From contig NZ_JARDUB010000003.1 in NCBI RefSeq assembly GCF_029360665.1, positions 434,001 through 498,000 on the forward strand: a stretch of DNA of 64,000 bases, read 5' to 3'. The stretch comes from Eudoraea chungangensis (GTDB taxonomy: Bacteria > Bacteroidota > Bacteroidia > Flavobacteriales > Flavobacteriaceae). The translations under genes were made by a program, and so were the position numbers. Position 1 is the first letter of the stretch; each line of letters starts with the position of its first letter. Under the pieces are notes generated by a model, which saw nothing but the letters and a program-made list of their open reading frames with translations, did not search any database and was not told where the DNA came from. Below, one piece after another: positions 1 to 64,000 of this stretch.

Positions 1-76
1 CGTTTAGTTTGATAAAACCACTAATTATGAATAGCACCCCAACAAAGACTCTTGAAAAACCAACAATTAATCTCAT
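1..76 (-). CDS. DoxX-like membrane protein (partial, N-terminus only)
   Basis: This partial gene runs off the left edge; only the first 25 codons are inside. The ATG lies at 76-74 on the minus strand, 3 nt after the stop codon of the DUF1599 gene, so the two are probably co-transcribed. The peptide begins MRLIVGFSRVFVGVLFIISG and continues FIKLN, a hydrophobic segment ending in SGFIKLN. That is how the first helix of DoxX/BT_3928-type membrane proteins of Bacteroidota looks. Family membership is inferred from this short stretch only. Related proteins have four transmembrane helices, and their role here is unknown. Confidence 0.6.
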   Translation of the reverse strand, partial: MRLIVGFSRVFVGVLFIISGFIKLN

Positions 77-79
77 GCC

Positions 80-631
80 TTATTTTATTTCAGAAGTTTC
101 GTTTAACAAAATCATAGCAAAAATGGCATAATTAATCATGTCCTGATAATTTGCAGCTATACCCTCACTTACTAAGGTCTTTCCTTTGTTATCCTCAATT
201 TGTTTAACCCTTAGAAGTTTTTGAATTATTAAATCGGTAAGGGAATTCACCCGCATATCTCTCCAAGCTTCTCCATAGTCATGGTTTTTATTTTCCATTA
301 AGGTCTTGGTATCCAATGCATGTTTTTCATATAGCTGTAGGGCTTCTTTTAGATTAAGATCGGGTTCTTTGGCTATTCCTTTTTGCATTTGAATTAATGC
401 CATTATAGAATAATTAATAATCCCTATAAACTCTGCCTGCTCATCTTCCTGTATTTTTCTAACCTCATTTTCTTGTAGGCTGCGAATGCGCTGTGCTTTA
501 ATATAAATTTGATCGGTAAGAGACGGAAGTCTTAAGATTCGCCAAGCACTGCCATAATCAGCCATTTTTTTTTCAAAGAGGTCCTTGCACTTTTTGACTA
601 TGGCGTCATATTGTTCCGAAGTTTGCTGCAT
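80..631 (-). CDS. DUF1599 domain protein with internal duplication
   Basis: A soluble 183-residue protein. It holds two copies of the same ~75-residue module. Copy 1 (about 5-85) carries KMADYGSAWRILRLPSLTDQ and copy 2 (about 105-180) carries NHDYGEAWRDMRVNSLTDL; both end in an INYxIxAxI helix. This is the DUF1599 (nucleotide-modification-associated) architecture, whose biochemical role is not established. A fitting Bacteroidota -7 element sits upstream at 663-670. The gene is divergent from folP and directly precedes the DoxX-like gene, with a 3-nt gap. Length and two-domain layout look complete. Naming is confident, function is not known. Confidence 0.85.
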   Translation of the reverse strand: MQQTSEQYDAIVKKCKDLFEKKMADYGSAWRILRLPSLTDQIYIKAQRIRSLQENEVRKIQEDEQAEFIGIINYSIMALIQMQKGIAKEPDLNLKEALQLYEKHALDTKTLMENKNHDYGEAWRDMRVNSLTDLIIQKLLRVKQIEDNKGKTLVSEGIAANYQDMINYAIFAMILLNETSEIK

Positions 632-662
632 GAAAATAATTCTTAATTGCGTAAATTTCGCT

Positions 663-670
663 CAAAGATA
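663..670 (-). promoter_or_regulatory. Bacteroidota -7 promoter element for the DUF1599 gene
   Basis: On the minus strand this reads TATCTTTG, an exact match to the Bacteroidota consensus TAnnTTTG. It lies 32 nt upstream of the ATG at 631. No convincing -33 TTG box was found at the usual distance, so this rests on the -7 element and its position. Confidence 0.45.
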
Positions 671-741
671 TGAAAGCATCAAAGTTCGTGCATTAAAATT
701 GCTCCTCAAAATTAATCTGCACCTATAAGATTCGAAACAAT

Positions 742-1563
742 ATGACTCTAAACTGCAAAGGGAAATTAATAGATCTCAGTTCTCCAAAAGTAATGGGGAT
801 ATTAAATATTACTCCAGATTCTTTTTACGATGGCGGAAAATACAATTCCGATAAAAGTATTTTAGCCCGAGCTGAAAAGATGTTAATTGAAGGAGCAACC
901 TTTTTAGACTTGGGAGCCTATAGCTCAAGACCAGGAGCAAAAGATATAAGCGAAGATGAAGAACTTGGCCGCATAAAGCCAATCCTAAAACTAATTTTAG
1001 CTGAGTTTCCTGAGGCAATTATTTCAATTGATACTTTTAGAAGTAAGATAGCTGAATACTGTCTAGATCATGGAGCAGCCATAATTAATGATATATCCGG
1101 CGGTTCCTTAGATTCTAAAATGATGAATACTGTTGCCAAATATGGAGCCCCTTACATCCTGATGCATATGAAGGGTAATCCTCAGAATATGACGTCCAAA
1201 ACGGATTATACTAATATCCTGGAGGAAATGCTGTTCTATTTTTCCGAAAAACTAAGCGAGGGAGTAAAGCTTGGACTTAAGGATATAATCATAGATCCGG
1301 GATTTGGTTTTGCCAAAAATAAGGAGCAAAACTTTTATTTATTAGATTCACTTGATCTTTTTAAGGCCTTAGACCTTCCTGTACTAGTAGGTATTAGCAG
1401 AAAATCTATGGTTTATAAAACCCTGGATATAGAACCAGAAGATGCTTTAAACGGCTCAACCGCTCTCCATATGATTGCCTTGGCCAAAGGAGCCAATATT
1501 TTAAGGGTTCACGACGTTAAAGAAGCAGTACAGTGTGTAAAACTACACGTGGAACTCAAATAG
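742..1563 (+). CDS. folP: Dihydropteroate synthase
   Basis: FolP condenses 6-hydroxymethyl-7,8-dihydropterin pyrophosphate with p-aminobenzoate to give 7,8-dihydropteroate, in the cytoplasmic folate pathway; it is the sulfonamide target. The 273 residues form a complete TIM-barrel enzyme. The N-terminal family signature MGILNITPDSFYDGGKY is at about residues 18-34. Also visible are SIDTFRSKIAE, the IDPGFGFAKNKEQN loop near 190, and GISRKSM near 220. The start gives a family-typical N-terminus. cdaA follows 56 nt downstream in the same direction, and folE, another pterin gene, lies 17 kb away in this window. Confidence 0.96.
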   Translation: MTLNCKGKLIDLSSPKVMGILNITPDSFYDGGKYNSDKSILARAEKMLIEGATFLDLGAYSSRPGAKDISEDEELGRIKPILKLILAEFPEAIISIDTFRSKIAEYCLDHGAAIINDISGGSLDSKMMNTVAKYGAPYILMHMKGNPQNMTSKTDYTNILEEMLFYFSEKLSEGVKLGLKDIIIDPGFGFAKNKEQNFYLLDSLDLFKALDLPVLVGISRKSMVYKTLDIEPEDALNGSTALHMIALAKGANILRVHDVKEAVQCVKLHVELK

Positions 1564-1619
1564 AATATTGATAATTTTTTGTATGTCTATTTTTTCTAAT
1601 TTTACAAAAACACCAGGGA

Positions 1620-2402
1620 TTGGATTTTATAAGTTTTCTTGACTTCAAAGTAACAGATATAATAGATATCCTTCTTGTTGCTATTTTACTGTATTATATC
1701 TACAAACTTGTTCGTGGTACTGTAGCAATTAATATTTTTATTGGTATTGTAATTGTCTGGGGCTTTTGGAAGTTAACCCAATTGCTGGGTATGAAAATGA
1801 TCAGCAGCGTGGTGGGCGGTTTTATGTCGGTTGGTTTAATCGCACTTATTATCGTATTCCAGCAAGAAATTAGAAAATTTCTTCTCATGATTGGTTCTAC
1901 CAATTTTGCGAACAAACGAAATTTTGTAAAGCGGTTTAAATTTCTAAGACCACAAGATGATTCCCATTTAAATCTCGAGGCAGTATTGTTGGCCTGTGAG
2001 AAGATGGCCAAAAGTAAGACGGGAGCAATCTTGGTTTTTAAAAGGAGTAATTCGTTAGATTTTGTAAAAACTACTGGGGACAACATGAATGTTGAAATAA
2101 ACCAACCCATTATTGAGAGTATTTTTTATAAAAACAGTCCCTTACACGATGGGGCCGCCGTTATTGAAAACAATCATATTACGGCTACCAGGGTGATACT
2201 TCCCGTCTCTAACGAACGTAGTATACCCCTTAGATTTGGATTAAGGCATAGAGCGGCGGTTGGTATTACAGAAAGGACAGATGCAATAGCCTTAGTAGTT
2301 AGTGAAGAAACCGGATCTGTCTCGTATATTAAAAATGGTGAATTTGTGCTATTTAAAGATTACTCTGAATTATCACAGCTTATAAAAGACGATCTTATTT
2401 AA
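1620..2402 (+). CDS. cdaA: Diadenylate cyclase (CdaA/DisA_N family), TTG start
   Basis: This enzyme makes the second messenger cyclic di-AMP from two ATP. The 260 residues start with about three hydrophobic membrane segments (roughly 10-90), then the DisA_N cyclase domain (about 100-240). The catalytic motifs SPLHDGAAVIENN and LRHRAAVGITERTDA are both present. Translation must begin at TTG (1620): the downstream peptide MDFISFLDFK matches the expected short N-terminus ahead of the first helix, and no ATG is available before the membrane region. It follows folP by 56 nt, likely in one transcript. Its stop lies 18 nt from the end of the convergent ABC gene. Confidence 0.93.
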   Translation: MDFISFLDFKVTDIIDILLVAILLYYIYKLVRGTVAINIFIGIVIVWGFWKLTQLLGMKMISSVVGGFMSVGLIALIIVFQQEIRKFLLMIGSTNFANKRNFVKRFKFLRPQDDSHLNLEAVLLACEKMAKSKTGAILVFKRSNSLDFVKTTGDNMNVEINQPIIESIFYKNSPLHDGAAVIENNHITATRVILPVSNERSIPLRFGLRHRAAVGITERTDAIALVVSEETGSVSYIKNGEFVLFKDYSELSQLIKDDLI

Positions 2403-2420
2403 TTAAGAAATGTTAAGGTC

Positions 2421-4187
2421 TTAGACAACTTCTTCGGCCATAAATTGTGCCTCATAAAGTTTATTGTAATAGCCACCTTTTTTAAGCAAGTCTTTATGTG
2501 TGCCACTTTCAACAATTCTTCCGGCTTCCATTACCAAAATCTTATCAGCCTTTTTTACTGTTGCAAGTCTATGTGCAATTATGATCGAAGTTCGTCCTTT
2601 GGTAATTTTATCTGTGGCTTCCTGTATTAATTGTTCTGAATAGGTGTCTACGGAAGAGGTGGCCTCATCTAAAACTAATATACTGGGATTGCTTACATAT
2701 GCTCTTAAAAAAGCTATTAATTGTCGCTGTCCACTTGATAGCATGGTCCCTCTTTCCTTAACATTATACTGATACCCTCCTGGGAGGCTACTGATAAATT
2801 CATGCACGCCAATTTGTTTGGCCGCTTCTTCAATTTCATCAATACTAATGTTTGGGTCTCCAAGAGAAATATTATTGGCAATAGTGTCTGCAAACAAGAA
2901 TACATCTTGTAATACTACCGCTATATGCCTCCTTAAAGAAGTTAATTTATATGCCGCAATATTAACGTCGTCTATTTCTATTGCTCCTGAACTAATTTCA
3001 TAGAATCGGTTAAGAAGATTGATGATAGTGGATTTCCCCGCTCCTGTTGCTCCAACTATGGCCATGGTCTCTCCAGCCTTTACATCAAAAGAAATTCCAT
3101 GCAAGACTTCTTCATCCTCTAGGTATCCAAAATGGACATTCTTAAAAGAAATACTTCCCTCAACACTTTCCTTCCTTAACTCCCCTTTGTCTTCAATATG
3201 ACTTTCGGTATCTAAGATTTTAAACACTCTGTTGGCAGCTACCATCCCCATTTGAAGTGTATTAAACTTATCTGCAATTTGACGTAATGGTCTAAAAAGC
3301 ATTTCTATATAAAGAATAAAGGCGAAAATTGTTCCTGCAACATCAACCTCAATATTCATTATATTCTGTAATCCTCCATACCAGACTACCAAACCAATGG
3401 CTATAGAAGTTACTATTTCAGCTATGGGAAAGAAAAAAGAATTATACCATACGGTTTTTAACCAGGCATTCTGATGTTTCTCATTAATTTCTCGGAATTT
3501 TTCACTTTCAATTTTCTCTCGGGTAAAAAGCTGAACAATCTTCATCCCTGTAATGCGCTCCTGTACAAAAGAATTTAGACTAGAGACCTGAGCCCTGACT
3601 TCAATAAATGCAATTTTCATAGCCTGTTGAAACAGTCTTGTGGCGTATAGGATTACTGGTAATACTGCAAAAACAATTAGCGATAGCTTCCAATTCATGT
3701 AGATCATCATAGAAGCAGCTGCAAGCATCTTTAAAAGATCGGCAACTATTACAAAAAAACCTTGGCTAAAAATTTCCCCGATACGCTGCATGTCTGCCAC
3801 TGCTCTGGTAACCAGAACTCCAATAGAAGAATTGTCAAAATACTGCATTTTAAACCCCAGCATTCTTCGAAATAAATTTATTCTGATATCCCTAATTACA
3901 GATTCTCCCAACCAATTGGCATAGTAATTAAACAAAAGCTGGCATATTACCTGGCCAAGTAAAACCAGTAGCATCGTCAGAGATAGTTGTAATAACATCT
4001 CGGCATTGCTATCTTTTAAAGCTACATCGATTATGTCTCTTAAAATATAGGGAGTTAGAACGGCGAAAGTGGTTAAGAGCACGGCGGTTAACGCCACCAA
4101 AAAAAATGTAAGTCGGTAAGGCCCTGTATGTGCCATTACACGCTTAAACAATCTAAAATCAAAGGCTTTACCGGTGTCTTTATCCAT
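2421..4187 (-). CDS. ABC exporter, fused permease and ATPase (MsbA-like)
   Basis: A 588-residue half-transporter that should work as a homodimer in the inner membrane. Residues about 20-320 form a six-helix exporter-type membrane domain. The nucleotide-binding domain follows: Walker A GATGAGKST at 379-387, signature LSSGQRQ, Walker B ILVLDEATSSVD, and the H-loop IIAHRL. The substrate cannot be read from the sequence; lipid or multidrug export are the usual roles of this type. The start overlaps the end of truA by 8 nt (4180-4187), which suggests translational coupling. Confidence 0.9.
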   Translation of the reverse strand: MDKDTGKAFDFRLFKRVMAHTGPYRLTFFLVALTAVLLTTFAVLTPYILRDIIDVALKDSNAEMLLQLSLTMLLVLLGQVICQLLFNYYANWLGESVIRDIRINLFRRMLGFKMQYFDNSSIGVLVTRAVADMQRIGEIFSQGFFVIVADLLKMLAAASMMIYMNWKLSLIVFAVLPVILYATRLFQQAMKIAFIEVRAQVSSLNSFVQERITGMKIVQLFTREKIESEKFREINEKHQNAWLKTVWYNSFFFPIAEIVTSIAIGLVVWYGGLQNIMNIEVDVAGTIFAFILYIEMLFRPLRQIADKFNTLQMGMVAANRVFKILDTESHIEDKGELRKESVEGSISFKNVHFGYLEDEEVLHGISFDVKAGETMAIVGATGAGKSTIINLLNRFYEISSGAIEIDDVNIAAYKLTSLRRHIAVVLQDVFLFADTIANNISLGDPNISIDEIEEAAKQIGVHEFISSLPGGYQYNVKERGTMLSSGQRQLIAFLRAYVSNPSILVLDEATSSVDTYSEQLIQEATDKITKGRTSIIIAHRLATVKKADKILVMEAGRIVESGTHKDLLKKGGYYNKLYEAQFMAEEVV

Positions 4188-4932
4188 GGAAGTTGAGAAT
4201 CGTTTCCGGGTATTTTATTTTTGTCAAATATAATCCTTTTGCAGGCACTGATGGCCCAGCTTCTCTTCTATCTTTACTTTTTATAATAGTCTTAACATCT
4301 TCGGGACTTAATTTACCTCGTCCAACCTCTAATAGGGTTCCTACAATTGCTCTGACCATGTTTCTCAAAAAACGATCGGCCGTAATAGTGAAAATAAGCA
4401 GGTGTTCTTTTTGGGTCCAAAAGGCAGAATCTATTTTACAATTGAAAGTTTTTACATCTGTATTAGATTTTGAAAAACTCTGAAAATTTGTAAAATCTAA
4501 TAAAAAGGAGGCAGCAGTGTTCATCGCTTTTATGTCCAAAGTCTTATTTATATAAAAGCTATGTTCCTTTAGAAAGGGATCTTTATCTCGGACTACCCAA
4601 TACTCATAGGTTCGGCTTTTGGCGTCAAATCGTGCATGTGCCTTAGATGTAACCTTAAAAATAGACTGCACGGCTATATCCTCTGGAAGAAAGGCGTTAA
4701 GTCTAAATTCTAATTCTGACAGGGATACAATTTGATCAAATTCAAAATGTGCATACATTTCTTTTGCATGGACCCCGGCATCTGTTCTACCTGCGCCTAC
4801 CAATTCAATTTTATCACCCAATAAGGTACTAAGGGATTTTTCCAAGACTTCCTGCACGGTAATGGCATTTGGCTGTCGTTGCCACCCGTGATAGCCTTTG
4901 CCGAAGTATGAAAAAGTCATAAAATATCTCAC
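4180..4932 (-). CDS. truA: tRNA pseudouridine(38-40) synthase
   Basis: TruA converts uridines 38-40 in the anticodon arm of several tRNAs to pseudouridine. The 250-residue length is normal. The N-terminus MRYFMTFSYFGKGYHGWQRQ is typical. The catalytic aspartate lies in GAGRTDAGVHA (about residues 46-56), and the C-terminal half has the RFLRNMVRAIVGTLLEVGRG signature. It is the first gene of a two-gene leftward unit with the ABC exporter, which overlaps its last codons. A -7 element is found 26 nt upstream at 4958-4965. Confidence 0.96.
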   Translation of the reverse strand: MRYFMTFSYFGKGYHGWQRQPNAITVQEVLEKSLSTLLGDKIELVGAGRTDAGVHAKEMYAHFEFDQIVSLSELEFRLNAFLPEDIAVQSIFKVTSKAHARFDAKSRTYEYWVVRDKDPFLKEHSFYINKTLDIKAMNTAASFLLDFTNFQSFSKSNTDVKTFNCKIDSAFWTQKEHLLIFTITADRFLRNMVRAIVGTLLEVGRGKLSPEDVKTIIKSKDRREAGPSVPAKGLYLTKIKYPETILNFHG

Positions 4933-4957
4933 CTTATTACCCTATTTTTGTGTGCAT

Positions 4958-4965
4958 CAAATATA
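4958..4965 (-). promoter_or_regulatory. Bacteroidota -7 promoter element for truA
   Basis: The minus strand reads TATATTTG, an exact TAnnTTTG match, 26 nt before the truA ATG. It would drive truA and the overlapping ABC exporter gene. Confidence 0.45.
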
Positions 4966-5064
4966 GGCAAGTTAGCTCGCACGCAAAATCTTCAGATATA
5001 AGTCCCAAATTAGTACGCAAAACCAGACTTAGGAAATAATTGTTAAAGGTTATTTGCCTATAAA

Positions 5065-5571
5065 ATGTATAGTTTAATGACAAAAATCTTATTGCTATCA
5101 GACACCCATGGACACTTAGACAATACCATAATTAAATATGCGAAAAAAGCCGATGAAATATGGCATGCCGGAGATATTGGGACAATAGGAGTCGCTGATA
5201 AATTGGCAGCTATTAACCCTTTTAGAGCTGTCTTTGGAAATATAGATGATCATGTAATTCGCAAGGACTATCCTTTAGATCAAAAATTTCATTGTGAAAA
5301 CGTATCCGTATGGATGACACATATTGGTGGCTATCCAAATAGGTATAGTCCGAGAGTTAAATCTCTTATAAACAATGATACCCCAAAATTATTCATTTCA
5401 GGGCATTCACATATTCTAAAAGTGATGTGGGATAAAAAACTAAACCTATTGCACATGAATCCAGGAGCCTGTGGTAAAAAAGGATTTCATCAAATGCGAA
5501 CTATGCTTCAGTTCCATATAGACGGGGAAGAAATTAAAAATCTAGAAGTCATAGAATTAGGAAAAAGATAG
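5065..5571 (+). CDS. Calcineurin-like metallophosphoesterase (YfcE/MJ0936 type)
   Basis: A small (168-residue) cytoplasmic metallophosphoesterase. The metal-binding motifs of the family appear in order: DTHGH near the N-terminus, HAGDIG, GNIDDH, and GHSH near residue 113. YfcE/MJ0936-type enzymes hydrolyse simple phosphodiesters; the natural substrate here is unknown. Two in-frame starts are possible: ATG at 5065 or ATG at 5077. The second gives MTKILLLSDTHGH, the more usual N-terminus for the family. It is followed by a strong hairpin terminator. Confidence 0.88.
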   Translation: MYSLMTKILLLSDTHGHLDNTIIKYAKKADEIWHAGDIGTIGVADKLAAINPFRAVFGNIDDHVIRKDYPLDQKFHCENVSVWMTHIGGYPNRYSPRVKSLINNDTPKLFISGHSHILKVMWDKKLNLLHMNPGACGKKGFHQMRTMLQFHIDGEEIKNLEVIELGKR

Positions 5572-5612
5572 TAGTCTAACAAAACCTTATTACATTAATA
5601 TGAAAACGCAAA

Positions 5613-5638
5613 AAACCCGGGGAACAACCCCCGGGTTT
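5613..5638. terminator. Strong GC-rich hairpin between convergent genes
   Basis: A perfect 10-bp stem (AAACCCGGGG / CCCCGGGTTT) with a 6-nt loop lies between the phosphoesterase and DUF4293 genes. A-tracts and T-tracts on the flanks suit intrinsic termination, possibly in both directions. Confidence 0.85.
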
Positions 5639-5667
5639 AACGCACTAATACTACTAAGATGTTAGGT

Positions 5668-6078
5668 TTAACGTAAGCGATCAACAGATTTTACAAGATC
5701 TTCATCCTTCTTTATAGCCCTATTGGCAAGGACTAAAAAAACGATAGAAAATACAGGAATCAACATCCCAATACCCTTCTCAGAAATGACTATTTCTCCG
5801 GATAAATTTAGTGACCGGTAAACGAAAAATCCCAGTAAAAAAAGATTCAATAGAATATTAAGTCTGTTTACTACAAACTGATTTTTTCGATTTTTATATA
5901 AAAAAATACTTAGGATTGCTAAGCAAGAGGAAAGTAAAAATGCTCCTAAAAACATCAGATCACCCTGAGCATAAAAAACTATACCCTCCTCTGATTTCCA
6001 AAGACTAAAAACAAAAGGTAGCACCCCTGATATCAGGGCAACTACTAGTAAATATAAAGTTTGTATTCTCTGGATCAT
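5668..6078 (-). CDS. DUF4293 family membrane protein
   Basis: A 136-residue integral membrane protein. It has four hydrophobic segments: about 7-27, 40-60, 70-90 and 103-123. The N-terminus MIQRIQTLYLLVVALISGVL is characteristic of the DUF4293 family of Bacteroidota. The C-terminal tail is charged. The function is unknown. It stands divergently from rho, an arrangement I recall as common in this group. A -7 element is at 6101-6108. Confidence 0.85.
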   Translation of the reverse strand: MIQRIQTLYLLVVALISGVLPFVFSLWKSEEGIVFYAQGDLMFLGAFLLSSCLAILSIFLYKNRKNQFVVNRLNILLNLFLLGFFVYRSLNLSGEIVISEKGIGMLIPVFSIVFLVLANRAIKKDEDLVKSVDRLR

Positions 6079-6100
6079 CGCTCAAATTTCATAAGCAAGG

Positions 6101-6108
6101 CAAAAGTA
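6101..6108 (-). promoter_or_regulatory. Bacteroidota -7 promoter element for the DUF4293 gene
   Basis: The minus strand reads TACTTTTG, an exact TAnnTTTG match, 23 nt upstream of the ATG at 6078. Confidence 0.45.
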
Positions 6109-6395
6109 CATGCCTTTTGGATAAAATCCATAAGAATTTGAATTAAAATTTATGTACAAAACTCTAGGATATACGGAAAAAAATGTAGAAAATACTCGGT
6201 TTGAGTAGGTTATGAGAATACAGAGTTTGGCTCATGGCTAAATAAAACTTTAATATATCTCAATATGTTTAAAATAATTTGTATTATTGTCTCGTTATAT
6301 GTTATAGCACTTACCCTATGGGATTTCATTCCCAAGTAATACCCAAGATAACAATACACTTCATTTTCATACACTATTAATTTATTATATACTCA
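6109..6395 (+). other. Divergent intergenic region and probable rho leader
   Basis: About 290 bp of AT-rich sequence without a credible gene. It must hold the rho promoter, but no exact TAnnTTTG copy was found on the plus strand. A short inverted repeat (TGGGA, 6-nt spacer, TCCCA) lies at about 6320-6335. A long untranslated leader would fit the known autoregulation of rho in other bacteria, but that is inference. Confidence 0.3.
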
Positions 6396-8018
6396 ATGTT
6401 TGAGATTTCAGATTTAAAAGCCAAAAAGCTGCCTGAACTTCAGGATATTGCTAAGGACTTAAATGTACCTAAGTTTAAATCCTTAAAAAAATTAGATTTA
6501 GTATACCAAATACTTGATCTACAGGCAAGTAACCCTAAGGCTGTACAAGAAAAAACAGCTGCATTTTCGGCGCCAAAAACAGCTAAACCGGAGAGACCGG
6601 TTCGTAAACCAATCATAAAAGAGGAGGCAAAAACAGCTTCCCAAAAAGACACTTCTAAAGAGTCTATCAACAGACCTGAGGTGAAAAAAGCCAATCCGCG
6701 TCATCCTAAAACTTCCCAGCAAGTTAAAAAAGATAATGCACAGAATACAAACCAACAAAATAGAAATAATAACCAAAATTCTAATAATAATCACAATAAA
6801 GGGCAGTCCAATAAGAAGCCTCACCACAAAGGGGGGCAGGACAAAAAGAATAGTAACTTTGATAAAGACCTTAGAAACAAATACAAACAACCAGAATATG
6901 AGTTTGATAGTATAATTGAAAGCGAAGGTGTTTTAGACATCATGTCTGATGGTTATGGCTTCTTACGCTCTTCAGATTATAACTATTTGTCGTCTCCTGA
7001 TGATATTTATGTATCACAATCGCAGATTAGACTTTTTGGACTTAAAACTGGGGATACGGTTTTGGGTAATGTTAGACCTCCTAAAGAAGGAGAAAAATAC
7101 TTCCCTTTAATTAAAGTAAATAAAATTAATGGTTTGGATCCTCAAGTTGTTCGTGACAGAGTTTCTTTTGAGCATTTAACACCACTATTTCCCCAGGAGA
7201 AATTTAAGTTGGCAGAACGTCAAAGCAATTTGTCTACCAGGATAATTGATTTATTTTCTCCGATTGGGAAGGGTCAAAGAGGAATGATTGTTTCTCAACC
7301 CAAAACAGGGAAAACAATGTTATTAAAAGACATTGCAAATGCTATTGCTGCTAATCATCCTGAAGTATATCAAATAATACTACTAATAGATGAACGTCCA
7401 GAGGAGGTGACGGATATGCAAAGAAATGTTAGTGGAGAAGTTGTAGCTTCTACTTTCGACAAAGAAGCTACCGAGCATGTTAGGGTAGCCAATATTGTTT
7501 TAGAAAAAGCCAAAAGGCTTGTAGAATGCGGACATGACGTTGTAATACTCTTAGACTCTATAACTAGACTTGCCCGTGCATATAATACGGTTCAACCGGC
7601 TTCTGGAAAAGTATTAAGTGGTGGGGTAGATGCTAATGCCTTGCACAAACCAAAAAGATTTTTTGGGGCAGCTAGAAACATCGAAAACGGTGGTTCCTTA
7701 TCTATAATCGCTACAGCGCTTACTGAAACTGGTTCTAAGATGGATGAAGTTATCTTTGAAGAATTCAAAGGAACTGGAAATATGGAACTTCAATTGGATA
7801 GACGAATTAGTAATAGAAGGATTTTCCCTGCAATAGATCTAATTTCTTCGTCTACTCGACGCGACGATCTTCTTTTAGATGAAAACACCATTCAACGTAT
7901 GTGGATAATGCGCAAATATTTGGCAGACATGAATCCTGTTGAAGCCATGGAATTCATGGAACAGCGCATAAAACAAACCAAAAATAACGCAGAATTCTTA
8001 ATGACCATGAGTCAATAA
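6396..8018 (+). CDS. rho: Transcription termination factor Rho with disordered insert
   Basis: Rho is the hexameric RNA helicase that ends transcription. At 540 residues it is clearly longer than E. coli Rho (419). It has a SAP-like Rho_N domain (about 1-45), then an extra basic and Asn/Gln-rich low-complexity stretch (about 46-165, with runs such as [15 protein letters not shown]). The cold-shock-type RNA-binding domain follows (about 166-245) and then the ATPase with P-loop [10 protein letters not shown] (301-310), [13 protein letters not shown] and [14 protein letters not shown]. Bacteroidota Rho proteins commonly carry such inserts, and the one in Bacteroides thetaiotaomicron is reported to drive condensate formation. 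The gene is single, with its own terminator. Confidence 0.97.
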
Positions 8019-8035
8019 GTCTTCTTATTTTCAAA

Positions 8036-8068
8036 AAAAAACCCAATGAAGTTCTCATTGGGTTTTTT
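8036..8068 (+). terminator. Intrinsic terminator of rho
   Basis: The stem CCCAATGA / TCATTGGG (8042-8049 with 8055-8062) is extended by an A-tract and a T-tract. It has a 5-nt loop and a following T-rich run, 18 nt after the rho stop. Confidence 0.85.
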
Positions 8069-8193
8069 GGTTTTAGATGGTTTTATATCGAATTCTTAGG
8101 TGAATTTTTACATATAAAAGGAATAAATACTACATTTAAGTTAAAACAAAGCTTCCCCAAATTTTATTAAACCTATTCTTAAAACCTTAAGCC

Positions 8194-8925
8194 ATGCAAA
8201 AAACAATTAAAAAATCAAATTTCTTCATTAGTCTATGCATTATAGCCTTATTCTTTGTAGTTATAAGCTGTAAACAGGAAAGCACTAGTCCCAACACTAC
8301 TGAAAAGGCCATTGAAAGAGCAAGCGCACCAGAACAAATTGTAAGTCTGGAACAAGCACAAAGTATGTATGGCAACTATACGGAAAGAAGAGTACCCATT
8401 ATTCAACAATACGAGGATAAGTATTTAGAGGAAAAAATAATTGCCAACCAAGTAGAATCTCAACAAGACTCCTTTGTTGTTGCCAGATATATCTATTATG
8501 ACTATCAAACCATTAAGAATTATATAGCATATATTGAACAGGAAGCAGCGGACGCCAAAGTAGAAATCTCTTCTTTGCGTTTTTATCTTACGAATTATCC
8601 GGACAAAGAAAAATTCGACAATGGAAAGCCAATTATACATCCAAAACAAAACTCTATTCTAATTCTACCCGCCGTTAAAGCCGGTAAATCTGATTATGGG
8701 CTTTCTATTAACGTATTAGACAATGGCGAAAAAGTACCAATGTATTTGTCGGACGACTTAACACCTATTGATGCCAAAGAAATAGGAAGCCTGGACGAGG
8801 ATAGCAAAAATTACGCAAGCATGGCTCCGAGTATAAATAAAATTAGTTCTAAACCTTCTCTTTTTTCAGGGAGAAATAGTTTGTTTTTAAACGAGGGCGG
8901 ATCTTCACCGCCAAAGAATAACTAG
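8194..8925 (+). CDS. Lipoprotein of unknown function
   Basis: A 243-residue predicted lipoprotein. Residues 1-27 form a signal peptide ending in the lipobox VISC with Cys at about 28, followed by a Ser/Thr-rich linker. The rest is hydrophilic, with a predicted helix around 100-115 (YIEQEAADAKVEISS) followed by a mixed domain containing KPIIHPKQNSILILPA. I recognise no family. The next gene overlaps or nearly touches it (frame open from 8922), so it and the membrane protein are probably one unit. A short AT-rich stretch at about 8131-8138 (TACATTTA) is one base off the -7 consensus. Confidence 0.75.
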   Translation: MQKTIKKSNFFISLCIIALFFVVISCKQESTSPNTTEKAIERASAPEQIVSLEQAQSMYGNYTERRVPIIQQYEDKYLEEKIIANQVESQQDSFVVARYIYYDYQTIKNYIAYIEQEAADAKVEISSLRFYLTNYPDKEKFDNGKPIIHPKQNSILILPAVKAGKSDYGLSINVLDNGEKVPMYLSDDLTPIDAKEIGSLDEDSKNYASMAPSINKISSKPSLFSGRNSLFLNEGGSSPPKNN

Positions 8926-9011
8926 TAGAGATAAATACAAAAATAAAGAGTCTGGAATTAGTTAAAATATTACAAGAAAATTACTTTTTACCGCTATATG
9001 GTCTAGTTCTT

Positions 9012-9659
9012 TTGCTTACCATATGGCGGTATCCCCTGTATTATGATACACCCTTACGTTATCTGCCTATCCTCTTGATGTACACTTTTCTTACAGAGCT
9101 CTTGGGCGTTTTAATTAGCGTAAATGTAGAAATAAGTCTTTTCTACAAGGAGGTTTACTTCAATAATAACTGGTTCATATACAATTTGTATAATCTACTT
9201 TTTTTTCTTTATTTCTATTACGTATTTTGGTCTTATATCTCTTCGAAGAAAAGTAAAAACATAATCAAAACTGGAGCCATTCTTTTTTTGATTACCAGTA
9301 TTATAAATCCTTTGGCACAGTCTTTCAAAACAATGCCTCAACTAACTTCTTACATTATAGGGGCAATAGTTTTGTTATGGAGTATTTACTTATACACAAT
9401 AGATCTGAAAAAGGACTATGGCGTCTATTTTCTTAAGAAAGATTTACTGTCTTGGCTAAGTTTGGGTATGGGAATATTTTATGCGGGATATTTGCCAATA
9501 AAAATCCTTCGCTATTATATGACTATTTACGATTTTAAAATCCTATGGGTTAGCAAAGTACATCTTTATTTAATCCTTATTATGTATTTATGCTTTGCTA
9601 TTGGACTAGTTATTATGCGCAGACGTAAACTTCCAAGTTTAGAGACAGAGATTGAATAA
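9012..9659 (+). CDS. Seven-helix membrane protein, start codon uncertain
   Basis: An integral membrane protein of unknown function with about seven hydrophobic helices. The first canonical start in frame is TTG at 9012 (215 residues). However, the frame is open from 8922, and the codons just upstream encode LVKILQENYFLPLYGLVLLL, which supplies the first helix and reads like real coding sequence. No ATG, GTG or TTG exists between 8922 and 9012; CTG at 8952 is the best alternative. The preceding lipoprotein gene ends at 8925. No family could be named with confidence; proteins of similar layout occur in other Flavobacteriaceae. Confidence 0.75.
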   Translation: MLTIWRYPLYYDTPLRYLPILLMYTFLTELLGVLISVNVEISLFYKEVYFNNNWFIYNLYNLLFFLYFYYVFWSYISSKKSKNIIKTGAILFLITSIINPLAQSFKTMPQLTSYIIGAIVLLWSIYLYTIDLKKDYGVYFLKKDLLSWLSLGMGIFYAGYLPIKILRYYMTIYDFKILWVSKVHLYLILIMYLCFAIGLVIMRRRKLPSLETEIE

Positions 9660-9710
9660 TAAAAATAGCGATACACCATTAATATTGGCTGCCTAGTATT
9701 TAAAACAAAA

Positions 9711-9741
9711 AAGCCCGAGTTCCTAAAAAAGAACCGGGCTT
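9711..9741. terminator. Hairpin terminator shared by convergent genes
   Basis: AAGCCCGAGTTC at 9711-9722 pairs with GAACCGGGCTT at 9731-9741, with a single bulged A and an A-rich loop. It lies between the membrane-protein gene and rpsT. Confidence 0.75.
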
Positions 9742-9760
9742 CAAATAATTTATTAAGCTG

Positions 9761-10012
9761 CTATAGAGAAGCTACCTGCTTTGCTAGCTTACTTTTTAAG
9801 TTAGCTGCCTTATTAGAATGTATAATATTCCTTTTAGCAAGTTTGTCTATCATACTTACTACAGATGGCAAAAGAGATTCAGCTGCTTTCTTATCTGTTT
9901 CTCCACGCAATTTTTTTATTGCATTTCTTGTAGTTTTGTGCTGGTATCTATTTCGCAGTCTAACTACTTCATTCCTTCTTATTCTCTTTAATGCCGACTT
10001 ATGATTTGCCAT
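9761..10012 (-). CDS. rpsT: 30S ribosomal protein S20
   Basis: S20 binds 16S rRNA early in small-subunit assembly. The 83-residue, strongly basic, helical sequence begins [20 protein letters not shown] and contains [10 protein letters not shown] and [15 protein letters not shown], all typical of bS20. It lies 43 nt downstream of two tRNA-Glu genes on the same strand and may be read through from their promoter, since no separate -7 element was found between them. Confidence 0.97.
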
Positions 10013-10055
10013 TTCTTATTTTTATTTTGTTTAAACGGACTCTCAGTTCCTTTTG

Positions 10056-10127
10056 TAGCCCGTAGGGGAATCGAACCCCTGTTACCAGGATGAAAACCTG
10101 GCGTCCTAACCCCTAGACGAACGGGCC
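10056..10127 (-). tRNA. tRNA-Glu (anticodon UUC), copy 1
   Basis: A full cloverleaf on the minus strand: acceptor GGCCCGT pairs with ACGGGCT through a G1-U72 wobble, anticodon stem CCAGG/CCTGG encloses the loop TTTTCAT with anticodon TTC, and the T arm is AGGGGTTCGATTCCCCT. The discriminator base is A; CCA is not encoded. It is identical to the copy at 10195-10266. Confidence 0.95.
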
Positions 10128-10194
10128 AATATTTTCAAATGCCTAAAAAACAAGCGTTTACAGCCTATTTTTAAATTTTAATTCAATTCCTTCG

Positions 10195-10266
10195 TAGCCC
10201 GTAGGGGAATCGAACCCCTGTTACCAGGATGAAAACCTGGCGTCCTAACCCCTAGACGAACGGGCC
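10195..10266 (-). tRNA. tRNA-Glu (anticodon UUC), copy 2
   Basis: This copy is identical over all 72 nt to the one at 10056-10127, 67 nt apart. It has the same anticodon TTC and no encoded CCA. It is the promoter-proximal copy, with a -7 element 24 nt upstream at 10290-10297, and probably heads a tRNA-tRNA-rpsT transcript. Confidence 0.95.
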
Positions 10267-10289
10267 AATAGATCGCATAATTGCGGATG

Positions 10290-10297
10290 CAAAAATA
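10290..10297 (-). promoter_or_regulatory. Bacteroidota -7 promoter element for the tRNA-Glu pair
   Basis: The minus strand reads TATTTTTG, an exact TAnnTTTG match, 24 nt before the 5' end of the first tRNA-Glu. Confidence 0.45.
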
Positions 10298-10346
10298 CAA
10301 TTATTTTTAACTATACCAACACCTACATATATTTTTTTATATACCT

Positions 10347-11822
10347 CTAATAAGCTTTAGCAAAGAGCACTCTTTGCGCAGATGGTTTCCCAGTTACCAT
10401 ACAGCTACCTTCTTCTGGGTTTCCTCCTAAAGGAATACATCTAATTGTGGCTTTCGTCTGCTCCTTAATTTGATCCTCTGTTTCCGAACTACCATCCCAA
10501 TGTGCAGATATAAAGCCCCCTTTTTCGTCAAGAACTTTCTTAAATTCCGTGTAAGTTTCTACTTCGGTAATATGTGATTCTCTAAAGCTTTTTGCCTTTT
10601 GGTAAATGTTGTCCTGTATCTCTACCAACAAGCCTGAAATTTTCTCCACAATATCTGATGCTGGAATGATACTTTTTTCCAGGGTATCTCGTCTTGCTAC
10701 TTCATAGGTCCCATTTTCTAAATCTCTCTGACCTACAGCGATTCTTATCGGAACTCCTTTTAATTCGTATTCATTAAATTTAAATCCTGGCTTGTGGGTA
10801 TCTCTTTTATCATACTTAACTGAGACATCTCTTTTTCGCAGTTCTTTTACTAAAGGCTCTATATTTTCTGAAATAGCATCTAGTTGCTCTAAGCCTTTGT
10901 AAATAGGAACAATAACCACCTGAATTGGTGCAAGTTTAGGTGGAAGTACCAATCCATTATCATCACTGTGCGTCATAATTAAGGCACCCATTAATCTCGT
11001 GGAAACACCCCAGGAAGTAGCCCAAACATATTCTTGCTTGCCTTCTTTAGTTGCGTATTTTACATCAAAAGCTTTGGCAAAGTTTTGTCCTAAGAAATGT
11101 GAGGTGCCGGCCTGTAATGCCTTACCATCTTGCATAAGCGCTTCTATGCAATAGGTATCCAAAGCACCTGCAAAACGCTCACTTTCTGTCTTTGTTCCCT
11201 TAATAACCGGAACACCCATTTGATTTTCGGCAAAATCTGCATAGATGTCCAAAATCAATTCAGCTTCTTTAATAGCTTCTTCCTCTGTTGAATGCGCTGT
11301 ATGTCCTTCTTGCCATAAAAACTCCGCAGTCCGAAGAAATAAGCGAGTTCTCATTTCCCATCTTACCACATTGGCCCATTGGTTAATAAGCAATGGCAGG
11401 TCTCTATAAGACTGTATCCACCTTCTGTAGGTATCCCAGATAATAGTTTCTGAAGTGGGTCTAACGATAAGCTCCTCCTCTAATTTTGCATCTTCATCTA
11501 CAATAATACCACTACCGTCTTCCGCATTTTTTAAGCGATAATGCGTTACCACGGCACATTCCTTGGCAAAGCCCTCCACATGACTTGCCTCTTTACTTAA
11601 ATAAGATTTTGGAATAAATAATGGAAAATAAGCATTCTGATGTCCCGTTTCTTTGAACATTTTATCCAGACCACTTTGCATTTTTTCCCAAATAGCAAAA
11701 CCGTATGGTTTAATAACCATACAACCCCTTACCCCTGAATTCTCAGCCAAATCGGCCTTAATTACGAGTTCGTTATACCATTTGGAGTAATCCTCGCTCC
11801 TCTTCGTTAATTTTTTTCCCAT
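10347..11822 (-). CDS. proS: Prolyl-tRNA synthetase (short, archaeal/eukaryotic type)
   Basis: ProRS charges tRNA-Pro with proline. The 491-residue length and the N-terminus [20 protein letters not shown] mark the short archaeal/eukaryote-like class without the bacterial editing insert. Class II synthetase features are visible: [15 protein letters not shown], the motif-2 region [20 protein letters not shown], and the proline pocket [14 protein letters not shown]. The anticodon-binding domain begins near residue 290, and the C-terminus ends [18 protein letters not shown]. It is divergent from the Trp/Gly-rich lipoprotein gene. Confidence 0.96.
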
Positions 11823-11918
11823 GAATAATACTTTGGCACAACTCTTGTGACTTAGTTAGCGTAATAGTTCGGTAAAACTAACTATTTTAAATATGTCCAA
11901 CAATATAATTTTTTAGTG

Positions 11919-13295
11919 ATGATACAAACTTTACTTTCTTACAGAGCTGCAAAGATGTTAACGGTCATTGCCACAGTTGGACTTTTAACCTCTTGTGGTT
12001 CTTACCAGCAGTCTTCTTATTATGATAATGACGGGATATATGCTGATGAAAGTGAGGAGACCTATGTTGCACCGGCCCGAAGTACTCAGAAAAAGAAAGT
12101 TGAAGACAATGACCTTTACGGTACTTATTTTGACCAGAAAGCTGAGGACCTTGGAAGCTACATGGATAGTGAAGTCTTCACAAATGTAGATGATTATTAC
12201 GGAGGGGATATTGAAAATGATAGTCTTCCTAACGCTCAAGAAGAAACGTATTTCGACTATAATAATGAATATCTCGGTGACGCTGGATGGGGTGATAATC
12301 CATCTAATGTAACGATCAACAACTACAATGGTGCTGGCTGGGGTGCTGGCTGGGGCTGGGGTGGTTATTGGGGTCCTGCCTGGGGCTGGAGCGCTGGCTG
12401 GGGCTGGGGCTGGGGCGGAGGCTACTGGGGCATCGGCTGGGGCTGGGGCGGAGGCTACTGGGGTCCTGGTTGGGGCTGGGGAGGATATTATCCCGGTTGG
12501 GGCTGGGGAGGCTGCTGCTACTATGGCGGTGGATATTACGCCTATGGAAAATACGGTTATAACAGAGGACGTAGAGGTTATTACAATAACTACAATAACG
12601 CCTTAACTTCCAATTCACTAAGGGGAAGGTCTAATCTAACTTCAGGTAGAGGTAGAAGTTCTGCAAACACTACCGCGAGAAGCACAAGAACGGTGAATAG
12701 AAATACTACTGGAAGAAGCAGTAGCACACGAAGTAGTTCGGCAAGAACGGCTTCTGCACGTACAAGTTCAGCCAATAGAACCTCAAGATATAATAGCGCA
12801 AATAGTGGGAGAAGAAGCGTAAGCGCAGATGCTATTGATCGCAATAGAACCTACAGGTCTAGTAGAAGTACGCGATCTGTTCCAGGCTACAGTAGTCGGA
12901 AAAGTCAAAACTATAGATCCTATAATCCGAATGCAAGTCGTACTACCTCTAGAAGATCTTATTCTAGCAATGGAGCATATAGAAGTAGTCCCAACAGTTC
13001 CGGATATAGAAGTTCTGCAAGGAGCAGTATGCCTAGGACCTCTAGGTCTAGTACCAGTAGAAATTCAGGATATAGAGGTTCTAATAGGTCTTACAGCCCA
13101 AGTAGTTCTGGCTATAGAAGCTCTGGCAGCTCAAGAAGCTCCAGTGGATATAGAAGTTCGGGAGGTTCAAGAAGTTCCAGTGGATATAGAAGCTCTGGTG
13201 GCGGAAGTTACAGAAGTTCTGGTGGCGGAAGAAGTTCTGGAGGCATGCGTTCTGGTGGAGGAAGATCATCCGGAAGAGGTGGAGCTCGTCAATAA
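11919..13295 (+). CDS. Trp/Gly-rich and Ser/Arg-rich lipoprotein
   Basis: An unusual low-complexity secreted protein of 458 residues. A signal peptide ends in the lipobox LLTSC (about residues 26-30 from this ATG); a GTG lies one codon earlier. An acidic linker follows (about 30-135). Next comes a segment of about 65 residues with some 17 tryptophans in GWGWGG patterns (about 138-198), then Tyr/Gly (to about 220). A basic Ser/Arg/Gly tail with GYRSSGG repeats runs to the end. No enzymatic motif is visible. It is followed 35 nt later by the FadL-like porin gene. A surface or envelope structural role is inferred, not shown. Confidence 0.8.
   Translation: MIQTLLSYRAAKMLTVIATVGLLTSCGSYQQSSYYDNDGIYADESEETYVAPARSTQKKKVEDNDLYGTYFDQKAEDLGSYMDSEVFTNVDDYYGGDIENDSLPNAQEETYFDYNNEYLGDAGWGDNPSNVTINNYNGAGWGAGWGWGGYWGPAWGWSAGWGWGWGGGYWGIGWGWGGGYWGPGWGWGGYYPGWGWGGCCYYGGGYYAYGKYGYNRGRRGYYNNYNNALTSNSLRGRSNLTSGRGRSSANTTARSTRTVNRNTTGRSSSTRSSSARTASARTSSANRTSRYNSANSGRRSVSADAIDRNRTYRSSRSTRSVPGYSSRKSQNYRSYNPNASRTTSRRSYSSNGAYRSSPNSSGYRSSARSSMPRTSRSSTSRNSGYRGSNRSYSPSSSGYRSSGSSRSSSGYRSSGGSRSSSGYRSSGGGSYRSSGGGRSSGGMRSGGGRSSGRGGARQ
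12404..12463 (+). repeat. 33-nt in-frame tandem repeat in the Trp/Gly segment
   Basis: A 27-nt core (12404-12430) recurs exactly at 12437-12463, with a 33-nt period. It encodes GWGWGGGYWG followed by a short spacer. The period is a multiple of three, so the number of repeats can change without shifting the frame. Confidence 0.8.
13110..13205 (+). repeat. 36-nt in-frame tandem repeat in the Ser/Arg tail
   Basis: Units at 13110-13145 and 13146-13181, plus a partial third, encode GYRSSGSSRSSS and GYRSSGGSRSSS and then GYRSSGGG. Third-position differences show the repeats have diverged at silent sites while the peptide is kept. Confidence 0.75.
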
Positions 13296-13330
13296 TCCTT
13301 TAAATAGCAATTAAACTTAAATTAAAAAAA

Positions 13331-14845
13331 ATGAAAAATCCCTTTTTTTTCATCCTAGCCTTTGCATGTATTAGCATACAGGCCCAGAACATTGAAGATG
13401 TATTGCGATATAGTTTAGACAATACTCAAGGTACGGCAAGATATCAAGGACTAAGTGGCGCTTTTACAGCTTTAGGAGGAGATCTGTCCGCTTTAAATGC
13501 TAACCCGGCAAGTTCCGCAGTTTTCAATAATAGTCAGTTCACCTTTACAGGAACAAATTATAATAGAAATAATGACGCAACTTATTTTGGGACCTTTAGA
13601 AATGGGGGGCTAAATTCTTTTAAAATTAATCAGATAGGCGGTGTTTTCGTTTTTAAAGATCGTAGCAGAGCTTCAGAATGGAAAAAATTTACCTTGGCCC
13701 TGAACTATGATCTCAGCTCTAATTTTAGAAATAGATATTATGTAGCGGGTTCTAGTACACAAGGGATTGACAACTATTTCTTGGCATTCGCTCAGGGCGT
13801 GCCACTTAATCAGTTGCAGGTTGGAGAGGATGAATTTATAGAAGACGTATATCTCGATATAGGATCACAATTGGGATTTGGACCTCAACAGGCATTTCTA
13901 GGATTTCAATCGGGAGTAATTGATCCTGTAGATTTTGATGACCCAAATAACACCAACTACTTTGGCAATGCGCTTTACGAAAGGGTAAATCAAGACTATT
14001 TTCAAGAAACTTATGGCTACAACAGTAAGTTTACCATGAACTTTGCTACCCAATATTTAGATGTGCTGTATATTGGAGGGTCCATGAATTTTCACAGTAT
14101 CTATTACGAACAATATACCCAATTTAGCGAGAGAGGATACAATACCGATTCCCCAATTCAGTTTACCAACTTCGATAATTTATTAGTAACTAGAGGCAAT
14201 GGGTTTTCTTTTAGTTTAGGAATGATTGCCAAAGTTAATCAGGCAGTAAGACTGGGTGCTAGTTATCAGTCCCCGACATGGTACGACTTAACTGATGATT
14301 TAGCCCAACGAATTAATACAGATTTTCCGGATAAAAATCCAGATATCGGATTTATTGATTTTAATATTGTAAATCTTTTCCCAGGTTACTCAATTCAGAC
14401 TCCTGGAAAGTTTAACGGAGGTCTTGCCCTAGTCTTTGGTGGCAATGGGCTTTTGAGTTTTGATTATAGCTATCAGGACATGTCGAAATCAAAATTAAAG
14501 CCTACAGCAGACCCGAGCTTTGGCTCGGTAAATTCGGAAATTGCAAGTACATTAAGAGCTGTCTCCACTTTTCGAATTGGAGGTGAATACAGGATTAAAA
14601 GACTAAGTTTGAGAGGTGGATACCGCTTTGAACAAAGTCCTTATGCGAATGGCTTCACTATAGGGGATCTCAATGGCTTTTCGGCTGGTCTGGGGTATAA
14701 TTTTGGCGCTAGTAGATTTGATATAACCTACAGTAGAGTTGAACGTTCTGCGGAACAAGAATTATTCGATGTTGGAGTTACAACTCCGGCCAGAATAGAT
14801 GCAGTGCTTAACAACGTTAGCTTTGGCTATACTTTAAACTTTTAG
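13331..14845 (+). CDS. OmpP1/FadL-like outer-membrane transport protein
   Basis: A 504-residue outer-membrane beta-barrel. A signal peptide (about 1-18, ending IQAQ) is followed by NIEDVLRYSLDNTQGTARYQ and the FadL/OmpP1-type segment ALGGDLSALNANPASSAVF, where the NPA motif is typical. Alternating aromatic strands follow, and the final strand VSFGYTLNF ends in Phe, as outer-membrane barrels do. FadL relatives move hydrophobic compounds; the substrate here is unknown. It is in the same direction as the Trp/Gly-rich lipoprotein and probably co-transcribed. The downstream T9SS gene converges on it with 19 nt between. Confidence 0.88.
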   Translation: MKNPFFFILAFACISIQAQNIEDVLRYSLDNTQGTARYQGLSGAFTALGGDLSALNANPASSAVFNNSQFTFTGTNYNRNNDATYFGTFRNGGLNSFKINQIGGVFVFKDRSRASEWKKFTLALNYDLSSNFRNRYYVAGSSTQGIDNYFLAFAQGVPLNQLQVGEDEFIEDVYLDIGSQLGFGPQQAFLGFQSGVIDPVDFDDPNNTNYFGNALYERVNQDYFQETYGYNSKFTMNFATQYLDVLYIGGSMNFHSIYYEQYTQFSERGYNTDSPIQFTNFDNLLVTRGNGFSFSLGMIAKVNQAVRLGASYQSPTWYDLTDDLAQRINTDFPDKNPDIGFIDFNIVNLFPGYSIQTPGKFNGGLALVFGGNGLLSFDYSYQDMSKSKLKPTADPSFGSVNSEIASTLRAVSTFRIGGEYRIKRLSLRGGYRFEQSPYANGFTIGDLNGFSAGLGYNFGASRFDITYSRVERSAEQELFDVGVTTPARIDAVLNNVSFGYTLNF

Positions 14846-14864
14846 AAACAAGCCTTTAATCTTC

Positions 14865-16292
14865 TTAACGAACCAGGGAAAAATGATTCCGTAAAGTATT
14901 GGCTACTAGAACGCCATTCTCGTCACGAGAGTATTCTAAACGAAACCAGTAATCGGAAGAAGGTAATGGTCTGCCGTTAAACGTTCCGTCCCAACCTATG
15001 GTTGAAGCATCTAATTGCTTAAGCAATTTACCGTATCGATCAAAAATAAAGACCACAGGGTCGGTAAGGGTTTCAATACCCAAAATATTCCAAGCATCGT
15101 GGATACCATCACCATTTGGCGTAAAGAATTTTGGATATCCAACTATTAAAAATGGAATTGGTTCAGTAGTTCCACATCCATTTTTATCATTTATTACAAG
15201 GGTATTTACGCCCGGAGGGATATCCATAAAAATGGATTCATCCTGAAACTCCCCACCATTAATGGCATATTCATAAGACCCATCTCCATCTACAAAAAAC
15301 TCTACATTATTACTATCCGATAAATCGTCTAAAACAACTATCCCATTTGGTTCTGGCAAAAGCGTCGGAACACCATAAAAAGTAATTAAAATATCATCGG
15401 TAATGGTCGTCGCCAAGGTTGTTTGTATTTCTACAAAGTAGCGGCCACTGGTTGGACTGCTTACAACTAGCTCGGCTCCTAAGGGCCCGGAACCAGTTAA
15501 AGTAGCATCTATTACACCATCATCTTCATAATCTACAGTCCAAGTTACACTTGAAATATCAGGCCCTGCTGGAGAATTTAATGCTGTTAAGGTGATATCC
15601 GGATCTCCTTCACATGCAATTATATCTAAGCCTAAAAACTCATCTCGCAAAGTACAATCCAAAGCAGTATCCTGGTCCTCTTCTACCGATCTTCCAGTAA
15701 ATGTAAGTATATAAGGCTCTGCATTCCCATCAAAATTGGTGTTAAAATTATTGATAAGTAAATAATAGATTTCCCCTTCTAAAACATCTAAATACTCGTC
15801 GTAGGTATTTTGATTTGCGGTAAGAGGTGGTGCACCTTCCTGCCCATTCTCTGGGTTAACACCCATACCGGTATACCTTGTACTATTTACTTCATAATTA
15901 CATCTTATAGGCTGGGCAGTGCCATTACTTATACTGGCGCAATCTGTATCGGGCCCATATAAAGCAAAATCCCATTCTGCTGTAATCGCAGAACCTGCAG
16001 AGGGTAAGGCCTCGAGATCAAATCCAATCTGCCCATCCGTACCTGCCCTAAATACATACCATGAAGTATTGTTCTCAATATTAGCAGAACTAACACTCCC
16101 CTTCTCTAGACAACCAGACTGTCTAATTTCGTCGGGGTTAAAATCTTCTATATCACCTAATCCATCCGCTAGGTTAGAAATGGGCATATCTGCACAAACG
16201 GGAATTGCACTTCTACAATCCGGTGAATTCTGTGCTACTACTCTACTACTTATAAAGAGCACAAAACATAGGAAACATAAGAGGGTTCGCAT
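14865..16292 (-). CDS. Secreted T9SS type B cargo protein (shorter paralogue)
   Basis: A 475-residue exported protein. The signal peptide (about 1-20, ending VVAQ) leads to a Cys-containing domain starting SPDCRSAIPVC, with WYVFRAG and WDFALYG strands typical of prokaryotic bead-like domains. An Ig-like middle follows. The last ~90 residues are a gliding-motility-associated (CHU_C) type B sorting domain: FFTPNGDGIHDAW, IFDRYGKLLKQL, GWDGTFNGRPLPSSDYWF, and the end NHFSLVR. Such domains direct type IX secretion to the surface or medium. It resembles the next gene along its whole length, so the two are tandem paralogues. Confidence 0.9.
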   Translation of the reverse strand: MRTLLCFLCFVLFISSRVVAQNSPDCRSAIPVCADMPISNLADGLGDIEDFNPDEIRQSGCLEKGSVSSANIENNTSWYVFRAGTDGQIGFDLEALPSAGSAITAEWDFALYGPDTDCASISNGTAQPIRCNYEVNSTRYTGMGVNPENGQEGAPPLTANQNTYDEYLDVLEGEIYYLLINNFNTNFDGNAEPYILTFTGRSVEEDQDTALDCTLRDEFLGLDIIACEGDPDITLTALNSPAGPDISSVTWTVDYEDDGVIDATLTGSGPLGAELVVSSPTSGRYFVEIQTTLATTITDDILITFYGVPTLLPEPNGIVVLDDLSDSNNVEFFVDGDGSYEYAINGGEFQDESIFMDIPPGVNTLVINDKNGCGTTEPIPFLIVGYPKFFTPNGDGIHDAWNILGIETLTDPVVFIFDRYGKLLKQLDASTIGWDGTFNGRPLPSSDYWFRLEYSRDENGVLVANTLRNHFSLVR

Positions 16293-16417
16293 AAATTATG
16301 GGGCTATAATTATACAAATAATCATAACTATAACTCTATGCACTGTTTTTTAGTATGTCTTATCGAAGATTTTAATCACTTTATCGATAAACGTCTTTGT
16401 ACAATTAGATTGGTTAT

Positions 16418-18223
16418 TTATCGCTTAAGGGCAAAATGATTTTGAATATACTTCGCTTCTACCCTTTCCCCCTGAAAATCCAAATAAGTAAGTTTAAACC
16501 AATAATCACTCGAGGGCAAAGGAATACCATTAAAATCCCCGTTCCAACCTAAACTACTCTCTGACAAAACTTTTAAAAGCTTCCCGTATCTATCGTAAAT
16601 TTCCACTATGGGTTGTTCCAAACTTTGAAGACCTTCTAAGTACCAATTATCGTTTATTCCGTCACCATTAGGCGTAAAAAAGCTAAGGTAGCCCACTACG
16701 GTTATCGTTTCAGTAATACTACCACATCCATTTCGGTCTACAATCCTTATCACATGTATTCCTGGAAGAACCTCCGTAAAGATAGCCGCGTCCTGAAAGG
16801 GACCGTTATCCATTTGAAACTCAAAATTACCTATGTTATTTGTTACTAATTCAATAGTATTATTGCCTCGTAAGTCGTTCACCACAACCTCCAATAATCT
16901 GGGAGTTTCAGATACTAAAACATCGATCGCTGTTTCTGTTGAACAACTTACCCCAGAAGATTCTGAAGTTACAATAAGGTTATAAGTACCGGCCTCCATA
17001 ACACTTATTTGAGGTGTGGTCTCCCCGGTACTCCATAGATAAGTGTAAAATGGTGACACTTCTGCAGGACCAATAGTAATTTGCGCACTGTTTTCGCAGA
17101 TTTGTACTTCTGTTGGAAAATCTAGGGTAGGAGCCTCTAAAACATTTAAAGTGAACTGTCCGGATGCATCAAAACAATGAGGATTAGCTAAAGAACTTGC
17201 TCTTACAAAGATTGTAGTAGTTCCCATAGCCGGGACAAAGGTATCGTTCAAGGAGTTTAGTCCTAAGATTGCATCATCCATGGTAAGATGATAACTAATT
17301 ATATTTTCAGAAGGGTCTTGTCCTGCCAATGCTTCGTCATCTTTACTTCTAAGGTCATAAAAACCTCCGTTGAAACAAAAAGTTTCATCCGATAAAGAAC
17401 TCAGATAAGGGGTGTCGTAATACACCACTTGTACATCACTTATTATGTTTGAAGTAGGTCCGGTATTCACATCCACTCGATACATACCGGAGACAGCTAC
17501 CTGAAAGGTGGCCGTTGTTTCGGATAATATTTCGTTAAAGCCATTACCTACGTCAAGGTACCATCGATAGCCTAAGGCTCCGGGAAAACTTGCATCCAAA
17601 ACAACTTCTTCTGTATCGCAGGCAGCGATAGGAGGGCCCAAAAGATTACTAATTATAGAACAATCCAAAGCATCATATGGATTAGTGTTAAAAATATCTC
17701 CCGAAAACTGAATAGAGAAACCAGAATTAGTATTGCTAAAATTATTAATCATTAGGTAGTATTCCTCGCCTGGAGCAACTTCTAGCCATTCTTCATACAA
17801 GACCGTATTGGATGTTCCACTTGGGCTCTCCCCAATGCCCATAAAGCTCTCGCCATCGCTATTATCAAAGAAATTACATCGAACGGGTTCTCCGAGATTA
17901 TTACAATTATCTGTCTTATACAAGGCAAAATCCCAATCCTCTGCGGTACCGAAACCTATATTAATTCCAAGCTGTCCGGATGCCGCGGTCTTGAACCGAT
18001 ACCATGCCGAATTAGACTCTATACTTCCCGAGAGAGTTCTCTCCAAGCATCCACTACTAGCGAGACCAGGATAATCATCCACTCCATATCCCAAAGTACC
18101 CCCATTTATTGGTGTATTGTTACATATGGGTATAGCAGTTGCGCAGTCTGCGGATACCTGAGCATAGGCTAGTTCCACAGTGCCCACTATACTAACAAGA
18201 AGAAGAAGGTATATACCCCGCAT
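16418..18223 (-). CDS. Secreted T9SS type B cargo protein (longer paralogue)
   Basis: A 601-residue relative of the neighbouring cargo protein. The ATG at 18223 gives MRGIYLLLLVSIVGTVELAY, a good signal peptide ending in AQ; a GTG three codons upstream is less likely. The N-terminal domain SADCATAIPICNNTPI matches the paralogue. An extra Ig-like or PKD-like section (with YTYLWSTGETTPQISV) accounts for the greater length. The C-terminal sorting domain has FFTPNGDGINDNWYLEG, IYDRYGKLLKVL, GWNGDFNGIPLPSSDYWF and NHFALKR. The repeated Ig-like sections suggest adhesion or a surface-matrix role (inference). The gap between the paralogues is about 125 bp. Confidence 0.9.
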   Translation of the reverse strand: MRGIYLLLLVSIVGTVELAYAQVSADCATAIPICNNTPINGGTLGYGVDDYPGLASSGCLERTLSGSIESNSAWYRFKTAASGQLGINIGFGTAEDWDFALYKTDNCNNLGEPVRCNFFDNSDGESFMGIGESPSGTSNTVLYEEWLEVAPGEEYYLMINNFSNTNSGFSIQFSGDIFNTNPYDALDCSIISNLLGPPIAACDTEEVVLDASFPGALGYRWYLDVGNGFNEILSETTATFQVAVSGMYRVDVNTGPTSNIISDVQVVYYDTPYLSSLSDETFCFNGGFYDLRSKDDEALAGQDPSENIISYHLTMDDAILGLNSLNDTFVPAMGTTTIFVRASSLANPHCFDASGQFTLNVLEAPTLDFPTEVQICENSAQITIGPAEVSPFYTYLWSTGETTPQISVMEAGTYNLIVTSESSGVSCSTETAIDVLVSETPRLLEVVVNDLRGNNTIELVTNNIGNFEFQMDNGPFQDAAIFTEVLPGIHVIRIVDRNGCGSITETITVVGYLSFFTPNGDGINDNWYLEGLQSLEQPIVEIYDRYGKLLKVLSESSLGWNGDFNGIPLPSSDYWFKLTYLDFQGERVEAKYIQNHFALKR

Positions 18224-18330
18224 AAAACACACCTCTATTAACCAATAAATAAAATTAAGAGCCCACTTGTCTTAACACTAATTTATGTTGTGTAAGTCTA
18301 CTAACTGGGGATAAAGTGGCATATTATGTA

Positions 18331-18338
18331 TATCTTTG
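18331..18338 (+). promoter_or_regulatory. Bacteroidota -7 promoter element for folE-cysS-yidD
   Basis: TATCTTTG matches TAnnTTTG exactly and lies 24 nt upstream of the folE ATG. Confidence 0.5.
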
Positions 18339-18361
18339 CCTTTCCTAAAAAAGGTATTTAA

Positions 18362-19042
18362 ATGAAATTAGACGGTGCTTGGGAAGAAAAGTTTGATGCT
18401 ATAGAAAACGACCACGTTTCCTCAAACCAAGAAACCCCAATGAGAAATGACGCATTTGTTTTAGATGATGATCAAAAAATTGAGCAAATCAAAAGGAATG
18501 TCCAGGAAATTATGCAAACCCTAGGATTAGACCTAACCGATGACAGTCTAAAAGGAACACCCTTGCGTGTTGCTAAAATGTATGTCAAAGAAATATTTGG
18601 AGGTTTACATCCTGACCGTAAACCTAAGTCATCCACATTCGACAATAAGTACAAATATGGCGAGATGTTGGTAGAGAAAAACATTACTGTCTATTCTACC
18701 TGTGAACATCATCTTTTGCCCATAGTGGGCAAGGCCCATATTGCGTATATTTCTAAAGGTACGGTAGTAGGGCTTTCCAAAATGAACAGGATAGTGGATT
18801 ATTACGCCAAACGTCCGCAAGTACAGGAAAGGCTTAATATTCAAATTGTAAAAGAGCTTCAAAAAGTTCTAGGAACCGAAGATGTTGCCTGCGTTATTGA
18901 TGCGAAACATTTATGTGTAAATTCCCGAGGGATCCGAGATGTAGACAGCAGTACCGTAACTGCAGAATACGGAGGTAAATTTAAAGAAGAATTTACAAGA
19001 AGAGAATTTCTAGACTATATCAACCTTGACACCAACTACTAA
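18362..19042 (+). CDS. folE: GTP cyclohydrolase I
   Basis: FolE opens the GTP ring to give 7,8-dihydroneopterin triphosphate, the first step of folate and tetrahydrobiopterin synthesis. The 226 residues end in the conserved tunnel-fold domain (about 40-222). Zinc ligands are visible in YSTCEHHLLP (Cys114, His117) and HLCVNSRGIRD (Cys185). The first ~35 residues are a variable extension. It leads a run of closely spaced genes; cysS begins 15 nt after its stop. folP, in the same pathway, is elsewhere in this window. Confidence 0.96.
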   Translation: MKLDGAWEEKFDAIENDHVSSNQETPMRNDAFVLDDDQKIEQIKRNVQEIMQTLGLDLTDDSLKGTPLRVAKMYVKEIFGGLHPDRKPKSSTFDNKYKYGEMLVEKNITVYSTCEHHLLPIVGKAHIAYISKGTVVGLSKMNRIVDYYAKRPQVQERLNIQIVKELQKVLGTEDVACVIDAKHLCVNSRGIRDVDSSTVTAEYGGKFKEEFTRREFLDYINLDTNY

Positions 19043-19057
19043 TCCGTTTACCCAATA

Positions 19058-20536
19058 ATGCATCTGAATAAAAACCAGCAATTAAGAGTTTACAACTCCC
19101 TTAGCGGCACTAAAGAATTATTTGTTCCCATAAATGAAGGTCATGTTGGCATGTATGTCTGTGGACCAACAGTTTATAGCAATGTGCACTTAGGTAATTG
19201 TAGAACATTTATGTCTTTTGATATGATTTTTAGATATCTAAGACATTTGGGTTACAAAGTTCGCTACGTCAGGAATATTACAGATGCCGGGCATTTGGAA
19301 GATGATGCAGACCATGGAGAGGACAAGATTTCCAAGAAAGCGCGACTGGAAAAAATTGAACCCATGGAGGTAGTTCAAAGGTATACGGTAGATTTTCATA
19401 CCATTTTGCAAAAGTTTAATTTTTTACCTCCCAGCATTGAGCCTACCGCTACTGGTCATATCATTGAACAAATGGAAATTATTAAGGAAATTCTTGCTAA
19501 AGGATATGCTTATGAAATAAATGGCTCTGTTTATTTTGACGTTAAAAAATTTAATACCGACTTTGACTACGGGAAATTAAGCGGAAGAAAATTGGAAGAT
19601 ATGATTTCCAATACTCGTGAATTAACCGCGCAAGACGAAAAAAGAAATCCTCAAGACTTTGCCCTCTGGAAAAAGGCAGAACCACAACATATAATGCGAT
19701 GGCCATCTCCTTGGGGGGATGGATTTCCTGGTTGGCATCTTGAATGTACCGCTATGAGCACCAAATATCTTGGGGAAGAATTTGATATTCACGGAGGAGG
19801 AATGGATTTAAAATTTCCACATCATGAATGTGAAATAGCGCAGGCAGAAGCCAGTAACGGACATTCCCCTGTTAAATACTGGCTGCATGCTAACATGCTT
19901 ACCCTAAACGGTAAGAAAATGGCAAAGTCTACGGGCAACAATATTCTTCCCGGAGAAATATTTAGTGGAGAAAACACCATTTTAAGTAAGGCTTTTACGC
20001 CTTCAGTGGTCCGTTTCTTTATGATGCAAGCGCACTATACCAGTATTCTTGACTTAAGTAATGAGGCCTTATTAGCATCGGAAAAGGGCTACCACAGACT
20101 TATGGAGGCTATTGAAAAAATAGAACTGCTCCCAACGGCAGAGACCTCTGATTTCAATGTTGTTTCGTGGAAACAAAAGTGTTACGATGCCATGAACGAT
20201 GACTTTAATACGCCAATTCTTATTGCTCAATTATTTGAGGCCGTAAAGCATATTAATCTTATTCATGCGGATAAAGAGAAGATTACAGGAGAAGATCTCG
20301 CCCTTCTAAAGGTTTCTATAAACGAATTTGTTTTCGACGTCTTGGGCATTGAAGCTAAATCTGGCAACGAGGGAGAAGCCGATAAACTTGATGGCGTTGT
20401 AGAATTACTGATAGAACTTCGAAACGACGCCAGAGCAAATAAAGACTTTGCAACTTCCGATAAAATTAGAGACCAATTGGCGAGTATGGGAATACAGTTG
20501 AAAGATGGCAAAGAAGGCACCACCTTTAGCCTTTGA
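19058..20536 (+). CDS. cysS: Cysteinyl-tRNA synthetase
   Basis: CysRS charges tRNA-Cys. The 492 residues carry the class I signatures: a HIGH-like motif in [19 protein letters not shown] (about residues 27-45, whose Cys is a zinc ligand) and KMAKSTGNN near 287. The zinc-binding Cys/His set WHLECTAMS and [10 protein letters not shown] is present. The C-terminal helical DALR-type region includes [19 protein letters not shown]. It is embedded between folE and yidD, with gaps of 15 and 19 nt. Confidence 0.96.
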
Positions 20537-20555
20537 TTCTTGTTAATTGTAGCAG

Positions 20556-20789
20556 ATGGCTTTGTCGATCAAAAAAATTCTAATTTCTCCTTTTATTTTT
20601 CTAGTAAGGGTATATCAAAATCTTATTTCACCCTATCTGCCAGCTAGTTGCAGATACTCCCCTACCTGCTCACAGTACACCATTGAAGCTTTGAAAAAAC
20701 ACGGACTGTTTAAAGGCGGGCTACTTGCAATTAAGAGAATTGCCAGTTGTAACCCATGGGGTGGTAAAGGCTATGATCCGGTGCCCTGA
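20556..20789 (+). CDS. yidD: Membrane protein insertion efficiency factor YidD
   Basis: A 77-residue protein with an N-terminal amphipathic or hydrophobic stretch and the family core [20 protein letters not shown] followed by [11 protein letters not shown]. It ends [12 protein letters not shown], as YidD proteins do. YidD assists YidC-dependent insertion of inner-membrane proteins. It follows cysS by 19 nt and precedes lgt by about 140 bp. Confidence 0.95.
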
Positions 20790-20931
20790 GAATAATATAA
20801 ATCGCAGTACATAAAATCTCATATCTTTTCTGATTATAGATTTATTCACAAAACTTTAGAATAAACTTAGGGTATCATTTAAGCTTTGGCTCCACTCTAT
20901 TTTCTTATATTAGCCTCTTAAAATCCTTCTT

Positions 20932-21900
20932 ATGTATTTTTTAGGTTTTACCTGGAATCCCGACGACACCCTATTTACATTGGGTATCCTTCAAATAAAA
21001 TATTATAACCTCTTATGGATTGCAGCCTTCGCCATAGGTTGGTTTATAATGAAAAAGATCTTCTTAAACGAAAAGAAATCTTTGGAGCAGTTAGATTCTC
21101 TTTTTATATATACCGTCGTAGCTACAATGTTGGGCGCTCGTTTGGGACATGTATTCTTTTATGATTGGGCTTATTATCAGAATCATATTGCAGAAATACT
21201 GCTTCCCATCAGAGAAAGAAGCGGAAGTACTTTATTCGGGATTATCAACGGTTATGAGTTTACAGGTTTTACAGGTTTGGCAAGTCATGGTGCCGCCATT
21301 GGAATAATTATTGGTATGTATCTATTTACTAAAAAACATACAGACATGACTATGTTATGGGTATTAGATAGGATAGTAATCCCCGTGTCTATAGGAGCCT
21401 TTTGTGTGCGTCTTGGGAACTTCTTTAATTCGGAAATAAATGGAAAGGTTACCGATGAAAATTTCATTTTAGCCACCAAATTCGTTAGAGATTCCGATGA
21501 TATGCCAGCCTCAGCGGTCTTGCAGCTAACCCAGGAGAAAACGATTAATGCGGCTTATGCAGCCTTAGAAAGTAATCCAAAATTTGCATCCTATTTGCAG
21601 GCAATACCCTATAGACATCCAGCGCAACTTTATGAAGGAATAGCATATATCTTTGTATTTGGAATATTGTACTATTTGTACTGGAAAACCGATAAAAAGA
21701 ATCAAGCTGGCTTTCTGTTCGGGTTGTTTTTAGTACTGCTATGGACGGTTAGATTTTTTGTTGAGTTTGTAAAGAAAAGTCAGGGTGGTTTTGAAGAATC
21801 TCTGGGTATCTTATCTACTGGCCAATGGTTGAGCATACCTTTTATTCTGGTAGGCTTTTATTTTATGTTTAAAAATAAAAAGTCTTCCCTAACTAATTAG
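20932..21900 (+). CDS. lgt: Prolipoprotein diacylglyceryl transferase
   Basis: Lgt attaches diacylglycerol from phosphatidylglycerol to the lipobox cysteine of prolipoproteins; many predicted lipoproteins in this window would be its substrates. The 322 residues are polytopic. Family motifs seen are GARLGHVFFYDW, the signature RLGNFFNSEINGK (about residues 160-172), and HPAQLYEG near 226, with the late helices around WTVRFFVEFVKK. A lineage-specific loop lies between the signature and HPAQ. The DUF192 gene follows 15 nt later. Confidence 0.96.
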   Translation: MYFLGFTWNPDDTLFTLGILQIKYYNLLWIAAFAIGWFIMKKIFLNEKKSLEQLDSLFIYTVVATMLGARLGHVFFYDWAYYQNHIAEILLPIRERSGSTLFGIINGYEFTGFTGLASHGAAIGIIIGMYLFTKKHTDMTMLWVLDRIVIPVSIGAFCVRLGNFFNSEINGKVTDENFILATKFVRDSDDMPASAVLQLTQEKTINAAYAALESNPKFASYLQAIPYRHPAQLYEGIAYIFVFGILYYLYWKTDKKNQAGFLFGLFLVLLWTVRFFVEFVKKSQGGFEESLGILSTGQWLSIPFILVGFYFMFKNKKSSLTN

Positions 21901-21915
21901 TGTTCGATTGAAGTT

Positions 21916-22407
21916 ATGAGAACATTTTGGCATAGATATATTTTTCTTTTATTTGGTCTTATCGTACTAAATGGTTGCGCAGAAGACACAAAAAGAAAGG
22001 TTGAGACGGCGGCTATTTCTTTTACTAAGGAAGGAGAATTGTCTTTGTATAAAGCTAATTCCGACTCTCTAATTAGCCAATACAATATTGAAATCGCCGA
22101 GTCGGATTATGAAACACAGACCGGTCTTATGTATAGGGATTCTATGAAAGAGAATGAAGCTATGCTATTTGTCTTTTCGGATCTTGCTTACCACTCTTTT
22201 TATATGAAGAATACCAAGATTCCTTTAGATATTCTCTTTATTGATGAGAATTTAAAGATTGTAAGTCTAAAAGAAAATGCACAGCCGTTTGATGAAACAG
22301 GTATTTCATCAGAATTCCCTGTGCAATATGTTTTAGAAATAAATGCAGGACAGTGTAAACTTCATAATATCTCGGTTGGGGATAGAATAATTTATACGCA
22401 ACTATAA
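21916..22407 (+). CDS. DUF192 family lipoprotein
   Basis: A 163-residue protein with a signal peptide and lipobox (LIVLNGC, Cys at about 22). The DUF192 domain (about 55-160) shows IEIAESDYETQTGLMYRD, MLFVFSDLAYHSFYMKNT, PLDILFIDENLKIVSL and the end VGDRI. The biochemical role of DUF192 is not established. It sits between lgt (15 nt) and the GNAT gene (1 nt), so the three are likely one transcript. Confidence 0.9.
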   Translation: MRTFWHRYIFLLFGLIVLNGCAEDTKRKVETAAISFTKEGELSLYKANSDSLISQYNIEIAESDYETQTGLMYRDSMKENEAMLFVFSDLAYHSFYMKNTKIPLDILFIDENLKIVSLKENAQPFDETGISSEFPVQYVLEINAGQCKLHNISVGDRIIYTQL

Positions 22408-22408
22408 G

Positions 22409-22936
22409 ATGCCCACCTCTCTTCTGCTCGAGAATCAAGAAAGTAAACGTCTCATTTACAGAAGAGTAAAACCCACTGATTTTAATTCTTGGTTACCATT
22501 CCACGAGGAACCTTTGAGCATGCAATACTTCGTTGGTAATATTCCAGAACCACAGGAAGCCTGTAAGGCTTGGTTCGACAAAGTATTTTACCGTTATACG
22601 AATAATTTAGGAGGACATAATGCCCTAATTTCAAAAAAGACGGGCAAGTTTATTGGCATGTGTGGGTTACTCGTACAAACCGTAGATAATATCCAAGAAT
22701 TAGAAATTGGCTATTCTATTTTACCGGAATATTGGCAAAAAGGATATGCCACAGAGGCAGCAAAGCAGTGTCGCTCATATGCACAAAAAAACAAATTATC
22801 GACCTCCTTGATTTCCATTATCCATAAAGACAATATAGGTTCTCAGAAGGTAGCAATTGCCAATAATATGTATTTAGATAAACACACCAATTACAAAGGT
22901 ATTCCCGTACATATATACAGAGTTAAGCTTAAATAA
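22409..22936 (+). CDS. GNAT acetyltransferase (RimJ/RimL-like)
   Basis: A 175-residue acyltransferase of the Acetyltransf_3 group. The acetyl-CoA-binding region is EIGYSILPEYWQKGYATEAA (about residues 108-127), followed by the SLISIIHKDNIGSQKVAIAN helix typical of RimJ/RimL relatives. The acceptor could be a protein N-terminus, an antibiotic or a small metabolite, and cannot be read from sequence. It begins 1 nt after the DUF192 stop. Confidence 0.85.
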   Translation: MPTSLLLENQESKRLIYRRVKPTDFNSWLPFHEEPLSMQYFVGNIPEPQEACKAWFDKVFYRYTNNLGGHNALISKKTGKFIGMCGLLVQTVDNIQELEIGYSILPEYWQKGYATEAAKQCRSYAQKNKLSTSLISIIHKDNIGSQKVAIANNMYLDKHTNYKGIPVHIYRVKLK

Positions 22937-22964
22937 TACTTTCCAAAGGGAGGAGATGAAATCC

Positions 22965-23060
22965 CTAATTAAACATAAAGTCTAAAAGAAAAACGAGGCC
23001 CATAATCAAACAAAGGCAAATAGTACAAGCCTGTATAATTTTAATAGTCCGCTTACTCAT
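22965..23060 (-). CDS. Candidate small membrane protein (31 residues)
   Basis: A short minus-strand frame in an otherwise empty gap. It encodes a positively charged start MSKRTIKIIQ, then a hydrophobic helix CTICLCLIMGLVFLLDFMFN, ending at TAG. The arrangement (charged N-terminus, single helix) is that of a small membrane protein. There is no homology evidence, and a chance AT-rich frame cannot be excluded. Confidence 0.35.
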   Translation of the reverse strand: MSKRTIKIIQACTICLCLIMGLVFLLDFMFN

Positions 23061-23169
23061 TGCTTAAATAAAATTTGTGGGGGAATTTATAAAGCTTTCG
23101 AAATTAAGGAATTAAAATAATATATCTCTTTTGTTTTTAAGCAAAAATGAAACATTTAAGAGCTTGTTC

Positions 23170-23177
23170 TATATTTG
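23170..23177 (+). promoter_or_regulatory. Bacteroidota -7 promoter element for the ABC ATPase gene
   Basis: TATATTTG matches TAnnTTTG exactly and lies 17 nt upstream of the ATG at 23194. Confidence 0.4.
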
Positions 23178-23193
23178 TTAAAACTCTATTTAA

Positions 23194-24453
23194 ATGTCTA
23201 TCTCTCCGAAAGGTCATAAGGCAATATTTTATACTAATCAATCTCAATATAACGACCTGGTAGAAGACCTACTAAAAGGAAAAAATCTTGCCAAAGAATT
23301 CAACTATTTACAGGGTCTTCAGGGGGCTCTATTCTCTAAAAGAATTCTTGACTACTTCATAGAAGAAGAAACCATTCACGATAAAAAGTGGCCTAGCCTC
23401 AACAAAGATCAGAGCTTGCTATCTATGAGTAGCGGGGAGCGAAAAAAAGCACTTCTGAATCATTTACTACAGACAAAACCCGAATACCTTATACTGATTA
23501 ACCCTCTAGACAATTTAGACCACGCTTCACAAAAAGATCTAATAACCCATTTGAAACTTCTATCCAAAACCAAATATATCTTACTCTTTATAAGTAGAAA
23601 AGCCGATCTACTTCCTTTTATTAACAGTTACTACCTTTTAAAAAGCAATACTTTTATTCCACTAGATGATTTATCCAAGATTAGTTTCAAAAAAACTCCT
23701 AGCTGGACGAATTCTATTCCGGAGGCACTGGATACAATTTCCTACAACCACACTAATCTTGTAAAACTAAATAAGGTAAGTGTAAGCTATGGGAGTTCTT
23801 CAATTTTGAACAATATAAACTGGAGGATTCGTCCAGGTGAATTTTGGAAACTATCCGGCCCAAATGGAAGTGGAAAAACCACACTCCTATCTATGATTAA
23901 CGGAGACAGTCCTAAGGCCTATGGACAAGACATTTATCTTTTGGGTTTTCAAAAAGGACAGGGGGAAAGTGTCTGGGATCTAAAGAAGTCTATGGGGTAT
24001 TTTACTCCAGCGATGATTGATCGCTTTAAGGGTTACCACACCTTGGAGAATATGATTATTTCCGGACTTTTCGATTCCATAGGTCTGTATATAAAACCTA
24101 GTAACGTGCATAGAAGGTTAGCATTAAAATGGTTACGACTGCTTGATATGGAGGATAAAAGAGATACTTACTTTCATAAACTAAGTCAAGGAGATAAACA
24201 TCTTATTATGTGTATACGAGCCATGATAAAACATCCTCCACTGCTTATTCTGGACGAGCCAACCTCGGGTCTCGATGATTCAAGTGCAAGGGCGGTAGTT
24301 GCGCTAACTAATAGAATGTCCGAAGAAAGTAATACGGCGATAATTTTTGTGTCTCATAGAGAGGAGCCACTGCTGAAGGCGAAATTAGAGTACGTCTTAG
24401 TCCCAACTAATAATGGATCCGAAGGAATAGTAAAGACTATTACTGAAAACTAA
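23194..24453 (+). CDS. Tandem ABC ATPase with a degenerate first domain (ModF-like)
   Basis: A soluble 419-residue protein with two ABC domains and no membrane segments. The first half (about 1-165) keeps a signature-like LSMSSGERKK but has no Walker A, and its Walker B region LILINPLDNLD lacks the catalytic Glu. The second half (about 190-415) has Walker A GPNGSGKTT, a weakened signature LSQGDKHL and Walker B LLILDEPTSGLD. So one nucleotide site (Walker motifs of domain 2 with the signature of domain 1) could work and the other cannot. It resembles ModF/PhrA-like ATPases. No permease or substrate-binding gene is nearby. Confidence 0.85.
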   Translation: MSISPKGHKAIFYTNQSQYNDLVEDLLKGKNLAKEFNYLQGLQGALFSKRILDYFIEEETIHDKKWPSLNKDQSLLSMSSGERKKALLNHLLQTKPEYLILINPLDNLDHASQKDLITHLKLLSKTKYILLFISRKADLLPFINSYYLLKSNTFIPLDDLSKISFKKTPSWTNSIPEALDTISYNHTNLVKLNKVSVSYGSSSILNNINWRIRPGEFWKLSGPNGSGKTTLLSMINGDSPKAYGQDIYLLGFQKGQGESVWDLKKSMGYFTPAMIDRFKGYHTLENMIISGLFDSIGLYIKPSNVHRRLALKWLRLLDMEDKRDTYFHKLSQGDKHLIMCIRAMIKHPPLLILDEPTSGLDDSSARAVVALTNRMSEESNTAIIFVSHREEPLLKAKLEYVLVPTNNGSEGIVKTITEN

Positions 24454-24544
24454 TTAAAAAATAGAATCCCTAAGACATAAGCCTATGCCTTTTCAAATTA
24501 AACACTACCTTTAAGAGATTTACCAGCCAAACCAACTTCCATTA

Positions 24545-25813
24545 ATGAAAAGCTATAAAGATAATAAATGGTACGTCCTTTTTATCTTGACCTTGGTATA
24601 TACCTTCAGTTTTATTGACAGACAAATACTAGTAATTCTCTCAGAACCTATTAAGAGTGAACTGGGCCTGTCCGATACGCAACTAGGCTTACTGACGGGC
24701 CTAGCCTTTGCCGCGCTCTACGTTATCCTTGGCTTACCCATAGCCCGAATTGCGGACAAAGGAAACAGAAAAAATATTATTGTAATCAGTATTAGTTTAT
24801 GGTCTTTTATGACCGCTATTTCAGGAGCTGTGAGTAGTTTTACCCAGCTACTATTGGCTAGAATTGGAGTTGGTATTGGAGAAGCGGGAGGTAGCCCTCC
24901 ATCCCACTCTATTATATCGGACTATTTTCCACCTAAAAAAAGGGCTACCGCCTTTGCTATATACTCGCTAGGAATATATATTGGAATTTTAATTGGATTT
25001 GTAATTGGAGGGTTTATAGCCAAACATTATGGTTGGCGGATAACCTTTTATACCATTGGAATTCCTGGATTGTTATTAGCTATTGTACTGTATTTTACGG
25101 TAAAAGAGCCTACAAAAGGGCAATTAGATTCCTTGAAATCGCATATTGAATTACCAACACTTAAACAAGTATACAAAATATTATTTGGTTATAAATCCTT
25201 TGTTTATGCTGCTCTGGGCACCGGTTTTATTGCTTTTGGGCAGTACGGCATAACTAATTTTCTACCTTCATTTCTTCAAAGAATTCACGGAATGGATCTG
25301 GCAGTAGCCGGCTATGTACTGGGATTAGTATTAGGAGTTGGTGGAGGTCTGGGAGTATTTCTTGGTGGTTATTTAAGCGATCGTCTTGGCCTTAAGGATC
25401 TTCGCTGGTATTTATGGGGTCCAATGATCAGTGGATTCCTGTCGCTAATTTTTGTCTTACTTCTTATTTTTAGTGATCAAATCATATGGGTAATAGCTGG
25501 GCTTTTCTTAACCGTTTTCTTCGCCAGTTTTTATTTGGCTCCCGTAATTGGAATAACACATAGTTTGGTAAATGCAAAAATGCGGGCCATTGCCTCATCC
25601 ATACTTTTCTTTATTTTAAACTTTATTGGATTAGGCTTTGGACCATTAACTATTGGCTTCCTCAGTGATAGCCTACAACCAGAATTTGGAGATCTTAGTT
25701 TGCGGTGGGCGTTTTGTATTGTCTTAGTAAGTGGATCTCTGGCCTCTGTATTTTTTGGTATGGCGGCTAAGCATTACCGCGCAGACCTCAAATCGTCTGG
25801 AGCTCTGCAATAG
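24545..25813 (+). CDS. MFS transporter, Spinster-like
   Basis: A 422-residue carrier with 12 predicted helices. The N-terminus FSFIDRQILVILSEPIKSEL and the following GLSDTQLGLLTGLAFAALYV, RIADKGNRKN and RIGVGIGEAGGSPPSHSII are characteristic of the Spinster (Spns) branch of the major facilitator superfamily. Bacterial members are poorly characterised; animal Spinsters move lysolipids. The substrate is unknown. It is 92 nt downstream of the ABC ATPase, possibly in one unit, but no functional link is evident. Confidence 0.85.
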   Translation: MKSYKDNKWYVLFILTLVYTFSFIDRQILVILSEPIKSELGLSDTQLGLLTGLAFAALYVILGLPIARIADKGNRKNIIVISISLWSFMTAISGAVSSFTQLLLARIGVGIGEAGGSPPSHSIISDYFPPKKRATAFAIYSLGIYIGILIGFVIGGFIAKHYGWRITFYTIGIPGLLLAIVLYFTVKEPTKGQLDSLKSHIELPTLKQVYKILFGYKSFVYAALGTGFIAFGQYGITNFLPSFLQRIHGMDLAVAGYVLGLVLGVGGGLGVFLGGYLSDRLGLKDLRWYLWGPMISGFLSLIFVLLLIFSDQIIWVIAGLFLTVFFASFYLAPVIGITHSLVNAKMRAIASSILFFILNFIGLGFGPLTIGFLSDSLQPEFGDLSLRWAFCIVLVSGSLASVFFGMAAKHYRADLKSSGALQ

Positions 25814-25931
25814 GTTTTAATAGTCTTTATAAAAGGCAAATTACATGACCTAAACTTTTGGAAAACAGATCACAATATTATTTTAAAAAAAAGATTTTTT
25901 TTATATTCCCTTTATTTTGAGCAAATTAGTT

Positions 25932-25939
25932 TACCTTTG
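25932..25939 (+). promoter_or_regulatory. Bacteroidota -7 promoter element for the cold-shock gene
   Basis: TACCTTTG matches TAnnTTTG exactly, 22 nt upstream of the ATG. A TTG at 25917-25919 is closer than the usual -33 spacing. Confidence 0.5.
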
Positions 25940-25960
25940 CGGCTAATTTAAATATATATC

Positions 25961-26152
25961 ATGAGTAACGGTACCGTAAAGTTTTTTAACAATACCAAAG
26001 GTTTTGGATTTATTACCCCAGAAGATGGTGATAAAGATGTGTTTGTACACGTAAGTGGGTTAACCCAAGATATCGCTGAAGGAGACAAAGTAAGCTATGA
26101 TCTTGAAGAAAGTCCAAAAGGATTGAACGCTGTAAATGTAGAAGTTATTTAA
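25961..26152 (+). CDS. Cold-shock domain protein
   Basis: A 63-residue single-domain nucleic-acid chaperone. RNP1 (KGFGFIT) and RNP2 (VFVHVS) are intact in the standard order, and it begins MSNGTVKFFNNTKGFGFI. CspA-family proteins bind single-stranded RNA and melt secondary structure. It is a monocistronic gene with its own promoter element and terminator. Confidence 0.96.
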   Translation: MSNGTVKFFNNTKGFGFITPEDGDKDVFVHVSGLTQDIAEGDKVSYDLEESPKGLNAVNVEVI

Positions 26153-26180
26153 TTTATAAAATTATAACTATTCAAGAGCA

Positions 26181-26206
26181 AAGGTCTGTCGAAATCGACA
26201 GACCTT
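26181..26206 (+). terminator. Intrinsic terminator of the cold-shock gene
   Basis: AAGGTCTGTCGA pairs perfectly with TCGACAGACCTT and is followed by a run of T. It lies about 30 nt after the stop codon. Confidence 0.9.
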
Positions 26207-26230
26207 TTTTTTTACAAAAGACATGAATAA

Positions 26231-26266
26231 AAAAGCGGCCAATTGATTTTTCAATTGGCCGCTTTT
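26231..26266 (-). terminator. Terminator of secDF (bidirectional)
   Basis: A perfect 16-bp stem (AAAAGCGGCCAATTGA with its complement, TTTT loop). The T-tract on the minus strand follows secDF, which ends at 26286; on the plus strand it backs up the cold-shock terminator. Confidence 0.9.
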
Positions 26267-26285
26267 ATTTTAACACTAGGACTTT

Positions 26286-29240
26286 CTATTTTTTAGGAGA
26301 TATTTTCTTTTTCAAAGTATCGAACATCACAGGCGTTGCAATAAACAAGGAAGAATAGGTACCCACTATAACCCCAATTATCATCGCAAACATAAATCCT
26401 CTAAGAGATTCCCCGCCAAAAATAAAGATGGCCAATAACACTACTAAGGTAGTTAAGGAAGTATTAAGCGTTCTACTTAAGGTACTATTCAAGGCCAGGT
26501 TAATATTAGCTCCGCCCTTCCAGCCATGTTCCTCTACAATTTCTCGGATACGGTCAAATACTACCACTGTATCGTTTAATGAATAACCAATTACTGTAAG
26601 TATTGCCGCAATAAACGCTTGGTCTACCTCCATACTAAAGGGCATAATCTTAGAAGTTAAAGAAAATATCCCCAATACAATAAGTACATCATGGAAGACA
26701 GCAGCTACTGCACCCAAAGAGTACTGCCATTTTCGGAAGCGCAAAAGAATATAAAGAAAGACCACCGCCAGAGAACCAATTATGGCCCATAAAGCATTTT
26801 TCTTTATATCATCCGCAATCGTAGGGCCCACTTTTCTGTATTTTAAAACGCCAACATCTCCATTACTTCCGCCTGGAATAAACTCTTCATAGGTTGTACC
26901 ATCGGGAAGGTACTTTTGCAGCGTTGTGTATAGGATGTCCAGAATTTCCTCATCCACCTCGGTTCCTTGCACATCTACCTTGTATTTCGTAGTTACCATT
27001 ATCTGATTAGCGTCGCCAAACACTTTAGCACTAGCACTACCTAAAGGAGCAGATAATTCTGATGTAATCTCACTTGGATTAACCGGGTTTACAAACCTTA
27101 TTTGATAGTTTCTACCCCCAACAAAATCAACACCCTGATCTAAGCCTTGGGTAACCAAGGAAAAGATCCCTACTACTACTAGGATAGAAGAAAGTACATA
27201 AGCAATTTTACGCTTCCCAAGGAAGTCAATATTCAAATTCTTAAACAAATTCTTGGTTATTGAAGTAGAAAAATCCAAGCTTCTACCTTTACCAGAAATG
27301 TACCAGTCTACCAATAAACGGGTAACGAAAATTGCGGTAAAGAGAGAGGTTAGAATACCAATTATCAAGGTGGTTGCAAATCCTTTAATAGGGCCACTTC
27401 CAAAAACGAGCAAGATTATTGCGGTTAGTCCGGTAGTAACGTTCGCATCTAAAATAGAAGAAAGTGCATTTGCAAAACCATCAGAAATGGCCTGTCCTTT
27501 TCCTTTCCCTTTGGCCAACTCTTCCTTGATTCTTTCAAAGATAAGTACGTTCGCATCTACAGACATCCCTATGGTTAAAACAATACCAGCAATCCCAGGA
27601 AGTGTTAAAACAGCTCCGAGGCTAGATAAGACACCGAAGATTAAAACGATATTAAAGACAAGTGCAATATCTGCAAAAATTCCAGCTTTGCCATAATAGA
27701 AAACCATCCAAATCAAAACAAAAACCATGGCAATTAAAAAGGAGGTAAAGCCGCTATCTATGGCTTCCTGTCCTAAAGACGGACCAACAACAAAGGAATC
27801 TATTATTTCAGCAGAGGCGGGCAATTTACCAGCCCGCAGAACATTAGCTATATCCTTAGTCTCATTTACGGTGAAAGTACCAGTAATCTCAGAGCTACCT
27901 CCAGATATACCACCTACTTGGGAAACCCCTGGAGCAGTATAAACCTTGTTATCCAAAACAATGGCAATACCAGTATTATTAAGATTAGCTTCGCTGGTTA
28001 ATTTCTCCCAGAGCTTGGCCCCTTTCACATTCATGTCCATCCCAACTGCAGGGCGATTAAATTGGTCAAATTGGTCCCGGGCATCGCTAACCACATCTCC
28101 ACTGATCCTTGGTGCATTATCTCTATTAGATTTTAAGGCATATAGTGAAGCTACTTCAGAATCTTTCGTTGGTCTTTCCCATAAAAATTTCGTGAATTGA
28201 ACATCTGCGGGTAACAGTCTTCTTATCTCAGGCATTCTCAGATATGCTCCAACTGCAGCGGTATCTTTTATGGCAGCAACTCCTACGGCATATCCCGGAG
28301 CGCTTAACTGTAATTTTTCAAAAAGAGGGTTATTTTCTGTAGCCAAGTCCAAAGAGTCTTGGGTAACATCAGAAAGCAAAGAATCTATTTCTGATTCTTC
28401 CTTATTAGTATTTAAATCTTCTGTGCTTTCTACAAGGGTTTTTAGGCGATCGTTGGCCTGTATAAAAAAGTTTATTAGACTCTGATTCCCTGGCTCGTAT
28501 GTTTCCCAAAATTCTAGTTGAGCGGTACTCGAAAGTAAGTCTTGGGCTCTAGCTATATCCCTTGCTCCAGGTAGTTCAACTAAAATTCTTCCAGAATTTC
28601 CCTCTCTCTGAATATTTGGCTGGGTTACTCCAAAGCCATCTATTCTTTCCCTTAGTACCTCAAATGCAGATATAACAGATTCATCAATTTTTCTTCTGAT
28701 GATTGGTTTTACCTCATCATCTGACATTTGAAAATTAATCTCATCACTTAAACTCTTATTTGCAAAGATATCTGGGGAGGCAAGTTTTACGTCTCCTTTT
28801 ATATTATCAAACGCTTCAAAAAACAACTCAATATAAGTATCGTCACTATTTTTAGAAGCCTCATCTGCATCGGCTAAAGCCTTATTAAACACAGGATTTT
28901 TTGTGTTATCCGCCAAACCTTTTAGAATGTCCTTAACAGATATTTGTAGGGTTACGTTTATCCCGCCTTTAAGATCCAGTCCTTTGTTTAATTCTTTCTT
29001 TTTGGCATCGTCGTAACTGGTATACCCTAAAATTGGATTCGCTCCTATGGAATCTAAGTATGAAGCTTCAACCACTTCCCTTTTTGCAACATAATCCTCT
29101 TCCGAAGGAGAGATAGCGGCGGTGGCAAACGCTTCTGCATCCTTTTCTACTTTCGCAGTAATGAATGTATAGGAAAGTTGATAGATACTTACCAATCCGA
29201 ACAAGAAGGCAAATAGCTTTATTAGTCCTTTATTCTGCAT
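26286..29240 (-). CDS. secDF: Protein translocase subunit SecDF (fusion)
   Basis: SecDF uses the proton gradient to pull proteins out of the Sec channel on the periplasmic side. The single 984-residue chain joins SecD (about 1-630) and SecF (about 650-975), the usual form in Bacteroidota. Seen in SecD are LNKGLDLKGGINVTLQISV, the periplasmic region with RIDGFGVTQPNIQ and GRILVELPG, and SVDANVLIFERIKEEL. Seen in SecF are VDFVGGRNYQIRF and YSLNDTVVVFDRIREI. The P1 domain contains a long acidic lineage-specific insert near residues 255-300. A -7 element is at 29280-29287. Confidence 0.95.
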   Translation of the reverse strand: MQNKGLIKLFAFLFGLVSIYQLSYTFITAKVEKDAEAFATAAISPSEEDYVAKREVVEASYLDSIGANPILGYTSYDDAKKKELNKGLDLKGGINVTLQISVKDILKGLADNTKNPVFNKALADADEASKNSDDTYIELFFEAFDNIKGDVKLASPDIFANKSLSDEINFQMSDDEVKPIIRRKIDESVISAFEVLRERIDGFGVTQPNIQREGNSGRILVELPGARDIARAQDLLSSTAQLEFWETYEPGNQSLINFFIQANDRLKTLVESTEDLNTNKEESEIDSLLSDVTQDSLDLATENNPLFEKLQLSAPGYAVGVAAIKDTAAVGAYLRMPEIRRLLPADVQFTKFLWERPTKDSEVASLYALKSNRDNAPRISGDVVSDARDQFDQFNRPAVGMDMNVKGAKLWEKLTSEANLNNTGIAIVLDNKVYTAPGVSQVGGISGGSSEITGTFTVNETKDIANVLRAGKLPASAEIIDSFVVGPSLGQEAIDSGFTSFLIAMVFVLIWMVFYYGKAGIFADIALVFNIVLIFGVLSSLGAVLTLPGIAGIVLTIGMSVDANVLIFERIKEELAKGKGKGQAISDGFANALSSILDANVTTGLTAIILLVFGSGPIKGFATTLIIGILTSLFTAIFVTRLLVDWYISGKGRSLDFSTSITKNLFKNLNIDFLGKRKIAYVLSSILVVVGIFSLVTQGLDQGVDFVGGRNYQIRFVNPVNPSEITSELSAPLGSASAKVFGDANQIMVTTKYKVDVQGTEVDEEILDILYTTLQKYLPDGTTYEEFIPGGSNGDVGVLKYRKVGPTIADDIKKNALWAIIGSLAVVFLYILLRFRKWQYSLGAVAAVFHDVLIVLGIFSLTSKIMPFSMEVDQAFIAAILTVIGYSLNDTVVVFDRIREIVEEHGWKGGANINLALNSTLSRTLNTSLTTLVVLLAIFIFGGESLRGFMFAMIIGVIVGTYSSLFIATPVMFDTLKKKISPKK

Positions 29241-29279
29241 GCTTTAATTGATTTTAAAATGGAATTTGTAAACAGCGTG

Positions 29280-29287
29280 CAAATATA
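29280..29287 (-). promoter_or_regulatory. Bacteroidota -7 promoter element for secDF
   Basis: The minus strand reads TATATTTG, an exact TAnnTTTG match, 40 nt upstream of the secDF ATG. Confidence 0.45.
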
Positions 29288-29510
29288 TCATTTCCCTTAA
29301 GAACTGACAATTTATTTAGCTTATTTGTATAGGATTGAGTGCCTTGAATAGCTCGGTTTGGATTTTTATTAGCACCCTATCTTTAATAGGAAACAACTTA
29401 TCTCACCAATCAGAATATGGGATTTTCTAAAGAGGGTCTAGAAAGTTCAGTAAGAACAGTAAGATATCCAAAGCGAAAGAAATTCGATGTAATCAGAATG
29501 GTTTAAAAAA

Positions 29511-29536
29511 TAAAAGCACCCAATATAGGGTGCTTT
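29511..29536 (-). terminator. Terminator of mdh
   Basis: AAAAGCACCC pairs with GGGTGCTTTT across a 6-nt loop, and on the minus strand it is followed by a T-rich stretch. The rest of the ~320-bp gap between secDF and mdh (29241-29562) holds only the secDF promoter region and shows no gene. Confidence 0.85.
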
Positions 29537-29562
29537 TATTCCTTTCACTTTAAAGCCAATGC

Positions 29563-30483
29563 CTATAAAAGTGCATTGGTCTTGCTTACCCCAGAAGCAC
29601 TTTCTTTCATCTTGTTTTGCTCTGCCTCTGAAAGTTCTATTTCCACAATTTCTTCTATCCCATTTCTTCCTAAAATAACAGGGACGCCTATACAAATATC
29701 ATCTAATCCATATTCTCCAGACAACATAGCAGAACAGGGAAACATTTTCTTTTGATCACATGCGATAGCCTGCACCAAAGAAGAGACTGCAGCTCCAGGA
29801 GCGTACCAGGCGCTTGTTCCTAAAAGTTTGGTCAAAGTGGCGCCGCCAACTTTAGTATCTTCTACCACTTGCTGCAAACGATCTTCACTAAGGAAATCAG
29901 AAATCTTTAAACTGTTGCGCGTGGCATGACTGGCCAATGGCACCATCCCGGTATCGCTATGACCTCCAATGACCATTCCATCAATATCCGAAATAGGAGC
30001 GTCCATAGCTTCAGCCAAACGATACTTAAAACGAGCACTATCCAAAGCCCCACCCATTCCAATAATCCTGTTTTTAGGAAGATCTGTGGACTTATGAACT
30101 AAATAGGTCATAGTATCCATAGGATTACTCACTACAATGATAATTACATTTGGTGAATGTTCTAGTAAACTAGATGCAACAGTTTTAACTATTCCTGCAT
30201 TTATGCCGATTAATTCCTCCCTTGTCATCCCGGGTTTTCTTGGAATTCCGGAAGTTATCACTGCAATATCACTTCCGGCTGTTTTCTCATATGCTCCTGT
30301 GGTTCCATTTATTTTGGTATCAAAACCATTGAGGGAAGCCGTTTGCATAAGATCCATCGCTTTTCCCTCAGCATATCCTTCTTTTATATCTAATAGTACT
30401 ACTTCTGAGGCAAAATCTTTCAGTGCAATATATTCCGCACAACTTGCACCTACTGCTCCGGCACCAACTACTGTAACTTTCAT
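29563..30483 (-). CDS. mdh: Malate dehydrogenase (LDH-like type)
   Basis: Mdh interconverts malate and oxaloacetate with NAD in the TCA cycle. The 306 residues match the LDH-like MDH group. The Rossmann motif GAGAVGASCA lies at residues 7-16, followed by VVLLDIKEGYAEGKAMDL, the substrate-binding loop PRKPGMTREEL, and the catalytic His in IGGHSDTGMVPL (about 173). The end is a short polar tail. Neighbours are secDF and a small lipoprotein gene, without functional connection; a dicarboxylate-type carrier lies 3 kb away. Confidence 0.96.
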   Translation of the reverse strand: MKVTVVGAGAVGASCAEYIALKDFASEVVLLDIKEGYAEGKAMDLMQTASLNGFDTKINGTTGAYEKTAGSDIAVITSGIPRKPGMTREELIGINAGIVKTVASSLLEHSPNVIIIVVSNPMDTMTYLVHKSTDLPKNRIIGMGGALDSARFKYRLAEAMDAPISDIDGMVIGGHSDTGMVPLASHATRNSLKISDFLSEDRLQQVVEDTKVGGATLTKLLGTSAWYAPGAAVSSLVQAIACDQKKMFPCSAMLSGEYGLDDICIGVPVILGRNGIEEIVEIELSEAEQNKMKESASGVSKTNALL

Positions 30484-30515
30484 AATTTATTGTATTTATG
30501 TGATTTTAAGACCCC

Positions 30516-30523
30516 CAAAATTA
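30516..30523 (-). promoter_or_regulatory. Bacteroidota -7 promoter element for mdh
   Basis: The minus strand reads TAATTTTG, an exact TAnnTTTG match, 33 nt upstream of the mdh ATG. Confidence 0.4.
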
Positions 30524-30717
30524 GTGAATTTTAACATATTCAAGAACCGAATTGCTAGATAATTTTCACTTAATTTTTAGGCTTAATGAATGTAAAAAAA
30601 AGTCCGTTTAACAACTAAATAAAACCTAAGGCTGCATTACATCGAAAAAAAACAATACCCATGCCATAAAAAACGTTAGCAACTAAAGAAGACCCCAAAT
30701 CTTAAATTAAACGCCTA

Positions 30718-31089
30718 GTGAAAAAAGTTCTCTCTCTCTTAGCTATTGTAGCTATAGTTATGGCAAGTAACTGTTCTAGAATACCTGAGAACAACGATCC
30801 AGTTATTGGTATATGGTATACTGTTGACGTAAAAAGCAATAGTGAAACCAGCAAGGAAACGATTAAACAGGAGTGGATTTTTAATGATGCCTACTTAGGC
30901 AGATATAATCGCTATAATGGCTCTAAAATTACCTTTAAAACTGATTTTGGGTGGGCTCAGGATGACGGTATCTACACTATAAGCTATCCCGGTACAAATA
31001 TGACAAGCCAGAGGGCTGTTTTAGAAGATACTACGGATGGGATGCGGTTAACGGATGAAGAAGGAACTATCCTGGCAATTAAAGAATAA
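30718..31089 (+). CDS. Small lipoprotein of unknown function, GTG start
   Basis: A 123-residue predicted lipoprotein starting at GTG. The signal peptide KKVLSLLAIVAIVMASNC ends in a lipobox-like ASNC (Cys at about 19). The mature part (WYTVDV, KQEWIFNDAYLGRYNRY, TYDGxY-like strands) is rich in short beta strands and Trp/Tyr. It resembles small lipocalin-like or META-type periplasmic domains in pattern only; no family is claimed. It has its own terminator. Confidence 0.7.
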   Translation: MKKVLSLLAIVAIVMASNCSRIPENNDPVIGIWYTVDVKSNSETSKETIKQEWIFNDAYLGRYNRYNGSKITFKTDFGWAQDDGIYTISYPGTNMTSQRAVLEDTTDGMRLTDEEGTILAIKE

Positions 31090-31113
31090 TTCCCCGCTTT
31101 TTTTCATATAGTT

Positions 31114-31148
31114 AAAAAGGCAGCTTTGTAAAATAAAGCTGCCTTTTT
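31114..31148. terminator. Terminator between the small lipoprotein gene and gyrB
   Basis: AAAAAGGCAGCTTT pairs with AAAGCTGCCTTTTT across a 7-nt loop and runs into a T-tract. It can serve both convergent genes. Confidence 0.88.
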
Positions 31149-31192
31149 TTATTCTGCTGTTTATAATCCTGTTCAGATAAGGACCTTATGGG

Positions 31193-33154
<1,962 letters not shown>

Positions 33155-33173
33155 TTATTAAATCGCAATCTTA

Positions 33174-33181
33174 CAAATATA
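33174..33181 (-). promoter_or_regulatory. Bacteroidota -7 promoter element for gyrB
   Basis: The minus strand reads TATATTTG, an exact TAnnTTTG match, 41 nt upstream of the gyrB ATG. Confidence 0.45.
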
Positions 33182-33329
33182 CGCAATACCCTATAGAATA
33201 TAGTGTTTGCATTAGTAGGAACTATCGAAGTTATCAACAATTTAACAACAATTTATAAGACATTCACCACAGCCAAAAGAATTCCAAAATCTCATGATAT
33301 ATGTTAGCATATTTTTTGGCATAACTCCT

Positions 33330-33337
33330 TACTTTTG
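33330..33337 (+). promoter_or_regulatory. Bacteroidota -7 promoter element for the SLC13-type carrier
   Basis: TACTTTTG matches TAnnTTTG exactly, 23 nt upstream of the ATG at 33360. Confidence 0.45.
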
Positions 33338-33359
33338 TGACTAATTAAAATGATTTTAT

Positions 33360-34817
33360 ATGGCCGATTCTAGAGGGGTATCCTTAAAACTAATGTCTCA
33401 GATTCAGAAAGTTGTAGACATTCAAAGTAAAATCATATATTTCTTACTTAGTATAATACTATCATTTGGTCTTACCTATTGGTTATATGAGCCGGAGATG
33501 AACCAGGCACAGATTTATGTTCTTTTTCTTCTGTTTTTAGCTATTGGTCTTTGGATGTCCGAAGCGATTCCGCCATTTGCCGTTGGACTTTTAGTTTTTG
33601 GATTTCTGATCTTTTCCATGAATAGTTATTATTCCCAAATAGATCCAGGAAATGCGCAATCGTACTATGTTGGATATATCAACTCCTGGTCGAGCAGTGT
33701 TATATGGCTAATGCTTGGAGGGTTTTTTATTGCCGAAGCTATGAGTAAGACCAAGTTAGACCGACAGGTTTTCCGCTTTTCTATCTCTAGATTTGGGTCT
33801 ACCCCAAAGCAGGTACTGTTGGGAATTATGCTAACCACTGCAATTTTCTCTATGATCATGTCTAATACTGCTACTTCTGCCATGATGATAGCTTCCGTAC
33901 TACCTTTTATTGATACTTTAGATAAAAATTCCCCTTTTTCTAAAGCCATTTTAATTGGCATTGCCGGCTCGGCATCCATTGGCGGAATGGGGACTCTTAT
34001 TGGCTCACCACCTAATGCAATTGCTGTTGAAGCCCTAAATAATAATGGCATTGACATTGGTTTTCTGGAATGGATGATGGTAGGGTTTCCCCTGGCCATT
34101 ATTCTAACTTTGTTATTTTGGTTATTGTTAACGAAAACATATATTGCCAAAAAAAAATCCTTTGTAATTGAGCTGGATGATGAAACCGTAGATAAAGACA
34201 GTCCTAATTATCGGTTTGAGAGGGTTAAAAAACGTGTAGTCTTGGCTGTATTAGCCCTTACACTACTTCTTTGGCTTACGGAAAAATTGCATGGAATTCC
34301 GGCGTCGGTAGTATCCCTATTGCCTATAATTTTACTAACCATCTCTGGAATCATAAATGGCGATGATGTTAGAAAACTCCCCTGGGATACGCTTATGTTG
34401 GTTATGGGTGGCTTGGCTCTAGGGTTGGCGATCAAGGAAACTGGCCTAGCCAGCTATTACGTAGATAAGTTACAGGAGATTGAATTAAATTTCTATGCCC
34501 TTGCATTGTTCTTTGCTTTCCTTACCGTTATCATGTCTAATATAATGAGTAATACCGCCACAGCAACTATCCTAATTCCAATAAGTATTATCCTTACTTT
34601 TAATAATCCAGTGGTTATTCCACTGGTAATTGGACTCTGCGCTTCGGTAGCTCTGTTTTTACCAATTTCAACCCCGCCAAATGCCATTGCATATAGCACG
34701 GGGAAACTGGAACAAAAAGACTTTCGTCTCGGCGGTTTAGTATTTGGAATCGTAGGTCCAATTCTAATCACCGCTACGGTAGTTCTGATTTTTATGGTCC
34801 TATATACTGTCTACTAA
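33360..34817 (+). CDS. DASS/SLC13 family anion transporter
   Basis: A 485-residue membrane carrier of the divalent anion:Na+ symporter family. The two inverted-repeat signature pairs are visible: SNTATSAMM with GTLIGSPPNAIAVE in the first half and SNTATATIL with STPPNAIAYSTG in the second; the SNT motifs bind sodium and substrate carboxylates. Members take up succinate, malate, citrate or sulfate, and the sequence alone does not decide between them. The start at 33360 matches the promoter spacing; a later ATG (codon 12) is possible. Confidence 0.9.
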   Translation: MADSRGVSLKLMSQIQKVVDIQSKIIYFLLSIILSFGLTYWLYEPEMNQAQIYVLFLLFLAIGLWMSEAIPPFAVGLLVFGFLIFSMNSYYSQIDPGNAQSYYVGYINSWSSSVIWLMLGGFFIAEAMSKTKLDRQVFRFSISRFGSTPKQVLLGIMLTTAIFSMIMSNTATSAMMIASVLPFIDTLDKNSPFSKAILIGIAGSASIGGMGTLIGSPPNAIAVEALNNNGIDIGFLEWMMVGFPLAIILTLLFWLLLTKTYIAKKKSFVIELDDETVDKDSPNYRFERVKKRVVLAVLALTLLLWLTEKLHGIPASVVSLLPIILLTISGIINGDDVRKLPWDTLMLVMGGLALGLAIKETGLASYYVDKLQEIELNFYALALFFAFLTVIMSNIMSNTATATILIPISIILTFNNPVVIPLVIGLCASVALFLPISTPPNAIAYSTGKLEQKDFRLGGLVFGIVGPILITATVVLIFMVLYTVY

Positions 34818-34867
34818 GACTAGGGAGAATATTCCTCTTTAGCTTGTTCAAAAGAGGTATAAACTAG

Positions 34868-34891
34868 AGAAGCACCAAATATGGTGCTTCT
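34868..34891. terminator. Hairpin between convergent genes (no clear T-tract)
   Basis: AGAAGCACCA pairs perfectly with TGGTGCTTCT across the loop AATA, between the SLC13-type gene and asnB. Neither flank has a clear T-run, so intrinsic termination is only possible, not certain. Confidence 0.5.
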
Positions 34892-34973
34892 AAAGAACTA
34901 ATAAAAAAAGAACCCTTACTATCCAAAAAGGAAGTGAGGTAAACAGAATGCTAGGTAATTCAAATTAGTCTGT

Positions 34974-36644
34974 TTATTTTTCATAGGCATCTTCGTGAAC
35001 TTGCGCTACTGCCCGCCCAGATGGGTCGTTCATATTCTTAAATGCTGCATCCCATTCTAATGCTATCTTAGTACTACAGGCTACAGATGGCTCCTGAGGT
35101 ACAGATAAGGCGGCGGCATCACTTGGGAAATGACTTTCAAAAATTGTTCGATAATAAAACTCTTCCTTGGTTGTCGGTGTTTGAATTGGGTAACGAAATT
35201 TTGCGTTTTCCAGCTGCTCATCACTTACCTCTGTATCTACTACCTCCTTTAAAGTATCTATCCAACTATAACCCACTCCATCAGAGAACTGTTCTTTTTG
35301 CCTCCAGGCTACACTTTCTGGAAGCATAGACTCGAACGCCTTTCTAACCACCCATTTCTCCATTCGCTCACCATTAATCATCTTATCTTTAGGATTAATA
35401 CTCATGGCTACGTCGATAAACTCCTTGTCTAAAAAAGGCACTCTTCCTTCGATACCCCAGGCCGCTAAAGACTTATTAGCACGCAAACAGTCGTACATAT
35501 GAAGTTTACTCAACTTTCTAACAGTTTCTTCATGAAATTCTTTAGGGCTTGGAGCCTTATGGAAATACAAATATCCACCAAAAAGCTCATCTGCTCCTTC
35601 CCCGGAGAGAACCATTTTTATCCCCATTGATTTTATCACTCTTGCCATCAAATACATCGGCGTAGAAGCTCGGATAGTAGTGATATCATAGGTTTCCAAA
35701 TTGTAAATTACATCCTTTATAGCGTCTAATCCCTCCTGAATTGTAAACTTAATCTCGTGGTGTACAGTACCGATATGGTCTGCCACTTTTTGCGCAGCAG
35801 CAAGGTCTGGCGATCCTTCCAAACCAACAGAAAAAGAGTGTAATTGTGGCCACCATGCATCTACTGTATCTCCAGATTCTACGCGCTTCTGCGCGTACTT
35901 TTTTGCTATTGCCGAAGTTACAGAAGAATCTAAACCTCCAGACAATAAGACACCATAGGGAACATCTGACATCAATTGTCGGTGCACTGCGGCTTCTAAA
36001 GCTTCTTTTATTTGGTTTATGCTAGTCTCATTCTCCTTAACCTCCTCATAATCCATCCAATCTCGGTTATACCACCGTCTTAGTTCTCCATCATCACTAT
36101 GCAAATAATGACCTGGAGGGAATAATTCTATTTTAGTACACGTCCCTTCTAAAGCCTTTAATTCCGATGCAACATAAAAAGTGCCATTTTTATCCCAACC
36201 CATATATAGAGGAATAATCCCCATATGATCTCTTGCTATAAAATAAGATCCGGTTTCGGTGTCGTATATGGCAAAGCTGAATATCCCATTCATTTCATCA
36301 ATAAAATCAACTCCTTTTTCTTTATACAAGGCAAGAATTACTTCGCAATCCGAGGCTGTTGCAAAATTATAGCGACCCTCAAATTGTTTTCTTAATTCTC
36401 TGTGATTATAAATCTCTCCATTGGCAGCTAGCACTAATTTTTTATCCTCACTAAACAAAGGCTGTCTTCCCGAAGCTGGATCCACAATTGCCAAACGCTC
36501 ATGAGCCAGCACTGCCTTTTCGTCTGCAAAAATTCCACTCCAATCAGGCCCGCGATGTCTAACCTTTTTAGACATTTCCAAAAGCTTAGGCCTTAGACTA
36601 TCGGTACTTTCCTTTACATCAAAGGCACAAACAATTCCACACAT
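34974..36644 (-). CDS. asnB: Asparagine synthetase B (glutamine-hydrolysing)
   Basis: AsnB amidates aspartate using glutamine and ATP. The 556 residues start MCGIVCAF, exposing the catalytic Cys2 of the class II glutaminase domain (about 1-200, with RGPDWSG and NGEIYNHREL). The synthetase domain follows, with PP-loop SGGLDSS at 235-241, SVGLEGSPDL, LSGEGADELFGGYLY and RVPFLDKEFIDVAM. It is monocistronic, and the region upstream (36645-36890) is extremely AT-rich with no gene. Confidence 0.96.
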   Translation of the reverse strand: MCGIVCAFDVKESTDSLRPKLLEMSKKVRHRGPDWSGIFADEKAVLAHERLAIVDPASGRQPLFSEDKKLVLAANGEIYNHRELRKQFEGRYNFATASDCEVILALYKEKGVDFIDEMNGIFSFAIYDTETGSYFIARDHMGIIPLYMGWDKNGTFYVASELKALEGTCTKIELFPPGHYLHSDDGELRRWYNRDWMDYEEVKENETSINQIKEALEAAVHRQLMSDVPYGVLLSGGLDSSVTSAIAKKYAQKRVESGDTVDAWWPQLHSFSVGLEGSPDLAAAQKVADHIGTVHHEIKFTIQEGLDAIKDVIYNLETYDITTIRASTPMYLMARVIKSMGIKMVLSGEGADELFGGYLYFHKAPSPKEFHEETVRKLSKLHMYDCLRANKSLAAWGIEGRVPFLDKEFIDVAMSINPKDKMINGERMEKWVVRKAFESMLPESVAWRQKEQFSDGVGYSWIDTLKEVVDTEVSDEQLENAKFRYPIQTPTTKEEFYYRTIFESHFPSDAAALSVPQEPSVACSTKIALEWDAAFKNMNDPSGRAVAQVHEDAYEK

Positions 36645-36856
36645 TTTTTTACAATTATAATTATCAAAAGCAAAGATGATGATATTTATACATTATTAAA
36701 ATAAATTATGTAATTATAGTTATTAATTATAACTTAAATATAATGATTTAATACAAAAATGTAATTTTAAAGACCTTAATATCGCAAAAAACCCATCATT
36801 CTGTAAGTCTGTTAAATTTTAACGACTTTTTATAAAACCTAGATAGGTTTTCACCT

Positions 36857-36864
36857 TAGATTTG
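36857..36864 (+). promoter_or_regulatory. Bacteroidota -7 promoter element for the DUF2911 gene
   Basis: TAGATTTG matches TAnnTTTG exactly, 27 nt upstream of the ATG at 36891. Confidence 0.45.
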
Positions 36865-36890
36865 ACAAACTCAAAAAAACATTATCAATT

Positions 36891-37436
36891 ATGAAAAAAT
36901 TAGTTACCCTTATCGTTATGGCTTTTGCTTTGGTTTTTACCAATGATATAAATGCGCAAGAATTTAGCGGACTAGATAAAAGTCCTGCAGACATCGCATC
37001 TTATCCCACAAGTTATAAGGTATCCGACAAGTTAATTAAAGTAGTATACAGCCGACCTCAATTAAAAGGAAGGTCTCTAGAACAACTTGCCCCGGCAGGT
37101 AAGGTATGGAGAACCGGAGCCAATGAAGCTGCTGAGATCACCTTGTATAAAGACATGATGTTCGGAGATACTGCAGTAAAGGCCGGAACTTATTCTTTGT
37201 TCACTATTCCTGGTGAAAAAGAATGGACCGTAATTTTAAATAGTAAACTAAACCAATGGGGATCTTACTCTTATGATGAGTCTGCCGATGTTGCTAGAGC
37301 TATGGGTGGCGTTAGCAAAGGTTCAGATTCTGTAGAGGCTTTTTCCATTGCTTATAAAGAAGTAGATGGAGGCGTGCATCTGATAATGGGATGGGGATCT
37401 GTAATGGTCGCTGTTCCCTTTAGCCTAAGCATGTAA
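36891..37436 (+). CDS. DUF2911 family exported protein
   Basis: A 181-residue secreted protein. The signal peptide (about 1-22, ending INAQ) is followed by the DUF2911 domain: VVYSRPQLKGRSLEQLAPAG, KVWRTGANEAAEITLYKDM, AGTYSLFTIPGEKEWTVILN and NQWGSYSYDES. The fold is beta-rich. The function of DUF2911 is unknown; members are common in Bacteroidota. It is monocistronic with a strong terminator, which suggests independent and possibly high expression. Confidence 0.92.
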   Translation: MKKLVTLIVMAFALVFTNDINAQEFSGLDKSPADIASYPTSYKVSDKLIKVVYSRPQLKGRSLEQLAPAGKVWRTGANEAAEITLYKDMMFGDTAVKAGTYSLFTIPGEKEWTVILNSKLNQWGSYSYDESADVARAMGGVSKGSDSVEAFSIAYKEVDGGVHLIMGWGSVMVAVPFSLSM

Positions 37437-37453
37437 TAGTTAGTTAGTATTTC

Positions 37454-37485
37454 AAAAAAGCCGAAGATAAACCTTCGGCTTTTTT
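37454..37485 (+). terminator. Terminator of the DUF2911 gene
   Basis: AAAAAAGCCGAAG pairs with CTTCGGCTTTTTT across a 6-nt loop and ends in a T-tract. Confidence 0.92.
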
Positions 37486-37578
37486 TATGCTTTGTAGTAG
37501 AGTAACTAGTCAGTTCATTTAATTTAAATATGAAATTGTTTAGACTTTTTCTCTAAGATTTCAATTACTCATAAAAGA

Positions 37579-38700
37579 TCAGTCGGGTTTGCTAATCACA
37601 AAGGCCACTCTTCTATTTTTTCGCCTTCCCTCCTCGGTATCGTTTGTGGTGATGGGATTCATCCCTCCATGGCCTTGCCAGCTTACTCTTTCTTTTTTTA
37701 AACCCAATGAAATAAAATAGGAAGCTACCGCAGCACATCGTTTGTCTGAGAGTGCCTGATTATAAGTCCTTGATCCTATGTTGTCTGTGTGGCCTTCAAT
37801 ACTAATATGTAGTTTTTCATTGGCCTTTAGATAAGAATAGATATCGTTTAAATCTTCCTTCGCCTTATCTAATAAATTATAGGTGTCAAAATCGAATAAA
37901 ATAGTATTAAATATATGGGTTTTATCGAGCTCATAGGTAGCACTAATAGTTAAACTGTCTTTAGAAATTATCGCAGAATTATTCTCCAATTCTAGCTCTC
38001 TCAAGGAAACAGCGTCTATATAATAGTAGGCACCTTTTTTTCGTCCCTCTTTCAACTTTACTTTTGCAGTAGCTGCATTGTTATCAAAATTCCCAATTAT
38101 CAAAAATCGTTCGGTTCCTTTTGCTTTAAATTGTGTTCGTACCGGAATCCATTTCTTTGTATCTTTAAAATAATCGCCAGGGTTTATTTCCAACATATAG
38201 AATTCATTCTCACGCATGCTATAAAGATGCATTTTAGAAAGTGTTTTTTTTATATCTAAATTAATCTCTTCCAGAGTAAGCAGCACCCCAAAGCTTCTTA
38301 TTGCAAAATCTGATCTGTCGGCAAGACTAATATAAAAAAGGAGTTCATAAGGGATCCCTGTTTTAAGCGGTTCCTTTAAAGGAACCTGAATATATTCCCT
38401 ATAATCTTGTGGGGCATACAGATATAACCCAGCATAACCATTACCGGCGTAGGCATCCTGTTTTCCATTGAAATTTTCTGGGGCGCCCATGGTTTTACTA
38501 CAGCTATTAAAGTAATCTGTAGAACCTCTGGTTGGGGTATTCCAGCTACTTACATCAGCTTCAAAGTTTCCTAAACGTTCAGGGCACTTAACAAACTCTT
38601 CAAAACCACCATTGTACACTAGGTTTTGTGCACAAACCGATACAGGAAGAAGTAAAAAGAAGCATAGGCTTAAATATGTCGCGACTTTAAGAAAAACCAT
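37579..38700 (-). CDS. OmpA-family outer-membrane protein
   Basis: A 373-residue exported protein. The signal peptide ends near VCAQ (about 25). A jelly-roll-like N-terminal domain starts LVYNGGFEEFVKCP (about 27-245, a pattern seen in many Bacteroidota OmpA proteins). The C-terminal OmpA/MotB domain (about 265-373) has the peptidoglycan-binding signature EGHTDNIGSRTYNQALSDKR and ends NRRVAF. It probably links the outer membrane to the cell wall. It stands alone in a leftward run with the barrel and TPR genes upstream; the 144-bp gap contains no clear signal. Confidence 0.9.
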   Translation of the reverse strand: MVFLKVATYLSLCFFLLLPVSVCAQNLVYNGGFEEFVKCPERLGNFEADVSSWNTPTRGSTDYFNSCSKTMGAPENFNGKQDAYAGNGYAGLYLYAPQDYREYIQVPLKEPLKTGIPYELLFYISLADRSDFAIRSFGVLLTLEEINLDIKKTLSKMHLYSMRENEFYMLEINPGDYFKDTKKWIPVRTQFKAKGTERFLIIGNFDNNAATAKVKLKEGRKKGAYYYIDAVSLRELELENNSAIISKDSLTISATYELDKTHIFNTILFDFDTYNLLDKAKEDLNDIYSYLKANEKLHISIEGHTDNIGSRTYNQALSDKRCAAVASYFISLGLKKERVSWQGHGGMNPITTNDTEEGRRKNRRVAFVISKPD

Positions 38701-38844
38701 AAGACTGACTTAGCTCTATTAAAATTACCAAAAAAACAATGGTGTTCTGGAATTTGGATATATGCTTCGCCAAATCGTAGGAAAAATGCGATGAGAAGAT
38801 ACCTGATTTGGTTAAAACCTAGCCCATTTGATCTTTATAACACG

Positions 38845-40605
38845 CTAAAAGTCAAATTTATAGGAAGCCCCGGCCAAAATTTGAAATCCCTGAACTCTAA
38901 AATTAGCCCATCTTTGATAGTCGTTATTGGCAATATTATTTGCCTTGGCAAAAATAGTAAGCTGCTTACTTGCTCTATAACCCGCATATGCATTTGCATC
39001 AAAAAAACTATCCAAAGTTAGAATTGTAGACGGAAAATCTTGAGGTAGGGTATTAGGAACGGCTTCGGAGCTTAAATCGTTTCTTTCGCCTACGAAAAAA
39101 AGATTAGCGCCTATATACCACTGTTCGTCAATTTGATAATCAAAAAACAGCGATCCTTGTACCTCAGGAAGGTTCCACGCCGGATTATCTGTCTCAGTAT
39201 TGTAATCAAAAAATTCTCCATTAACCCCTATGGTAAAACTTCGATTAATATCTGCACTAAGTTCCGCAAACAAACCAAGGGTTTTTACGTCGTCGTAAAA
39301 AACTTCAAAAGAGTTTCCCCAATAATACCCTTTGCTGTCAGTTCTTCCGCTATTCAGAGGATTGAGTTTATAAAGAGGCTTTCTGTTCTCTGCCTTATAA
39401 GACGCTCTGACATTATAACTTAGATTTGTTAGGACTTGTCCTCTTATCCCAGCAAATCCATCGTACTGTTGGTCTGTTGGTTGAATTGTTAGTGTGGGGG
39501 ATACATATGGGTTTAAAGCAACAAAATCATAATAAGAATTTTGGACTAATCTCCCTTCCACCCCGGCATATGCCACCAAAGCATTATCTGAAATAGTATA
39601 GGACCCACTTACTTGGGGATATATATAGAAGTTACTATCTGAATTTTCCACGTCTAGTCCGTAGACCAAAGAGGCACCCAGACTTAACGCATAAGAATCG
39701 CCGCTTAATTCAATATTTGGACTAACACCAAATTGTAATTGCCCATATGAAATTCCGGGACTATTAACTAAACTATTTAAACTTGCATTTTCAAAGCTTC
39801 CACCCACATAGTCGAATACCACCGCTACCTTTAAAAGTTCTGTAGATAATGGAAACTCAAAGTTAGGACGTACATAAAACCTATTTTCACCAGAAGAAGC
39901 AGCGTCCCAAAACCGTCTATACCTGAGATCTCCACCCGTAAAAAAAGAATCGTCCATAGTTACACGGGCACCCGCTTCGGCAGCAAAATAATTTTGTCCT
40001 TCCTCGATACCATTTATGATTGCCTCGTCTAGGCTACCTTCTTCAACCCCATACCAGTTGTACTTTTGGTGTTGAAAGCCCAAGTCTGCAGTCCATCCCA
40101 TATCCCTGCTTCTTTCTGTATAAGCCCCACTAAGGAGCGTATTATAAAAGTCTGTATTTAAAGGAACATTCTCCAAGTCCCCGCGAGAACTGTGATGTTT
40201 CAAGCCAAAATCGAGCCTCTTTTTTCCTCGGTCTAAATCGCGACTAGTATAGAAATCGGCCAAAGCATTTCCAAAATTTCCAAAACTGACCATGGCATAA
40301 GAGTTGTACAATTTCTCCGGAGCGGCTCTTTGTATAACAGTGGCCTTCCCCTTAGAAGGTGTAAAGGTAGAAGCAACGGGTATAGAGAAAATACTGTATG
40401 AAATCTTCTTTTTCTGTAATTCTATAGAATCGTTTAAAACAGGGACAGATTTCACTTTAAAAGCATCCGACACCGTAGGTGTATAGGCTTTTACAACAGT
40501 AACAGTCTCCGTTCCAAGATTCTCTTCTTCCTGGCAATACAAGCTGCTGAAAATCCCAAGTCCAAGTGTAATTAATACGGTGAGTTGTTTTTGAATCGTT
40601 TGCAT
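38845..40605 (-). CDS. Outer-membrane beta-barrel protein, TonB-receptor-like without plug
   Basis: A 586-residue exported barrel. The signal peptide ends near LYCQ (about 25). The N-terminus has EEENLGTETVTVVKAYTPTV, then many alternating strands, and the end ASYKFDF finishes with Phe as outer-membrane barrels do. Databases would often call it TonB-dependent receptor-like, but no plug domain is visible: the ~90 residues between the signal peptide and the first clear strands are too short. It is 6 nt downstream of the TPR gene, so they form an operon. The pair may work together at the outer membrane (inference). Confidence 0.82.
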   Translation of the reverse strand: MQTIQKQLTVLITLGLGIFSSLYCQEEENLGTETVTVVKAYTPTVSDAFKVKSVPVLNDSIELQKKKISYSIFSIPVASTFTPSKGKATVIQRAAPEKLYNSYAMVSFGNFGNALADFYTSRDLDRGKKRLDFGLKHHSSRGDLENVPLNTDFYNTLLSGAYTERSRDMGWTADLGFQHQKYNWYGVEEGSLDEAIINGIEEGQNYFAAEAGARVTMDDSFFTGGDLRYRRFWDAASSGENRFYVRPNFEFPLSTELLKVAVVFDYVGGSFENASLNSLVNSPGISYGQLQFGVSPNIELSGDSYALSLGASLVYGLDVENSDSNFYIYPQVSGSYTISDNALVAYAGVEGRLVQNSYYDFVALNPYVSPTLTIQPTDQQYDGFAGIRGQVLTNLSYNVRASYKAENRKPLYKLNPLNSGRTDSKGYYWGNSFEVFYDDVKTLGLFAELSADINRSFTIGVNGEFFDYNTETDNPAWNLPEVQGSLFFDYQIDEQWYIGANLFFVGERNDLSSEAVPNTLPQDFPSTILTLDSFFDANAYAGYRASKQLTIFAKANNIANNDYQRWANFRVQGFQILAGASYKFDF

Positions 40606-40611
40606 AAATGC

Positions 40612-43600
40612 TTAGTTTCCTTCAGGTTGAATTGATGAATTTCGTTCTGCTTCTTTATTTTTAATAATTGCAAGCTCTTCCTTTGCTTCCGTAACTATTG
40701 CCGGGAAATCGCTAAAATTACTTATAACACTTTCTAAAATATAGGTAGCCTGGTAGGCATCATCTAGGTCATTAAAGTTTTTCGCCATAATAACCAGTCC
40801 CTTTCCTCCCCATTCTTTATAAGAGGAGTAGTCTCTGGCAAGCCTTTGAACAGATGTATTAGAAGCCTCGATACTTCCTTCTTTCCTCTCAAAATATGCC
40901 TTGTAAAATAAGGCCTCTGCAGCCAGACTGCCGCTTGCTATACTAAGAACTTCTTTATATGCTTCATGCGCCGCGCTTTCATTATTTGTGGCTATGGCAG
41001 ATCTGGCTATCATTATCTGGGCATCACTTTTTATTCGATCGTCAATAGAAGCATTTTGCAATACCTTGTTTGCATAAGTGATGGTTAGATCGTATTCCTT
41101 CTGTTCGTAATACCCTTTCATCAAATTAGATTGTGCAAAAGTCTTGTTTTGAGAAATGTTAGCTGTGTTTTCCAACTCTACAAGAAATGGCAAGGCTTCT
41201 GCATAGTTTTTTTCTGTGACATATATCTCACATACCCTTGTAAGTGCCTGCTCCGAATACTCACTGGCCCCACCCTGTGCAACAACTTTATACCTAGGAA
41301 GGGCTTTTAGTCTTTCCTCTTTAGTAAAATATAGTTGTGCCAAATTAAAATTGGCATCTATTCTATGCATACCTGAAGGGAAGTTTTGGATATATCCTTC
41401 ATAGGCCTTAATTGCAGCTTCCGTTTTCCCTTCTTGTTGCTGCTTTTGAGCCGATTCAAAACTAGCATTATCTAGTTCACTATCAGTAACCTCCACAAAG
41501 TCCAAACCTTCAACCCAGGCTGCATACTCATTTACATTACCCATATCTACATAGATAAGTTTGGCCGTCGCCACTGCCTGCACAGCTTCTTGTGTTTGAG
41601 GAAAATCTCTGACCACGGTTTTAAACTTGCCTAAAGCCTCTTCGTTTCTATTAGCATTATAATGCACTAATCCCTGCCTAAGCAATGCTTGTGGGACCAA
41701 GCTGCTCATTGGAAACTGCTGAATTAACTGATCATAGGATTCCAAACCCGAAGTTTCTTGATTATCTTTTATATAGGAGTTTCCCATTTCAAAAAGAACA
41801 TCATCCCTTAAACCCGAACGCGGGTAAGCTGCATTAAAATTGTTTAGCTCTTCTAACTTTGTTGAGTTTCTATCTATAAAGCCGTAACTAAGGGCTTTTT
41901 GAAAGGCAGCATAGTCTTTCTCACTGCTACCAGAAGATATTACTTTGTCATATGATTCAATAGCCGGCCAATACTTACTGGAAACAAAGTAGCAATCCCC
42001 TAGGCGAACATTTGCATCATTCTTTTTCTCAGAATCCTTAGAAATTAGAAGAAAACTTTTAAAGAAAGAGATAGCGTTTTCGTATTCTTTTAACTTAAAA
42101 CTGGTATAGGCCAAATTATAATCTATATCTTCAAATTCGGCAGTTGAATCAGCGGATGAATAACTTTTAAAGGTTTTATAATTTTCTAAAGCGGCCGCGT
42201 AATCGTTTAGAAGGTAAAGTGACTCTGCCTTCCAAAAACGTGCTCTTCCTTTAAAATAAGCATTTGGCGCATTCTTTAGAGACTTATCGAACAAGGCATT
42301 GGCTTCTGCATACTTAGCTTCCATAAAGACTTCAACACCTCTGTAAAATGCAACTTTTTGATAGGTCTCTTTACTGGCATATCCGCTATTATTCTCTAAT
42401 AAGTCCAGAGCTCCTTCAAAATCTTTCGAAGTTAAATAAGAATCTACCAATAATTCCTGAACCTCATCTTTGTAAGTACTATTAGGATAAGTTTTCAGAT
42501 AGGAATTTAAAACTACAGGCACCAGCTCATATGGGTTTCCAATTTCATAACTGAGGCGAGAGTAATTTAAAAAAGCATCCTCCTGTATTTCTGGAACAAA
42601 CTCCATTGTGGAAGCATTTCTAAAAGCGTTTAAGGCCTCTTGCTTTTTGTCTAGTTTTAGGTAGCATTCTGCCAAATGATAGTAGGCGTTTTGTGAAACT
42701 TCATTATTACCATCGATGATTTTATTGAATTGTCCGATCGCATTGGCATAATCTTCCATCTTATAATAACAATAGCCCAATAAATAATAATCCGTATTAC
42801 TCCATCTTCCCCTCTTTCCTTTGTATTCTTCAAGATAGGGAATGGCATTGGCGTATTGCTCCAAGTTAAAGTAACTCTCCCCTATTATTTTATTTAGCTC
42901 AGAAACTTCTTTACGATCAGATTTTGGGAGCTGTGCCTTCGCCAAGACTATAGCATCCTCAAATCTCCCTAACTTGAAATTCATGTCTGCCTGGTAGTAA
43001 GACAATTTATCATTAAGGACTTCCTGATCCTGAATCTGATCAAAGCGCTCGTTCGCACCTTCGTAATCGTCTTGCTGGTACGCGATATAACCCAAATAGT
43101 ACTTTGCCTGCGAACCATAAGTCTCCGAATTGCTAACTCTACTTAAATACCGTTCGGCTTCTTTAGACTTTTTGGCGCTAAAAAGCGAGTAGCCCATTTG
43201 AAAATTAAAGCGTTCCTTTTCTTTATAAGACATGGACGACTGGTCTACCTTTCCATACCATTTAATGGCGTAGGGATATTTTCCATTTTCAAAATAATAA
43301 TCCGCTACATCTATAAAGGCCGAATTTCTTTTGCTGGATGTTGGATAATCCCGCACAAAATTTTCCATGAGCTTATCTGCTCCTAATTGGTTTAATCTGA
43401 CCGCAGCATTAGCGGCATAGTAAGCACTATTCGCTTCTGTTTCCAGGTCTTCTGTGGTATTCTGAACCCTTTCAAATATAGCTTGAGCTGCCTGATATTG
43501 CTTTTCATTGTATAGCGTTAGGGCATCATCATAGTCCTTTTGAGGATATGTGTATATTTTGGACTCTTGTGAAAAACACAAACTCGAAAGTCCTACAACC

Positions 43601-43632
43601 AATAGTAATAGCGCGGTTTTTTTCTTGTGCAT
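40612..43632 (-). CDS. Large periplasmic TPR protein
   Basis: An exported protein of about 1006 residues. The ATG at 43632 gives MHKKKTALLLLVVGLSSLCF and a signal peptide ending in SQ; a longer frame starting 24 codons upstream adds a non-signal-like stretch and is rejected. The remainder is a continuous array of tetratricopeptide repeats (for example YYLGYCYYKMEDYANAIGQF), probably more than 20, forming a protein-binding superhelix. It is first in an operon with the plug-less barrel (6-nt gap). A role as a scaffold in envelope assembly or secretion is plausible but unproven. Confidence 0.88.
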   Translation of the reverse strand: MHKKKTALLLLVVGLSSLCFSQESKIYTYPQKDYDDALTLYNEKQYQAAQAIFERVQNTTEDLETEANSAYYAANAAVRLNQLGADKLMENFVRDYPTSSKRNSAFIDVADYYFENGKYPYAIKWYGKVDQSSMSYKEKERFNFQMGYSLFSAKKSKEAERYLSRVSNSETYGSQAKYYLGYIAYQQDDYEGANERFDQIQDQEVLNDKLSYYQADMNFKLGRFEDAIVLAKAQLPKSDRKEVSELNKIIGESYFNLEQYANAIPYLEEYKGKRGRWSNTDYYLLGYCYYKMEDYANAIGQFNKIIDGNNEVSQNAYYHLAECYLKLDKKQEALNAFRNASTMEFVPEIQEDAFLNYSRLSYEIGNPYELVPVVLNSYLKTYPNSTYKDEVQELLVDSYLTSKDFEGALDLLENNSGYASKETYQKVAFYRGVEVFMEAKYAEANALFDKSLKNAPNAYFKGRARFWKAESLYLLNDYAAALENYKTFKSYSSADSTAEFEDIDYNLAYTSFKLKEYENAISFFKSFLLISKDSEKKNDANVRLGDCYFVSSKYWPAIESYDKVISSGSSEKDYAAFQKALSYGFIDRNSTKLEELNNFNAAYPRSGLRDDVLFEMGNSYIKDNQETSGLESYDQLIQQFPMSSLVPQALLRQGLVHYNANRNEEALGKFKTVVRDFPQTQEAVQAVATAKLIYVDMGNVNEYAAWVEGLDFVEVTDSELDNASFESAQKQQQEGKTEAAIKAYEGYIQNFPSGMHRIDANFNLAQLYFTKEERLKALPRYKVVAQGGASEYSEQALTRVCEIYVTEKNYAEALPFLVELENTANISQNKTFAQSNLMKGYYEQKEYDLTITYANKVLQNASIDDRIKSDAQIMIARSAIATNNESAAHEAYKEVLSIASGSLAAEALFYKAYFERKEGSIEASNTSVQRLARDYSSYKEWGGKGLVIMAKNFNDLDDAYQATYILESVISNFSDFPAIVTEAKEELAIIKNKEAERNSSIQPEGN

Positions 43633-43783
43633 AATGTTCTCTAGCTTTGAAGAAGTACCGTAAATTATCTTAATAACGTAAAAATTAGATTCCAAGTATC
43701 TCAAGGAGTAAAAGAAGAAGTTTTTGTTACAGCTTGGTTCATTTTAAGCAGGAACTTATTACTTTTATATCAACATTTCGTAT

Positions 43784-44467
43784 ATGGCAGAACAAGTTTT
43801 ACATCTAAAAGAGGTTACCATTTTTCAAAAAGAGAACATGGTACTCCAAAATATTTCGCTAGAAGTAAAAAAAGGAGAATTTGTATACCTTATTGGTAAA
43901 ACAGGTAGTGGAAAGAGTAGTTTTATGAAAACGCTTTACGCCGATCTTCCATTAAAAAAGGGAATCGGAGAAATTGTGGGTTTTAATCTAAAAACCTTAA
44001 AAGAGAAAGACATCCCTTTTCTCAGAAGAAAACTTGGAATAGTTTTTCAAGATTTTAAACTTCTGTCGGATCGAAATATTCACAAAAATCTGGAATTTAT
44101 TCTGAAAGCGACTGGCTGGAAAGAGCAGGAAAAAATGAAGGTTCAGATTGAAAAAGTATTAGAGAAAGTAGGAATGAAAACCAAGGGGTTTAAATTTCCC
44201 CATGAACTATCTGGTGGAGAGCAACAAAGGGTTGCGATAGCCAGGGCCTTATTAAACGATCCGGAAATAATCTTGGCGGATGAGCCAACGGGTAACCTCG
44301 ATCCACAAACCAGTGTTGAAATAATGAAGGTATTGCAAGAAATTAATAAGGCCGGAAGGACCATTCTCATGGCAACGCATGACTATGCACTCTTATTAAA
44401 ATACCCTTCTAAAACACTTAAATGCGACGATTCTAAAGTCTTTGAAGTAATCCAAAAAGCAATTTAG
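43784..44467 (+). CDS. ftsE: Cell-division ABC ATPase FtsE
   Basis: FtsE is the ATPase of the FtsEX complex that regulates peptidoglycan hydrolases at the septum. The 227 residues carry Walker A GKTGSGKSS (about 39-47), Q-loop VFQDFKLL, a perfect signature LSGGEQQRVA and Walker B IILADEPTGNLD, with ATHDYALL as H-loop. The FVYLIGKTGSGKSSFMKTLY pattern and the Q-loop suit FtsE rather than a generic LolD. ftsX is not adjacent. The gene is divergent from the TPR gene. TACTTTTA, one base off the -7 consensus, lies just upstream. Confidence 0.85.
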   Translation: MAEQVLHLKEVTIFQKENMVLQNISLEVKKGEFVYLIGKTGSGKSSFMKTLYADLPLKKGIGEIVGFNLKTLKEKDIPFLRRKLGIVFQDFKLLSDRNIHKNLEFILKATGWKEQEKMKVQIEKVLEKVGMKTKGFKFPHELSGGEQQRVAIARALLNDPEIILADEPTGNLDPQTSVEIMKVLQEINKAGRTILMATHDYALLLKYPSKTLKCDDSKVFEVIQKAI

Positions 44468-44609
44468 TTCTGGATCTACACATTGTAGTAAATTAAAAAT
44501 AATTAACTATCTTTCTAAGCATTGAGACAGACCTATTTAAGTCTGTTAATTGCAAGACTTATCTTTTTTTAGATATTTCTTGTAAAAACCACCAAACAAC
44601 CAACCCAAA

Positions 44610-46277
44610 ATGAGAACCAAGTATTGTTTATTACTATCCGCTTTCTTAATGTTTGTCCTCTCCTGTAAGGAAGATTCTAAACCATTAGAAGTTACCGAAA
44701 AAATAGAAGTTCGCGAATGGAATCCCGAGGATACCAGAAGTATTACGGGCCTTACCGCAGAGCGAGGCCTAAAAGAAAAAACACCTAACGCCACCCCTGG
44801 TTTTATTATGATAGGCCCGCCGGAAAGCACTAAAACCCATCTGATAAATTTAGACGGCCAGGTAGTTCATAGTTGGGAAGGCGAACTTGCCGTGGTAAAT
44901 ATGTATTTAAAACCTAATGGAAACTTAGTTAGGTTAGAAGTAGACCCCGACTTCCCAACATTTGCCGCTGGCGGACAAGCCGGAAGGATTAGAGAATATG
45001 ACTGGGAAGGAAATAAACTATGGGATTTTGAATGGGCTGATGAAAACCAGCTTATACATCACGATATTGAATTACTTCCAAATGGTAATGTTTTGGCCAT
45101 TTCTTACGAAGCCAAAACCGAGGAAGAAGTTATCCAGGCAGGTAGAGATCCAAAGCATGTAAACCAGGCCGGGCTCTGGCCAGATAAGATTATAGAAATT
45201 AAACCTTCTGGGGCAACGGAGGGAGAGATCGTATGGGAATGGCACATGTGGGATCACTTGATACAGGAAATTGATAGCACAAAAGATAATTATGGCATTG
45301 TTTCAGAACATCCGAGAAAGATAAACTTTAATGTTTTTGGGGAAGCAGGGCCTGAAATGACCGAAGAACAAATAGAGCAAGGCAAAAAAATGGGATTCAT
45401 GACTGCTAATGCCACTGTAGACAACGTGCATTCAGATTTTACGCATACGAATGCCATTGCCTACAATGAAACTCTAGACCAAATAGCTATAAGTGTCCCC
45501 GCCTACAGTGAAATTATGATAATTGATCATAGTACCACTACAAAAGAAGCCAAAGGAAGTACTGGTGGTAAATGGGGTCATGGAGGGGATCTTCTTTATC
45601 GTTGGGGTAATCCTGCCAATTATGGCCGAGGCACAAAGGAAGATCAAAAGCTGTTTTTTGAACACGACGTAAAATGGATTCCAAAAGGCTATCCCGGGGA
45701 GGGCCATTTGATGGTATTTAATAACGATATTGAGCATCCGGATAATAAGGTTCCTTCTATGTGGGCAATTTTAATGACCAGCAAATCTCCGGAAGTGGAG
45801 GCACCCGTAGGCGTGTTAGGAAACCACAGTGCTGTTTTTGAACTGGAACCTCCCACAAATAGTGATGGTGCCTACATCTTGAAAGAAAACAAATCTTTCG
45901 GACCAGATTCACCGGTATGGACGTATACCGCAGCTGATAAATATTCGTTTTACTCTGCCTTTGTCTCCGGTGCCCATCGAATGCAAAATGGAAATACCTT
46001 AATTACCTCCGGGGCTAAAGGAAGAATAATGGAGGTCACGGCAAACGGGGAAATAGTCTGGGAATACTGGAACCCTTATAACGATCAATACAAGATGCCC
46101 GACGGGACAGTGGCTTCTCCAATAGGCCCGTTTAAGTATATGCAGTTTAGGGCAACACATTTTACAGAAGACTACCCAGCCTTTGCGGATAAAAGCTTAA
46201 ACGCATTAGAAATACAACCAAAACCCTTTATCTTTAAAATGCCACCCCCACCTATAACCCAGGATAGTCTACAATAA
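44610..46277 (+). CDS. Arylsulfotransferase (ASST)-like lipoprotein
   Basis: A 555-residue exported lipoprotein: the signal peptide MRTKYCLLLSAFLMFVLSC ends in a lipobox at Cys19. The body is a beta-propeller-like ASST domain, with repeats GQVVHSWEGELAVVNMYLKP, LIHHDIELLPNGNVLAISYE, FTHTNAIAYNETLDQIAISV and MQNGNTLITSGAKGRIMEV. Known bacterial ASSTs move sulfate between phenolic compounds through a sulfohistidine without PAPS; several conserved His are present here, but which one is catalytic cannot be told. A P-loop sulfotransferase follows 40 nt later. Confidence 0.82.
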   Translation: MRTKYCLLLSAFLMFVLSCKEDSKPLEVTEKIEVREWNPEDTRSITGLTAERGLKEKTPNATPGFIMIGPPESTKTHLINLDGQVVHSWEGELAVVNMYLKPNGNLVRLEVDPDFPTFAAGGQAGRIREYDWEGNKLWDFEWADENQLIHHDIELLPNGNVLAISYEAKTEEEVIQAGRDPKHVNQAGLWPDKIIEIKPSGATEGEIVWEWHMWDHLIQEIDSTKDNYGIVSEHPRKINFNVFGEAGPEMTEEQIEQGKKMGFMTANATVDNVHSDFTHTNAIAYNETLDQIAISVPAYSEIMIIDHSTTTKEAKGSTGGKWGHGGDLLYRWGNPANYGRGTKEDQKLFFEHDVKWIPKGYPGEGHLMVFNNDIEHPDNKVPSMWAILMTSKSPEVEAPVGVLGNHSAVFELEPPTNSDGAYILKENKSFGPDSPVWTYTAADKYSFYSAFVSGAHRMQNGNTLITSGAKGRIMEVTANGEIVWEYWNPYNDQYKMPDGTVASPIGPFKYMQFRATHFTEDYPAFADKSLNALEIQPKPFIFKMPPPPITQDSLQ

Positions 46278-46317
46278 ATAAAAGCGCAATTAATTACTAA
46301 TTTAAAACTACCATAAA

Positions 46318-46998
46318 ATGTCTATTAAAATTATAGGAGCCGGATTGCCAAGGACCGGCACAAATACATTGAAACAAAGCTTGGAACAGCTAGGTTACAA
46401 CCATGTTTACCATATGAAAGAATTATTGGTAAATCCTGAGAAACTTCATTATTGGAAGACCCTGGATGATACTGGGAATACAGACTGGGATGCCCTTTAC
46501 AAAGGTTATGATGGTACCGTGGATTTTCCCGGTTACCCATGGTATAAAGAGCATATGAAAAGATATCCCGAAGCCAAAGTAATCCTTACGGTACGCGATT
46601 TTGACGCCTGGTATAAGAGTGTAGACAGTACCGTTTTCAGGGCCGGGCCTCAGACACCAGCTGAAAAGATAAAGATGATTGGAAAACTGCTTGGCAGTGC
46701 CAGGGCGCGAAAAGTGGTTAAATGTATTAAATGGTTTAAAAAAGTCTTTTTTGCTGAAAGACTACAAGGAAATTTTGGCGATAAAGCACACGCAAAAAAA
46801 TTCTGGGAAGAACATCTAGCCGATGTAAAAGCAAGTGTCCCTGAAGACAAATTACTGGTTTATGATGTGCGAGATGGCTGGGCACCGCTTTGTAAATTTC
46901 TAGGTTTGGAAGAACCTGCCGAACCTCTTCCTCATTTAAATAAAAAAGAGAATTTTAAAGCTATGCTTCCCAAATTAATGAAAGGGGAAATGGTCTAA
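46318..46998 (+). CDS. P-loop sulfotransferase family protein
   Basis: A 226-residue cytoplasmic protein of the sulfotransferase superfamily. The 5'-phosphosulfate-binding loop GLPRTGTNTLKQSLEQLGY is at residues 8-26, and the 3'-phosphate-binding part is seen in KVILTVRDFDAWYKSV (about 85-100). Such enzymes use PAPS to sulfate hydroxyls. The acceptor is unknown. It is 40 nt downstream of the ASST-like lipoprotein gene and ends in a terminator, so the two probably form an operon. Confidence 0.85.
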   Translation: MSIKIIGAGLPRTGTNTLKQSLEQLGYNHVYHMKELLVNPEKLHYWKTLDDTGNTDWDALYKGYDGTVDFPGYPWYKEHMKRYPEAKVILTVRDFDAWYKSVDSTVFRAGPQTPAEKIKMIGKLLGSARARKVVKCIKWFKKVFFAERLQGNFGDKAHAKKFWEEHLADVKASVPEDKLLVYDVRDGWAPLCKFLGLEEPAEPLPHLNKKENFKAMLPKLMKGEMV

Positions 46999-47031
46999 TT
47001 TGGAAAATCTCGTTGTAACTAATAATTACAG

Positions 47032-47061
47032 ATACCCCTGAGCAAAAAGCATAAGGGGTAT
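47032..47061 (+). terminator. Terminator after the sulfotransferase gene
   Basis: ATACCCCT pairs with AGGGGTAT across a 14-nt A-rich loop, followed by TTCTTTT. It lies between the sulfotransferase and MFS genes. Confidence 0.65.
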
Positions 47062-47080
47062 TTCTTTTAAACTATATGAT

Positions 47081-48244
47081 ATGAATACAGAAAGCTGGCA
47101 GGTAAAAGCTACCTTACTACTGGTAAGCAGTCTCACCATAATGTCTATGATTACAATATCCGCGTCCTTACCGGATATGACAAAGACTTTCTCATATTTA
47201 GCCAAGGCCGAAGGTTTGGTTAAACTTACACTTTCCTTTCCTGCTTTATTTATAGCCCTTACCGCCATAGTCGCAGGTAAGTTTATTGACAAATTTGGAC
47301 GTTTACGGCTATTAAATGCCGCCCTTATTTTGTATATTCTTGGAGGCACCTCCGGGTATTACCTAGATAATATTTACCTGATTCTTGCCGGCAGGGCTCT
47401 TTTAGGGATAAGTGTTGGTATCTCTATGACGATAGTTACTACCCTCATAGCCGATTACTACCAAGGTAAAGCCAGGCAAAAGTTTGCCGGCTTGCAGATT
47501 GCTGTAATGTCGCTTGGAGGAATTATTTTTATTACCCTCGGAGGGGTTTTGGCAGATATATCTTGGAGAATCCCTTTTTTACTCTATCTATTCCCTTTGG
47601 TTATTCTTCCGATGACTGGTCTTTATTTAAAAGAACCCAAATCAGACCTGCAACAAAAAACAGCTACGGATACCATAAAATCCCCTAGAATTATTTGGTT
47701 GGTGTTTTTTAATGTAATGCTTATGTGGATACTTTTCTTCCTAATTCCAGTACAAATTCCTTTCTATTTAAAATCTATAGGAATAGAAAAAAATAGCCTT
47801 ATCGGTATAGCTATTGCCTCGAGTACATTTTTTTCTGCAATATCTTCTATTTCCTTTTCTAAAATCAAGGATCGTCTTAGTTTTCAGCAAGTATTTAGCT
47901 TAGGCTATTTTCTTATGGCTCTGTCCTTTATTGTAATAGCATTTGGAAATAGCTATTTAATGGTAATGCTTGGAATGCTTTTAGCGGGTCTGGGCATGGG
48001 AGTTATGATCCCAAATGCCAATATTTGGGTAATGCAATTGGCCCCGGAAAAGATTAGAGGACAAGAAATCGGAAGACTAACTACCTTTTGGTTTATGGGA
48101 CAGTTCCTATCTCCCCTTCTTTTGTTACCTTTTTTGGGAATTCTTTCAGAATCGGAGTTATTCTCTTATCTATCGTATATTCTATTATTCTTGAGTTTGT
48201 TTTTCTTCGTGTTTCATTACGTATACCAAAGAAAAAATTCCTAG
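47081..48244 (+). CDS. MFS transporter
   Basis: A 387-residue, 12-helix carrier of the major facilitator superfamily. Motif A appears as GKFIDKFGRLRLL (about residues 65-77) after LTAIVAG, and the second half has the matching FSKIKDRLSFQQV. The C-terminal half contains LGMLLAGLGMGVMIPNANIW. This pattern suits drug/H+ antiport-like or sugar-efflux-like MFS proteins; the substrate is unknown. A terminator separates it from the sulfotransferase genes, so it is likely a unit of its own. Confidence 0.82.
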   Translation: MNTESWQVKATLLLVSSLTIMSMITISASLPDMTKTFSYLAKAEGLVKLTLSFPALFIALTAIVAGKFIDKFGRLRLLNAALILYILGGTSGYYLDNIYLILAGRALLGISVGISMTIVTTLIADYYQGKARQKFAGLQIAVMSLGGIIFITLGGVLADISWRIPFLLYLFPLVILPMTGLYLKEPKSDLQQKTATDTIKSPRIIWLVFFNVMLMWILFFLIPVQIPFYLKSIGIEKNSLIGIAIASSTFFSAISSISFSKIKDRLSFQQVFSLGYFLMALSFIVIAFGNSYLMVMLGMLLAGLGMGVMIPNANIWVMQLAPEKIRGQEIGRLTTFWFMGQFLSPLLLLPFLGILSESELFSYLSYILLFLSLFFFVFHYVYQRKNS

Positions 48245-48328
48245 ACCTAACCAAGCTTTGTTTTAGCAAATAAGTAAAGGCCTACTTTTTTTGTAAATTT
48301 AATACCACAAAAAATAAATTTTGGCCCA

Positions 48329-49129
48329 ATGTATGCTAACAAAGAAAAAAAGGGGAGTGTGTTTCTCTATTTGCTTCTGTTTATAATTTCGATTGTACTC
48401 TTGGTGGTAACGGGGCCTTTGGGGTTTGTATTTGGTGTTTTCTATTCTTTATTTAAAAAAGGTATTCCAGGACTCGGTAATTATCTTCTAGAAATCGCCG
48501 TTTCTATAGACCAATTGGGAAATGTACAAATGCAATATCTATTAAATGTACTTTGGTTAAAAAAAGGAGCTTATCCTTTTGGCAATAGGGACGAGACTAT
48601 ATCTAGTGCTCTGGGGCGTAATAAAAAGCTAGGTACCTTAAGCAAAATTGGCCTTATCATAGATCGTTTTCTAGATTTTCTGGATCCCAATCATTCCCTC
48701 AATTCAATAGACCAGTATATAGAACCTAGCAAAGACATTTTAGAAGTCGTGGTCTGGATTTATATACAGGACTATCGCATTTTATGTACACGAAGTAGAG
48801 ACAAGCAGGTTTATTTTATCCCTGGCGGTAAGAAAGAAAGAGACGAAAACAAAATAGTAGCTCTGCGCAGAGAGATTAAAGAAGAGTTAAATGTTAGATT
48901 AATTGAAAACTCCATTAAAAAAGTGGGTGTTTTTGAAGGCCCGGCCGAGGGATATCCCAGTGGAAAACTAGTAAGACTGCACTGTTTTAAGGCAACTTTT
49001 GAGGGAGAACTACTTCCTTCTTCGGAAATTGAAGAATTAGTGTGGTTGTCTTATCAAGACATCCAAATGCTTGCTCCTGTTGATCGTCAAATTTTTGATT
49101 TTCTTAAAAAGAAAAAATACCTCCGATAA
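48329..49129 (+). CDS. Membrane domain fused to a Nudix hydrolase
   Basis: A 266-residue two-part protein. The N-terminal half (about 1-130) has one or two membrane helices (about 11-42), then SIDQLGN (59-65), FGNRDETIS (84-92) and LDPNHSLNSI (118-127). I recall similar motifs in small membrane proteins of bacteria and phages. The C-terminal half (about 135-262) is a Nudix domain: the box begins at G167 with E173 and REIKEEL (181-187), though the usual late Gly of the box is Asn. Nudix enzymes cleave nucleoside-diphosphate-linked compounds. The combination would place the hydrolase at the membrane. Confidence 0.78.
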   Translation: MYANKEKKGSVFLYLLLFIISIVLLVVTGPLGFVFGVFYSLFKKGIPGLGNYLLEIAVSIDQLGNVQMQYLLNVLWLKKGAYPFGNRDETISSALGRNKKLGTLSKIGLIIDRFLDFLDPNHSLNSIDQYIEPSKDILEVVVWIYIQDYRILCTRSRDKQVYFIPGGKKERDENKIVALRREIKEELNVRLIENSIKKVGVFEGPAEGYPSGKLVRLHCFKATFEGELLPSSEIEELVWLSYQDIQMLAPVDRQIFDFLKKKKYLR

Positions 49130-49159
49130 AATCTAACTAAACTCCAAAAAGATTTTCAT

Positions 49160-49167
49160 TACTTTTG
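49160..49167 (+). promoter_or_regulatory. Bacteroidota -7 promoter element for the ROK glucokinase gene
   Basis: TACTTTTG matches TAnnTTTG exactly, 36 nt upstream of the ATG at 49203. Confidence 0.45.
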
Positions 49168-49202
49168 CCCCCGAAAACAGAGAACCAACACTTATTAGAC
49201 AA

Positions 49203-49952
49203 ATGGTAGTACTTGGAATAGATATTGGAGGATCTGGCATGAAGGGTGCCTTGGTAAATTCAATTACGGGTGAAATGTTAACTGAACGGCACCGTATTCC
49301 CACCCCAAAATCGCGGAAGCCAAAAGAGATGGCGGCGGTGGTAAAAGAAATTGTGGCGCATTTTAATCACAAAGGTCCTGTGGGATGTGGTTTTCCCACG
49401 GTCATAAGACACGGTGTTTGCAAATCACAAGGGAATCTTCACAAAAAATGGCTAAATCTAAATGTAAAAGAACTTTTTAGTGAAGCTACTGGCTTACCGG
49501 TAACTGTTATCAATGATGCCGATGCGGCTGGTTATGCAACCATGAATTATGGTATTGGCAAAGGAAAAGAAGGTCTAGTTATTATGATTACCATTGGAAC
49601 TGGCCTCGGAAGCGGAGCATTTTTTAACGGGGAGTTAATTCCAAATTTTGAATTAGGACAGATTCCTTACAAAAAATACGAGAAGATTGAAGATTGGGCC
49701 GCTGCTTCAGCAAAAGAAAGAGAAGAACTTAGTTTTAAACAATGGGGTAAGCGTTTTAATAAATTCTTAGCCTACGTAGAACTATTAGTTTCTCCAGACC
49801 ATATAATCCTTGGTGGAGGTACTTCAAAACAATTCGATGAGTATAAAAAATATATCACTATCGATACCCCGGTAATACCTGCTGAATTAAGAAATCAGGC
49901 TGGAATTGTAGGTGCAGCCGCTGCGGCACTGCATGAAGCGCCGAGAGACTAA
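49203..49952 (+). CDS. ppgK: ROK-family kinase, likely polyphosphate glucokinase
   Basis: This 249-residue sugar kinase of the ROK family would phosphorylate glucose to glucose-6-phosphate. The phosphate-1 motif GIDIGGSGMKGALV is at residues 5-18, the catalytic base region is VINDADAAGYATM, and phosphate-2 is TIGTGLGSGAFFNGEL. The standard ROK zinc motif (CxCGxxGC) is absent, as in polyphosphate glucokinases, and the length and KWLNLNV segment fit that group. Use of polyphosphate rather than ATP is inferred. It converges with typA (18-nt gap). Confidence 0.82.
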   Translation: MVVLGIDIGGSGMKGALVNSITGEMLTERHRIPTPKSRKPKEMAAVVKEIVAHFNHKGPVGCGFPTVIRHGVCKSQGNLHKKWLNLNVKELFSEATGLPVTVINDADAAGYATMNYGIGKGKEGLVIMITIGTGLGSGAFFNGELIPNFELGQIPYKKYEKIEDWAAASAKEREELSFKQWGKRFNKFLAYVELLVSPDHIILGGGTSKQFDEYKKYITIDTPVIPAELRNQAGIVGAAAAALHEAPRD

Positions 49953-49970
49953 TATCTTAAAAATTCTTAG

Positions 49971-51770
49971 TTAGGCTATTTTATTTCGCTTGCGATCTAC
50001 TTCTTTTAGAAATATTTTGCGAAGTCTCAGATGTTTTGGTGTAACCTCTACATATTCATCTTTCTGAATATATTCCAAAGCCTCTTCCAAAGAAAATTTG
50101 ATGGCAGGTACAATTTTGGCCTTATCGTCTGCTCCGGCAGAACGTACATTACTTAACTTTTTGGTTTTCGTAATATTAATTACCATATCATCTCCTCTGG
50201 TGTTTTCACCTATAACCTGACCTTCGTAGATATCTTCACCCGGATCAATAAAGAATCTACCTCTGTCTTGCAATTTATCAATAGAATAAGGAATAGCCTT
50301 TCCATTTTCCATAGAAACCAGAGAACCGTTTTGTCTTTGTGGTATATCACCTTTCATTGGCTGGTACTCTAAAAAGCGATGTGCCATTATTGCTTCCCCA
50401 GCCGTAGCCGTCAAAAGCTGATTACGAAGACCAATAATACCTCTAGAAGGAATGATAAACTCGCATACCATTCTATCGCCTTTTGCCTCCATACTGGTCA
50501 TTTCACCCTTTCTAATAGAAACCATTTCTACTGCCTTTCCAGATACTTCTTCCGGCAAGTCAATCGTCAGCTGTTCTACTGGTTCGCACTGCACACCATC
50601 AACAGTTTTAATAATAACCTGCGGCTGTCCAATTTGAAGTTCATAACCTTCTCTACGCATTGTTTCAATAAGTACCGATAAATGCAATACCCCTCTACCA
50701 AAAACCATAAACTTATCGGCACTGTCGGTTTCCTCAACACGCAGGGCAAGATTCTTTTCTAACTCTTTTGAAAGTCTTTCTTTTATATGACGAGAAGTAA
50801 CAAATTTACCATCCTTTCCAAAAAACGGACTATCATTTATGGTAAATAACATACTCATGGTTGGTTCATCTATAGCAATAGACTTTAGACCTTCCGGATT
50901 TTCTATATCTGCAATGGTATCCCCAATTTCAAATCCTTCCAAACCAACAATTGCACAAATGTCACCTGTTTTAACTTCGCTTACCTTCTTACGTCCTAAG
51001 CCTTCAAAAGTAAATAATTCCTTAACTTTCGACTTTACAATTTTTCCATCTCTTTTTACCAAAGAAATTTGCTGTCCTTCTTTTAAGGAACCCCTTTGAA
51101 GTCGACCAATAGCAATTCTTCCGGTAAAAGAAGAATAATCTAAAGAGGTAATTAGCATCTGTGTGGTACCTTCTTTAGCTTCAAAACTCGGAATGTGCTC
51201 AACAACCATTTCCAATAGAGGCTCAATAGAATCTGTTTCATTTTGCCAGTCTTCACTCATCCAGTTATTTTTGGCCGAGCCATAAACCGTTGGGAAGTCT
51301 AGCTGCCATTCCTCTGCTCCTAGTTCGAACATCAGATCAAAGACTTTTTCATGTACTTCCTCTGGTGTACAATTCTCTTTGTCGACTTTGTTAATTACCA
51401 CACACGGCTTTAATCCCAAATCTATCGCCTTTTGTAAAACAAAGCGCGTTTGTGGCATAGGACCTTCAAAGGCATCAACCAAAAGCAATACCCCGTCTGC
51501 CATATTTAATACACGTTCCACTTCTCCTCCGAAGTCGGCGTGACCGGGAGTATCTATAATATTGATCTTAGTATCTTTATAGGTAACTGAAACGTTCTTA
51601 GACACAATGGTGATACCCCGTTCTCTTTCTAAATCGTTATTATCTAAAATGAGTTCTCCTGTTTTTTCGTTCTCACGAAATAACTGACAGTAGTGCAATA
51701 TTTTATCCACCAAGGTTGTTTTACCGTGGTCTACGTGGGCTATGATGGCAATATTTTTTGTTTCAGACAT
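49971..51770 (-). CDS. typA: Translational GTPase TypA/BipA
   Basis: TypA is a ribosome-binding GTPase linked to 50S assembly and stress growth. Starting at the ATG at 51770 the protein is 599 residues: [20 protein letters not shown] gives the usual N-terminus with G1. A longer frame from 51812 is rejected because the promoter element 51789-51796 lies inside it. The other G motifs are [17 protein letters not shown] and NKVDKEN; the switch I region has RERGIT. The C-terminal domains contain the BipA-specific segment [20 protein letters not shown]. Confidence 0.96.
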
Positions 51771-51788
51771 CTTTTTGTTTTGAGCCTG

Positions 51789-51796
51789 CAAAGATA
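51789..51796 (-). promoter_or_regulatory. Bacteroidota -7 promoter element for typA
   Basis: The minus strand reads TATCTTTG, an exact TAnnTTTG match, 19 nt upstream of the chosen ATG. It supports the shorter typA start. Confidence 0.5.
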
Positions 51797-51915
51797 CTCC
51801 TATTTTTGGCATGTAGTTATAAAGTTGTGTTATTTTTATTTTATTGATTTAGAGGACTTAACACCTTTGCCGTCTCCATAAAAAAACAAGTATATTTACT
51901 CCCTAACCTCTCGTT

Positions 51916-52737
51916 ATGAAATTAGATCGTATTCCAAACATAAAAAATCTAGAATCTCAGAATTTTTTCTTGCTCGCGGGGCCATGTGCTATAGAAGGTG
52001 AAGCGATGGCTTTGAGGATTGCTGAAGAGATTGTGAACATTACTACAAGGCTACGCATTCCTTATGTTTTTAAAGGAAGTTTTAAGAAAGCGAACCGCAG
52101 CAGAGTAGATTCTTTTACTGGAATTGGGGATGAAAAAGCTCTAAAAATATTACAAAAGGTAAGCCAGACCTTTGAAGTCCCTACTGTAACAGATGTTCAT
52201 ACCAATGAAGATGCGGCCAAAGCTGCAGAATATGTAGATATACTTCAAATACCAGCCTTTTTGGTAAGACAGACAGATTTAGTAGTAGCTGCAGCTGAGA
52301 CTGGAAAAACAGTAAACTTAAAGAAAGGACAATTTATGAGTCCGGAGAGCATGAAGCATGCTGTAAACAAAGTACTGGACACACAAAATGAACAAGCTAT
52401 GATCACCGACCGGGGAACCATGTTCGGCTATCAGGATATGGTTGTAGATTTTAGAGGTATTCCCACTATGAAAAATTACGCACCTGTGGTGCTAGACGTT
52501 ACCCATTCTTTACAGCAACCTAACCAAAGCTCAGGAGTAACTGGAGGAAGGCCAGCATTGATAAGCACCATAGCTCAGGCGGGCATCGCTGCCGGGGTAG
52601 ACGGTATATTTATTGAAACCCATTTTGATCCGGCAAATGCTAAGAGTGATGGGGCGAACATGCTACCGCTAGAGCAGTTAGAGCGCCTATTAACCAATTT
52701 GGTGGCGCTTAAACAAACAGTAAATAAACTGAATTAA
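51916..52737 (+). CDS. kdsA: 3-deoxy-8-phosphooctulonate synthase (KDO-8-P synthase)
   Basis: KdsA joins phosphoenolpyruvate and arabinose-5-phosphate to give KDO-8-phosphate for the lipid A inner core. The 273-residue TIM barrel has AGPCAIEG (about residues 20-27), FKGSFKKANRSR, TDVHTNEDA, QIPAFLVRQTDLV, NLKKGQFMSP, DRGTMFGYQDMVVDFRGIP and DVTHSLQQPN. It is close to typA in opposite orientation and 57 nt upstream of the sulfatase gene. Confidence 0.97.
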   Translation: MKLDRIPNIKNLESQNFFLLAGPCAIEGEAMALRIAEEIVNITTRLRIPYVFKGSFKKANRSRVDSFTGIGDEKALKILQKVSQTFEVPTVTDVHTNEDAAKAAEYVDILQIPAFLVRQTDLVVAAAETGKTVNLKKGQFMSPESMKHAVNKVLDTQNEQAMITDRGTMFGYQDMVVDFRGIPTMKNYAPVVLDVTHSLQQPNQSSGVTGGRPALISTIAQAGIAAGVDGIFIETHFDPANAKSDGANMLPLEQLERLLTNLVALKQTVNKLN

Positions 52738-52793
52738 CAGAGGTTTGTTTATTGAATCCGTGGTTAGTTTAGTCTAGAATTAATAACAGAATC

Positions 52794-54401
52794 ATGAAAA
52801 TCAATGTTTTAATACTAGCCTTTTTAGGCCTTTGCTTTGTACAATGCAAACAAGATGCCTCAAAAGACAAGCTAAGGAGGGAAAGACCTAATATTGTTTT
52901 TATTATGTCGGATGATCATGCGTATCAGGCAATAAGTGCCTATAGCAATAAGCTAATCGAGACACCAAATATTGATCGGATAGCACAAGAAGGCATGCTA
53001 TTTACCAACGCAAGTGTCACCAATTCTATTTGCGCTCCCTCCAGAGCAGTTATATTAACTGGTAAACACAGCCATATTAATGGAAAAATAGACAACTTAT
53101 CGCCCTTCGATACAACCAATATTACTTTTCCACAACTATTGCAAAAAGATGGCTACCAAACAGCCATGTTTGGGAAACTACATTTTGGCAATGCACCAAA
53201 AGGATTTGATGAGTACAAGATTCTGCCTGGACAAGGAGATTATTACAATCCTAAGTTTCTAACCCAAAAAGGAGATACTACAATAACTGGTTATGTAACC
53301 GATATAATTACGGATCTTACCCTAGACTGGCTACAGCATAGAAGAGTAAAAGAAAAGCCCTTTCTATTAATGTATCTCCACAAAGCCCCACATAGATCGT
53401 GGTTGCCCGCACCCAGACACTATAAAGAATTTACACAAAAGACATTTCCTCTTCCCAATACTTTATTCGATTCTTACAGCAATAGGGGTACCGCCTCTAA
53501 AATGGCAGAAATGAATATTTTAAACCATATGATTCTTAACTACGACAATAAAATCTCTGCCAAAATAATTGATTCTTTAGGAATTAAGGATCGTCGCTTG
53601 TTTGATCCTTTGGATAAAATGACCAAAGACCAAAGAACGGAATGGAATAATACCTATGATCCGATAAACACCGACTTTGCCGCTAATTACCCTAGTATGA
53701 ATGATTCTACTCTAATGGTTTGGAAATACCAAAGGTATATGCAAGATTACTTGGGTACTATTGCTGCTGTGGACGAAAATGTTGGAAGGGTTTTGAACTA
53801 TTTAGAGGAAGAAAATTTAGACCAAAACACTATAGTGATTTACACCTCCGATCAAGGCTTCTATTTGGGGGAGCACGGCTGGTTCGACAAACGGTTTATG
53901 TATGAAGAATCCTTTAGAACGCCATTATTGATAAAATGGCCTAACGCAATCAAAGCCGGAATTACTGAAGATGAAATGGTACAAAACTTAGACTTCGCCC
54001 AGACTTTTTTAGAGCTTGCTGAAATAGAGGCTCCGCGAGACATGCAGGGTAAAAGTTTAGTCCCGCTATTTAAGGATAAAAAAGAAAGCTGGGATAGGGA
54101 TGCCGTTTATTATCATTACTACGAATTTCCGGCAGAACATCATGTTAAGAGACATTATGGGTTAGCAACAAAAGACTTTAAACTGATGCATTATTACTAC
54201 GATATTGATGAATGGGAATTGTACGATAGAAGAACAGATACTCAGGAAATGGTAAATGTTTATGGAGACCCGAAATATAAAGACATAGTAAGTGAGCTAA
54301 AATTAAAACTTACAGCACTACAAACAGAATATGGAGACTCAGAAGCCTTGAGAAATCAGTATATTCAAATTTATAAGGATAAAGGCTGGATTAATCCATA
54401 A
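52794..54401 (+). CDS. Sulfatase (S1 family), lipoprotein
   Basis: A 535-residue exported sulfatase. A short signal peptide ends in the lipobox FVQC (Cys at 18). Metal-binding Asp lie in [10 protein letters not shown]. The formylglycine site is CAPSR, with Cys80 in [15 protein letters not shown]; the C-x-P-S-R form needs a maturation enzyme not seen here. Further active-site parts are [15 protein letters not shown] and [20 protein letters not shown]. Flavobacterial relatives desulfate algal or host polysaccharides; substrate unknown. No polysaccharide-utilisation genes flank it, so it is an isolated sulfatase. Confidence 0.92.
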
Positions 54402-54419
54402 TTTTAATGTAAATCTTCA

Positions 54420-54800
54420 CTACTTATAAAACTTTTGATCTTTTAACCCATACGCTTCTTTTAAGACAGACGCTAAAATTTCCGGATTTATATCCTCAAG
54501 AGATCGGTACCTAAGCGAACGCATAACCTTTCTTCCCGCTTTAGTCATATAAGGTTTATTCTTTTCTATATGTGCGGCCATCCAAAAACCAAGATCAACA
54601 TAGTTCTTAGACTGATTAAGGTAACAAAATGGCCTCCCTTCTAAGTAATAAAAAGGGATCTTGTACTTATATTTTAATTCAAGTTCGGGAATAGTATTTT
54701 CTATAAAAGTCTGTAAAAACAGTAATACTCCCCTGTAGGGTTCTTCTTGATTTAGTATGTAATTCTCTGCAGGATTCATATCTTTAAAGGAAAAAGACAT
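54420..54800 (-). CDS. DUF1801 domain protein
   Basis: A small cytoplasmic DUF1801 (YdhG-like) protein. From the ATG at 54800 it has 126 residues; an internal ATG at 54779 gives MNPAENYILNQEEPYRGVLL, the more usual N-terminus. Typical features are KYKYKIPFYYLEGRPFCYLN and DLGFWMA. A longer frame upstream is rejected because it overlaps the divergent signal-peptide gene. The function of the family is unknown. If 54800 is right, its start codon overlaps that of the next gene (CATG at 54798-54801). Confidence 0.85.
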   Translation of the reverse strand: MSFSFKDMNPAENYILNQEEPYRGVLLFLQTFIENTIPELELKYKYKIPFYYLEGRPFCYLNQSKNYVDLGFWMAAHIEKNKPYMTKAGRKVMRSLRYRSLEDINPEILASVLKEAYGLKDQKFYK

Positions 54801-55812
54801 GACGAAGATATTTATTTCTTTTTTGTGCGTAATACATTCGTTTGTACTTGCAAATGATTTTTCTGATGTAGACTCTAGAGTAAAGAGATACCCTGATTTT
54901 AATACCATAAACGATTTAGGTTATAGAATTCAGAACGATTTTAAGGAAGATAGAGATCGTGTACGAGCCGCATTTATATGGCTAACCTATAATATGACGT
55001 ACGAAGAAATACCAGATGACAGCTGGGATCGTAAGGTTTATATTAGTTTTGAAAACAAATATGAAAAACACCAGAAATTACGCATACTTGCACTTGAAAA
55101 AATTGAAAAACCCTTTCGTTTAAAAAAAGGTGTTTGCAAAGAATTCTCTCTAATTCTCAATGAATTATGTATGCAATTTGGATTACCAACGAAGGTTATA
55201 GTTGGCGTTTCTAAAACTGAAATAAAAACCAACGTAACTAAAAATATTTACAAAAACCACACCTGGAATGCGGTAAAAATTGATGGAAAATGGGAACTGA
55301 TGGATCCCACCGGGGGTTCTGGTTTTATAGACCTACATAGCAAAAAGTTTATTCGAAAATACAAAGAGCATTTCTTTTTTACTGCACCTGAAGACTTTGC
55401 CAAAAACAATCATCCGAATAACCCGGAATGGCAACTATTAAAAAACCCTATTAGTACAAAAGAATTTTACAGCGCGCCATATTACTATCCTGAGTTTTTT
55501 GGAAAAGGCATTACACTGTCTTCAGATACCAAAGGTATTTTAAAAAAATCTGATGAGATATTGAATTATATTTATTTTGACAGCCTTCCTCCCCAACACG
55601 GTATGTACTATCTGGTACATGGAACCGGAGAGTATAGACGTTTAGGGTTTAGAAAAATAAAGGATAATTCCTATGTATCCAGAATACGATTAAGAAACAA
55701 ATTACATAAAGATCATAGTCTATTAACCATTTTTATGGAAAATAAACCTATATTAAATTTTAAAATAGTTGATCCTAGCATTCCCCAACCAATAGAAAAA
55801 AACACCAAATAA
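54799..55812 (+). CDS. Exported transglutaminase-like protein
   Basis: A 337-residue protein with a signal peptide (about 1-18, MTKIFISFLCVIHSFVLA). The transglutaminase-like fold (about 45-180) has all three catalytic residues: Cys113 in LKKGVCKEFS, His154 in KNHTWNAV and Asp169 in LMDPTGG. Such secreted proteins are often peptidases or cross-linking enzymes; the target is unknown. A C-terminal beta-rich part (about 190-325) contains MYYLVHGTGEYRRLGF. The stop codon overlaps the start of the PHP gene by one base (TAATG), a sign of translational coupling. Confidence 0.85.
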   Translation: MTKIFISFLCVIHSFVLANDFSDVDSRVKRYPDFNTINDLGYRIQNDFKEDRDRVRAAFIWLTYNMTYEEIPDDSWDRKVYISFENKYEKHQKLRILALEKIEKPFRLKKGVCKEFSLILNELCMQFGLPTKVIVGVSKTEIKTNVTKNIYKNHTWNAVKIDGKWELMDPTGGSGFIDLHSKKFIRKYKEHFFFTAPEDFAKNNHPNNPEWQLLKNPISTKEFYSAPYYYPEFFGKGITLSSDTKGILKKSDEILNYIYFDSLPPQHGMYYLVHGTGEYRRLGFRKIKDNSYVSRIRLRNKLHKDHSLLTIFMENKPILNFKIVDPSIPQPIEKNTK

Positions 55813-56927
55813 TGAAAAATATTAGATTCCTGATTCTTTTACTAAGTCTCCCGTGCTTGGTTATTGGACAAAGCCATAGCCACACTGGGGCTCAGGCCCT
55901 TAGCTACCCTGACATTGAAGGATATGTTACTCTAAAAACAGATTTACACCAGCACACGGTATTTTCAGATGGAAATGTTTGGCCAAACATAAGAGTACAA
56001 GAAGCTCTACGAGAAAATTTAGACGCCATATCCCTGACTGAACATCTGGAATACCAGCCTCATAAAGAGGATATTCCCCATCCGGATAGGAACCGGTCCT
56101 ATCAAATAGCCTTGGAGGAGGCAAAAGCACATGATCTCTTAATTGTACATGGGTCTGAAATAACCAGATCGGAACCGGTAGGACACAGTAATGCCGTTTT
56201 TATAACGAATGCCAACCCACTTTTGGCAGAAGATGCTGCAAGTCCTTTTGTCGAAGCAAAAAAGCAGAATGCCTTTGTCTTCTGGAACCATCCAGCTTGG
56301 TACGCTCAAAGACCAAAAGGGAATCCAATTCTGAGTGATTTTCAAAAAGAACGGATAAAAAATGGAGAACTCCATGGCATAGAAGTAATCAATACCTTCG
56401 ATTATTCGGAAGAATCTTTACAAATAGCGCTAGACAACAACCTAACTATCATGGGAACCAGCGATATACATGGCCTCATTGATTGGGATTATACAGAAAA
56501 AGGAATGCACAGACCAATTACCTTGGTATTTAGCAAGAATCGCAGTTTGGAAGGCTTGCGCGAAGCTCTATTTAAGGGGCAGACGGTAGCGGTTTACAAT
56601 GATTTATTGGTAGGAAAAGAAGAATACCTAAGACCTCTAATTAAAGCTTCTGTGGTCATTAAGGAAGTTTCATATCTACCTAAAACCTCCATCTTAAAAG
56701 TTACCTTAGAGAATATTAGCAGTAGCGATTTACTCTTTGAAAATAACATGCCCTATAGTTTTTATAGTAAGCCGCCACTCTTCACCATAGAAGCCGGAAA
56801 AACCCTTGATTTGCAAATAAAAACCTTGGACATTAAAGACAAGATAAATCTAGAATTAAAAGCCATGGGTGCCTATACTGCTCCAAAAGTACATCCTGTA
56901 ATAAGTTGGGAAATAAAAGTAGATTAG
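55812..56927 (+). CDS. Exported PHP-domain phosphoesterase
   Basis: A 371-residue secreted protein. A signal peptide (about 1-20, ending VIGQ) is followed by a PHP domain (about 38-265) with metal ligands His46 and His48 in DLHQHTVFSDG, LTEH (His78), HGSEITR (Glu116) and SDIHG. PHP enzymes hydrolyse phosphoesters with three metals. Cytoplasmic relatives act on nucleotides and histidinol phosphate; an exported one may act on extracellular phosphate esters (inference). The C-terminal ~100 residues are a beta domain. It is coupled to the preceding transglutaminase-like gene. The next gene converges, 3 nt away. Confidence 0.85.
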   Translation: MKNIRFLILLLSLPCLVIGQSHSHTGAQALSYPDIEGYVTLKTDLHQHTVFSDGNVWPNIRVQEALRENLDAISLTEHLEYQPHKEDIPHPDRNRSYQIALEEAKAHDLLIVHGSEITRSEPVGHSNAVFITNANPLLAEDAASPFVEAKKQNAFVFWNHPAWYAQRPKGNPILSDFQKERIKNGELHGIEVINTFDYSEESLQIALDNNLTIMGTSDIHGLIDWDYTEKGMHRPITLVFSKNRSLEGLREALFKGQTVAVYNDLLVGKEEYLRPLIKASVVIKEVSYLPKTSILKVTLENISSSDLLFENNMPYSFYSKPPLFTIEAGKTLDLQIKTLDIKDKINLELKAMGAYTAPKVHPVISWEIKVD

Positions 56928-56930
56928 GCC

Positions 56931-58136
56931 TTATTCCTTGCCATCCACATAGTCTTGTAAATAGGCAAACCTTGGAGTAAGTTTTCCCCCATTAGTCATT
57001 TGCGCTCTTTCTAAAATCCCATCTTTATCCCCATTAAAAAAAGCTGGAATTACATAATCTACAAAGGCCTGTCCAAAGCCTTCACTAGCATCTCTAGGAA
57101 TTTCTGCAGGTAAATTATCTACGGCCATGACGGCAATAGCGGTCTCGCGCTGATATTCCACCTCAGTTTCAGTCGTAGGGTCGTAACCATAGATGGGATC
57201 TTCAATAGTGGAAGCCCTTAAGGTTGATGCCACAGGGCCATCAATATCACAACTTATATCGGCCACTACTTTAATATTAAAGTCCTTCGCTTTGGCATCT
57301 TCTCTGGTAAATATAAAAGGTGCCCCTTCTCCATAAAAGTGTCCGGCCATATAGAGGTCTGTTACCTTGGCAAAACGCCTAAAGTCTGATATGTATGCCT
57401 CAGGGTGTGTAAAAAAGTCGTTATCCCCTAGAATGCTTCCGTCCTTTCTTTTGTTGTAATCCAAAACATCTATCTGACAGAATACTGCCTCTTCAAATTC
57501 TTCCTTTAAAAAGCTATCCACGTCTACTTCTCGCATTTGCATCCCAACGAGTATTTCTCTTGCACCATTTCCAACCCGACCCTTACCGGTAATTAACACC
57601 TTTATATTTGGCAGAGTAAGGCTTTTGAGCGTATTAATAAGGGCCTTTGTATCCTTTTGGTCTTTCGCTTTAGGAATATCAAATATATATTCCTTTATCC
57701 CCAAAGCTCTTATACCATTATAGGCGCCTACAATCCCAGCATACCTGCCAAATGCCACTAGCCTATTACCACTACTATTTGTAATTACCTCATGGTCATA
57801 AAGTGATATGTTTTTCTCTAAAACAGCACGCAGCAAGTCTCTGTTATATGGCTGCTTCTTTATGGTATGCGAAAAAAAGAAATATTTCTTATCGGAAATT
57901 AATGCATCTATTGGGACTTCTTTTACTCCTAAAAGTACGTCTGCAGAACCAATTTCAGTTGTCAATGGGATCCCAGCATTTTGATACTCCTGATCGGCAA
58001 ATATCCGAATGTCCGATTCTTCTACTACTATAGAGGCCCCTTTATGCTCTGAAAGGACTTTTTGACAGGCGTTGGGAGACAAGACAACCCGCCTATCCGG
58101 GGGATTTTTTCGTTCTTTTATAATTCCGAAAATCAT
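56931..58136 (-). CDS. Saccharopine/alanine dehydrogenase-like NAD(P) oxidoreductase
   Basis: A 401-residue enzyme of the AlaDH/PNT-like, lysine-forming saccharopine dehydrogenase group. The N-terminal lobe has FGIIKERKNPPDRRVVLSPN and VLLGVKEVP. The Rossmann segment VLITGKGRVGNGAREILVG lies at about 187-205. The C-terminal region has VVADISCDIDGPVASTLRAS and ends VIPAFFNGDKDG. The exact reaction (saccharopine to lysine, or another amino-acid oxidation) is not fixed by sequence. It is monocistronic, with no lysine-pathway gene nearby. Confidence 0.82.
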   Translation of the reverse strand: MIFGIIKERKNPPDRRVVLSPNACQKVLSEHKGASIVVEESDIRIFADQEYQNAGIPLTTEIGSADVLLGVKEVPIDALISDKKYFFFSHTIKKQPYNRDLLRAVLEKNISLYDHEVITNSSGNRLVAFGRYAGIVGAYNGIRALGIKEYIFDIPKAKDQKDTKALINTLKSLTLPNIKVLITGKGRVGNGAREILVGMQMREVDVDSFLKEEFEEAVFCQIDVLDYNKRKDGSILGDNDFFTHPEAYISDFRRFAKVTDLYMAGHFYGEGAPFIFTREDAKAKDFNIKVVADISCDIDGPVASTLRASTIEDPIYGYDPTTETEVEYQRETAIAVMAVDNLPAEIPRDASEGFGQAFVDYVIPAFFNGDKDGILERAQMTNGGKLTPRFAYLQDYVDGKE

Positions 58137-58277
58137 ATTGGAAAATTGGTATTAATATTGTTCTAATGTACATGGATTTTAGGAAGACAACAAATTCCCA
58201 AGCGTAGTTTTAATAGAAGAAGAGAGAAATTTCATAACTTCGCAAACCGTTTTAAAAACGGATGTTCTTTAATTTAT

Positions 58278-58671
58278 GGGGCCGACTGGTTTTGACAGCG
58301 AGACCAATGGTGATGTAAGCATGTCGAGCGCTGGGATACAGCTCGCAAAACTCATATTTCAAACTTTTAATTGGCGATAATAATTACGCTCTTGCCGCTT
58401 AATCTGAATTACAGTAAGATTTAGCCTCGTCCCCGCTAGGCGGGGAAGCGAGATGTCCCTGGATAGCCCTTGTTGACGGCGATCTTTTTCGGGGCACCAT
58501 AAAAGTCAACATAGATGGGCTATAGCTTCGATAGTCCGTCAAAACTTAAGAAGCTAAGTGCGTAATGGGCAGTTCTTGGTCAGTTGCGCATCGAAAACCG
58601 AATAAGGACTAAACATGTAGAAAGCATGGCAATTGCTTGTTTGGACGGGAGTTCGATTCTCCCCGGCTCCA
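58278..58671 (+). ncRNA. ssrA: Transfer-messenger RNA (tmRNA)
   Basis: tmRNA rescues stalled ribosomes by trans-translation. The tRNA-like ends pair as GGGGCCG (58278-58284) with CGGCTCC (58664-58670), including the G3-U70 wobble that defines alanine charging. The T arm is GGACGGGAGTTCGATTCTCC and the discriminator is A at 58671; CCA is not encoded. The tag reading frame ends GDNNYALAA, then TAA (58373-58402), a typical Bacteroidota tag with the ALAA protease signal. A -7-like TAACTTCG lies at 58235-58242. smpB is not in the window. Confidence 0.97.
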
Positions 58672-58927
58672 CTACACTCAAAAATACACAGCAGCTTATA
58701 TGGTGAAAACATACCAAGCTCGTTTGTCTATTTTTGATAGCTTTAAGATGCCCAGCGTATTAACGATGGGTATTTTTATTTGCAAATTTGGCCTGGGGTG
58801 AACAGTCACTGCTAAAGGAACTACTCTTCCGGGCTCCTCCAATCTAAACCTGTGTTAGCTACCATAAAAACTTGCTCCATATTTGTGTCCTGAAGAAAAA
58901 ATATTTTCAAGCTTAGCCCCAGTATGT

Positions 58928-58935
58928 TATTTTTG
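58928..58935 (+). promoter_or_regulatory. Possible Bacteroidota -7 element upstream of the DUF481 gene
   Basis: TATTTTTG matches TAnnTTTG, about 120 nt before the DUF481 ATG, which would give an unusually long leader. Weaker evidence than the elements closer to starts. Confidence 0.3.
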
Positions 58936-58977
58936 TACCCCCCGGAATAGATTTTCTAGTTAAAATTTAAAATAAGG

Positions 58978-58996
58978 GCCTTATGTATAATAAGGC
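58978..58996 (+). promoter_or_regulatory. Perfect inverted repeat in the DUF481 leader
   Basis: GCCTTAT, a 5-nt spacer and ATAAGGC form a perfect 7-bp palindrome, lying between the possible promoter and the DUF481 start. It could be an operator or an RNA hairpin; nothing decides between these. Confidence 0.3.
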
Positions 58997-59054
58997 TAAC
59001 TGGTTCAGCTAATGCAAGACTATACTAAATACGTTACTATCTAAACAAAATACA

Positions 59055-60116
59055 ATGAAAAAACACTACCCTTTATTTTTATTACTCCTTATTTTTCCTT
59101 TGGTATGCATCGCTCAAAATGACACTTTACATCTCAACAATGGAGATCTTATTGTAGGCGATTTAAAAAGCATGGACAAAGGTGTTCTAACGATTGAACC
59201 ATCGTATTCCGATGATGATTTTAAAATTACCTGGGAGGATATCAAGGCAATGACGGCAGCCCAGCGTTACCTCATTACCCTTTCCGACGGGACAAGAATT
59301 AATGGTACGTTCCGAAGTGATGGGGAAGGAAAAATATTTATTGATAATGAAGATGGTGAAGACTTAACAGTTGCCCAAGATGATGTAGTCAATATAAATA
59401 GTGTGGATAATAGTTTTTTAAGCCGTCTCTCTGCCAACATCGACTTTGGTCTTTCGCTGACAAAAGCCAATAATCAACGGCAACTCAATGGAAACTTGCG
59501 TATGGGTTATTTGGCCGATAGATGGTCAGCAGATTTGTATTACAATACCCTATTAACCACCCAAGATGATGTGTCAGATATTCAAAGAAATGATGCAGGT
59601 TTAGGGTTTCGGTATTTCCTGCCATCTGATTGGAATTTAGGGGCAGATTTAGATTTTCTTTCGAATACAGAACAGAGTTTAGATTTAAGATCTACGGCCA
59701 AGCTTGGTGTTGGAAATTTTATAAGACGTACCAACACATTTTACTGGAATGTTGGCGGCGGTATTGCATTTACCAGCGAGACCTATTCGCCCGTTTTAGA
59801 CCCAGACGGTACTACCACCACAGCACCTAACAGACAATCTATGGAAGGATATATAGCAACTGAGCTCAACTTGTATGATATTGGAGATTTAAACCTACTT
59901 ACCAGCTTAGTATTTTATCCAACTATTATTAATGATGCCTCCGTGGAATCTGGTCGTATTCGTACAGACTTTAGATTTGATGCCATCTACGATGATCTTT
60001 TTATCAAAGACTTCTATGTGAGAGCAGGCTTTACCCTAAACTATGATAACCGACCGGTTGAAGTAGGAAAGGAAGTGGATTATATCTTTACCACAGGCTT
60101 TGGATGGGAATGGTAG
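59055..60116 (+). CDS. DUF481 family outer-membrane protein
   Basis: A 353-residue exported protein. The signal peptide ends in CIAQ (about 21). Residues about 22-110 hold two short beta modules (LNNGDLIVGDLKSMDKGVLT, then LSDGTRINGTF) and the rest (about 125-353) is the DUF481 barrel, ending IFTTGFGWEW. DUF481 proteins are predicted porin-like outer-membrane barrels without a known substrate. It stands alone after ssrA, with a ~390-bp gap after it. Confidence 0.88.
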   Translation: MKKHYPLFLLLLIFPLVCIAQNDTLHLNNGDLIVGDLKSMDKGVLTIEPSYSDDDFKITWEDIKAMTAAQRYLITLSDGTRINGTFRSDGEGKIFIDNEDGEDLTVAQDDVVNINSVDNSFLSRLSANIDFGLSLTKANNQRQLNGNLRMGYLADRWSADLYYNTLLTTQDDVSDIQRNDAGLGFRYFLPSDWNLGADLDFLSNTEQSLDLRSTAKLGVGNFIRRTNTFYWNVGGGIAFTSETYSPVLDPDGTTTTAPNRQSMEGYIATELNLYDIGDLNLLTSLVFYPTIINDASVESGRIRTDFRFDAIYDDLFIKDFYVRAGFTLNYDNRPVEVGKEVDYIFTTGFGWEW

Positions 60117-60503
60117 TTAGCGATATAATTTTAAAGGTAAGAGTTTAAGAATTTCTCCGTTTGAGAATTATTAGAGTTAATTAAGAACTAAGCCTCACAA
60201 AATAATACATATATCTTTACCTATGATTAATTTCTAGGGACAGCTTTAAAACAATACCTAAACCCATGGCATTTTTGCGCAAATCACCTATTGATCAAAG
60301 GTATAGTAAAAAGGCCTCCATATTGTAGAAGGTTTTTTGCTTTGTAATGAGGAAGGTTGAGCAAATAGGTTAACGCATGAACAGAAATCTAGAGGGCCAT
60401 ATTCACATCTTGCCTAAGCGAGCGTGAAAAGATTTAACTAAATGGTAAATTCCCGGTACTCCAGAACATAGCTATCCAAAGTTTTTTTACGAATTATAAG
60501 AAT
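60117..60503 (+). other. Gap without recognisable gene
   Basis: This 387-bp AT-rich stretch has no ORF I can support. A 20-codon frame from about 60267 is too short to judge. No repeat, tRNA or strong hairpin was seen. It could include decayed coding sequence, but this is not demonstrated. Confidence 0.5.
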
Positions 60504-61052
60504 ATGAAAGATAAATACCTCTTTAAATCTAACAGATTGGGTTTTCGAAATTGGAGAGAAAACGACTTGGAAGCATTTGCTAAAATAAATGCTAATCCTG
60601 AGGTCATGGAACATTTTCCCAAGCTATTAACCACTGACGAAACCGTCCAATTTATAGAACGTCTTTACAATCATTACATAAAAAACGGCTATACCTATTA
60701 CGCTACAGAGCTAATTGAAACCCGTGAATTAATCGGATTTATTGGTTTGGCCAGACAGGACTATAAGGCAGAATTTAATCCTGCCACAGATATCGGATGG
60801 CGTTTAAAAAAGAGTGCTTGGGGCAAAGGATTTGCTACCGAAGGGGCCAAAAGGTGCTTAGATTTTGCCTTTAAAGAGCTGCATCTCAATAGAATTGTAT
60901 CTACGTGTACCATTAACAATAGTAAGTCAGAAAAAGTAATGAAAAAACTGGATATGCTTAAGAGAGGAGAATTTAATCACCCAAATTTATCAGAATATCC
61001 CGACTATGAAAAGTGTCTTTGGTATGAAATTAGAAATGACCTAAAGGGCTAA
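60504..61052 (+). CDS. GNAT acetyltransferase (RimJ/RimL-like)
   Basis: A 182-residue Acetyltransf_3 enzyme. The N-terminus FKSNRLGFRNWRENDLEAFA is typical. The acetyl-CoA site is IGWRLKKSAWGKGFATEGAK (about 94-113), followed by HLNRIVSTCTINNSKSEKVM and KLDMLKRGEF, characteristic of RimJ/RimL relatives. The acceptor is unknown. It is flanked by large gaps, so it is probably a single-gene unit. Confidence 0.85.
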   Translation: MKDKYLFKSNRLGFRNWRENDLEAFAKINANPEVMEHFPKLLTTDETVQFIERLYNHYIKNGYTYYATELIETRELIGFIGLARQDYKAEFNPATDIGWRLKKSAWGKGFATEGAKRCLDFAFKELHLNRIVSTCTINNSKSEKVMKKLDMLKRGEFNHPNLSEYPDYEKCLWYEIRNDLKG

Positions 61053-61713
61053 TAAAACTAAAACAGGATATAGTCATGACCCTTGGCAAATAACTCTGTA
61101 TTGTCAAAAGCACACTATGAACTTCCCTCTTAAAACATGAACACCTCATAACGGGCTTAAATTTTGGAACCCTGTGCAGGACTGCGGCAAAAAGAAAACA
61201 GGAACCGAAGTAATTCAGCAGATACGTATTTTGGGCTAGAATATGGTAACTACAAATTATCCTCAGCTGCCAGAATTATCCTAATAGACTAAAGCTCCTT
61301 AGTAATAAAACACCTTATCATTTTATAACCAAGTCCCCCAAAGAAAAGTAAAACTCTCTCCAAGGGCTCAACTTGTTTTTTCTAAATATTCTTAAAAATC
61401 TTGCTGTTTGACTGCTTAAAAAAGTTCTGAAAAAAACCTACTACATATCATTTTTTAATATCTTGTAGTCATAAAAAATGAAAAAGAATACCTGTCAATC
61501 TTCGATAAATTTGTTTTTTGGTAAACCTTAGATTGATTATATCAGAAACATCCTCCCCCGATGTTATGCGTGTCCGTGCGATTAGCATGAAAAACAGAAA
61601 ATATTAAATAAGTTTTACGAATCAAAGGGAGTTAGGTGACAAAGAAAAAACATCTTTTGTCCAAACAACACGCTTAGTTCACCAAAGCACATTAAACCAT
61701 TAACACTATAATT
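61053..61713 (+). other. Long gap without recognisable gene
   Basis: 661 bp of AT-rich sequence without a supportable gene in either strand. Around 61140-61240 a stop-interrupted frame reads KFWNPVQDCGKKKTGTEVIQ, which could be a gene remnant but is not recognised. TAAATTTG at 61506-61513 fits the -7 consensus but is about 200 nt from the next start. Confidence 0.4.
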
Positions 61714-62445
61714 ATGATTAAAAAGTACTTAGTAATACTAATTTTTTGCAGTCTGCCTTTTCTCGGTATAAGTCAGCCTGAAAGAAATATTGACTCTACA
61801 GCTGTTTTTATATTAGATAAGATGGCTGACATAATAGGAGAATTAGAGTCGGTCAGTTTCTATTTAGAAACTACAACGGACCGCCAAGATGATTCCAAAA
61901 AAATTAGAAGTAATTACAGTGTTAGTCATGTTACCATGAATGGACCTAACAATCTAGTATTTCAAAAAACTGGAAACACGGGAAGAATTGGATTCTGGTA
62001 TGACGGCCTATATGCCAGCTATTACTCTTTTGACGAAAACAACTACGTAACCCTAGAAGCTCCGGATAATACGGTTGAGATGATAGATGAAATGAATTTG
62101 CGCTTTGGTTTTCAATTCCCAGCCGCTGATTTTTTCTACCCGTCATTTACAGACGACATATTGGATAGCTTTGATACCCTAGAATTCTTGGGTAAAACTG
62201 TAATTGATGGGGAAGAGTGCTATTATATAAGAGCATTGAATGATAAAATGAATTTTCAACTTTGGGTTTCCAGTAGTAATTGGAATTTGCCGAAACGTTT
62301 TGTTATTCTTCAAAAAGGAGAGCAAACCCTGCGTATTGAATCGGTCTTTAATAAATGGGAGTTAAACCCCACCATTCCATCTTCGGTATTTGAATTTTTA
62401 CCTCCTAAAAGTGCTAAATTAATCGACATTCTTGAAAAATCGTAA
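61714..62445 (+). CDS. DUF2092 family periplasmic protein (LolA-like fold)
   Basis: A 243-residue exported protein: the signal peptide ends LGISQ (about 20). The rest fits DUF2092: DSTAVFILDKMADIIGELES and VSFYLETTTDRQ near the start, FQKTGNTGRIGFWYDGLYAS in the middle, ITAL-type strands, and CYYIRALNDKMNFQLWVSS. The family is predicted to have a LolA-like fold; its ligand is unknown. It begins a close run with the DUF6515 gene (22-nt gap) and a transporter-like gene. Confidence 0.85.
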   Translation: MIKKYLVILIFCSLPFLGISQPERNIDSTAVFILDKMADIIGELESVSFYLETTTDRQDDSKKIRSNYSVSHVTMNGPNNLVFQKTGNTGRIGFWYDGLYASYYSFDENNYVTLEAPDNTVEMIDEMNLRFGFQFPAADFFYPSFTDDILDSFDTLEFLGKTVIDGEECYYIRALNDKMNFQLWVSSSNWNLPKRFVILQKGEQTLRIESVFNKWELNPTIPSSVFEFLPPKSAKLIDILEKS

Positions 62446-62467
62446 CTCACCATTTTAAAAAAACAAT

Positions 62468-63604
62468 ATGAATTCCTATAACCTAAAAACAAAAATTAGT
62501 GCAGGACTTATTGTCATGCTTCTTGCATTACTATTACCTGTAGAATCCTTAACTGCGCAACGCATGGGGCATGGAGCCTCTCGAGGTGGAGGTAGAAGCA
62601 TGTCTAGGCCAAGTGGAGCAAGTCATAGCAGATCTGCCAGACCTTCTACCAGTAGAACCACAAATAGGGCCACTAACAATAGAGCTTCGTCTTCAAGATC
62701 TATAAATGGGGGCCATAATAAGTCTACCAATAGGAGTACCAGACCTTCCAGCAGCAATAAATCTGCGACCAATAGAAGTACCAATAGGTCTACCAACAAC
62801 CAAGCTTCTTCAAGAGACAGAAGTGGTACTGCCAATAAGAATACCCGTGAAGTTAGCAGACCCTCTACAGGTAATACCAATAAGAGGACTTCAGATGTAA
62901 GGAGTAACAATGGCAATCGTTCCCGCGATAATATTGGTAACAATTCTGGAAACAGAACTAAAAATGTAGATCGCAGTAAAAGAAATATCAATATTGATAA
63001 CAGCACCAACATCAATGTTCGGAATAATCGTAATACTTATGTAAGAGGAAGTTCCAGAGCCTATGTAAGGCCTCCTTATAGATACGGAGGCTTTGGCTAT
63101 TATTGCCACCGACCTTATTTCTATCACCCTTATAGACCATTTTATTATGGCCCTTATTATCATCCATGGGGATTCTTCGTAGCAACTTTGGCTACTACGG
63201 CTATCATAGTAAGCATAACTAGCGACAGTAATGATAGTAGTTCCGAGGAGGAAGAATATCATTATGACAATGGCACCTATTATTTGAAAACTCCAGAAGG
63301 TTTTGTGGCGGTCCAGGCTCCTGTTGGCGCACAGGTCCCAGATATTCCCAAAGAAGCAGAAAAGGTAGAGGTCAACGAAACAAATAATTACTACTATGCG
63401 GGTGCCTTTTATGAGGAAAACGCTGATGGATATATTGTAGTACCAGCAACCGCAGGCACGATTGTTCCTAATCTGCCGGAAGGAGGAGAAGAAGTTAAAG
63501 TGGGAGAACAAACCTTTGTGAAATTTGGAGAAACCTACTACCAGCCTATTCAGGTTGACGGTAAAGACATGTACGAAATAGCAGAGGTAAAAGAAGAAAG
63601 TTAA
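62468..63604 (+). CDS. DUF6515 family protein with Ser/Arg/Asn-rich region
   Basis: A 378-residue exported protein. The signal peptide (about 1-31) ends in SLTAQ. Residues about 35-195 are a low-complexity Ser/Arg/Asn/Thr region (for example TNRATNNRASSSRS). A Tyr/Pro/His-rich stretch (about 198-230) leads to a hydrophobic helix (ATLATTAIIVSI) and an acidic Ser run. The C-terminal ~110 residues hold two similar modules, YYLKTPEGFVAVQAPVGAQV and FYEENADGYIVVPATAGTIV, typical of DUF6515. Function unknown. It resembles the lipoprotein at 11.9 kb only in its Ser/Arg bias. Confidence 0.85.
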   Translation: MNSYNLKTKISAGLIVMLLALLLPVESLTAQRMGHGASRGGGRSMSRPSGASHSRSARPSTSRTTNRATNNRASSSRSINGGHNKSTNRSTRPSSSNKSATNRSTNRSTNNQASSRDRSGTANKNTREVSRPSTGNTNKRTSDVRSNNGNRSRDNIGNNSGNRTKNVDRSKRNINIDNSTNINVRNNRNTYVRGSSRAYVRPPYRYGGFGYYCHRPYFYHPYRPFYYGPYYHPWGFFVATLATTAIIVSITSDSNDSSSEEEEYHYDNGTYYLKTPEGFVAVQAPVGAQVPDIPKEAEKVEVNETNNYYYAGAFYEENADGYIVVPATAGTIVPNLPEGGEEVKVGEQTFVKFGETYYQPIQVDGKDMYEIAEVKEES

Positions 63605-63637
63605 TCTAAAATCGGCTTAATATTTTAAATTACAAAG

Positions 63638-64000
63638 GTGAAATTTAGGACCTATATACTGGGGATTACCAGTATAATTTGGACAGGGTATCTTACTGGC
63701 TATGCCCAAGGTGATGGTCCAAGAAGCAATCTTCTGGCCCCAGTTGGTGTCTGGGGCTTAAACCCAAAATATCTTAATTTAGACCAGAACTTGGCACCGG
63801 CAGGAAACATTTTAGTGGAAGGTGCCCGATTTAAAATTGACGTTTTTCCGATAACTCTTTTTCACACTTTTGGCATTGGAAACCGCTATGCCAGAGTCTT
63901 GGCAATGGTTAATCCGGGAAGCGGCTCTGCGAAAATAGATCCAGAAAATAATTTGCCTGGATTTCCTTCAGAAGTAGTTCCTGAAATCAACTTTAGCGGA
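63638..64000 (+). CDS. Outer-membrane transporter-like protein (partial, N-terminus)
   Basis: This gene starts at GTG (63638) and runs off the right edge; 121 codons are visible. A signal peptide ends GYAQ (about 24), followed by GDGPRSNLLAPVGVWGLNPK and YLNLDQNLAPAGNILVEGAR. This beginning resembles the phenol-degradation/transporter (PF13557-like) barrel family as I remember it; the missing C-terminus prevents confirmation. It starts 33 nt after the DUF6515 stop, so it probably belongs to the same unit as DUF2092 and DUF6515. Confidence 0.6.
   Translation, partial: MKFRTYILGITSIIWTGYLTGYAQGDGPRSNLLAPVGVWGLNPKYLNLDQNLAPAGNILVEGARFKIDVFPITLFHTFGIGNRYARVLAMVNPGSGSAKIDPENNLPGFPSEVVPEINFSG

Follow-up and report, generated by a model that had tools for sequence, protein, structure and literature searches.

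Organisation of the locus

The window, by which is meant the whole 64,000-nucleotide stretch of Eudoraea chungangensis DNA analysed here, carries a gene whose product joins an N-terminal domain of a phage membrane type to a Nudix domain (Table 1). In a comparison of the full protein with Pfam the sole match was NUDIX (PF00293), over residues 140-256 (E 4e-12; 46.7 bits, cut-off 21.1). The N-terminal 130 residues matched no Pfam model and gave one NCBIfam match, far under its cut-off. There is one strongly hydrophobic stretch in the N-terminal half (Kyte-Doolittle maximum 2.92 over 19 residues, scanning windows starting at 6-24), and as lysines lie on either side of it, the orientation of this half in the membrane could be either way. 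The motifs of the N-terminal half named in a preliminary description of the sequence are all present. A structure prediction, which that description had proposed as a check, was made for the full protein with AlphaFold (mean pLDDT 93.2, pTM 0.64). The model has helices at residues 11-67, 69-76, 91-101, 106-118 and 122-129, followed by the Nudix fold, and the N-terminal half is thereby predicted to be a long helix with a small helical bundle.

Table 1. Features of the fusion gene and its conserved neighbours, with positions in the window
Feature	Position	Strand	Description and basis
Fusion gene	48329..49129	+	266 aa, ATG start; phage-type membrane domain and Nudix domain (ORF, translation)
N-terminal domain, residues 1-135, phrog_3342-like	48329..48733	+	PHROG matches, 339 viral relatives, model helices
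Presumed membrane segment, the hydrophobic part of the long helix, approximately residues 11-43	48359..48457	+	Hydropathy, model
A57-x3-D61-Q-L-G64-N65-V motif	48497..48526	+	Conservation; one of the two search patterns for viral relatives
G85-N-R-D-E89-T90-I-S92-S-A-L-G96-R-N98 motif	48581..48622	+	Conservation; partly a search pattern
N-H122-S-L-N-S-I127-D motif	48689..48712	+	Conservation of H122; in no search pattern
Domain junction, residues 134-137	48728..48739	+	Start of the standalone Nudix in G026; ends of N-only genes
Nudix domain, residues 137-261	48737..49111	+	PF00293; best Foldseek matches ORF135 and MutT structures
Nudix box G167-V189, N188 for the late glycine	48827..48895	+	Sequence, alignment
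Polyphosphate-glucose phosphotransferase (ROK), conserved neighbour	49203..49952	+	NCBIfam NF045942 above cut-off; downstream of the fusion gene
ABC-transporter ATPase	43784..44467	+	PF00005; synteny; directly upstream of the fusion gene in several relatives

In the window the ABC ATPase gene is separated from the fusion gene by three inserted genes (44610-48244), which are absent from this place in most relatives and are also found in another genome of the same genus (G104). One of them encodes an MFS transporter by Pfam, and the other two we take to be arylsulfotransferase-like and sulfotransferase-like. In several relatives (L087, L089, L093, L094, L095, L033 and L034) a sulfatase-like gene of 491-566 aa, confirmed as sulfatase PF00884 for L087 only, lies between the fusion and glucokinase genes. 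Taken with the sulfotransferase-like genes of the window, these genes make the locus look like a site of recurrent gain and loss of sulfate-ester genes. Further downstream, 49971-51812 presumably encodes TypA and 51916-52737 presumably KdsA.

The glucokinase gene follows the fusion gene in 24 of the 26 loci that were fetched with long flanks, the exceptions being G677 and G638. This constancy would be expected if the fusion protein were a housekeeping partner of the adjacent polyphosphate glucokinase or ABC ATPase, any phage-like function having gone. However, the pair is split by the sulfatase-like genes in several relatives, and the glucokinase gene may have a promoter of its own. The Bacteroidetes -7 promoter motif is TANNTTTG, and TACTTTTG at 49160, between the two genes, matches it, although weakly, there being 44 such matches on the + strand of the window; ahead of the fusion gene no TANNTTTG match was found at 48180-48340. 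A housekeeping partnership of this kind therefore seems improbable.

Occurrence of the fusion

The sample comprised 397 genomes of the same bacterial family as the window, from 237 genera, and the N-terminal half was matched in 52 of these genomes and 35 of the genera. The 52 are made up of 42 readable genes of the chromosomal type, seven prophage-like copies, one gene that was kept apart because it is split over two contigs (G685, which likewise has no Nudix half), and two weak matches, G128 and G742, which were dropped before counting as the N-terminal half was not found again by BLAST in the fetched stretch. X033 and X034 were also dropped before the counts, being duplicates of G602 and G755.

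Both halves are present in one open reading frame in 36 of the 42 distinct genes of the chromosomal locus, and the homologues of the first sample are 51-62% identical to the protein of the window. A frameshift or a misjoining of two genes, the doubt that had been attached to the first proposal of a fusion, is therefore excluded, and the joining of a membrane-type domain to a Nudix domain is real; far from most close homologues lacking one half, the great part have both. Within one bacterial family, the fusion of a phage-family domain with a Nudix domain thus has a constant place on the chromosome.

The seven prophage-like copies (G123, G100, G580, G743, G625, G689 and G604) have a different setting, and in none of their fetched stretches was the glucokinase gene, the ABC ATPase gene or the gene corresponding to 49971 found. 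In G100 a GH19 endolysin-like gene lies three genes further on, and in G123 a tail-collar protein and thymidylate synthase are encoded nearby. A search of plasmids gave matches to the Nudix half only, among the 15 listed of 47 records. In the literature, searched as titles and abstract openings of mainly open-access papers, no description of the N-terminal domain or of its fusion with Nudix was found.

The Nudix domain

The Nudix box of the window reads G167-x5-E173-x7-R181-E182-I-K-E185-E186-L-N188-V and, as was originally noticed, it departs from the consensus only at the late glycine, for which it has asparagine (N188). A box was called intact when E173, R181, E182, E185 and E186 were all present and broken when at least one of these was lost. 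By this definition 24 of the 42 distinct genes have an intact box, 12 a broken one and six no Nudix half at all; G167, E173, R181, E182, E185 and E186 are invariant among the intact members. The late-glycine position in the 24 intact members is occupied by S (15), Q (3), N (2), T, K, E and G (one each). The loss of the glycine is not peculiar to the gene in the window, 23 of the 24 sharing it, and it is ruled out as the mark of an altered enzyme; judged from the alignment, the missing late glycine is a habit of the subfamily.

Some broken boxes differ by one changed residue, for example those of G669 and G605 (E186K) and G724 (E186V), and in G001, G011, G627, G274 and G376 most of the motif has gone. 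All 12 broken members have nevertheless kept their length (proteins of 271-304 aa). For this reason the broken Nudix halves look like pseudoenzymes and not debris, and the tail in these members still seems to be under selection for something. An annotation of NUDIX can evidently conceal pseudoenzymes.

The nearest relatives of solved structure are of the MutT and ORF135 type. Sequence comparison with the PDB gave 5x1x (E 3.4e-8) and 2rrk (E 1.5e-6), and a Foldseek search with the full-protein model gave E. coli ORF135 (2rrk, E 2e-10) and MutT proteins as the best PDB matches. The fold and the Nudix box are thus common to the fusion and to MutT and NudG (ORF135)-type pyrophosphatases. Unlike these, the fusion has a membrane-type N-terminal half, rarely keeps the late glycine and scores far below the NCBIfam cut-offs, reaching 34.3 bits with the NudG equivalog NF007834 (CTP pyrophosphohydrolase; cut-off 156) and 13.6 bits with the MutT equivalog TIGR00586 (cut-off 97.9). 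For the nucleotide-linked lipid or ppGpp-like substrate suggested in the preliminary description no pointer was found, the closest structures being those just named.

Also related is a subfamily of standalone Nudix proteins from Bacteroidota and other groups (L018 and L035, for instance), approximately 39-47% identical to the Nudix half of the fusion, whose members begin at a point that coincides with the fusion junction and are without the phage domain. A Nudix domain of the same subfamily occurs in G032 in a 322-aa protein (L098, 5911-6879), joined to a LOG (Lysine_decarbox) domain instead of the phage domain. LOG enzymes act on nucleoside monophosphates, and by analogy this second fusion may hint at nucleoside triphosphates as substrates of the Nudix half.

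Phage relatives of the N-terminal domain

The tie of the N-terminal half to small phage membrane proteins that the preliminary description had proposed was borne out when its first 130 residues were searched alone. They matched two PHROG families, phrog_3342 (E 9.5e-7, residues 49-124 against positions 7-68 of a 90-position profile) and phrog_23985 (E 6.4e-6), both of them phage proteins of unknown function. Viral contigs were then scanned with the N-terminal alignment (A1) and with the motif patterns DQLGNV and ETISSxLG, and 339 relatives were recovered. The best 80 of these were kept, and removal of 45 that were at least 80% alike left 35 uncultured loci.

In 33 dereplicated viral rows D61, F84, G85, T90, S92, G96, N98, L104, G108, L115 and H122 are conserved at 100% and N65, E89 and I91 at 97%; D61, N65 and H122 are also at 100% in the chromosomal rows. 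Because DQLGNV and ETISSxLG served as search patterns, it is H122, L104, G108 and L115 that stand as unbiased conserved positions. A profile match between A1 and the viral alignment A3 was left out as evidence, A1 containing phage and prophage rows.

The phage family formed by phrog_3342, with phrog_23985 and phrog_34710, shares with the N-terminal half the order of its helices and the motifs DQxGN, GN/GDETIS and HS/HC. The phage and prophage members examined are standalone proteins of 69-182 aa, whereas the bacterial copy is part of a Nudix fusion with a set place in the host chromosome. The model of one phage protein (L113; pLDDT 92.9, pTM 0.81) has a similar series of helices. With this model as query, Foldseek retrieved no PDB chain within E 10; against BFVD it gave three matches within E 0.001, whose listed names are uncharacterised or absent. 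A profile search for solved relatives of the N-terminal half gave none that was convincing (best E 0.16). In the searches made, no Pfam model, solved relative or described function was found for the phage family.

Gene context in phages

The 13 annotated phage records represent 12 groups, Slicky01 (E 2) having been dropped. In five of the 12 groups, as a raw count, a lysis gene comes next. Thus in Muminvirus the family gene is followed by a holin and then an amidase gene, and it adjoins a GH19 gene in Harreka_1, a spanin gene in PBR31, a pinholin gene in Percy/KSC and a peptidase M15 gene in Marinomonas YY. The words 'holin' and 'amidase' do not occur in the main text of the Muminvirus paper (PMC7077304). 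The other seven groups have no directly adjacent lysis gene. A cell wall hydrolase gene lies three genes away in X1, tail or tail-fibre genes lie one to three genes upstream in AcaML1, Pmp14, 587AP1, Aaphi23 and Pmp6, and in BUCT-ZZ01 the family gene overlaps the terminase gene.

A conserved partner was sought in the 35 uncultured loci, and the genes that recur are all tail-like or baseplate-like, those resembling tail-fibre genes in 12 of the 35 and mostly at position -2. In these loci lysis families are no commoner one or two genes away (near set, 130 proteins) than four to six genes away (far set, 138 proteins), neighbours over 900 aa (3 of 133 near, 2 of 140 far) having been left out. The near set contained Peptidase_M15_3, CHAP and Amidase_2 once each among all 20 Pfam families, and one amidase and two peptidase matches among the first 25 of the 123 PHROG families listed. 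The far set contained Amidase_2, M15_2, M15_3, M15_4 and VanY with one match each among the first 25 of 29 Pfam families listed, and two endolysin matches and one amidase match among the first 25 of 173 PHROG families listed.

It is conceivable that the phage family is a membrane protein of the holin cassette and that the bacterial copy, as a domesticated lysis accessory, acts on envelope integrity or cell-wall turnover. The five groups with adjacent lysis genes favour this, but the seven without, and the absence of enrichment in the uncultured loci, speak against it, and we think it unlikely. Membership of a lysis cassette is accordingly rejected as a firm conclusion. What can safely be stated is that the phage family gene is a late gene right behind the tail-fibre block, sometimes within a lysis cassette.

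The late region behind the tail fibres often holds accessory genes, and a small membrane-type protein in this position might also suggest superinfection exclusion or another form of phage defence, in which the host would have retained a phage membrane protein to block incoming phage, with the Nudix domain as effector. The Nudix half does match the PADLOC model PDC-S07 (51.8 bits). However, this model acts much like a generic Nudix model, matching seven of the eight Nudix proteins encoded elsewhere in the genome of the window (E up to 0.1, at most 35 bits), the N-terminal half has no PADLOC match, and the locus is syntenic with household genes. In the passages of PMC11514479 and PMC12813430 that deal with it, PDC-S07 is given only as a predicted defence candidate. 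As this is so, and as the model also matches other Nudix proteins, no defence role is claimed on the strength of PDC-S07, and defence in general appears very improbable.

Origin and history of the fusion

In a tree with 18 standalone relatives all 36 Nudix halves from fusions group in a single clade (support 96/93). G026 has a Nudix-only gene (L102, 5898-6290) at precisely the position that the fusion takes in syntenic genomes, flanked by the ABC ATPase and glucokinase genes. This gene falls outside the fused clade, and its product starts MIDKLAWIH where the fusions read IIDKLAWIH at the junction. The N-only genes stop at the junction or just past it.

The tree of the N-terminal half is weakly resolved. 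On the best tree the broken state takes 9 or more label changes and the absent state 4, of which well-supported branches force only one each; the Nudix tree has 6 changes for the broken state, of which 2 are forced. Because of the weak resolution of the N-terminal tree, some N-only members may be either losses or genes that precede the fusion. The simplest story is that a Nudix gene was already at the locus, that a phage-type gene was fused to it once and in frame, and that several losses followed. A phage origin of the N-terminal half is likely, judged from sequence comparisons, the direction from phage to chromosome being drawn from the breadth of occurrence rather than from a rooted tree.

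Conservation of the two halves and possible function

That natural members range from an intact through a broken to a missing Nudix half allows one to ask which half matters. In the alignment of the locus members 38 residues are invariant in the N-terminal half, over all rows, and six in the Nudix half, over the rows that have one. The mean pairwise identity is 72% in the N-terminal half (80% in its core) and 52% in the Nudix half. Median pairwise dN in the N-terminal half is 0.206 between intact members, 0.205 between intact and broken members and 0.196 between broken members, so that this half changes no faster whatever the state of the Nudix half. The corresponding values in the Nudix half are 0.353, 0.499 and 0.582. 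These medians are Nei-Gojobori counts over 276, 288 and 66 pairs that are not independent, with dS mostly high or saturated, and the label 'broken' in the comparison derives from the Nudix half itself. The N-terminal half is probably the functional core and what the gene is kept for.

These results bear on the idea, put forward in the preliminary description, that the point of the protein is a membrane-anchored Nudix enzyme. The N-terminal half would then be a mere anchor, tethering to the inner membrane a pyrophosphatase for nucleotides or nucleotide-lipids. The MutT-like fold and the box that is intact in the window and in 24 of the 42 members, with its key residues invariant there, agree with this idea. 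However, catalytic residues have been lost in 12 of the 42 and the whole Nudix half is missing from six, while the N-terminal half is strictly conserved, and as a consequence the idea is not supported. Many of the 38 invariant residues are in addition polar and lie outside the hydrophobic stretch, which is more than a plain anchor needs. An anchored enzyme is therefore a rather unlikely account of the protein.

We favour instead, with a probability of roughly 0.55, a domesticated phage membrane protein encoded beside a polyphosphate glucokinase gene; its MutT-like tail would be optional and would have turned into a pseudoenzyme on more than one occasion. The N-terminal half would derive from a phage gene of the region behind the tail fibres and would have been fused a single time, in frame, to a Nudix gene already beside the glucokinase gene. 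The long hydrophobic helix may anchor the protein in the inner membrane, and the helical bundle and Nudix domain would then be cytoplasmic; from hydropathy and the model, the chances that the bundle lies at the cytoplasmic face of the membrane seem about even. Its working surface could be formed by D61, N65, E89, T90, S92, N98 and H122, a putative site of binding or catalysis facing the membrane. In members with an intact Nudix box, that of the window included, the tail would hydrolyse a nucleoside triphosphate or similar diphosphate compound at the membrane, and in those with a broken box ligand binding by the fold may persist. For the bundle the likeliest kind of role would be one in the envelope, as a remnant of late phage functions, and any one molecular activity ascribed to the fusion protein must be considered doubtful. 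More speculatively, and with little expectation that it will hold in full, it could be proposed that a late membrane protein of phages with an undescribed fold was domesticated as an envelope protein in about 30 genera of a single Bacteroidota family, that its invariant D-N-E-T-S-N-H site is that of a membrane-face enzyme or receptor, and that the Nudix tail turned several times independently into a ligand-sensing pseudoenzyme.

As the bacterial copies lie at one locus, the gene could be deleted in a culturable relative. The fusion would in this way provide a handle on a phage family found in a corticovirus and in tailed phages whose hosts belong to several bacterial phyla. Shorter relatives are present in phages of Caulobacter, Acidithiobacillus, Xanthomonas, Marinomonas (the corticovirus), Pasteurellaceae and Synechococcus. 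The member in Marinomonas phage YY (L110, 2989-3225), of 78 aa, is annotated as DNA helicase UvrD, a name that is implausible for this protein and looks like a propagated misannotation.
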